This document shows positions 1 to 22,323 of a stretch of 22,323 nucleotides of DNA, in pieces. Position numbers and translations under genes: made by a program. The DNA lies in the IMG/VR virus record IMGVR_UViG_3300035157_000042, positions 1 through 22,323 of that record. One strand, 5' to 3'. The stretch is from a virus. Each line of letters opens with the position of its first letter. Position 1 is the first letter of the stretch. The notes beneath the pieces were generated by a model. That model had not been told where the DNA came from, made no database searches, and saw only the letters and a list, made by a program, of their open reading frames with translations.

Positions 1-182
1 CGCTTACATGGGTACTTGCTTATGAAACTGGTAATGGTAACAAGACTGAAGCAGTGAAGGATACCTTTAGAACGTTACTCTCTACAGAGTATCAAGAGAA
101 GGCATCTGTGCTAGGTTATGTACCACTCAGAGGTGACATCCTTGAGAAGTCTCGTGCTGCTGTAGAAAGAATTAGTAAGTAA
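1..182 (+). CDS. pstS: PstS-like phosphate ABC transporter substrate-binding protein, C-terminal fragment
   Basis: This is the last 59 codons of a gene that enters from the left edge; the reading frame begins at base 3. The fragment ends with a pattern known from the C-terminus of PstS proteins: LTWVLAYETGN, a helix with TEAVKDTFRTLLSTEYQ, then the hallmark LGYVPLRGDILEK and a last helix ending in RISK. PstS binds phosphate in the periplasm and hands it to the Pst ABC transporter. Cyanophages carry it as a host-derived auxiliary gene expressed under phosphate stress. The stop codon overlaps the next start by one base (TAATG), so the two genes are probably co-transcribed. The ligand-binding residues and any pho box lie outside the window. 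The family call is fairly sure for so short a piece; phage versus host origin cannot be judged from it. Confidence 0.82.
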   Translation, partial: LTWVLAYETGNGNKTEAVKDTFRTLLSTEYQEKASVLGYVPLRGDILEKSRAAVERISK

Positions 183-796
183 TGACTGCACCTACATTAA
201 CTGATCTGATATATCTAAAGAAAAATTATTTGACTAAGGATCAGTGTGAAATTATTATTAATGAATTTGAGGCAAGCTCACAAAAACCTGATCAGGAACA
301 TTGTGGGCATGCCTTTAATAATTTGGATGTATACTCCACCTTTAAAGTCAAGGAGTCTAAGGTAGGTACTGATAGTTTTAATATAATACATCAAACTATT
401 GAGAATGTAATTAATGAGTATCATGATTACCTTGATACTTTTAATGCCTTTCATGTTGCTAGGAGAGGTAGTATGTTACACCCTCATAAGTATCGTCTTA
501 TGAAATATGAGAAGGGTGCTTGGATACATCCTCATATAGATCATGATGTTACCATATATGGTAGTTGTACTATCAATTTAAATGATGAGTATGAAGGTGG
601 TGACTTTGCGTTCTGGGGTGGCAAGCATAAATTGAAATTAGGGTTAGGTGATGTGATGATCTGGCCAGCAGATTTCTTTTGGGTACATGAGGTAGAAGAA
701 ATAACAGATGGTACTAGGTACTCTGCAAATACTTTTCTATGTTCTACACCAAAAACATTACCTGAAACTGTAAGATATAATGTGAGAGGTGTATGA
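182..796 (+). CDS. 2OG-Fe(II) oxygenase (prolyl-4-hydroxylase-like), halogenase-linked
   Basis: This 204-aa protein has the core of a 2-oxoglutarate/Fe(II) dioxygenase. The iron-binding HxD is H118-D120 (in HPHIDHD), the distal histidine is H169 (in FFWVHEVEE), and R179 in GTRYSANTFL would bind the 2-oxoglutarate carboxylate. The segment between them (INLNDEYEGGDFAF...GDVMIWPADF) is the usual jelly-roll spacing of P4H-type enzymes. Such enzymes couple decarboxylation of 2OG to hydroxylation of a protein, lipid or small molecule; the substrate is not evident here. The start overlaps the pstS stop by one base, and the stop region overlaps the halogenase start by four bases (ATGA), so it probably acts with the halogenase or is at least co-expressed with it. 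It is the first of four such oxygenases in the window. The four are divergent, not a recent tandem duplication. Confidence 0.85.
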   Translation: MTAPTLTDLIYLKKNYLTKDQCEIIINEFEASSQKPDQEHCGHAFNNLDVYSTFKVKESKVGTDSFNIIHQTIENVINEYHDYLDTFNAFHVARRGSMLHPHKYRLMKYEKGAWIHPHIDHDVTIYGSCTINLNDEYEGGDFAFWGGKHKLKLGLGDVMIWPADFFWVHEVEEITDGTRYSANTFLCSTPKTLPETVRYNVRGV

Positions 797-2301
797 AAAC
801 TATTGCTATTGTTGGTGGTGGTACTGCTGGATGGCTTACTGCTCATCAATTTCTTAGAAAAATAAATCCAGAAATAAAAATAGTTGTAGTGTCTTCCTCA
901 CAAGTTCCTGTTATAGGAGTGGGTGAAGGAACTACAGGTCTTTTTACTGAGTTGATTCATGAACTGTTTGATGAGAAAGAATTTTTAAAAGAAACAGAAT
1001 CTACCTATAAGATAGGTATAAGGCATAGTGATTGGGATGAAGTAGGAAAATCTTTTTGGTCACCATTAGGTGATGAATACTCTGGTGAGTATTCATTTCC
1101 TTCACCAGACTATGATGATGTTAGGGTGTGGCATATTGCTAATGGATTAGAGTATGATAAGTCATTCCAATCTCGTTTGATGGCAGAGAACAGACTTCAC
1201 ATTTCAAATGGTGAAAGTATATACACTAAGTTACATGAGGAACATGATGGATATAGTATACCTGTTGCATATCATTTAGATAGTCATAAGGTTGGGGAAT
1301 ATTTAAAAAGGAAAGCATTAGAGAAATCTAATTGTTCTCATGTTGAAGGTAAAGTAGTAGCTCTCGCTCAAGATAGAGATGGTTCTATACATCATCTTGT
1401 CTTGGATGATGATAGAGAAGTTGAAGCTGATTTTTATATAGATTGTTCTGGGTTCTCTAGAATATTAATTAATAATATTACAGATAATAATTTTATATCA
1501 TATGATAATGATCTTTTAGTGGATAGTGCTTTAGTTTTTACTAGAGATTCTAATGATATTAAAAATTATACTCATGCTCATGCATTAAAGAATGGGTGGA
1601 TGTGGGAGATACCTACACAAACTAGAATGGGATGTGGATATACTTTTAGTAGTAAGTTTACTGATAAAGATAAAGCATATGATGAGTTGGGTGATGTAGA
1701 GATAAAGAAACATATTACATTTAACTCTGGTAGAGTAGAAAAGCATTGGTTTAGGAATGTATTATCAACAGGTCTTGCTAGTGGATTTGTTGAACCATTA
1801 GAAGCTATTTCTATTCATGCTACTATTTTACAGAACCAAGAGTTCTTGGATAATTATTTTAAACCTAGTTTAGATCTAACTTGTGATGCTCTTCAGGAAC
1901 AATACAATGAAGATGTGAATTATATGTGGGATAACTTTAGAGACTTTCTTGTGTTTCATTATATCTCACATAGAACTGATACTGATTTTTGGATTGAATC
2001 TTCTAGTTCAGAAAGATGGAGTCCTAGATTAACTAGACTAATGAAGATATGGAAATGTAGAATGCCAAGAGTTACTGATTTTAAAATTGGTAAGAGTAAT
2101 GATTTTCATGCTATGGGTAATCCATTATGGTATAACATTGCTATTGGTATGAACATGTTAGATCCATTGATTGCTTCACAGGAACTACATGACTATGGCA
2201 TATATGATGTAATGGAAACTCGTTGTAAGAATACATTTGATGCCATAGAGAAAGCACTACCATCTATGGTTAAAACAAACGATTATTATATGCATATATA
2301 A
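793..2301 (+). CDS. Flavin-dependent halogenase (tryptophan halogenase family, VirX1-like)
   Basis: This 502-aa protein is a full-length FAD-dependent halogenase. The N-terminal dinucleotide-binding motif is GGGTAGW (residues 8-14). The catalytic lysine that relays HOCl-type oxidant in PrnA/RebH fits K73 (TYKIGIRHSDW). The family signature WxWxIP is intact at 269-274 (WMWEIP), and the PLE motif with the active-site glutamate lies at 335-337. The serine next to that glutamate in PrnA is alanine here (A338). The family uses FADH2 from a separate reductase, O2 and halide to halogenate an aromatic substrate. A cyanophage member, VirX1 from phage Syn10, has been described as an iodinase with broad substrate range, and this gene is probably of that type. 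The substrate and flavin reductase are not encoded nearby. Its start overlaps the upstream oxygenase gene by four bases. A strong terminator follows directly, so this is the last gene of its unit. Confidence 0.93.
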   Translation: MKTIAIVGGGTAGWLTAHQFLRKINPEIKIVVVSSSQVPVIGVGEGTTGLFTELIHELFDEKEFLKETESTYKIGIRHSDWDEVGKSFWSPLGDEYSGEYSFPSPDYDDVRVWHIANGLEYDKSFQSRLMAENRLHISNGESIYTKLHEEHDGYSIPVAYHLDSHKVGEYLKRKALEKSNCSHVEGKVVALAQDRDGSIHHLVLDDDREVEADFYIDCSGFSRILINNITDNNFISYDNDLLVDSALVFTRDSNDIKNYTHAHALKNGWMWEIPTQTRMGCGYTFSSKFTDKDKAYDELGDVEIKKHITFNSGRVEKHWFRNVLSTGLASGFVEPLEAISIHATILQNQEFLDNYFKPSLDLTCDALQEQYNEDVNYMWDNFRDFLVFHYISHRTDTDFWIESSSSERWSPRLTRLMKIWKCRMPRVTDFKIGKSNDFHAMGNPLWYNIAIGMNMLDPLIASQELHDYGIYDVMETRCKNTFDAIEKALPSMVKTNDYYMHI

Positions 2302-2309
2302 TGTACAAC

Positions 2310-2336
2310 AAAAGAGACCCAAGAGGTCTCTTTTTA
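2310..2336 (+). terminator. Rho-independent terminator after the halogenase
   Basis: A 10-bp perfect stem (2310-2319 paired with 2325-2334, core AAAGAGACC / GGTCTCTTT) has a five-base loop (CAAGA), and the 3' arm ends in a T-run that continues to 2335. It starts 9 bases after the halogenase stop and ends before the next ribosome binding site. It therefore separates the metabolic cassette from the small genes upstream of gp43. Confidence 0.9.
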
Positions 2337-2349
2337 TATGGAGAGAGAC

Positions 2350-2580
2350 ATGAATGTCTATTTGAATTTAAAACCAAATAACCATGACGGTGATTCGGAT
2401 CTCTTGACAGTTGATGTACCTTCAAGTTATACTGAGGAACTACTAAAACATGTCAGACCTATTGCCGAAGAAAAAAATGTACCTGAGTCACGTATACTTA
2501 AGGACATCATAAAACAATCTATCAACGAAATACAAAGGAGAAGTTATGAGCGTAAGAGTCGTAAGAACCAGAAGCGGTGA
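2350..2580 (+). CDS. Small protein with ribbon-helix-helix-like pattern
   Basis: A 76-aa protein. An upstream in-frame ATG exists at 2338, but it touches the terminator; the ATG at 2350 is preceded by GGAGAGAGAC and is the better start. Residues about 17-60 read as a short strand (LLTVDVPSS) followed by two helices (YTEELLKHVRPIAEEKN, then ESRILKDIIKQSINEIQ). This is the strand-helix-helix layout of small DNA-binding proteins of the Arc/CopG type. The tail is very basic (RRSYERKSRKNQKR), fitting nucleic-acid binding. The last 35 bases overlap the next gene in another frame. I do not recognise a named family, and the RHH call is by pattern only. As the first gene after a terminator and upstream of gp43, it might be a regulator. 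Confidence 0.6.
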   Translation: MNVYLNLKPNNHDGDSDLLTVDVPSSYTEELLKHVRPIAEEKNVPESRILKDIIKQSINEIQRRSYERKSRKNQKR

Positions 2581-2953
2581 CGACGTTATCTGTGATTTAT
2601 TTGAGGTTACTACCAAAGATGATACTGAGAAACCAGTTGCTTTTCAACTAGTTAATGCTTATTATCTTTATCTAGTTGATCCTAATCCTGATATTGAAGT
2701 AGAAGGAGGTGGAGAAATAAATAAAATTTCTAAACCAGAAATAAAATTTGAACCTTATGCTCCTTTCTGTAAGGAAGATAGGATCATGGTTAAATTAGAT
2801 GAGGTAGTTACTGCATATGAAACGCATGACGAGATCATTAAAAAGTACAATCAATTAGTGGAGGCTACACGTGGAAGAGGAGATGATGCAACAGCAGTTG
2901 AAAGTGATACTGCTGAAACAGAGATCGAATTATCTGTTAGGGAAGGTGACTGA
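2546..2953 (+). CDS. Sm/LSm-like small protein, first copy
   Basis: This 135-aa protein begins at an ATG with a good ribosome site (AGGAG, 6 bases upstream), inside the end of the preceding gene. Residues 1-43 (VRVVRTRSGDDVICDLFEV... then FQLVNAYYLYL) look like the bent beta strands of an Sm1 motif. IMVKLDEVVTAYETHDEIIKKY (about 80-101) fits the Sm2 strand pair and a following helix. An acidic, low-complexity tail (about 107-135) follows. A crystal structure of an Sm-like protein of putative cyanophage origin is known from marine metagenome data, and this may be that family; I judge it by pattern only. LSm proteins form rings that bind RNA. The C-terminal 70 bases overlap the next gene in a different frame, so the acidic tail may be shaped partly by coding for the next protein's first strand. 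Confidence 0.7.
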   Translation: MSVRVVRTRSGDDVICDLFEVTTKDDTEKPVAFQLVNAYYLYLVDPNPDIEVEGGGEINKISKPEIKFEPYAPFCKEDRIMVKLDEVVTAYETHDEIIKKYNQLVEATRGRGDDATAVESDTAETEIELSVREGD

Positions 2954-3128
2954 ACTAGATGAGGAACCCAGTATCCTTATAGAGGAATGTTACGAAATAA
3001 TTTCTGATGATGAGATAGTTCCCTTCCCATCATATACTGCTCAACGTGACGTTTTCTTGACTTCTGATACGATTTTGACTATACTGGATCCGAGTCCAAA
3101 TATAGTTAAATTGTACGAGAAGAAATGA
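2883..3128 (+). CDS. Sm/LSm-like small protein, second copy
   Basis: An 81-aa protein if started at the ATG at 2883 (a second ATG follows at 2886). Both are preceded by GGAAGAGGAG, a good ribosome site. A GTG at 2871 is possible but less likely. From residue about 6 the protein runs directly into an Sm1-like strand pattern (LKVILLKQRSNYLLGKVTEL, then PSILIEECYEI). It ends with an Sm2-like part, DVFLTSDTILTILDPS (about residues 58-73). It resembles the first copy in fold but not closely in sequence. About 70 bases overlap the preceding gene out of frame, and its end overlaps the gp43 start by four bases (ATGA), so its translation is probably coupled to that of the polymerase. The role is unknown; RNA binding is inferred from the fold only. 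Confidence 0.7.
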   Translation: MMQQQLKVILLKQRSNYLLGKVTELDEEPSILIEECYEIISDDEIVPFPSYTAQRDVFLTSDTILTILDPSPNIVKLYEKK

Positions 3129-5614
3129 GTCAGTTTTACACCAACGTACAGTTAGCTGGTGACACTATCCTCTATAGGGGATATCAAGATGGAACTCCAG
3201 TTCAGTTTCGTGGTAAGTTTTCTCCTACATTATATGTCCCTTCTCAAAAGAAGGAGAAATATAAGACACTTGATGGTAGATCAGTTGCTCCTATAGAGTT
3301 TACTACTGCCAGAGATGCTAGAGAATTTATTAAAACGTATGATGGTGTAGAAGGATTTGAAGTACATGGGTATGAGCGTTTTGTATATCAGTATATAAGA
3401 CGTGAGTTTCCAGGTGAGGTTGATTATAATATCAATCAGATGAAGATATTCGCATTGGACATTGAGGTTCAGTGTGAGAACGGTTTCCCTGATGTGGAAG
3501 CAGCAGCAGAAGAGATGCTTTCTATTACCATTAAAGATATGGTTACGAAAGAATTTTTTGTATGGGCTGTAAGAGAGTTTGAAGTACCTGATGGTGTCAA
3601 GGCATTTATCTATGACACCGAAAGGGATATGCTTAGTAACTTTATTGAATGGTGGGTGCAGAATACACCAGATATTCTTACAGGTTGGAACGTTAACCTA
3701 TATGACGTACCTTATATTGCTCGTCGTGTAAATAGGACGTTGGGTGAGAAATGGATGAAGTCCTTATCACCTTGGAACCGTGCTAATGAAAGGGAGGTAT
3801 ATGTCCAAGGACGTAAAAATTATGCTTATGATGTTAGTGGGATTAACATTCTCGACTATCTCGATCTTTACCGTAAGTTTACTTATAGTAACCAGGAATC
3901 ATACAGACTCGATCATATCGCTTTTGTTGAACTAGGTCAGCGTAAGGTTGATCATAGTGAGTATGATAATTTTAAAGATTTTTATACTAGAGATTGGCAG
4001 AAGTTTATTGAGTACAACATCCAAGACGTTGAGTTGATCGACAGATTGGAAGATAAGATGAAGTTATTGGAACTTGCCATAACAATGGCTTATGATGCCA
4101 AGACAAACTTTGAAGATGTGTATTCTCAAGTTCGTATGTGGGATACCATCATTTATAATTACTTAAGCGACAAGAACATTGTTGTACCACCCCGAAAGGG
4201 ATCTAAAAAAGATGAAAAATACGCAGGTGCTTATGTCAAGGAACCGAAACCAGGACGCTATGATTGGGTTGTGTCTTTTGACCTCAATAGCCTGTATCCT
4301 CATCTTATTATGCAGTACAACATCTCCCCAGAGACCCTCTGGGAGACTCGACATTCCAGCTCGAGCGTTGAACGGATTCTAAATCAAGAGATTGATTTTA
4401 GTGATTGTAAATTTGCCGTGTGTGCTAACGGTGCTCAGTATCGTAAGGACGTACATGGTTTCCTACCAAAAATAATGCAGAAGATCTATGACGAACGTAC
4501 GATATATAAAAAGGCCATGCTCCAAGCAAAGAGGGATTATGAAAAAAGTCCCTCTACTAAGTTACAAAAAGATATTAGTAAATTCAATAATATCCAAATG
4601 GCTAGAAAAATACAGCTCAATTCAGCTTATGGAGCCATTGGAAACCAGTACTTTAGATATTACAACCTATCGAATGCTGAGGCGATTACTCTCAGTGGGC
4701 AGGTTAGCATCCGTTGGATTGAAAACAAAATGAATCAGTACCTTAATATGGTACTTAAAACTGAGGAGGAAGATTATGTTATTGCCAGTGATACTGATAG
4801 TATCTACCTCAACCTTGGTCCTTTGGTTGAAAGTGTATACAAGGGCAGAGAGAAAACTGATGAGGGCATTGCTAGGTTCCTTGACAAGGTGTGTCAAACT
4901 AAATTTGAGCCTTTTATTGAGAGTTCTTACCAAGAATTGGCCGAGTACGTTGGAGCGTACGAACAGAAAATGATTATGAAGAGGGAGAACATTGCCAACA
5001 AAGGTATATGGACTGCCAAGAAGAGATATATTCTTAACGTATTCAATAGTGAAGGGGTTCAGTATGCTCAACCTAAGTTAAAGGTTATGGGTATAGAGTG
5101 TGTTAAATCTTCTACACCAGGTGCATGTAGAGATAAGATTAAGGAGTGTTTGAAGGTTATTATGAATGAAGGTGAAGAAGCAGCACAAGATTTTATTAAG
5201 AACTTTAGGGATGAGTTTGATACATTTCCTGTTGAGGATATATCATTCCCCAGAGGATGCAATGGGATAAATAAGTGGGCAAACCCATCCAGTATATACA
5301 GCAAAGGCACACCTATACATGTGCGTGGTGCTTTGTTGTTTAATCATTACAATAAGAAGAACAAGTTACAGCATAAGTATCCTTTAATACAGGATGGCGA
5401 AAAGATTAAATTTGTTTATCTTAAGACACCAAATAAAATAGGAGAGAATGTAATTTCTTATTTACAAACTCTTCCTACAGAGTTTGGGCTTGACAAACAG
5501 GTCGACTATGACTTACAATTCAGTAAGAGTTTTCTTGAACCTATTAAAGTTATTATGGATACAATCGGATGGAAGCCAGAAAAAGTTGCTAGTTTGGAGT
5601 TCCTATTCGGATGA
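3125..5614 (+). CDS. 43: DNA polymerase gp43 (family B, with 3'-5' exonuclease)
   Basis: This 829-aa replicative polymerase is intact. Exonuclease motifs are D112/E114 (FALDIEV), D194 (GWNVNLYDVPY) and Y297/D301 (YNIQD). Polymerase motif A is D386 in FDLNSLYPH, motif B is K495-N499-Y502-G503 (KIQLNSAYG), and motif C is the DTD at 556-558 (SDTDSIY). The KKRY element follows in the palm-thumb region. It is somewhat shorter than T4 gp43 (898 aa) and is one continuous reading frame, not split as in some T4 relatives. The C-terminus ends in a short hydrophobic tail (SLEFLFG), like the clamp-binding peptide of T4 gp43. Start and stop both overlap neighbours by ATGA, so it is translationally coupled to the Sm-like gene before it and to a micro-ORF after it. 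Confidence 0.98.
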   Translation: MSQFYTNVQLAGDTILYRGYQDGTPVQFRGKFSPTLYVPSQKKEKYKTLDGRSVAPIEFTTARDAREFIKTYDGVEGFEVHGYERFVYQYIRREFPGEVDYNINQMKIFALDIEVQCENGFPDVEAAAEEMLSITIKDMVTKEFFVWAVREFEVPDGVKAFIYDTERDMLSNFIEWWVQNTPDILTGWNVNLYDVPYIARRVNRTLGEKWMKSLSPWNRANEREVYVQGRKNYAYDVSGINILDYLDLYRKFTYSNQESYRLDHIAFVELGQRKVDHSEYDNFKDFYTRDWQKFIEYNIQDVELIDRLEDKMKLLELAITMAYDAKTNFEDVYSQVRMWDTIIYNYLSDKNIVVPPRKGSKKDEKYAGAYVKEPKPGRYDWVVSFDLNSLYPHLIMQYNISPETLWETRHSSSSVERILNQEIDFSDCKFAVCANGAQYRKDVHGFLPKIMQKIYDERTIYKKAMLQAKRDYEKSPSTKLQKDISKFNNIQMARKIQLNSAYGAIGNQYFRYYNLSNAEAITLSGQVSIRWIENKMNQYLNMVLKTEEEDYVIASDTDSIYLNLGPLVESVYKGREKTDEGIARFLDKVCQTKFEPFIESSYQELAEYVGAYEQKMIMKRENIANKGIWTAKKRYILNVFNSEGVQYAQPKLKVMGIECVKSSTPGACRDKIKECLKVIMNEGEEAAQDFIKNFRDEFDTFPVEDISFPRGCNGINKWANPSSIYSKGTPIHVRGALLFNHYNKKNKLQHKYPLIQDGEKIKFVYLKTPNKIGENVISYLQTLPTEFGLDKQVDYDLQFSKSFLEPIKVIMDTIGWKPEKVASLEFLFG

Positions 5615-5763
5615 CCACATACATTGTTGAATATCAGAAAGCTTTTGGTGCTGGTGCTATGCCAGATGAAAAAGAGTTCTTCGATAAAACAGAAGCAGAA
5701 TGGTTTGAGAAAGCCATGAAGCGTTCAAATTACATTACAAAATTATTTAAGAAAAGTCCATGA
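5611..5763 (+). CDS. Micro-ORF between gp43 and uvsX
   Basis: A 50-aa reading frame starts at ATG 5611 inside the gp43 stop (ATGA) and ends at TGA 5761-5763, overlapping the uvsX start at 5760 in the same way. The protein begins [15 protein letters not shown] and ends in a basic patch (TKLFKKSP). It has a short beta-type start and then a charged helix ([19 protein letters not shown]). There is no recognised domain. The two tight overlaps, each of four bases, and the lack of any other coding frame in this stretch support its being a real translated gene. Function unknown. Confidence 0.75.
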
Positions 5764-6770
5764 GTTTTTTACAGGATGTAGTAAAGGAGATAGGTAATGA
5801 ATATGCTTCTCTCGTTAGTGATGGTGTTGCTGCTGGTGACACAAATAATTTTATCGACACAGGTAGTCACATCTTTAACGCACTTGTCTCAGGAAGCATC
5901 TACGGAGGTATTCCAGGGAATAAGATCACAGCTATTGCAGGTGAGTCAAGCACAGGCAAAACTTTTTTCTGCCTTGGTGTGGTACAGCATTTTCTCGAAT
6001 CTAATCCTGATTCTGGGGTTATTTACTTTGAGTCTGAGAGTGCATTAAGTAAACAGCAGATTGAAGAGAGGGGTATTGATTCTTCTCGTATGATGATTGT
6101 ACCTGTTACTACGGTACAAGAATTTAGAACACAATCTATCAGAATATTAGACAAATATTTAGAACAACCTCCTTCATCGAGACAACCCTTAATGTTTGTT
6201 TTAGATTCTCTTGGTATGTTATCAACCAGTAAAGAGGTTGAGGACAGTGAAGCAGGTAAAGATACACGTGACATGACTAGAGCACAAGTTGTCAAGTCTA
6301 TCTTTAGAGTTCTAACTCTTAAATTAGGTAAAGCAAACGTCCCAATGTTGGTTACCAATCATACATATGATGTAGTAGGATCTTATATCCCCACAAAGGA
6401 GATGGGAGGTGGCAGTGGACTCAAATACGCAGCAAGCACAATCATATATCTATCTAAAAAGAAAGAGAAGGATGGTAAAGAGGTTGTGGGAAATATTATT
6501 AAATGCAAAACAGCTAAAGCTAGATTAACTAAGGAGAATAGTGCCGTTGATGTACGACTTTATTATGACACAGGACTTGACAAGTATTACGGACTATTGG
6601 AATTGGGTGAGAAGCATGGAGTATTTGAACGGAAGGGAAACCGCATTAGTATTGGTGGCTCTAATGTTTATCCTTCTGCAATTCTTGCCGACCCAGAAAA
6701 ATACTTCACCCCCGAACTAATGCAAGCATTAGACGAATGTGCATCCAAGGAGTTTCGCTATGGTAACTAA
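5760..6770 (+). CDS. uvsX: UvsX RecA-like recombinase
   Basis: A 336-aa RecA/UvsX-type recombinase. Walker A is GESSTGKT at 61-68, and Walker B is the hydrophobic strand LMFVLDS at 144-150. ESES at 91-94 occupies the usual catalytic-glutamate region at the end of the next strand. The region around [32 protein letters not shown] matches the RecA core strands that follow. It would coat ssDNA and catalyse strand exchange for recombination-dependent replication and repair, working with gp43 and gp41 encoded around it. The length is somewhat below T4 UvsX (about 390 aa), as is common in marine relatives. The end overlaps the ribosome site and start of the next oxygenase gene by 11 bases. Confidence 0.95.
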
Positions 6771-7329
6771 ATTAGAAGACTACATCAAGTGCTATGATAA
6801 TATGGTCAATGATACTCTATGTAATGATATCATTGAAGCATATAAACAATCAGGTACTAGCTATGTTAATAGAGAACAGAGACCTACGTTCCATGAACTG
6901 AATATATCTAAGAAGTATAAGGCAGAGGATCCTTTATGGATTAAACCTCAAAAGATAATAACAGAAACATTTATTGATGTTGTTAATCTTTACATGGAAG
7001 ATCTAGAAATTGCTAGAGATTTTCCTGTCAAGTATACTTTTGAGGAGTACCGTATGAAACGGTATGAGTGTAATGATCATGATCAATTTAAAGATCATGT
7101 TGATGTACAGGATTACAGTTCTGCACGTCGTTTTGTTGTTATATTTCTCTATTTGAATGATGTTTTAGAGGGTGGTGAGACAAATTTTCCTAGATTGGAC
7201 TTGGCAATTACACCAAAACAAGGTAGAATACTCGTGTTCCCTGCCAACTGGCAGTACAGACATGCAGGTCTCCCTGTAAGGTCAAACGACAAATACATTA
7301 TTGGATCTTATCTCCACTACCTAGAATGA
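6760..7329 (+). CDS. 2OG-Fe(II) oxygenase between uvsX and gp41
   Basis: A 189-aa protein from ATG 6760, chosen because AAGGAG lies 8 bases upstream; a GTG at 6739 would add seven residues inside uvsX. The dioxygenase core is clear: HxD at H113-D115 (KDHVDV), the GGET turn (LEGGETNFP), the strand [10 protein letters not shown], and the distal histidine H168 (RHAG). K178, rather than arginine, lies at the 2-oxoglutarate-binding position ([11 protein letters not shown]). Lysine at this position is typical of prolyl-4-hydroxylase-type enzymes. The substrate is not evident. It sits inside the replication operon (stop overlaps the gp41 start by ATGA), so it would be made together with the replisome. 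2OG oxygenases in this position are common in T4-like cyanophages, but their role is not known. Confidence 0.9.
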
Positions 7330-8693
7330 ATTTAGAAGTTACTATCCTTAGTAATTTAATCTACAATGAAAAGTATACTCGTAAGGTAATACCTTTTCTT
7401 AAGTCAAATTATTTTACTACTAAGACTCATAAAGTAATCTTCTTAGAGATACATGAGTATGTTGGTAACTATAATGCGTTACCTTCTTTGAATGCTTTGG
7501 GTATTGAATGTCAAGAACGTACTGATTTATCTGAAGATCAGTTTAAAGATGTCATGGAGGTACTGAATGCGTTATCGAAGGAGGAAACAGACTTTGATTG
7601 GATCGTTGATACAACAGAAAAGTGGTGTCAAGAGAGGGCGATTTATCTATCGCTTATGGAATCAGTTAAAATTGCAGACGGTCAGGATGAGAAGAGAGAT
7701 AAGGGAGCAATTCCACAAATACTAAGTGATGCATTAGGTGTATCATTTGATCAACATGTAGGTCATGACTACTTACAGAACTACCAAGAACGATTTGACT
7801 TTTACCACAAGAAAGAGGACAAGATTCCGTTTGATTTGGAATTTTTTAACCGCATTACAAAAGGTGGGATTCCAAATAAAACACTCAATATTGCTCTCGC
7901 TGGCACTGGTGTTGGTAAGTCTTTGTTTATGTGTCATGTCGCAAGCAGTGTGTTACTCCAAGGGAAGAACGTACTATACATCACGCTTGAGATGGCTGAG
8001 GAGAAGATTGCTGAAAGAATTGATGCTAATCTTTTAAATGTTCCTATTCAAAAGTTACCTGAATTACCTCATGTAATGTATGAGAATAAGATTAACAAGT
8101 TAATGAGAAAGACTAAAGGTAAGTTAATTATTAAAGAGTATCCAACTGCATCAGCACATGTAGGTCATTTCAAATCATTGTTACAAGAATTGTCGTTGAA
8201 AAGAAGTATAAAACCAGATATAATATTCATAGATTATCTTAATATCTGTGCTTCTCAAAGATATAAAGGATCTATTGTTAATTCGTATACTTATGTCAAA
8301 GCAATCGCAGAGGAACTTAGGGGTCTCGCAGTTGAGGCGAACGTTCCGATTGTATCTGCCACTCAAACTACTCGTAGCGGCTACGGTAGTAGCGATGTCG
8401 ACCTTACTGACACCTCTGAATCTTTTGGACTCCCTGCTACTGCTGACCTTATGTTTGCCCTTATTTCTACAGAAGAGTTGGAAGATCAGAATCAAATAAT
8501 GGTCAAGCAATTAAAGAATAGATACTATGACCCTACTCTAAACAAAAGATTTGTCGTAGGTATTGACAGATCTAAGATGAGGCTGTATGATGTCGATGAT
8601 GCTCAGAAAGATCTAGTTGATGCTGGTGCTGAAGAGCAAGTCGTTAAACAAGTACAGGGTAAAAAATCCTTTGCAGAACTAAAGTATGATTGA
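7326..8693 (+). CDS. 41: Replicative DNA helicase gp41 (DnaB-type)
   Basis: A 455-aa hexameric helicase of the gp41/DnaB family. The N-terminal helical domain (about 1-140) begins with a DnaB-like pattern ([24 protein letters not shown]). The RecA-like motor has Walker A AGTGVGKS at 192-199, the strand-glutamate YITLEMAEE (about 218-226) and Walker B IIFIDYLN at 299-306. It ends with a sensor region, VSATQTTRSGYG, and a basic arginine-finger part, VKQLKNRYYDP. It unwinds the fork and works with primase gp61, which in this window lies about 9.6 kb further downstream. The start overlaps the oxygenase by four bases and the end overlaps MazG by eight. Confidence 0.96.
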   Translation: MNLEVTILSNLIYNEKYTRKVIPFLKSNYFTTKTHKVIFLEIHEYVGNYNALPSLNALGIECQERTDLSEDQFKDVMEVLNALSKEETDFDWIVDTTEKWCQERAIYLSLMESVKIADGQDEKRDKGAIPQILSDALGVSFDQHVGHDYLQNYQERFDFYHKKEDKIPFDLEFFNRITKGGIPNKTLNIALAGTGVGKSLFMCHVASSVLLQGKNVLYITLEMAEEKIAERIDANLLNVPIQKLPELPHVMYENKINKLMRKTKGKLIIKEYPTASAHVGHFKSLLQELSLKRSIKPDIIFIDYLNICASQRYKGSIVNSYTYVKAIAEELRGLAVEANVPIVSATQTTRSGYGSSDVDLTDTSESFGLPATADLMFALISTEELEDQNQIMVKQLKNRYYDPTLNKRFVVGIDRSKMRLYDVDDAQKDLVDAGAEEQVVKQVQGKKSFAELKYD

Positions 8694-9087
8694 TTTTAAA
8701 CATTACGAAGAGTTTGTAGATGCTGTTACATCTGACAGTTCTAAAGACTTTGTAGCACTTGCTGATCGTTTAGGTGAACTTGATAGACAAGGTGCTAACA
8801 TTGAACGTCTTACCACTGCTGGTGTAGGACTTGCTGCTGAATCTGGTGAGTTCCTTGAGATCGTTAAGAAGATGGTCTTTCAAGGTAAGCCATGGAATGA
8901 GGATAACAGAGATCATCTTATCATTGAGTTGGGTGATGTTATGTGGTATGTTGCTCAAGCATGTATGGCACTAGAGATTGATTTTGAAGATGTTATTGAA
9001 GGTAATATTAAGAAACTAGAGAAGAGATATCCAGGTGGTAGTTTTACCATTAGAAATTCTGAAAACCGTGCAGTAGGAGATAGGTAA
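8686..9087 (+). CDS. mazG: MazG-like nucleoside triphosphate pyrophosphohydrolase
   Basis: A 133-aa all-alpha NTP pyrophosphatase. The metal-binding motifs are present: E52-x-x-E55-x-x-E58 in AAESGEFLEIVKK, and E81-x-x-D84 in ELGDVMWYVAQ. The C-terminal helix GNIKKLEKRYPGG is typical of the family. MazG enzymes hydrolyse (d)NTPs to monophosphates and PPi. Cyanophage MazG was once thought to lower ppGpp, but the one studied did not act on it and preferred deoxynucleotides such as dGTP/dCTP. A role in dNTP recycling from host DNA would fit the nearby nrdA and nrdB. The start overlaps gp41 by eight bases. The stop (TAATG) overlaps a micro-ORF by one base, with AGGAG serving that next gene. Confidence 0.93.
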   Translation: MIDFKHYEEFVDAVTSDSSKDFVALADRLGELDRQGANIERLTTAGVGLAAESGEFLEIVKKMVFQGKPWNEDNRDHLIIELGDVMWYVAQACMALEIDFEDVIEGNIKKLEKRYPGGSFTIRNSENRAVGDR

Positions 9088-9176
9088 TGCATTTAGTTCT
9101 ACCTATCATTTGCATTGGACTTATTGTTTTAGTCATAGTGTATTCAGTTATTAATAGATATGATCCTCACACATGA
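9087..9176 (+). CDS. 29-aa single-membrane-segment micro-ORF
   Basis: ATG 9087 follows AGGAGATAGGTA, a strong ribosome site, and overlaps the mazG stop by one base. The 29-residue product is mostly one hydrophobic segment (LVLPIICIGLIVLVIVYSVI, residues 3-22) followed by a short polar tail (NRYDPHT). It ends at TGA 9174-9176, overlapping the next start by ATGA. It looks like a tiny membrane protein. The family is unknown. Couplings on both sides and the good ribosome site support translation. It is below the length that automated annotation usually keeps. Confidence 0.7.
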   Translation: MHLVLPIICIGLIVLVIVYSVINRYDPHT

Positions 9177-9862
9177 ATAACGCAGACAGATACCTACCAT
9201 TATTCGCATCTAATGTATTCCAACTTCATATAGATTATGATCTAGATGTATTGAAAACTAATAAGAGTTTTATCTATGCAGCTAATCAGAATAAGAAGTA
9301 TGAGTCTGAGAATTATAGAGCATTGGAAATGTTTCCAAATGTTAGAGATCATCTTATAAACAGATTTAAAGAACTTGCTCATAATTTTTTAAAGTTAGAG
9401 TCTGATTTTGTTATAACTACATCTTGGTTTACTATTACTGAAGAAGGTGATGGAGGTGATTCACATTATCATTTCCATAAGAATAGTTTTTATAGTGGTG
9501 TATTATATTACGATGAGTATAAAGAAGATAGTGCTCCTATAGAATTCATGACTCCTTTGGAGTTTCATTCTGATTTTTATATGGAACCAAGAGAATATGA
9601 TTTAGCTACTTCAACTTCTTGGAAAATATATCCTAAGAAAAATATGCTTGTACTATTTCCAAGTTACTTAAAGCATCAGGTAGGAAAACATATAGGAACT
9701 GACCCAAGATATTCTTTAGCATTTAATATTGTTCCTACAGGATCTTATGGTACATCAGATTCTTCTGTTCATACTGAATGGTTAACTGGAACATCAACAA
9801 CACATGAATTAGAGATGGGTTATAGAGTTCTTGGGGGTAAAAAATATATTGCTGATAATTGA
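9173..9862 (+). CDS. Putative 2OG-Fe(II) oxygenase, YhhC/TIGR02466-like
   Basis: A 229-aa protein with the pattern of the phage-associated putative 2OG-Fe(II) oxygenase family. The signature HYHFHKNSFYSGVLYY (about 98-113) compares with the family's H.H-P-x-S-x-x-SGVYY. The beta strand NMLVLFPSYLKHQV brings the distal histidine H168, and R179-Y-S-x-A-F-N (RYSLAFNIVP) is the 2OG-binding end. After the core there is a Ser/Thr/Gly-rich tail. The substrate is unknown. The start overlaps the 29-aa membrane gene by ATGA. The next oxygenase gene overlaps its last 32 bases, so these two enzymes are made from one message. The DNA here is AT-rich with strongly T/A-ending codons, unlike the replication genes. 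Confidence 0.75.
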   Translation: MNNADRYLPLFASNVFQLHIDYDLDVLKTNKSFIYAANQNKKYESENYRALEMFPNVRDHLINRFKELAHNFLKLESDFVITTSWFTITEEGDGGDSHYHFHKNSFYSGVLYYDEYKEDSAPIEFMTPLEFHSDFYMEPREYDLATSTSWKIYPKKNMLVLFPSYLKHQVGKHIGTDPRYSLAFNIVPTGSYGTSDSSVHTEWLTGTSTTHELEMGYRVLGGKKYIADN

Positions 9863-10361
9863 TGATTTTTTAAATCATAAAGACTTCGAGAAAGTCTTTA
9901 TGAAATATTCTGTTGGTGGTGATCAAAGTATATGGGGGATACAAAGAGGTGGAAATAATCATAGAGGATCAGAGTTTTTATTTTCTCATATAAAAGATGA
10001 TCCTTTCTTTACTGATTATTTGTTTTCCAAAGTTGTTGATAAATTAGATAAAGGTTCATATGAATTAGAAAGAGTATATTTTAATGGTCAATGGAGTGGA
10101 AGAGAATCAGATTTACATAAAGATGGGTGTGATATAACAGCACTACTTTATATGCATAACAGATATGAGTATGGATGGGGTGGATTTACTGAGATTATAA
10201 CTAAACCTAATCCAATTTTAATACATCCTATACCTAATAGATTATTAATATTTCCTGGTATGAATTCACATAAGGCATACTCTTTTGCATATCAAACATG
10301 TCCTTTAAGAGTTACTTTGGCTTTTAAAATACATAGTATTGATACTGTTAATAAATTATGA
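9831..10361 (+). CDS. Putative 2OG-Fe(II) oxygenase with non-ATG start
   Basis: A protein of up to 176 aa with the dioxygenase pattern: HxD at H96-D98 (ESDLHKDGCD), a central sheet (DITALLYMHN, then GWGGFTEII), the strand NRLLIFPGMNSHKA with distal H147, and R160 in LRVTLAFKIHS for 2-oxoglutarate. The start is uncertain. No ATG occurs in frame until codon 24, which would cut off the usual N-terminal strand (ILLIIDDFL). TTG at 9831 or 9849 is therefore likely; GGGGGT at 9833-9838 could serve the latter. The gene begins inside the end of the preceding oxygenase in another frame. The stop overlaps the next gene by ATGA. Very AT-rich, like its neighbour. The substrate is unknown. Confidence 0.75.
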   Translation: MGVKNILLIIDDFLNHKDFEKVFMKYSVGGDQSIWGIQRGGNNHRGSEFLFSHIKDDPFFTDYLFSKVVDKLDKGSYELERVYFNGQWSGRESDLHKDGCDITALLYMHNRYEYGWGGFTEIITKPNPILIHPIPNRLLIFPGMNSHKAYSFAYQTCPLRVTLAFKIHSIDTVNKL

Positions 10362-10564
10362 AAGAAGATGCTATTTCAGATGCTTGGTCAGAGTCTAGAA
10401 TAGATAAACCAAAGAAGTATAACATGCCTATTTGGTTAACTGATGAGGATTTTGATTATATTGTTTTAGCACTTTGGAAGTGTCGTAAGAATTCTGGAGA
10501 ACCTAAATGTACTGAGTTATATAATAGATTTAAACAAATACAAGACGCTGCTAAGAATAAATAA
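10358..10564 (+). CDS. Small conserved-type hypothetical protein
   Basis: A 68-aa protein starting at ATG 10358 inside the stop of the oxygenase gene (ATGA). It has an acidic start (MKEDAISDAWSES), then PIWLTDEDFDYIVLALWKCRK and a helical basic end (ELYNRFKQIQDAAKNK). No domain is recognised. Two cysteines (in WKCRK and PKCTE) are too few for a typical zinc finger by themselves. It is the last gene of the accessory run. Its stop codon lies within the late promoter box at 10556-10563, so it is not part of the late unit that follows. Confidence 0.7.
   Translation: MKEDAISDAWSESRIDKPKKYNMPIWLTDEDFDYIVLALWKCRKNSGEPKCTELYNRFKQIQDAAKNK
10556..10563 (+). promoter_or_regulatory. T4-type late promoter box overlapping a stop codon
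   Basis: The octamer AATAAATA fits the late promoter consensus NATAAATA of T4-like cyanophages (T4: TATAAATA). It overlaps the stop codon of the 68-aa gene. Transcription would start about 10 bases downstream, just before the ribosome site CAGGAG (10567-10572), with ATG at 10588. The following genes look late/structural, which agrees. Confidence 0.65.
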
Positions 10565-10587
10565 CTCAGGAGACCTGTGTCTGACTA

Positions 10588-11916
10588 ATGGCAATAAAAC
10601 AAGAGAGTGATCTACTTAAATTAAACAGAGCACTTCAAGAATTTCAAAGGAATGCTAAGGACATTGATGATGTTGAAGAACAAGTCAAGGTAAAACAAGC
10701 TGGAAAGACTGTAGTAAAATATAATGTTATGACAACCGACAGAGAAACTTCTCGTGATCGGGTAGAGAAAGCATTGAAGAAAGAGTTTAATGGGTTAGTT
10801 AAACGTGAGCAGCTATCTGTATCATCGATGGCATGCACGGTTATAAATGCAAAGGATAAGATGAAATATGTTTTCATCTATAAACCAACTAAGGGTGGTA
10901 TGTCACAGACCACTTTGAATTCTTCTATAACAGAATTATATCCATGCATAGCATTTGAAAAAGGTATAAAGATTACTGCAGCATCAAAGATGGAGGTTAA
11001 AAAATTCCATCAAAAGATAGAGGCTGCATGGAGTAAAGATTTGAAATGTTTTGTGAATGATAAGGATGCATTAGCAGGTAGAGATTTTATTGCTAATGCT
11101 GAGAGAGGTAAGTTTGAGGAGAAGATTAAGAACGCAATTAATATATTGAGATGGTTACAAGGAGTAAATAGAAAGCACAAGATTAAGAAAGTTGTTTGGG
11201 GTTATCGTGCTAAACCCAAAGGCATTATGAGTAATCATCCTGGAGATATATTTGTACAGTTTATGAATGATAAGTGGTTAGGTGTTTCACTTAAAGCAGG
11301 TAGTGAAAAAACTAATGAACCAAAACTAAACACGTATGTCAAACCTATCTTTGATTTTTTTGATAAGACTAAAGATTATGATAAGATAAAAGATAAATTA
11401 TGGCCTCAGTATATGGAGATACCTGGTATAGAAGAGGAGGATAAGTCTAAGTGGGGTAAGAATGATCTAGCATTAAAGACATATGTATTTGAAAAAGCAG
11501 ATAGGGAATCTGAGAAGAAGTATAATGAATTGTATGATAAGAATCTTGCAATCATTAAAGATGAATTGATTAAACTTATAGGTGATCCAAAGAATTTTCA
11601 GAAAGCAAAGGCATGGATTACAGAAAAGGTAGCACAACAGCAGCAAGATGTACCTTTAGTTGTTGTTAAGGCTACTCAATATACAGCAAGAAGGGATAAG
11701 GCAAGTGATCTTCTTGTTGAAGCAGTTGCTGCTGTTAAAAAAATCAGTGCAGAGATAACACAGGTGGGTGGAAAGCAAGCCTTTACTGTCAAATTAGTTG
11801 ATGGTACTAAAGTTAAGATGGATTTTACTGCTCGTACTAATAAGGTGGGTGCTAATCATAAGATGGGACAGTTTACTAACCTTGCGGTGAAATTTAATAA
11901 GGTCAGCCAGATATAG
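10588..11916 (+). CDS. 442-aa protein with possible PD-(D/E)XK nuclease-like core
   Basis: Not a family I can name with certainty. The N-terminal half (1-130) is mixed alpha/beta and basic. It contains YVFIYKPTKGGMSQTTLNSS (94-113), a glycine/threonine-rich loop, followed by ITELYPCIAF. The middle has HPGDIFVQF (217-225) and WLGVSLKAGS (230-239). D220 followed 16 residues later by K236 in a strand, preceded by S-L, resembles the D...(E/S)xK arrangement of PD-(D/E)XK nucleases. A long charged helical region (260-345) and a C-terminal beta-rich domain (395-442) follow. The start ATG lies 24 bases after a late promoter box. A weak ribosome site (CAGGAG) is about 15 bases upstream, which is long spacing. 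The nuclease call is inference from one motif pair; this could also be a structural or terminase-related protein. Confidence 0.55.
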   Translation: MAIKQESDLLKLNRALQEFQRNAKDIDDVEEQVKVKQAGKTVVKYNVMTTDRETSRDRVEKALKKEFNGLVKREQLSVSSMACTVINAKDKMKYVFIYKPTKGGMSQTTLNSSITELYPCIAFEKGIKITAASKMEVKKFHQKIEAAWSKDLKCFVNDKDALAGRDFIANAERGKFEEKIKNAINILRWLQGVNRKHKIKKVVWGYRAKPKGIMSNHPGDIFVQFMNDKWLGVSLKAGSEKTNEPKLNTYVKPIFDFFDKTKDYDKIKDKLWPQYMEIPGIEEEDKSKWGKNDLALKTYVFEKADRESEKKYNELYDKNLAIIKDELIKLIGDPKNFQKAKAWITEKVAQQQQDVPLVVVKATQYTARRDKASDLLVEAVAAVKKISAEITQVGGKQAFTVKLVDGTKVKMDFTARTNKVGANHKMGQFTNLAVKFNKVSQI

Positions 11917-11984
11917 AACTGGCACACTACTGTCCCACGACCCTCTGAAATGGATTATAATACAGGGGTATTCGAGACACACAC
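11917..11984 (+). promoter_or_regulatory. Intergenic region with a sigma70-like -10 element
   Basis: This is a 68-base gap in an otherwise closely packed genome. TATAAT at 11956-11961 is a perfect -10 hexamer. The -35 position (about 11933-11938) shows no TTGACA, so any promoter would depend on an activator. A small hairpin (GCCAG 11906-11910 with CTGGC 11919-11923) straddles the stop of the preceding gene but has no T-run. The start at 11985 has no close ribosome site; GGGG at 11964-11967 is too far upstream. The region looks regulatory, and the exact signal is unsure. Confidence 0.4.
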
Positions 11985-12929
11985 ATGCCAAACAAGCACC
12001 TTCGTCATCCAGAAGATTCAGTTTTACACGGAAGGAAGGTAGTTTGGGAGACACTAAAAGAATTGGTTAAGGCAACGAGGTTGTCTGTCAAATGGGATGG
12101 AGCACCTGCTATAGTATGGGGTACTAACCCTGCTAATGGACAGTTCTTTGTTGGTACTAAGTCAGTCTTTAATAAGAGAAGAGTATTAATAAACTATACT
12201 GTTGATGATATAACAACTAATCATAAAGGACCAGTGGCAGATATTCTTAAGTTGTGCTTGGAGTATCTTCCTAGAACTGATAAGATCTATCAGGGAGACT
12301 GGATAGGTGTTGGTATGTCAGGTAGATTGTACCAACCTAATACTATTGAGTATCTCTTTCCAGAGGAGATTCCGCAGAAGATAGTTGTTGCACCTCACAC
12401 AGAGTATACTGAGGTCACTCCTGAAGCGGAGGGGAAGATTGGTTTAACCTTAGAATCAACTGAGGATTGTTTCTTTGTTGATACTAACAATGCAACTATC
12501 AAGCCACCACTAGGATGGAGACACTTGATACAATTCATCATTCCTGTATGGAAGATGAAAGCACCTGTTAAGAAGAAGGGATATAATTATTATTTGATGG
12601 AGATTTCTAAGCACATAAACAGTTATGTTTCCGTGGGTTGGTGGGAAGATATGTCTGCTGAACAGATGTACTCTGAGTTAGATGATAAATATAAGAGTGA
12701 GGTTAATGTCTATACCTTTAAGGTGTGGTTTATGATCCTCGAATTGAAGCAGCGTCTACTAGATGCAATTGTGGTACATGGAAATGTTGAATGTTTTATC
12801 AATGGAGATCCCTCCAAGCATGAAGGGTTCGTGATTGTTTCTGAAAATCCATACAAGATTGTAGATCGTTGGGAATTTAGTAAAGCAAACTTTAATCTAG
12901 ATAGAAATTGGTCCTATGAAGAAGTTTAG
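11985..12929 (+). CDS. Ligase-like covalent nucleotidyltransferase (KxDG), putative
   Basis: A 314-aa protein showing the motif order of the DNA/RNA ligase and capping-enzyme superfamily. K36-W-D-G39 (LSVKWDGAPAIVWG) is motif I with the lysine that would take AMP. YQGDWIG (102-108) sits where motif III (GE/GD) is expected. HEGFVIVS (279-286) is motif IV (EGxV). YKIVDRWEFSKANF (290-303) gives motif V and a basic end. Length and spacing fit a compact RNA-ligase-like enzyme, with no OB domain seen. The family appears in cyanophages as an uncharacterised conserved protein (I believe DUF6267). The reaction, whether nucleic-acid joining, repair or protein AMPylation, is not known. Its last 14 bases overlap the next gene, itself a nucleotide-transfer enzyme, which suggests a shared job. 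Confidence 0.72.
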   Translation: MPNKHLRHPEDSVLHGRKVVWETLKELVKATRLSVKWDGAPAIVWGTNPANGQFFVGTKSVFNKRRVLINYTVDDITTNHKGPVADILKLCLEYLPRTDKIYQGDWIGVGMSGRLYQPNTIEYLFPEEIPQKIVVAPHTEYTEVTPEAEGKIGLTLESTEDCFFVDTNNATIKPPLGWRHLIQFIIPVWKMKAPVKKKGYNYYLMEISKHINSYVSVGWWEDMSAEQMYSELDDKYKSEVNVYTFKVWFMILELKQRLLDAIVVHGNVECFINGDPSKHEGFVIVSENPYKIVDRWEFSKANFNLDRNWSYEEV

Positions 12930-14055
12930 TGCATTCTTGAAGGAGGCTAAAAAGTCTCTTGCTGCACAGGAAGCTGAAAAGTTGCAACTTACCCATGTAG
13001 GTTACGGTAAATTTGCCGATGTTAGAGGCAACGTAACTCATATGAGTAAGGCAGGTAAACTTATTAAACTTAGTCCTCAAGAGATAGCAAATCAAAATGG
13101 AACTGCACCCCCAGAAGAAGAAGGAGGCCAGACTCAGAGCGATCAAGGTGCGATATCTATTACTTTCGGAAGATTTAATCCACCTACTATTGGGCATGAA
13201 GCTTTAATTAAAAAGGTAGCACAATCAGGAAAGGGTGGTGAGTATAGAATCTATCCTAGTAGGACAGAAGATCCTAAGAAGAACCCATTGGATGTTGGTT
13301 CTAAGATAGGTTTTATGAAGCAAGCATATCCAGATCATGCTGATGCTATACAGAATAATGAAGAGATGAGAACTATATTTGATGTGCTTAAAACTGTTGG
13401 AGATGAGGGATATAGTGAGGTTAATATAGTAGTTGGTGGTGATAGAGTTAGTGAGTTTACTTCATTGGCAACAAAGTATAATGGTAACCTTTATAATTTT
13501 GATCAGATCAATGTAGTATCTGCTGGTGATCGTGATCCAGATGCGGATGGTGTAGAAGGTATGTCTGCATCTAAGTTGCGTAAAGCTGCTGCTGATAATG
13601 ATGGTGCAACCTTTGTTAAGGGACTTACTAAAGCAATGAGTCCTGAGAATCAGGAGAAGTTATTTAAGGCAGTGCAGAAGGGTATGCAAGTACAAGTTCA
13701 AGAGGATTTTAGTGAACTTTCTTATCAATTATATGAGATTGCACCTAAATTAGATGAGAAGGGTTTGAGAGAGGCATACTTCGATGGCGAAATATTTAAA
13801 GAAGGATCAATTGTCGAGAACATCAACACAGGGATCCTTTCTAAGATTGTTAGTCGTGGTAGCAATTACGTCATCTCTATTGATGAGCATGATAATATTT
13901 TTCGTGGGTGGTTAAAGGATATTATAGAAGTTAAGGATTATAGTGACCCATCTAGTCGTGAGTGGGGTACTGATAGTCTTACTAATTACGTTAAGAAACT
14001 TACTCCAGGAGAGTTTGTAAAGAAGATAAATAAAAAGGACAAGACCTCTCAATAA
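12916..14055 (+). CDS. HIGH-type nucleotidyltransferase with capsid-targeting-like N-terminus
   Basis: A 379-aa, multi-domain protein. Residues 1-14 (MKKFSAFLKEAKKS) resemble the capsid-targeting sequence of T4 internal head proteins (MKTYQEFIAEA), with a gp21-type cleavage site L-K-E|A after residue 10. A small domain follows (about 22-53: LTHVGYGKFADVRGNVTH). The enzyme core (78-230) has GRFNPPTIGH at 85-94, the HxGH-type motif of NMN adenylyltransferases and cytidylyltransferases, VGGDR at 173-177, and GMSASKLR at 215-222, matching their SxTxxR motif. A C-terminal SH3/KOW-like barrel (about 290-340) contains GSIVENINTG and ending FRGWLKDIIEV. It would transfer a nucleotide to a phosphate acceptor such as NMN; the true substrate is unknown. 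It may be packaged in the head. The GATAAATA box near its end probably serves the next gene. Confidence 0.8.
   Translation: MKKFSAFLKEAKKSLAAQEAEKLQLTHVGYGKFADVRGNVTHMSKAGKLIKLSPQEIANQNGTAPPEEEGGQTQSDQGAISITFGRFNPPTIGHEALIKKVAQSGKGGEYRIYPSRTEDPKKNPLDVGSKIGFMKQAYPDHADAIQNNEEMRTIFDVLKTVGDEGYSEVNIVVGGDRVSEFTSLATKYNGNLYNFDQINVVSAGDRDPDADGVEGMSASKLRKAAADNDGATFVKGLTKAMSPENQEKLFKAVQKGMQVQVQEDFSELSYQLYEIAPKLDEKGLREAYFDGEIFKEGSIVENINTGILSKIVSRGSNYVISIDEHDNIFRGWLKDIIEVKDYSDPSSREWGTDSLTNYVKKLTPGEFVKKINKKDKTSQ
14025..14032 (+). promoter_or_regulatory. Possible late promoter box before the charged protein
   Basis: GATAAATA matches NATAAATA and lies 24 bases upstream of the ATG at 14057, the same distance as between the box at 10556-10563 and its ATG. 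It lies inside the 3' end of the preceding coding region (Ile-Asn-Lys codons), so a chance match in AT-rich DNA is possible. The equal spacing raises its likelihood. Confidence 0.45.
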
Positions 14056-14056
14056 C

Positions 14057-14548
14057 ATGTTACACACCAATAGAAATCCACTTCCTGATATGACTGATGC
14101 ACTTAAGAAAGTGTATGAGGATGAGAAGTATGGGTATGATAAAGATGGGAACTCTAAGAACCCTAAAGATAAGAAAAAAGCACGTTGGCAAGACGACGAT
14201 GGTGATGGTAAGTGGTACGAGAAAAGTGATGTAGATGGTAAGGTCTCCAAGAGAGAGAAGGAAGAGAAGAAGAAAAATCAAAAGGAAGAAGTGGAGATTG
14301 TTAACGAAATCTCTCCTGACCTAGCACTTAAGGCTTCTAAGGAAGCAGATAAGAAGCGTGGGAAACTCGCTGTTGCTGGTGACAAGGAAGGTGCTGCTAA
14401 GAAGTCTGCTCAAGCTTCAAGACTATACAAAGCACAAGCTAAGAAGAGACTTAACAGAGAAGAGACTGAGATCATTGATGATCTAGTAGAGTCTGGTCTG
14501 TTTAGTGATGAAGAAATTAAAGCTATTCTAGATTTAGAGGAGGAGTGA
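14057..14548 (+). CDS. Charged structural-type protein with Ca-loop-like motif
   Basis: A 163-aa, highly charged protein. RWQDDDGDGKWYE (43-55) resembles a calcium-binding loop of the DxDxDGxxxE (excalibur/EF-hand-like) type. A lysine-rich linker follows. Then comes an Ala/Lys helical segment starting EISPDLALKASKEADKKRG, and an acidic C-terminal helix ending AILDLEEE. No enzyme domain is seen. It lies between a nucleotidyltransferase with a capsid-targeting-like start and a histone-like protein, so it may be an internal or core head protein. The late promoter box at 14025 may drive it. The stop overlaps the next start by one base (TGATG). Its own ribosome site is weak. Confidence 0.65.
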   Translation: MLHTNRNPLPDMTDALKKVYEDEKYGYDKDGNSKNPKDKKKARWQDDDGDGKWYEKSDVDGKVSKREKEEKKKNQKEEVEIVNEISPDLALKASKEADKKRGKLAVAGDKEGAAKKSAQASRLYKAQAKKRLNREETEIIDDLVESGLFSDEEIKAILDLEEE

Positions 14549-15669
14549 TGCTTACCTTTAGAGAACTTTCTGAAAAGAAATCTAAAATTAAAATCAACCC
14601 AAAGCAAGCAGACCTTACAGAGAAAGATAAAAAAACTAAAGAAGTTGCCTGTGAGTCTGTTGATCTAACTGAAGAGTGGATCAATGCTAGTATAGAAGTA
14701 TCTGCTGATTACTTCTTTGCAGAGGGTATCAATGAGGATGGTTTAGATCAGATCATTGATGAAGTTGGACTAGAAGATTTTGTCGAGTTTGTTATTGATC
14801 CTATTGAGGAATTGAATGAGGAGAGATCAGCAAGAAAGGCATCAGTTAAAGCACCTTCATATGAGAAGGTGAAAGCTGCTGTTGATAAGTCTGATGCTGC
14901 TAAGAAGAAAGCAGGTAAAGGTGAGTACTCTAAGTCATATGCCAAGAGGTCTGGTGAGACTGAAGATAGTACTGATTATAAAGAGAAAGCACCTGCTAAG
15001 AAGAAAGCAAAACCAGTTGCTAAGGCTACTGTAAGGAAACCTAAAGCAGCACCTAAGAAGAAGGCAGCGACAGTTAAGAAGGTAGAGAAAGCAGTTAAGA
15101 CTGCTAAGAAAGAGCAACCAAAGAAACCAACTTCCAAGAAAGGATTGTTAGGTAAGGTAGGTGATGCTGTTAAGAAGGGTGTTGAGAGACACAACAAGGC
15201 AAGAGCAGCAGGTAAAGTACCAGAGAAACGTGTGAAGGAATTCGCAAAAGGATTTAAGAAAGGTGTTACTGGCACTCTTAAATTTGCTGGTAAGGTTAAG
15301 AAGGCTGTCAGTGAAGAGGTAGTAGATGAAGCAACTCGTCTTAAGAAAGAGAAGGGTTATGACAAGGGTGGTACTAAGAAACCATCTGCTACAAAGGATA
15401 AAGCATTATCATTCGTTCTTGATAAAATCAGGAAGGAACATGGTAAGGGTGCTGTTATGGGACAAGGTGGTAGCAGACAGCAAAAGAAAGAGAAAGGTGC
15501 TAAGTCATCATCAGGTACTGGTAAGTATTTGAAGAGAGCACAAGATAAGAAAGCCTATGTTGCTAAGGCAAAGAAGGCTGGATTTAAATCTGCACAAGAC
15601 TATACCAATACAATGGCGAGGTATGGTGGAGAAGATAATTATAAGAAAGGTAAAGGTCTGGGAACATGA
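14548..15669 (+). CDS. Lysine/alanine-rich histone-H1-like protein, probable internal virion protein
   Basis: A 373-aa protein from ATG 14548 (ribosome site GAGGAGG just upstream; a GTG at 14545 is less likely). The N-terminus MLTFRELSEKKSK again resembles a T4 capsid-targeting sequence with an L-S-E cleavage site. An acidic segment (about 28-95) is followed by a long basic region (about 105-225) made of AKKK/PKKKAA/VKKVEKAVK-type blocks. These resemble the tail of histone H1 and phage DNA-condensing proteins. The C-terminal part (about 262-373) is conserved-looking, with DYTNTMARYGG and ending KGKGLGT. Such composition suggests DNA binding inside the capsid or early after injection. There is no enzyme motif. 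Repeated AAGAAAG runs make the DNA locally repetitive. Confidence 0.75.
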   Translation: MLTFRELSEKKSKIKINPKQADLTEKDKKTKEVACESVDLTEEWINASIEVSADYFFAEGINEDGLDQIIDEVGLEDFVEFVIDPIEELNEERSARKASVKAPSYEKVKAAVDKSDAAKKKAGKGEYSKSYAKRSGETEDSTDYKEKAPAKKKAKPVAKATVRKPKAAPKKKAATVKKVEKAVKTAKKEQPKKPTSKKGLLGKVGDAVKKGVERHNKARAAGKVPEKRVKEFAKGFKKGVTGTLKFAGKVKKAVSEEVVDEATRLKKEKGYDKGGTKKPSATKDKALSFVLDKIRKEHGKGAVMGQGGSRQQKKEKGAKSSSGTGKYLKRAQDKKAYVAKAKKAGFKSAQDYTNTMARYGGEDNYKKGKGLGT

Positions 15670-15890
15670 GTCTCCCAGAAATTACCTATGATCCTTGGTT
15701 TCACGATAAACCTCACCCACATGATTCAATGCCAATAGCAACAAATGAACCATTAGATACTTCACCATCAGAGATTCAACCTCCTGGTGTAGATGAGGAA
15801 CCTATACATGAAAAGATGTATAGGATTGCAACCGATAAGTATAATCCATTTTCAGTTGGAGGGTCGGAAAGTATACATGACAAACGTTAA
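15666..15890 (+). CDS. Small Pro/His-rich hypothetical protein
   Basis: A 74-aa protein starting at ATG 15666 in the stop of the histone-like gene (ATGA). It is rich in Pro, His, Asp and Glu (FHDKPHPHDSMP; SEIQPPGVDEEP) and probably largely disordered. No domain is seen. It ends in SIHDKR and overlaps the next gene by 14 bases in another frame. Its place in the late block suggests a minor virion or assembly factor; function unknown. Confidence 0.65.
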   Translation: MSLPEITYDPWFHDKPHPHDSMPIATNEPLDTSPSEIQPPGVDEEPIHEKMYRIATDKYNPFSVGGSESIHDKR

Positions 15891-16071
15891 AGAGACAACT
15901 GATCTTGGAAAAGAGATACTTGCTTCTGCACGAAAGAGGCATGATGATGCAAAGAAAAAGAAGTTTGCTGACTTCCAAAAGAATGCAAGTGAAGTTAAGA
16001 AAAGAGGAGTAAGATTCTACGATAAGAAAGGATCAGGATATATTAAATCTGGTAAGAAAAAGTACGATTAG
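15877..16071 (+). CDS. Small basic hypothetical protein
   Basis: A 64-aa protein from ATG 15877 (GGAGGG lies upstream at a long distance). The frame is open from 15793, but the part before 15877 lies inside the previous gene and looks unlike a real protein. The product is a charged helix (EILASARKRHDDAKKKKFADFQ) ending in a basic GVRFYDKKGSGY-type tail. It may bind nucleic acid or be structural. No named family. Confidence 0.65.
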   Translation: MTNVKETTDLGKEILASARKRHDDAKKKKFADFQKNASEVKKRGVRFYDKKGSGYIKSGKKKYD

Positions 16072-16085
16072 TTGGCTATATAGAG

Positions 16086-16097
16086 TACCTATAGGTA
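16086..16097. repeat. 12-bp perfect palindrome before a small gene
   Basis: TACCTATAGGTA is its own reverse complement and lies 7 bases before the ATG at 16105. AGG within it is the only ribosome-site-like element for that gene, so a hairpin or a bound dimeric protein could control its translation or transcription. TATAAT (16098-16103) follows directly, too close to the ATG for an ordinary leadered promoter. Confidence 0.5.
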
Positions 16098-16104
16098 TAT
16101 AATT

Positions 16105-16293
16105 ATGGTTAACTTTTTAATGCCAATCGCTATCAGCATAATCAATAAGGCAGTTGATAGAATCCCTGAAGATCTTGACTCTGTTATTAAAGATTTTCTA
16201 ATCAAACTACTTAAGAAAGCAGCAGCTAAGACTGAGAACAAGGTCGATGACGAGCTTGTTTTAGCAGTAGAAAAAGCACTATTAAGTAGTTAA
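16105..16293 (+). CDS. Small amphipathic hypothetical protein
   Basis: A 62-aa protein starting MVNFLMPIAISIINKAVDRIP. The first 15 residues are hydrophobic; the rest is an amphipathic helix with lysines (IKDFLIKLLKKAAAKTENK) and an acidic end (DDELVLAVEKALLSS). It is too short for a transmembrane holin with confidence, but it could contact membranes or act as a small structural subunit. It is preceded by a 33-base gap with a palindrome and followed by a terminator, so it may be a separate or the last gene of its unit. Confidence 0.65.
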   Translation: MVNFLMPIAISIINKAVDRIPEDLDSVIKDFLIKLLKKAAAKTENKVDDELVLAVEKALLSS

Positions 16294-16297
16294 AATT

Positions 16298-16321
16298 TAG
16301 GGGTTGTAACCCCTATTTTTT
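16298..16321 (+). terminator. Rho-independent terminator upstream of the late promoter
   Basis: TAGGGG (16298-16303) pairs with CCCCTA (16310-16315) around a TTGTAA loop, in which TT and AA can pair further. It is followed by six T (16316-16321). The last T is also the first base of the TATAAATA box, so termination and re-initiation elements are fused. Confidence 0.88.
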
Positions 16322-16328
16322 ATAAATA
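16321..16328 (+). promoter_or_regulatory. Perfect T4 late promoter box TATAAATA
   Basis: An exact match to the T4 late promoter consensus, in a non-coding gap directly after a terminator. A 35-base stretch leads to the ATG at 16363, with CTGGAG as ribosome site. This is the best-placed late promoter in the window. In T4 such boxes are read by host RNA polymerase with gp55, gp33 and the gp45 clamp. Confidence 0.88.
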
Positions 16329-16362
16329 GTCTTAGTTAAAAATAATTCTGGAGTATAGTAAC

Positions 16363-16932
16363 ATGGCACTTTGGGGAGTCACAGATGCTGATGAAGCTAA
16401 GCCTAAGTGGGCTGTACAGGGTGGTGCTGTAGACCCCTCAAATATCTTTGCTACAGCAGAAGGTTGGGTTCTTAGACACTACAAGAAAGGAGATCAAAGC
16501 GAGTACTGGGATGAAGTTCTAGTTGCTGTTGATGGTCTAGTCGGAGCTGGTGGTCGTGGAACTGATACTCTAGGTAGTGCAGATATTACTGCCGTATTCT
16601 TTGAAGCAACAACATATGCTGCTGGAGCAACTGGAACCGTTGTTGTTATCTACAACGAGAAAGTGGACGTTACTAACGGTGCAACACTTACAGTTACTGT
16701 AACTGGAGCATCTAATGCAACTGCTACTGCTGCTGCACAGACAGGTACAAACCGTGTTGAATTTACATTCACAGCTGCAGCTGCTGATAAGGTACATACT
16801 ATTGGTGCTCAGACAATCTCTGGAACAATCAAGGACGCTGGTACAAACACAGCATCCGATAAGGTATTTGTTCTAGGTGATACAATCGGTGCTGGTGGAT
16901 CTGGTACTACTAAAACCTTTACATCGACATAA
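16363..16932 (+). CDS. Ig-like virion/decoration-type protein
   Basis: A 189-aa protein. The N-terminus MALWGVTDADEAKPKW is a start seen in abundant structural proteins of cyanophages. Residues about 70-165 form a Thr/Ala/Gly/Val-rich beta repeat with the pattern VVIYNEKVDVTNGATLTVTV ... NRVEFTFTAAAADKV. This resembles bacterial Ig-like (SwmB-like) domains found on phage decoration and adhesion proteins. There is no signal peptide and no enzyme motif. It has its own strong late promoter with a terminator directly before it and a ribosome site CTGGAG, suggesting high late expression, as for a head or tail decoration protein. It uses more C-ending codons than its neighbours. The exact position in the particle is unknown. 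Confidence 0.72.
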   Translation: MALWGVTDADEAKPKWAVQGGAVDPSNIFATAEGWVLRHYKKGDQSEYWDEVLVAVDGLVGAGGRGTDTLGSADITAVFFEATTYAAGATGTVVVIYNEKVDVTNGATLTVTVTGASNATATAAAQTGTNRVEFTFTAAAADKVHTIGAQTISGTIKDAGTNTASDKVFVLGDTIGAGGSGTTKTFTST

Positions 16933-16938
16933 TAGTAT

Positions 16939-17301
16939 ATGAAATTTGACGAACTGAATGAAGACACTTACATTCTGTTCGCCATTAAGCATTATGAAAA
17001 TCCTCACTGTGTTACACGTGAGGATTTTGATGAAGACCTTAAAAGATTTAAGTACCTCAAACGTTTACTTAAACGTTACGTTAGAGGTGGTCAATTAAGG
17101 ATACATTTGATTATAAATCATCTAATTATTCTTTATAATGTTTTTGGTGAAGCAGCAACACCATTACTCTTTTACAAATTAGAAAGAGAGTACTGGTGTA
17201 TTTTAAAAACTATACTTCTTTATCTTAATAAATATCCTATAGGGATGCTTCCTGAGTTAGAAATTGATCCTGATATTCAAAAAGAATTAAATCAGATATG
17301 A
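16939..17301 (+). CDS. Conserved phage hypothetical protein, helical
   Basis: A 120-aa mostly helical protein: MKFDELNEDTYILFAIKHYENPHC, then a basic stretch (KRFKYLKRLLKRYVRGG), then hydrophobic helices (LIINHLIILYNVFGEAATPLLFYKL) and an acidic end. The pattern MKFDEL..ENYILFAIK..NP is a recurrent start of a conserved protein in marine phages whose function is unknown to me. It follows the Ig-like gene by six bases and overlaps the next gene by four (ATGA), so it is probably read from the same late promoter. Confidence 0.75.
   Translation: MKFDELNEDTYILFAIKHYENPHCVTREDFDEDLKRFKYLKRLLKRYVRGGQLRIHLIINHLIILYNVFGEAATPLLFYKLEREYWCILKTILLYLNKYPIGMLPELEIDPDIQKELNQI
17227..17234 (+). promoter_or_regulatory. 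Weak late promoter candidate inside a coding region
   Basis: AATAAATA matches NATAAATA, 64 bases before the ATG at 17298. It lies within coding DNA (Leu-Asn-Lys-Tyr codons), so chance is a real alternative. It could give extra late transcription of the downstream genes. Confidence 0.25.
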
Positions 17302-17876
17302 ATGAAGACGCACCAACAATGAGTACTGCCACTGCAGGTGGAGCAGGTTTCAGTCATAAGGCTGCAGCTACTGGTCCTAATGCTGGTATAGATCCTATCA
17401 TGAACTTCAAGAAGAAGGTGCAGAAGCGTAAGAAGATGAAGGAAGATAATGAGATTGACAGACCTATTACTGTTGATCGACAAGTTCCTGGTGGTAGATC
17501 TAGATTGTTTCAGTATAGGGTAAAGATTCCTAAAGGTGATATAGATACTATCATATATGCAAACAATCCTGCTGAACTCAGACAGAAACTACGTTTGCTT
17601 GTTAATTACAGATATCGTGGGGATATTTCTATCGAAAGAATTATGCCTGGAGAAGCTGGTAAGTTCTTTATGAATAAAAGGAGTAAGCATATGAAAAATG
17701 TTAACGAGTCTGACGATCAAAAGCAGCAGCAAGCAATAGTACAACAGAAGACTGCTCTTGAAAAGAAAAAGGTAATGATTAAGAAGATGGCTTTACAAAA
17801 GCAACTTCAATCTAAAGTTCAAGACATGAAAAAGAAAGCTAGAGTTGGTGGTGTGAAGGGAGAAGCAGACAGTTAG
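17298..17876 (+). CDS. Conserved-type basic hypothetical protein
   Basis: A 192-aa protein. It begins with a disordered Ser/Ala/Gly-rich start (MNEDAPTMSTATAGGAGFSH). A basic stretch (KKKVQKRKKMKE) follows, then a compact alpha/beta part (about 60-120: RLFQYRVKIPKGDIDTIIYA ... YRYRGDISIERIMPGEAGKFF), and a Gln/Lys-rich helical tail probably forming a coiled coil (about 132-182). No enzyme motif. The start overlaps the previous stop (ATGA). An AATAAATA match lies upstream within the preceding gene. The role is unknown; a virion-assembly protein is possible from context. Confidence 0.7.
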   Translation: MNEDAPTMSTATAGGAGFSHKAAATGPNAGIDPIMNFKKKVQKRKKMKEDNEIDRPITVDRQVPGGRSRLFQYRVKIPKGDIDTIIYANNPAELRQKLRLLVNYRYRGDISIERIMPGEAGKFFMNKRSKHMKNVNESDDQKQQQAIVQQKTALEKKKVMIKKMALQKQLQSKVQDMKKKARVGGVKGEADS

Positions 17877-17878
17877 TC

Positions 17879-18274
17879 ATGGTTGAGGGTGTTAATACAG
17901 CTATCATTGAGCGACTGGAAAAGGTTGTCCAATCTCTACAGGAAAATTCTGTAAAGATGGGGCAACTTCTTGCTGTTCATAACGAAAAGTTAGACAAGCA
18001 AGACAAGGTTGATAATGTATTGTTTGAAAAGTTAGATAGTAATCGTAGATTAGTAGAAAGAGAAACAGCATTAATAAAGAAAGGATGTGAAAGAGATATC
18101 AGAAAAGTCGATGACCGTCTTAGAACGATGGAAAAGAAAATGTGGTCTATTTTTGGTGGTCTTGCTGTTATATCTTTCCTTGTTAGTATACCAGGCCAAA
18201 AATTCATCAAGAACTTGACAGATTCTCCATCAAATAGTATGATAAGGACTCCTGTAGTCCAACGAGTTGTCTGA
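17879..18274 (+). CDS. Coiled-coil protein with one membrane segment (XhlA-like layout)
   Basis: A 131-aa protein. Residues about 7-88 are predicted coiled coil from heptad-like Leu/Val/Ile spacing (IIERLEKVVQSLQENSVKMGQL...). One hydrophobic segment follows (WSIFGGLAVISFLVSIPG, 89-106), then a short polar tail. This coil-then-membrane layout is that of hemolysin XhlA-type phage proteins, which are associated with holins and lysis, but also of other phage membrane proteins. It begins two bases after the previous stop. Its end overlaps the gp61 start by eight bases. No other lysis gene is in the window. Confidence 0.65.
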   Translation: MVEGVNTAIIERLEKVVQSLQENSVKMGQLLAVHNEKLDKQDKVDNVLFEKLDSNRRLVERETALIKKGCERDIRKVDDRLRTMEKKMWSIFGGLAVISFLVSIPGQKFIKNLTDSPSNSMIRTPVVQRVV

Positions 18275-19247
18275 ATTTGTTGATGCACAATATGTAATGC
18301 TTCTATCTGGCAGACTGGATAAGTTTGTTAGGAAGAAGACAGACCTATATAACTTCCGTTGCCCCTACTGTGGTGATTCACAGAAACATAGGAATAAGGC
18401 AAGGGGGTATTTTTTTCGTGCAAAATCAGACATGGTATTTAAATGCCATAACTGTGGGGTAGGTAGAACTCTACCAAACTTCTTGAAAGACCAGGCACCA
18501 GACCTCTATGATGAGTACATCATGGAGAGATATAAGAAGGGTACAACAGGTAAAGGTTCTTATGTTCCGAAACCAAAATTTGAGAAACCAGTATTTAAGA
18601 AGCATGGAAATCTTAAAAAAATTTCTAGTCTAAATATTGAACACACTGCTTACAAGTACATCATAAATCGAGGGTTAGATCCCTCGTTGTTTTATTATGC
18701 TGAGGAGTTTTGTACATGGGTTAACACTCAGAAACCTACCTTCACACATATAACCAAGGATCATCCAAGGATCATCATCCCCTTCATTGATAAGGACGGT
18801 GAGTGGTTTGGATTCCAAGGTCGTGCATTAAATCCAAAAGATAAGTTACGTTATATAACTGTCATGTTGGATGAAAACAAACCTAAAATCTATGGACTCA
18901 ACAGGATCAATCCCAATAAAAAAATCTACATCGTCGAAGGACCGTTCGACTCAACCTTCTTGGATAATTCGATTGCGATGGCTGGGGCCGATGTTAGTGA
19001 TCGGACGTTTGGTTGGAGCAATTGTATTTGGGTTTATGATAACGAACCTCGCAACAGAGAAATCATCAAACGAATCTCCAAGTCAATCGACAGAGGTGAG
19101 AAGGTAGTGATATGGCCAAATGTAATAAAGGAAAAGGACATAAATGACATGGTAATAGCTGGACATGATGTCAAATCTTTGGTAGAATTAAACACGTACC
19201 AAGGTCTAGAAGCACAAGTTAAATTAACCGAATGGAAAAAGGTATGA
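18267..19247 (+). CDS. 61: DNA primase gp61
   Basis: A 326-aa primase. The N-terminal zinc-binding domain has C32-P-Y-C35 and C60-H-N-C63 (FRCPYCGDS, FKCHNCG). The TOPRIM part has E224-G-P-x-D228 (IYIVEGPFDS) and VYDNEP around D258. It makes RNA primers with helicase gp41. The likely start is TTG 18267, inside the end of the preceding gene. The first in-frame ATG (18297) would remove the first ten residues (MSEFVDAQYV), which look like the normal start. There is no strong ribosome site, so low expression or translational coupling is probable. The stop overlaps nrdA (ATGA at 19244). Mid-gene codons (about 18700-19130) are richer in C-ending forms than the small genes upstream. Confidence 0.93.
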   Translation: MSEFVDAQYVMLLSGRLDKFVRKKTDLYNFRCPYCGDSQKHRNKARGYFFRAKSDMVFKCHNCGVGRTLPNFLKDQAPDLYDEYIMERYKKGTTGKGSYVPKPKFEKPVFKKHGNLKKISSLNIEHTAYKYIINRGLDPSLFYYAEEFCTWVNTQKPTFTHITKDHPRIIIPFIDKDGEWFGFQGRALNPKDKLRYITVMLDENKPKIYGLNRINPNKKIYIVEGPFDSTFLDNSIAMAGADVSDRTFGWSNCIWVYDNEPRNREIIKRISKSIDRGEKVVIWPNVIKEKDINDMVIAGHDVKSLVELNTYQGLEAQVKLTEWKKV

Positions 19248-21529
19248 CGATTAGCGTTAAGAAAAGAAACGGTGATACCGCTTCTTTAGATTTAGAAAGG
19301 GTTCATCACATTGTTGAACATGCTTGCAATGGATTAGCAGGTGTGTCTGAATCAGCAGTTGAAATGAATTCTGGTCTTCAGTTCTTTGATGGAATTGAGA
19401 CCAAAGATATTCAAGAGATTCTTATTCGTTCTGCTAATGATTTGATTACGTTGGAGAATCCTAACTATCAATTCGTTGCTGCTAGACTTCTTCTATTTGG
19501 ATTAAGGAAGTCAGTATACAAAGGACATCCTGATAAGCATCCTACTCTTAAAGATCATGTCAAGAAGTGTATAGATCTTAAGGTTTATGACAGTGAAATA
19601 CTACAGAAGTTTTCTGATGAAGAGTGGGGTGTATTAAATAGTTACATCGATCACGATAGAGATTATCTCTTTACCTATGCAGGTATGCGTCAGGTATGTG
19701 ACAAGTATCTTGTACAAGATAGAAGCACTGGAGAGATCTATGAGACTCCACAGTTCATGTACATCATGATTGCTGCTACTCTCTTTCAAGATGACGATAA
19801 GTTTTATAGATTAGATTACATTAAAAAGTATTATGACGCAATCAGCAAGCACAAAATCAACATCCCAACGCCAGTCATGGCAGGTGTCAGAACACCCATT
19901 CGTCAATTTGCATCTTGTGTTCTGGTTGATCTTGATGACACCCTCGATAGTATCTTTAGCGGTGATATGGCTATTGGCAAGTACGTCGCACAAAGGGCTG
20001 GTATCGGTATTAACGCAGGAAGAATCAGAGGGATCAACTCTAAAATCCGTGGTGGAGAGGTTCAACACACAGGTGTCATCCCCTTCCTTAAAAAACTTGA
20101 ATCAACTGTCAGATGCTGCACTCAAAACGGGATCAGAGGCGGTTCAGCTACTGTCCACTTTCCGATCTGGCATCAAGAAATTCAAGACATCCTTGTTCTC
20201 AAAAACAACAAAGGAACAGAAGACAACCGAGTCAGAAAACTCGACTACAGTATCCAACTAAGTAAATTATTTTATGAGCGATTTATCCAGAACAGTACTA
20301 TTAGTTTATTCAGCCCTCATGATGTCCCTGGGTTGTATGACGCTTTTGGTAGCGATACCTTTGACGAACTCTATACTCAATACGAATCAGACGAATCAAT
20401 CTCTCGAACAACCATCGGAGCTCAAGAACTTATACTTGATCTCTTAAAGGAGAGAGCAGAGACTGGTCGTATATACATCATGAATATCGATCATTGTAAT
20501 ACTCATTCATCCTTTAAGGATAAGGTTAGCATGAGTAATCTCTGTCAAGAGATCACTCTACCTACTACACCTATCCAACATATTGATGGTAGTGGTGAGA
20601 TTGCATTGTGTATTCTTTCTGCTATTAATGTAGGTAAGATTAATAAGGTTGAAGAGTTGGATGAGTTGTGTGAGTTAGCAGTAAGAGGATTGGATGCACT
20701 GATAGACTATCAGCAGTATCCTGTAAAAGCAGCAGAACAATCTACAAAGAACCGTAGATCACTTGGTATAGGTTACATAGGTTTAGCACATTATCTTGCT
20801 AAGAATAACGTTAAGTATGATGATCCAGAAGCACATAAGTTAGTACATCAACTCACAGAGAGGTTCCAATATGCATTATTAAGTGCATCTAATCATCTTG
20901 CAATGGAGAAAGGACCATGCGGTTACTTTGGTAAGACAAAGTATGCTGACGGTATACTTCCTATCGATACATATAAGAAAGAAGTAGATGAGATAGTACC
21001 GAATGACCTATCATGTGATTGGGAGCATCTTAGGAAGCACATATCTAAGTATGGGTTACGGCACTCAACACTGTCGGCACAAATGCCTTCGGAGAGCAGT
21101 TCCGTTGTGTCAAACGCTACCAATGGAATCGAGCCTCCTAGAGACTACTTGTCCATTAAGAAATCAAAGAAGGGGCCTCTTAAGCAGGTTGTTCCATCAT
21201 ATACTACACTAAAGAATAACTATACTTTACTGTGGGATATGCCAAACAATGATGGATACATCAAGGTAACAGCAGTGATGCAGAAGTTCTTTGATCAAGC
21301 TATCAGTGGTAACTGGTCATATAATCCAGAGCATTACCCTGATAATGAAGTACCAGTGTCAGTAATGGCAAAGGATTTACTAACAACCTATAAGTATGGT
21401 TGGAAGACTTCTTACTATCAGAATACATATGATGCTAAGAAGGATGGTGAAGAGGAAGTTGATGTCGATAAACTTATCAATGAAATACTAACTACTGAGG
21501 AGGAGGTCTGTGACAGCTGTGCAGTCTAA
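19244..21529 (+). CDS. nrdA: Ribonucleotide reductase class Ia, alpha subunit (NrdA)
   Basis: ATG 19244 is chosen over 19232. It overlaps the gp61 stop by ATGA and gives 761 aa, the length of E. coli NrdA. The radical-site cysteines align: C225 (FASCVLVDLDD), C434 in NLCQEI with N432 and E436, and C456 (GEIALCILSAINVG). The C-terminal redox pair is C756/C759 (VCDSCAV), and the radical-transfer tyrosine pair is in KTSYYQNT. An N-terminal ATP-cone-like part (about 1-90) is present, but its allosteric function is not shown. It reduces ribonucleoside diphosphates to dNDPs together with NrdB, encoded next. No intron or homing endonuclease interrupts it. A middle part (about 19840-20440) has much more C-ending codon use than the flanks. 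Confidence 0.97.
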   Translation: MTISVKKRNGDTASLDLERVHHIVEHACNGLAGVSESAVEMNSGLQFFDGIETKDIQEILIRSANDLITLENPNYQFVAARLLLFGLRKSVYKGHPDKHPTLKDHVKKCIDLKVYDSEILQKFSDEEWGVLNSYIDHDRDYLFTYAGMRQVCDKYLVQDRSTGEIYETPQFMYIMIAATLFQDDDKFYRLDYIKKYYDAISKHKINIPTPVMAGVRTPIRQFASCVLVDLDDTLDSIFSGDMAIGKYVAQRAGIGINAGRIRGINSKIRGGEVQHTGVIPFLKKLESTVRCCTQNGIRGGSATVHFPIWHQEIQDILVLKNNKGTEDNRVRKLDYSIQLSKLFYERFIQNSTISLFSPHDVPGLYDAFGSDTFDELYTQYESDESISRTTIGAQELILDLLKERAETGRIYIMNIDHCNTHSSFKDKVSMSNLCQEITLPTTPIQHIDGSGEIALCILSAINVGKINKVEELDELCELAVRGLDALIDYQQYPVKAAEQSTKNRRSLGIGYIGLAHYLAKNNVKYDDPEAHKLVHQLTERFQYALLSASNHLAMEKGPCGYFGKTKYADGILPIDTYKKEVDEIVPNDLSCDWEHLRKHISKYGLRHSTLSAQMPSESSSVVSNATNGIEPPRDYLSIKKSKKGPLKQVVPSYTTLKNNYTLLWDMPNNDGYIKVTAVMQKFFDQAISGNWSYNPEHYPDNEVPVSVMAKDLLTTYKYGWKTSYYQNTYDAKKDGEEEVDVDKLINEILTTEEEVCDSCAV

Positions 21530-21542
21530 AGAAGTAACTGGT

Positions 21543-22323
21543 ATGACAGTGTTCAATAAGAATGCTGTCAATACTACAAAACAATTCATGTTTTTTGGAG
21601 CACCATTGAGTGTTCAACGTTATGACCAGTATAAATTTCCAACATTTGATCGACTGACACAGCAACAACTAGGATATTTTTGGAGACCTGAAGAGGTATC
21701 ACTCCAGAAAGACAGAGCAGATTATGCACAACTTAATGAAACACAAAAGCATATATTTACCAGCAACCTTAAGTATCAGATCATGCTGGACTCCGTACAA
21801 GGTCGTGCTCCTGGTATGGCTTTTACTCCTTACTGTTCTCTACCTGAGTTAGAAGCATGTATGCAAGTGTGGCAGTTCATGGAGATGATACACTCCAGAT
21901 CTTACACATATATTATTAAGAATGTATACTCAGATCCTTCTGATGTATTTGATACTATTTTAACTGATGATAATATTCTTTCAAGAGCAGAGAGTGTCAC
22001 TAGATCCTATGATGAGTTCTTAAACTATGCACAAGAATGGGGAAGTGGAAATCTATGGAGACAAGATTCAAAAGGATCTCCTTCTGCAGAATGGACTAAA
22101 AAAGATTTAAAAAGATATCTTTATAAAGCAGTTGCTAATGTTAATATACTAGAGGGTATTAGATTCTATGTTAGTTTTGCTTGCTCTTTTGCATTCGGTG
22201 AGAACAAACTCATGGAAGGATCAGCAAAGATACTATCACTTATTGCTAGAGATGAATCACAACATCTTGTACTCACTCAACAGATACTAAAGAATTGGTC
22301 TGAAGGTAAAGATGACCCAGACA
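21543..22323 (+). CDS. nrdB: Ribonucleotide reductase class Ia, beta subunit (NrdB), 5' part
   Basis: Runs off the right edge after about 260 codons. From ATG 21543 the protein begins MTVFNKNAVN, like T4 NrdB (MSTVFN), and places the radical tyrosine at Y121, close to E. coli Y122. GTG 21510, inside nrdA and behind AGGAGG, is an alternative start adding 11 residues. All diiron ligands are visible: Asp in LDSVQGR, Glu and His in MEMIHSRS, the tyrosine radical site in SRSYTYI, Glu in LEGIRFY, and Glu/His in RDESQH. FWRPEEV is the family start of the helical core. It would make the tyrosyl radical used by NrdA. It follows nrdA by 13 bases, in the same unit. Confidence 0.96.
   Translation, partial: MTVFNKNAVNTTKQFMFFGAPLSVQRYDQYKFPTFDRLTQQQLGYFWRPEEVSLQKDRADYAQLNETQKHIFTSNLKYQIMLDSVQGRAPGMAFTPYCSLPELEACMQVWQFMEMIHSRSYTYIIKNVYSDPSDVFDTILTDDNILSRAESVTRSYDEFLNYAQEWGSGNLWRQDSKGSPSAEWTKKDLKRYLYKAVANVNILEGIRFYVSFACSFAFGENKLMEGSAKILSLIARDESQHLVLTQQILKNWSEGKDDPD

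What the first reader, a model, noticed from the sequence alone, without database searches (positions are those of the whole stretch)
182..2336. Viral halogenase coupled to a 2OG-Fe(II) oxygenase downstream of pstS
The halogenase has an intact WxWxIP, the catalytic lysine (K73) and glutamate (E337), and overlaps a dioxygenase gene by four bases. The pair ends in its own strong terminator, so pstS, oxygenase and halogenase look like one unit. Related cyanophage halogenase VirX1 prefers iodide. The combination suggests a two-step tailoring of one substrate (hydroxylation plus halogenation) during infection; that is inference. A338 in place of the PrnA serine may reflect altered halide or substrate handling. 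No flavin reductase is seen nearby, so host FADH2 supply is implied.
Basis: partly seen in the sequence, partly recalled or inferred. Interest (0 to 1): 0.78.

Follow-up and report, generated by a model that had tools for sequence, protein, structure and literature searches.

The report
Cyanophage halogenase in swappable pstS slot
An ocean cyanobacterial virus carries intact genes for a halogen-adding enzyme and a hydroxylating enzyme directly behind its phosphate-scavenging gene, but relatives show that this is an exchangeable cargo slot, so the two enzymes are probably not a fixed two-step pathway.

Summary
An intact 2OG-Fe(II) oxygenase (182-796) and an intact flavin-dependent halogenase (793-2301) overlap by 4 nt, sit tight behind pstS, and are followed by a strong hairpin. 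Both folds are confirmed by structure prediction (halogenase like PyrH/Thal/Tar14; oxygenase like prolyl-4-hydroxylases), and both genes are under purifying selection. The interpretation changes in four ways. (1) The terminator is not the pair's own: it lies directly behind pstS in nine cargo-free IMG/VR loci and in the isolate P-SSM7, so the pair was inserted between pstS and the pstS terminator. (2) This pstS|cargo|gp43 slot holds alternative contents: nothing; oxygenase+halogenase; the same oxygenase+a JmjC/cupin protein; the same oxygenase+other 2OG enzymes; or a 66%-identical halogenase behind a different oxygenase. (3) The oxygenase occurs without the halogenase in at least 17 loci of this slot, the nearest outgroup halogenases have no adjacent 2OG gene, and 2OG-halogenase adjacency across phages does not exceed the local 2OG-rich background. 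The two-step pathway is therefore not supported. (4) Ala338 is the phage-family norm; the clade-specific change is Ile339 (normally Thr) at the halide site. VirX1 lies in a separate clade, so its iodide preference cannot be carried over.

The parts
3..182 (+). 3' end of pstS (phosphate-binding protein), last 59 codons; stop shares one base with the oxygenase start (TAATG)
   Evidence: phrog_5385 5e-18; junction conserved in L002, L006, L007, L008, L011, L012
182..796 (+). oxyA: 2OG-Fe(II) oxygenase, prolyl-4-hydroxylase-like, H118/D120/H169/R179
   Evidence: PF13640, phrog_61, profile match to P4H 3itq/5hv0 at 2e-13, Foldseek to PKHD/PHD2/P4H, dN/dS about 0.15
793..2301 (+). hal: flavin-dependent halogenase with GGGTAGW, K73, WMWEIP, E337 and the unusual halide loop A338-I339-S340-I341
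   Evidence: PF04820 322 bits; model pLDDT 89.8, TM 0.83-0.89 to PyrH/Thal/Tar14; dN/dS about 0.11
2309..2336 (+). intrinsic terminator AAAAGAGACCCAAGAGGTCTCTTTTT; the ancestral terminator of pstS and right boundary of the cargo slot
   Evidence: fold; present in 73/80 loci including 9/9 empty slots and in isolate P-SSM7 directly behind pstS
2338..2580 (+). phrog_730 small gene, conserved right flank of the slot
   Evidence: phrog_730 7e-39
3125..5614 (+). gp43 DNA polymerase, right flank; most similar isolates P-SSM7, S-H25, P-SSM4 (82%)

Best explanation
The pair is the current content of an exchangeable cargo slot in T4-like cyanophages, lying between pstS and the pstS terminator just upstream of gp43. 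SHOWN: oxyA and hal are intact, conserved and coupled to pstS by overlapping stop and start codons; empty and differently loaded versions of the same slot exist; the cassette is found between strongly diverged flanks. INFERRED: both genes are expressed by read-through from the pstS promoter, so under host phosphate-starvation control where that promoter answers to PhoB, and stop at the shared hairpin. INFERRED from family knowledge: the halogenase takes host-supplied FADH2, forms C4a-hydroperoxyflavin with O2, attacks a halide held at the E337-S340 loop, and sends HOX past the WMWEIP barrier to K73/E337 to halogenate an electron-rich aromatic group; the oxygenase performs an ordinary Fe(II)/2OG hydroxylation, most like peptidyl-prolyl hydroxylases. 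The two enzymes share an operon rather than an obligate pathway. Substrates and halide are unknown.
For: Empty slots: pstS followed directly by the hairpin then phrog_730 in L091, L102, L104, L114, L117, L118, L125, L133, L142 and in P-SSM7. Alternative cargo: oxyA+JmjC_2 in 11 loci, oxyA+other 2OG (L036-L040), oxyB+hal of 66% identity in 4 loci. Exchange: in L006 oxyA 99% and hal 95% nt identical but phrog_431 68% and gp43 69-80%; in L080 the right flank is 89-98% identical but the cargo differs. Coupling TAATG/ATGA and identical hairpin in relatives. Enzyme integrity: hal; oxygenase. psbA in the 179-kb relative shows a cyanophage. An 11-nt-period TTAA repeat, Pho-box-like, precedes pstS in 9/14 distinct variants against 0.07 expected by shuffling, variants being related. 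PMC10976474 reports that host PhoBR controls pstS of cyanophage P-SSM2 and that PhoB binds the S-PM2d DNA polymerase promoter.
Against: No transcript or biochemical data. The window holds only the end of pstS, so its own promoter was not read; PMC10976474 warns that Pho-box prediction in phages is unreliable, and 5/14 variants lack the exact repeat. In every slot locus where the upstream side is visible, hal follows some 2OG oxygenase, which leaves room for a loose functional link. Ile339 could impair halide binding.
Confidence: 0.6

Rival explanations
1. One reading: oxygenase and halogenase act in sequence on one substrate, so they are kept and moved together.
For: 4-nt overlap and invariant order in 11/11 relatives whose upstream side is visible; the sister halogenase also follows a 2OG oxygenase with overlapping frames; HTVC008M and S-SSM7 have a 2OG gene overlapping the halogenase start, S-H38 one overlapping its end.
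Against: oxyA without hal in at least 17 slot loci, with other partners; the partner oxygenase of the sister halogenase is not orthologous (22%); nearest outgroups L157-L163 have no adjacent 2OG gene; adjacency 19/64 against 31/150 local background; the 179-kb relative has 15 2OG genes among 186 called genes.
Confidence: 0.15
2. The halogenase fold is kept but halogenation is lost or changed, for example an oxidase, an H2O2-producing flavoprotein or a monooxygenase, because the halide site is altered.
For: Thr339, whose backbone NH binds halide in PrnA/RebH, is Ile in 12/12 clade members while most phage representatives have Thr, Ser or Asn; related phage lineages (S-PM2, S-RIM44 group) even replace the catalytic Glu by Gln.
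Against: K73, E337 and WMWEIP are all kept and dN/dS is about 0.11; halide contacts are by backbone amides (PMC5945002); active BrvH has Ser and Xcc4156 has Asn at the Gly position (PMC5945002, PMC7336383).
Confidence: 0.15
3. Both enzymes modify proteins or peptides (host or virion) rather than small metabolites.
For: The oxygenase resembles prolyl-4-hydroxylases that act on proteins, including P. putida P4H/EF-Tu and the viral collagen hydroxylase of PBCV-1; elsewhere phage halogenases and 2OG genes lie among tail-fibre and collagen-like genes.
Against: No substrate protein or peptide gene in the slot; the slot lies among replication genes; P4H-like folds also act on small molecules.
Confidence: 0.2

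Closest known systems
VirX1 of cyanophage Syn10 (PDB 6qgm), iodide-preferring viral flavin-dependent halogenase
   Same: Fold, GxGxxG, catalytic Lys, catalytic Glu, WxWxIP; T4-like cyanophage origin
   Different: About 26% identity, separate phage clade; VirX1 halide loop ESTGL against EAISI here; tail-fibre neighbourhood rather than pstS-gp43
PrnA / RebH / PyrH / Thal / Tar14 tryptophan halogenases
   Same: Whole-fold match TM 0.8-0.9, catalytic K/E and WxWxIP
   Different: Loop S-T-G replaced by A-I-S; sequence alignment to PrnA ends near residue 429, so the substrate-lid region is not alignable and tryptophan as substrate cannot be inferred
S-PM2 / S-RIM44 / Syn1 'tryptophan halogenase' (phrog_2928)
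   Same: Closest annotated isolate homologues (33-36%), same broad clade
   Different: Catalytic Glu is Gln; next to small genes and tRNAs, no 2OG gene overlapping
BrvH and Xcc4156 brominating halogenases
   Same: Also lack the Gly of the halide loop (BrvH has Ser as here)
   Different: Keep Thr where this clade has Ile
Prolyl-4-hydroxylase-like 2OG oxygenases (B. anthracis P4H, PHD2, PKHD, vCPH)
   Same: Fold and HxD...H...R motif
   Different: Low identity (12-17%); substrate unknown; second-shell and substrate-loop residues not compared
P-SSM7 pstS-gp43 region
   Same: pstS, identical-style terminator, phrog_730 start, then gp43 (82%)
   Different: Slot is empty: no oxygenase, no halogenase

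Membership tests
Flavin-dependent halogenase (Pfam PF04820 superfamily) | Profile membership and whole-fold match | tested here: met
   322 bits against cut-off 21; AF2 pLDDT 89.8, Foldseek TM 0.83-0.89 to PyrH/Thal/Tar14
Flavin-dependent halogenase (Pfam PF04820 superfamily) | GxGxxG, WxWxIP, catalytic Lys and catalytic Glu | tested here: met
   GGGTAG, WMWEIP, K73, E337 in 12/12 full-length clade members including the window
Flavin-dependent halogenase (Pfam PF04820 superfamily) | Halogenation activity with FADH2, O2 and halide | not testable with these tools
   Needs biochemistry
Canonical ESTG-loop halogenases (PrnA/RebH/VirX1 subgroup) | Ser-Thr-Gly after the catalytic Glu (halide loop) | tested here: not met
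   A338-I339-S340. Not filed in this subgroup. This does not bar the superfamily: active BrvH and Xcc4156 lack the Gly (PMC5945002, PMC7336383)
Tryptophan halogenase (substrate Trp) | Trp-binding lid residues | tested here: inconclusive
   Sequence alignment with PrnA stops near residue 429; the lid region is not alignable
2OG-Fe(II) oxygenase, P4H-like | HxD...H iron triad and 2OG-binding Arg/Lys on a DSBH fold | tested here: met
   H118, D120, H169, R179 in 12/12; DSBH-type matches
Conserved two-enzyme oxygenase-halogenase pathway | The two genes co-occur as a pair across relatives | tested here: not met
   oxyA with other partners or alone in at least 17 slot loci; sister hal with a different oxygenase; outgroup hals without adjacent 2OG
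Exchangeable accessory-gene slot between pstS and its terminator | Same flanks with different or no cargo | tested here: met
PhoB-controlled cyanophage operon | Functional Pho box and phosphate response | tested here: inconclusive
   TTAA-N7-TTAA repeat upstream of pstS in 9/14 variants; binding not testable here; the window's own pstS promoter is outside the record

The most novel reading that the evidence does not exclude
The slot between pstS and its terminator is a phosphate-starvation-controlled expression site into which marine T4-like phages rotate tailoring enzymes, so that infected phosphate-starved cyanobacteria make a halogenated product, or halogenate a protein, that replete cells do not, using a halogenase whose halide site (Ile339) differs from those of characterised enzymes.
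Probability: 0.25. Interest if true: 0.72.

Novelty: new variant of a known kind. Interest (0 to 1): 0.42.

Why it matters
Cyanophage halogenases have been listed since 2010 and one (VirX1) is characterised in vitro, but none has a known role. Coupling one to pstS gives a testable condition, phosphate-starved infection, and natural matched controls: the same slot empty (including the isolate P-SSM7), with a JmjC protein instead, or with a Thr-bearing sister halogenase. It also cautions against reading gene adjacency as a pathway in genomes with about fifteen 2OG oxygenases.

Tried and rejected
Pathway by conserved adjacency: rejected after building 2OG profiles and comparing 64 phage halogenase clusters with local and genome-wide backgrounds. 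The excess over the genome-wide rate (10.5%) disappears against the local rate (21%), and a stricter HxD set gives 11/64 against 21/165. A338 as a functional marker: rejected, it is the family norm. VirX1 as close kin: rejected. Own terminator: rejected. Phage-borne flavin reductase: PF01613 and PF03358 not found in the 179-kb relative. Published Pho-box consensus scan upstream of pstS: no better than shuffles in most loci; the 11-nt TTAA repeat was seen only afterwards by eye, so its statistic is post hoc. Sequence search of the oxygenase alone against PDB: nothing useful; the alignment profile worked. The simple terminator scan missed the hairpin, probably because it counts the T run into the stem. 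Papers: no description found of oxygenase-halogenase pairing or of this slot; one paper (PMC10976474) reports no conserved synteny of pstS among isolates.

Full report
WHAT IS THERE. The window is a 22.3-kb virus record from the replication region of a T4-like cyanophage: pstS tail, gp43, uvsX, gp41, MazG, nrdA, nrdB. A relative of 179 kb (contig of L012) carries psbA, and the most similar isolates are Prochlorococcus and Synechococcus T4-like phages (P-SSM7, S-H25, P-SSM4; gp43 82%). The oxygenase ORF (182-796) and halogenase ORF (793-2301) are as described. pstS and the oxygenase share one base (TAATG) and the oxygenase and halogenase four (ATGA); both joints recur in the relatives checked. 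The hairpin at 2309-2336 is strong.

THE ENZYMES. The halogenase scores 322 bits to PF04820. Its predicted model (pLDDT 89.8) matches PyrH, Thal and Tar14 over the whole length. GxGxxG, K73, WMWEIP and E337 are kept in all twelve full-length clade members, and dN/dS is about 0.11. The oxygenase keeps H118, D120, H169 and R179 in 12/12, with dN/dS about 0.15. An alignment profile reaches prolyl-4-hydroxylases at 2e-13 and the model matches PKHD, PHD2, P. putida P4H and the PBCV-1 collagen hydroxylase. So both are functional-looking enzymes; activity is inferred.

THE HALIDE LOOP. Characterised halogenases read EPLESTG. In an alignment of 69 phage and 40 bacterial representatives, Ala at position 338 is the phage norm (53/69) and so is Ser at 340 (52/69); Ile at 339 is confined to this clade among intact sequences, where others have Thr, Ser or Asn. 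The sister halogenase (66%) has Thr. The halide is held by backbone amides at these positions (PMC5945002), and active BrvH and Xcc4156 differ at the Gly position (PMC5945002, PMC7336383), so Ile339 may tune rather than abolish halide use. VirX1 is about 26% identical and falls in a different phage clade, so its iodide preference is not evidence here. The C-terminal lid is not alignable with PrnA by sequence, so tryptophan as substrate is not implied.

THE SLOT. Scanning IMG/VR for the right-flank gene phrog_730 gave 80 loci. Where pstS is visible, nine have pstS followed within about 60 nt by phrog_730, with the same hairpin between them. P-SSM7 has the same empty arrangement, with the hairpin directly after the pstS stop. 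The hairpin is present in 73 of 80 loci regardless of cargo. Hence it is the pstS terminator and the pair was inserted in front of it. Other contents are: oxyA plus a JmjC_2/cupin protein (11 loci; PF08007), oxyA plus one or two further 2OG oxygenases (L036-L040), oxyA with a C-terminal extension alone (L035), and a different 2OG oxygenase (oxyB, 22% identical to oxyA) with a 66%-identical halogenase (L080-L083). In L006 the pair is 95-99% identical to the window while phrog_431 is 68% and gp43 69-80%; in L080 the right flank is 89-98% identical while the cargo differs. Both patterns mean exchange of cargo between phages.

IS IT A PATHWAY? The halogenase of this clade always has oxyA upstream where visible (11/11). 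But oxyA occurs in the slot without it in at least 17 loci; the sister halogenase uses a non-orthologous oxygenase; and the nearest outgroups (L157 at 52%, L158-L163 at 40-44%) sit beside a gp55-like sigma factor, a hypothetical gene or tail genes with no adjacent 2OG gene. Across 64 phage halogenase clusters, 19 have an adjacent 2OG gene, against 31 of 150 control genes in the same loci (Fisher p 0.11) and 18 of 171 genes in the 179-kb relative, which alone has 15 2OG genes. Adjacency is therefore mostly what such genomes give. A weak functional preference cannot be excluded, because both halogenase lineages in this slot follow a 2OG gene with overlapping frames.

LIKELY WORKING. Inferred: read-through from the pstS promoter expresses pstS, oxygenase and halogenase together and stops at the hairpin. 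An 11-nt-period TTAA repeat precedes pstS in 9 of 14 distinct upstream sequences, similar to a Pho box; this was seen post hoc, the standard consensus scan was negative, and PMC10976474 warns that such predictions are unreliable, while reporting that host PhoBR controls P-SSM2 pstS. The halogenase would use host FADH2, as neither of two flavin reductase families is in the relative.

VERDICT. Real, intact and conserved; a new clade of phage halogenases in an exchangeable slot for which no earlier description was found; pathway claim not supported; physiological role open.

Noticed in passing
window 6739-7329, 9173-9862, 9831-10361: Three more 2OG-Fe(II) oxygenase-like ORFs in the same 22 kb. 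The one at 9831 belongs to phrog_274, labelled 'DNA endonuclease V', but carries an HxD...H...R pattern and a weak PF13640 match; the label looks wrong.
   Followed up: partly
L058, L060, L057, L059, L174, L169, L203, L195, L208: Several phage halogenase lineages, including S-PM2 and S-RIM44, have Gln in place of the catalytic Glu (EPLQATSI) while keeping Lys and mostly WxWxIP; possibly altered chemistry.
   Followed up: partly
L005:650-1342; L003, L004, L010; also L121, L128, L130, L131, L134, L138, L139, L149: A 230-aa putative membrane protein lies between pstS and oxyA in some relatives, and next to phrog_730 in eight other loci, seven without visible pstS; another piece of slot cargo.
   Followed up: partly
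L009, L010, L011, L012 halogenase: A 9-residue insertion after residue 253 (RE[LM]WYEDPK) splits the halogenase clade in two.
   Followed up: no
L159, L160, L207, L067, L070, L071: Tandem pairs of two different halogenase genes with overlapping or abutting ends in several phages.
   Followed up: no
L015:4270-9800, L024, L027: Tight operon in a group of phage contigs: 2OG, small ORF, about 230-aa ORF, halogenase, 270-aa ORF, small ORF, 2OG, further 2OG-like ORF, with most genes overlapping or nearly so; a better candidate for a multi-step tailoring pathway than this window.
   Followed up: no
L234: Contig binned as a Maricaulis MAG carries a relative of this halogenase (37%) beside what look like phage structural genes; probably a virus in the bin.
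   Followed up: no
L327:3541 onward (P-SSM7): The start of a phrog_730-like reading frame is present behind the pstS terminator but no CDS is annotated there.
   Followed up: no

Follow-up and report, generated by a model that had tools for sequence, protein, structure and literature searches.

What do two overlapping genes, each apparently encoding a nucleotidyl-transfer enzyme, contribute to infection by a cyanophage-like virus, and does either product travel in the phage head? We addressed this question in a viral fragment of 22,323 bases (positions 1 to 22,323 of record IMGVR_UViG_3300035157_000042; hereafter, the window), whose gene order is that of the marine T4-like cyanophages (Kyanoviridae). 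Both open reading frames lie on the plus strand, where an earlier note on this DNA had placed them. The first (11985..12929, +) encodes a 314-aa DUF6267 protein (T4-like GC 71), annotated as a ligase-type covalent nucleotidyltransferase from its PF19782 match, predicted model, and fold matches. The second (12916..14055, +) encodes a 379-aa HIGH-type adenylyltransferase-like partner (GC 190), annotated from PF01467, phrog_395, and its PPAT/NMNAT fold. They overlap by 14 bases (12916..12929, +), through which their translation is likely coupled. Both frames are under purifying selection (dN/dS 0.10-0.31); thus, neither is a chance reading frame. Judged by DUF6267 and the partner, P-SSM7 is the closest described phage, with 62% and 67% identity, respectively. 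We consider it somewhat probable that the pair constitutes a late, head-linked two-enzyme module, in which the tagged partner would be injected with the DNA and DUF6267 would work via a Lys36-nucleotidyl intermediate. This reading draws on what was observed here, from sequence conservation and predicted folds to the linkage and fusion of the genes, the tag, and the match to a late promoter, and on the presence of the partner in virions as reported in other papers.

The first frame matches Pfam DUF6267 (PF19782) with an E value of 2.8e-88. The family is widespread, occurring in more than 500 viral contig stretches and in at least 471 phage records (471 of the 50,697 covered by a sequence search). 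Conservation, scored on 123 nonredundant homologs in window numbering, bears out the ligase-like motifs I, III-like, IV, and V that the earlier note had read in this frame. Motif I, K36-W-D-G (12090..12101, +), contains the predicted nucleotidyl-lysine, and K36, D38, and G39 are invariant in all 123 homologs, in agreement with the supposition that relatives would share the lysine. The same lack of variation applies to H8, D11, G46, K59, F62, K64, N119, Y123, H138, T139, N212, and K255, as well as to D105, the acidic residue of the motif III-like Q103-G-D105 (12297..12299, +). Motifs IV and V (12822..12869, +), placed by homolog conservation and comparison with the Rnl1 profile, are nearly as constrained: E280 and G281 of motif IV and K291 of motif V are kept in 122 of 123 homologs, and R295 is kept in all 120 homologs having that position. 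Additionally, an invariant HxxHxED at the N terminus could be an extra nucleotide-binding site.

An AlphaFold2 model of DUF6267, made with an alignment of 100 sequences (mean pLDDT, 92.8; pTM, 0.88), puts lysine 36 in a predicted fold of the ligase/capping type, as the earlier note had anticipated; its correspondence to the catalytic lysine of the fold matches was assessed through the spacing of the motifs and the ranges that aligned. With VIA-align, the best match was Naegleria RNA ligase (Z 8.5 over 173 residues at 3.7 A) and T4 RNA ligase 1 reached Z 7.8, values to be read against the Z of 7 to 8 typical of models without a clear match, which 8.5 slightly exceeds. All of the 50 PDB matches listed by this method were polynucleotide ligases or capping-type enzymes and their close relatives. 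Foldseek also ranked DNA and RNA ligases first among PDB structures, weakly (E 0.03). Among predicted viral structures, the nearest named entries beyond the DUF6267 family itself were mostly RNA ligases, and several proteins named cytidyltransferase-like also matched the model. Single-sequence and profile searches against PDB chains found no relative, a Pfam scan of 100 DUF6267 members showed no ligase family among the 25 commonest families listed, and PADLOC assigned no defence family.

A direct comparison with T4 RNA ligase 1 (gp63) and the Naegleria enzyme helps to delimit the assignment. Common to these ligases and DUF6267 are the KxDG motif, a downstream lysine (K119 in T4, K59 here), the acidic motif III, the EG of motif IV, the motif V lysine, and the predicted core fold. 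Aligned by eye, T4 K99-EDG...SK119 corresponds to K36-WDG...TK59, NFE159 to QGD105, and PTN165RIVLxY to PN119TIxY123, and hhalign, whose alignment with T4 RNA ligase 1 extends over no more than 23 columns, sets motifs IV-V in register (probability, 3%; E 0.014). Unlike the T4 enzyme, DUF6267 carries Asp at the motif III position occupied by Glu, has no clear counterpart of the N- and C-terminal parts of Rnl1, and possesses a helical insert before motif IV in addition to the N-terminal HxxHxED. Furthermore, the catalytic residues of T4 RNA ligase 1 are invariant across the Rnl1 family alignment, including the second motif V lysine (K242), which is absent from DUF6267 (Val or Ile at position 293, R295 being conserved instead). 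The conserved motifs and the predicted model support DUF6267 as a member of the polynucleotide ligase/capping superfamily of covalent nucleotidyltransferases; with K242 not kept, membership in the Rnl1 family is not supported.

The second frame encodes a capsid-tagged enzyme of the ADENYLYLTRANSFERASE type. It matches PF01467 at 21.5 bits (cut-off, 21) and phrog_395 at 1e-115, and its relatives were found by sequence search in 535 of 50,697 phage records. The nucleotide-binding signature FGRFNPPTIGH (13165..13197, +), with the (H/T)xGH motif as GRFNPPTIGH at residues 85-94, and the ISSTxxR-like C-terminal signature MSASKLR (residues 216-222; 13561..13581, +) are conserved across 42 homologs, in which G93, H94, S217, K220, and R222 are invariant. 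Judged by the predicted core (residues 79-256; pLDDT mostly near 90), the partner is a PPAT/NMNAT-type adenylyltransferase by fold: PPAT and NMNAT tie at Z 13-14, and the search does not separate NMN, nicotinate mononucleotide, and phosphopantetheine as the substrate. The match to TIGR00482 (17.6 bits) is far under its cut-off of 112. The partner thus has the (H/T)xGH and ISSTxxR-like motifs and the fold in common with PPAT (CoaD) and NMNAT/NadD over residues 77-260, and it differs from them in the capsid tag, the extra N- and C-terminal regions, and an identity of only 12-17%. From the earlier description of an HxGH-type adenylyl/cytidylyltransferase, the HIGH-type and adenylyl parts stand on motifs and fold, and the cytidylyl part probably falls, the database name "cytidyltransferase" being probably a mislabel in view of the PPAT/NMNAT match of the model. 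PADLOC returned marginal Lon-type matches only. The C-terminal region of the partner (window 13770-14055) stands alone as a gene in MED4-213 and, apparently, also in Syn1 (L051:5766-7073; L257:4733-5011), and such separate pieces carry the database names ribonucleotide reductase or cytidyltransferase, probably wrongly.

The putative link of the partner to the phage head lies in its first ten residues, MKKFSAFLKE (12916..12945, +), a capsid-targeting sequence identified by its match to T4 IPIII, with predicted gp21-type cleavage after Glu10. The N terminus MKKFSAFLKE/A agrees with MKTYQEFIAE/A of IPIII at every mutation-tested position, which substantiates the capsid-targeting-like N terminus previously suspected here. 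In T4, mutations revealed that positions 4 and 7 matter for targeting and positions 8 and 10 for processing, and gp21 cleaves after L/I-x-E (PMC9026906). The partner meets the T4 pattern of an aromatic residue at 4, F/Y at 7, L/I at 8, and E at 10. A loose version of the pattern matches only ipII and ipIII among 336 T4 ORFs (missing ipI and alt) and one of the 27 window genes, with a chance rate per protein of 0.13%, compared with 0.006% for the strict register. The loose tag is present in 43/43 partners from the cyanophage clade and 61/71 from the C48C1-like clade, compared with 51/2062 of the remaining ORFs that reach 100 aa or more. The window DUF6267 begins with MPNKHLRHPED, which is not a capsid-targeting sequence, and the loose tag is likewise missing from DUF6267 throughout the cyanophage clade (0/46) and a clade of solitary DUF6267 genes (0/74), in contrast to 70 of 79 C48C1-like loci. 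On this pattern, both proteins are predicted to be packaged in the C48C1-like clade. Some loci of that clade (L137:7257-7628, L143:3503-3874) also encode, between the two genes, a small basic protein with the capsid tag MLSFKQFISE.

The presence of the partner (GC 190) in virions is already published. It was detected in S-SM1 but not in S-PM2 (PMC3037559), and also in S-SCSM1 (PMC9602691), S-SZBM1 (PMC9146016), and S-CREM2 (PMC10665884). All four virion-detected partners have the tag, and the S-PM2 version, which is fused to DUF6267, is without it. DUF6267 itself is not among the reported virion proteins of S-SZBM1 (_141) or S-CREM2 (gp87) in the same two papers. In S-SCSM1, the protein encoded in the slot upstream of the block (_90) is annotated as a virion protein and is tagless; consequently, the tag would not be the sole route into the virion. 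It is important to consider that the authors of two of the virion proteome papers regard co-purification as possible, so the lists may include co-purified protein.

The late expression previously ascribed to these genes is supported, at the level of sequence, by a T4-type late-promoter core, ATAAATA (10557..10563, +), which precedes the ATG of the block's first gene (10588) by 31 nt. The window holds 7 copies of this motif versus 9 expected, which is not above chance, and thus only its position is informative. The position recurs in distant phages: in S-SZBM1, S-SCSM1, S-PM2, and EniLVp02, ATAAATA precedes the corresponding block or the partner by 26-35 nt, and P-SSM7 and S-SM1 have CTAAATA at the corresponding site. 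The motif is absent before the solitary DUF6267 genes of S-SM2 and P-SSM5, the two members checked. The gene that opens the block in the window (phrog_2496, GC 533 slot; 10588..11916, +) encodes 442 aa with, by eye, a PD-(D/E)XK-like look (GDIFVQ...GVSLKAG). A profile of P-SSM7 GC 533 matches S-SCSM1 _90, from the same slot, with an E value of 2e-37. Across loci (window 10588-11916; L143, L144, L150, L152, L153, L211), this slot is variable. The families that fill it are numerous and unrelated; several show D...(S/E)xK motifs resembling PD-(D/E)XK, and some bear the capsid tag, which in its strict form occurs in 7/57 slot proteins of the C48C1-like clade. The PD-(D/E)XK reading was set aside as not convincing, with the regular expression matching 10/21 families versus 6.8 expected in shuffles; no credible family emerged when slot proteins were scanned against Pfam, and two of them had no match among PDB chains.

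The two genes also keep company, as the earlier note had presumed. DUF6267 and the partner are adjacent in three distant groups, namely cyanophages, the C48C1-like clade, and Vibrio phage EniLVp02. Most loci of the clade to which the window belongs have the 14-base overlap, as does S-SM1; the genes also overlap in EniLVp02, and most C48C1-like loci have a spacing of about 350-550 bases. In S-PM2, DUF6267 and the partner form a single 591-aa ORF (S-PM2d138), for which LN828717 was used because record NC_006820 is frameshifted, and PHROG 455 covers both proteins. A 728-aa fusion in metaG-MbCM1 was discarded as a possible assembly frameshift, given an intact MKKFSAFLSEA start at the junction. The partner was present in 19/19 searched records with DUF6267, including cases in which the genes are far apart, and T4 has neither; as these records were picked for DUF6267 (except T4, and S-SCSM1, picked for the partner), the count tests mainly one direction. 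The solitary clade comprises at least 74 loci, tagless and away from the partner in the records checked; its DUF6267 neighbors are often a helicase and small ORFs, and no kinase or NMNAT was recognized by eye among the commonest ones. In locus L025, DUF6267 is close to that of the window (dS 0.26) and the neighboring partner gene is far (dS 1.46), which indicates separate allele exchange and that the two are not strictly co-inherited. EniLVp02 additionally has the partner enzyme domain fused behind a UvsW.1 domain (L054:5071-5958), annotated as a DNA helicase.

Several of these observations weigh against a joint module: a Z of 8.5 barely above the no-match range, the Foldseek E value of 0.03, the loss of K242, the tagless window DUF6267, the solitary clade, the separate divergence in L025, the DUF6267 proteins unreported in S-SZBM1 and S-CREM2 virions, and possible co-purification. 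A real but less than probable alternative is that the genes share only a late transcript, the partner being injected and DUF6267 serving as a cytoplasmic ligase in late replication or DNA repair that never enters the head. The absence of the tag from DUF6267 in the cyanophage and solitary clades, the two virion lists, and the independent exchange in L025 all favor it, but the S-PM2 fusion, the adjacency across three distant groups, and the tag on most C48C1-like DUF6267 proteins argue for a closer tie. A quite improbable explanation, in our view, and a less likely one than a shared transcript, is an NAD module, in which DUF6267 would use NAD and free NMN, and the partner, as an NMNAT, would rebuild NAD against NAD-depleting host defences. 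Phages do carry NAD systems (PMC7824862, PMC12774641), NMNAT is among the partner's fold matches, and the HxxHxED segment may offer the extra nucleotide site; nevertheless, PPAT ties with NMNAT, the TIGR00482 score is low, and among the window ORFs scanned, none was identified as a gene for Nampt, Adps, Namat, or Nudix.

Slightly less credible still is that the whole block is injected cargo, with the variable upstream protein acting as a nuclease whose damage the conserved ligase and adenylyltransferase repair or control. The diversity of the slot families, their occasional tags and D...SLK-like motifs, and the annotated S-SCSM1 virion protein are consistent with this scenario, but the motif is not clearly commoner than in shuffles, certain slot genes clearly have a different identity, and the nuclease look comes from sequence only. 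Finally, DUF6267 could be an assembly factor with a retained ligase fold, like T4 gp63, as T4 rnlA is annotated as both an RNA ligase and a tail-fibre attachment catalyst and the window block has a late promoter. The invariant catalytic motifs of DUF6267 and the late motif missing in two solitary-clade members make this highly unlikely.

Under the late, head-linked module that we favor, one late operon would supply two nucleotidyl-transfer enzymes working together. The first ten residues of the partner would target it to the prohead core, a gp21-type protease would clip it after Glu10, and the clipped enzyme would be packaged and then injected along with the DNA. DUF6267, probably a stand-alone nucleotidyltransferase domain most like RNA ligases, would attach an NMP to Lys36 and then pass it on. 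Both would most likely act as infection begins: DUF6267 would seal or adenylate the ends of nucleic acids, the substrate that we favor because of the ligase fold, and the partner would produce or recycle an adenylated cofactor, for example NAD. The tagless DUF6267 of the window may ride with the partner or act in the cell; its travel in the head is plausible in the C48C1-like sister clade and conjectural for the window. A wider generalization, that tailed phages package and inject a dedicated kit for processing nucleic-acid ends, in which a new RNA-ligase-like enzyme is coupled through an operon or a fusion to an adenylyltransferase supplying or recycling the cofactor of that enzyme, together with a variable nuclease-like partner, is speculative, and we regard it as unlikely.

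Known systems resemble the pair in part. Like T4 IPII/IPIII and Alt, which are head packaged and injected, the partner has a ten-residue targeting peptide, in the IPIII register (F/Y4, F7, L/I8, and E10); the cargo here would be an adenylyltransferase, with a ligase-like protein in the sister clade, whereas an anti-restriction protein and an ADP-ribosyltransferase are among the known cargo of T4. The RNA-repair sets of phages, in which an RNA ligase accompanies the Pol-beta NTase RlaP and PNK (PMC7824862), similarly encode a ligase with a nucleotidyltransferase, but the partner belongs to the HIGH superfamily rather than Pol-beta, and the DUF6267 pair appears late and head linked, with no PNK identified alongside. 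In the literature searched, no paper named DUF6267, cyanophages and capsid targeting came together only in a T4 head review, and we did not find the ligase assignment of DUF6267, the way the tag agrees with detection in virions, or the fusion, which are new here. Linking this ligase assignment to a core cyanophage virion enzyme offers a concrete test of cyanophage injection into ocean picocyanobacteria. This conserved gene pair of ocean cyanobacterial viruses, sometimes fused, suggests an unrecognized set of enzymes that would reach the host as infection starts, and the capsid-tag match provides a sequence rule for predicting further injected proteins in marine T4-like phages.

Elsewhere in the window, a tryptophan halogenase-like flavoenzyme (793-2301; PF04820, E 8e-96) adjoins a 2OG-Fe(II) oxygenase (182-796), and three further oxygenase-like genes lie at 6739, 9173, and 9831, the last under the Pfam cut-off. 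A terminator-like site on both strands, located between 16293 and 16363, contains a perfect 7-bp hairpin with T-tracts at 16298-16315.

Follow-up and report, generated by a model that had tools for sequence, protein, structure and literature searches.

The window, a 22,323-bp IMG/VR fragment of T4-like cyanophage DNA, encodes a nucleotidyltransferase (NTase) that very probably belongs to the internal head proteins of a T4-like cyanophage (Kyanoviridae) and whose N-terminal tag would act as a capsid-targeting sequence of the T4 type. The presence of this enzyme family in virions is already known; the link to a T4-type tag is the new part, and in the open-access literature we found no report tying cyanophage virion enzymes to such a sequence. 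Comparison with P-SSM7 showed the same order of the genes for DNA polymerase, UvsX, gp41, gp61 and ribonucleotide reductase. The features discussed here are collected in Table 1. By eye, one protein in the window looks like a flavin-dependent halogenase and several others look like 2OG-Fe(II) oxygenases (793-2301, 182-796, 6739-7329, 9173-10361).

Table 1. Position of the features within the window
Feature	Position	Strand	Remarks
DUF6267 protein	11985..12929	+	PF19782, E 2.8e-88; untagged neighbour of the NTase, probable partner
NTase	12916..14055	+	HIGH superfamily, cytidylyltransferase/NMNAT-like, T4-GC190; candidate internal head protein
Putative T4-type capsid-targeting tag of the NTase	12916..12948	+	MKKFSAFLKE/A; predicted gp21 cut after Glu10, between 12945 and 12946
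NTase linker, tag to catalytic domain	12949..13164	+	28% mean pairwise identity among relatives
NTase catalytic core	13165..13660 (end approximate)	+	FGRFNPPTxGH and SASKLR; invariant columns in 25 aligned relatives
163-aa charged protein	14057..14548	+	separates the NTase gene from the Lys-rich gene; resembles S-SM1 gene 191, T4-GC1454
Lys-rich basic protein	14548..15669	+	possible second internal head protein
N-terminal module of the Lys-rich protein, 26 aa	14548..14625	+	MLTFRELSE/KKSKIKINPKQADLTE/K, two LxE sites
Conserved C-terminal domain of the Lys-rich protein	15313..15666	+	
Small basic protein	17298..17876	+	phrog_696; similar to gp23 directly behind the gp21 site

The N-terminal tag and its conservation

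The open reading frame of the NTase was confirmed and begins with MKKFSAFLKEA. The protein matches PF01467 (E 2.8e-4) and phrog_395 (1e-115), and its CTP_transf_like domain carries (T/H)xGH and SxSxxR-type signatures, which places the enzyme among the HIGH-superfamily nucleotidyltransferases. The profile match to MJ0541 of M. jannaschii is weak (E 0.24), and NMNAT is the usual guess for the predicted activity.

In IPIII of T4 residues 4 and 7 are needed for targeting and residues 8 and 10 for processing (PMC9026906). The NTase of the window agrees with IPII and IPIII at all four functional positions (aromatic residues at 4 and 7, a hydrophobic residue at 8, Glu at 10), which bears out the original prediction that this protein starts like the T4 internal proteins, including an L-x-E site; residues 3, 5, 6 and 9 differ. 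Scanning the T4 genome in the same way gave MKTYQEFIAEA on two adjacent genes, which, going by published descriptions, we take to be IPII and IPIII. As a positive control the strict motif retrieved both of these proteins and gp61.1. The latter (NC_000866 18966-19130, 54 aa) has the capsid-targeting-like N-terminus MKTFKEFIKED.

All 80 close relatives retrieved by a whole-protein search begin with MK[KSN]FSxF[LF]xEA. In order to avoid circularity IMG/VR was also searched with a catalytic-domain alignment that lacked the tag, and this tag-blind search yielded 80 loci, 77 of them with an intact 5′ end. The strict tag is present at the first ATG in 71 of these 77 relatives, and a further four carry a tag that is one residue shorter (MNFVDFIKEA, MKFKQFLSEA), so that the conservation expected for the NTase motif is indeed found. 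The conserved positions are K2, F4, F7, L/I8, E10 and A11, the invariance of F7 and E10 in the 71 sequences being partly by construction because the regex defined these sequences. Among 60 dereplicated sequences the mean pairwise identity is 64% for tag residues 2-11 and 58% for the catalytic domain but 28% for the linker between them. The Phe and Glu codons of the tag differ synonymously among relatives, and we therefore conclude that selection acts on its protein sequence. In the T4-like phage HTVC008M the tag was not seen on the NTase, which starts with MKTLKELLRKK.

The prohead protease (PF03420, gp21-type, S77) was found in nine out of ten test phages and in 9 of the 11 large contigs picked for the tag, and was not found in the T7-like P-SSP7. 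The window, being a genome fragment of 22 kb, does not itself encode gp21. The aligned cyanophage gp23 proteins retain LxE at the position of the T4 cut FLTE/A. In S-CBWM1, whose virions reportedly contain NMNAT, neither a match to this NTase family nor an S77 protease could be detected, and this phage serves as a control only.

One could argue that the tag is nothing but a gp21 cleavage site and that another part of the protein does the targeting, so that the tag marks head proteins and addresses none. LxE sites do occur in gp22, gp21 and gp23 too, none of which is addressed by such a tag. Against this, F4 and F7, which in T4 function in targeting and not in processing, are among the most conserved positions, and two of the 77 tag-blind relatives (MKKFSEFLGS) have kept F4, F7 and L8 and lost E10. 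We regard the cleavage-only explanation as improbable.

Tagged proteins in virions and the proposed route of the enzyme

Relatives of the NTase have been detected in purified virions of three T4-like cyanophages. T4-GC190 is present in S-SM1 virions (PMC3037559), and the S-SM1 gene begins with MKKFSAFLNEA. In S-SCSM1 virions ORF91, named NMNAT, was found (PMC9602691); the NTase gene of this phage at 88819-90048, which we take as ORF91, carries the tag MKSFLQFLKEA. For S-CREM2 52 of the 219 CDS were detected in virions (PMC10665884). Our first tag regex for this genome had been fixed before the virion outcome was seen; it selected six CDS, five of which are virion proteins (p=0.003). When F7 was required, all five remaining tagged proteins are in virions (p=0.0006), namely gp6 (S-AdoMet lyase), gp13, gp14 (kinase-like), gp136 and gp154 (NTase). 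With a looser regex 36 hits were obtained in S-CREM2 and the significance was gone (p=0.1). According to the S-CREM2 paper, the homologue of the kinase in S-CRM01 is found in virions as well (PMC10665884), and the S-CRM01 gene is tagged with MISFDQFLSEK. With these tagged relatives in the virions of S-SM1, S-SCSM1 and S-CREM2 and with gp21 in relatives the claim that the NTase is a packaged protein is supported. A further S-CREM2 virion protein, annotated as Cas9 (OR473000 7704-10313), has RFASFMAE/A at residues 18-25 and gave no Pfam match.

It is conceivable that the NTase is not packaged at all and is an abundant late enzyme sticking to virions, its N-terminus serving folding, oligomerisation or membrane binding. 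Contamination of the CsCl preparations by abundant enzymes is left possible by the proteome authors (PMC10665884, PMC9602691), and the identification of the S-CREM2 NTase rests on three peptides (PMC10665884). This explanation has, however, to account for the detection in three independent T4-like virion proteomes, for the same tag on the SAM lyase and the kinase-like protein found in virions and for the poor conservation of the linker directly behind the tag. The exchange of the tag with a neighbouring protein and its occurrence on unrelated proteins, both described below, argue against it too, and of the two alternatives for the NTase we consider it the more remote.

For the NTase as a targeted internal head protein we propose the following route. 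Docking to the prohead core would be through F4 and F7, and a gp21-type protease would cut after L8-x-E10. The enzyme would remain beside the DNA inside the head, enter the cell at infection and act enzymatically early in infection. The nearly T4-like ten-residue tag together with the enzyme in the published virion analyses of relatives makes it probable that the NTase is injected into the host along with the virus DNA. Speculatively, its action early in infection could restore NAD, for instance to counter defences that deplete it. If cut after E10, the S-CREM2 proteins are predicted to start with ADEKQQQAPK (gp154), EETEAHK (gp14), FDRDQESLEESSLSR (gp6) and DAGDK (gp136).

Several known systems are similar in part. 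With IPII and IPIII of T4 the NTase shares the ten-residue tag, a gp21-type protease (in relatives) and the presence of the cargo in virions (of relatives); these T4 proteins are, however, small and basic whereas the NTase is a conserved enzyme whose cleavage and injection are predicted only. The ADP-ribosyltransferase Alt of T4 is likewise an enzyme that travels in the head and enters the host by ejection, but it is cut at ITE-6 and at the C-terminus and does not have the MKxFxxFLxE tag. Propeptides of head proteins, among them ejection proteins, of SPN3US and phiKZ are removed by a gp21-like protease, as proposed for the NTase, with cleavage at A/S/G-x-E in contrast to L/I-x-E here. The virion NMNAT/cytidylyltransferases of S-SM1, S-SCSM1 and S-CREM2 are of the same family as the NTase of the window and were published without a targeting mechanism, the tag being the new element. 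Whether cyanophage virion enzymes are cargo or contamination has so far been left open, and a readable tag gives a testable rule, predicting from sequence which proteins of abundant ocean viruses, many of them functionally uncharacterised, travel with the DNA.

Spread of the tag and its exchange with DUF6267

In ten gp21-bearing phages the strict motif is present at 22 of 5,454 start candidates and at 3 of 7,384 internal Met residues (p=3e-6). The corresponding numbers for three phages in which no S77 protease was detected are 2/851 and 0/1,275; in S-TIM5 two genes fit the tag regex although no S77 protease was found there. We further scanned IMG/VR at the DNA level with the degenerate pattern ATGAARNNNTTYNNNNNNTTYYTNNNNGARGC, which matched at least 120 stretches, 80 loci being listed. 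Of these listed matches 79 open a reading frame, and 72 of the frames are at least 45 aa long. The tagged proteins among the listed matches fall into about 18 clusters that resemble one another in the tag only. The NTases are in the largest cluster, of 52 members, and NTase, DUF6267, DUF5661 and DUF192 are among the annotations of the tagged proteins. A permuted control pattern had 23 matches in the whole IMG/VR collection, mostly in very short frames with few open reading frames of at least 45 aa.

Within the same phages, 118 of 119 DUF6267 proteins encoded next to the NTase have no tag. In the sole exception (locus L193) the DUF6267 protein is tagged and the NTase directly downstream is untagged. 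In S-PM2 the DUF6267 and NTase sequences form a single unit that spans a frame change and has no tag; this unit (NC_006820 ~103000-104800) could be a fusion with a frameshift or reflect a sequencing error. An earlier proteome of S-PM2 virions did not detect the NTase and also missed several known structural proteins (PMC3037559). The tag exchange in L193 together with the continuity in S-PM2 suggests a complex with one member requiring the tag. DUF6267 is probably the partner of the NTase and may reach the head by piggyback on the member that bears the tag.

The KxDG, QxD and EGxV residues of DUF6267 are invariant and recall those of ligase/capping nucleotidyltransferases. As a candidate nucleic-acid ligase the protein was rejected, since comparison with T4/KVP40 ligase profiles was no better than controls and no solved structure matched.

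It is an even bet that T4-like cyanophages, along with their relatives from the environment, load an arsenal of injected proteins by means of one transferable N-terminal address code and that a single tag packages the NTase-DUF6267 pair by piggyback. Such an arsenal would comprise NTases, kinase-like proteins, SAM lyase, acetyltransferase, DUF6267 and many proteins of unknown function.

The lysine-rich protein

The original prediction had named the Lys-rich protein as a second candidate internal head protein with a T4-like N-terminus. Its ATG at 14548 lies behind GGAGGAG and the N-terminus reads MLTFRELSEKK. The protein has 22% Lys, a pI of 9.8 and a net charge of about +40, and judged from composition the latter two values would fit DNA binding. 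In 44 distinct N-termini, a set selected by the N-terminal motif itself (relatives of 162-878 aa), the module ML[ST]F[KR]xLxEKK..KINP....LxEK is the most conserved stretch, followed by a hypervariable Lys-rich middle part and a conserved C-terminus. Compared with T4, F4, L7 and LxE are present, with Leu at position 2 and a spacing that is one residue short. This motif class (class-2) is not enriched at starts (5/4,961 compared with 4/6,718), and the Leu2, the Glu at 9 and the missing enrichment make the likeness to the T4 tag weak on its own. The N-terminus itself is present as predicted and is conserved, with LxE sites that are mostly off the T4 spacing by one residue.

The Lys-rich protein could instead not be an internal head protein, with the N-terminus as a domain of its own and a function in the cell, e.g., as a nucleic-acid-binding factor. 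That conservation extends to residue 26, beyond the first supposed cut, and that Glu is at 9 instead of 10 in 42 of the 44 N-termini agree with a cellular protein, in addition to the missing start enrichment. On the other hand, rare relatives show the T4 spacing (MLSFKAYLTEKK), two longer proteins carry the module internally with this spacing (FGEYLAEKK, FADYLVEKK), and the relative in S-E7 is annotated as 'T4-like phage structural protein'. Moreover the gene is the second after the NTase, and at that place in S-CREM2 the products of the two genes right behind that of the NTase gp154, namely gp155 and gp156, are virion proteins as well (PMC10665884); gp155 and gp156 show no clear homology to the two genes following the NTase in the window. 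A function in the cell has in our judgement a little less than an even chance. For the Lys-rich protein as a second internal cargo the chances are about even; it is plausible, with the S-E7 annotation and the LxE sites in its favour, and less certain than the NTase, so that from the predicted pair of internal head proteins the NTase is supported and the Lys-rich protein stays unproven.

The two longer proteins (L072:10786-13377, L074:11380-13905) start with MKSFKNF and have an LxE site before the internal Lys-rich module; from their sequences they are possible polyproteins cut by gp21. The small basic protein further downstream in the window has a pI of 10.2 and gp23-like first residues, and virions of S-CREM2 contain its relative gp160.
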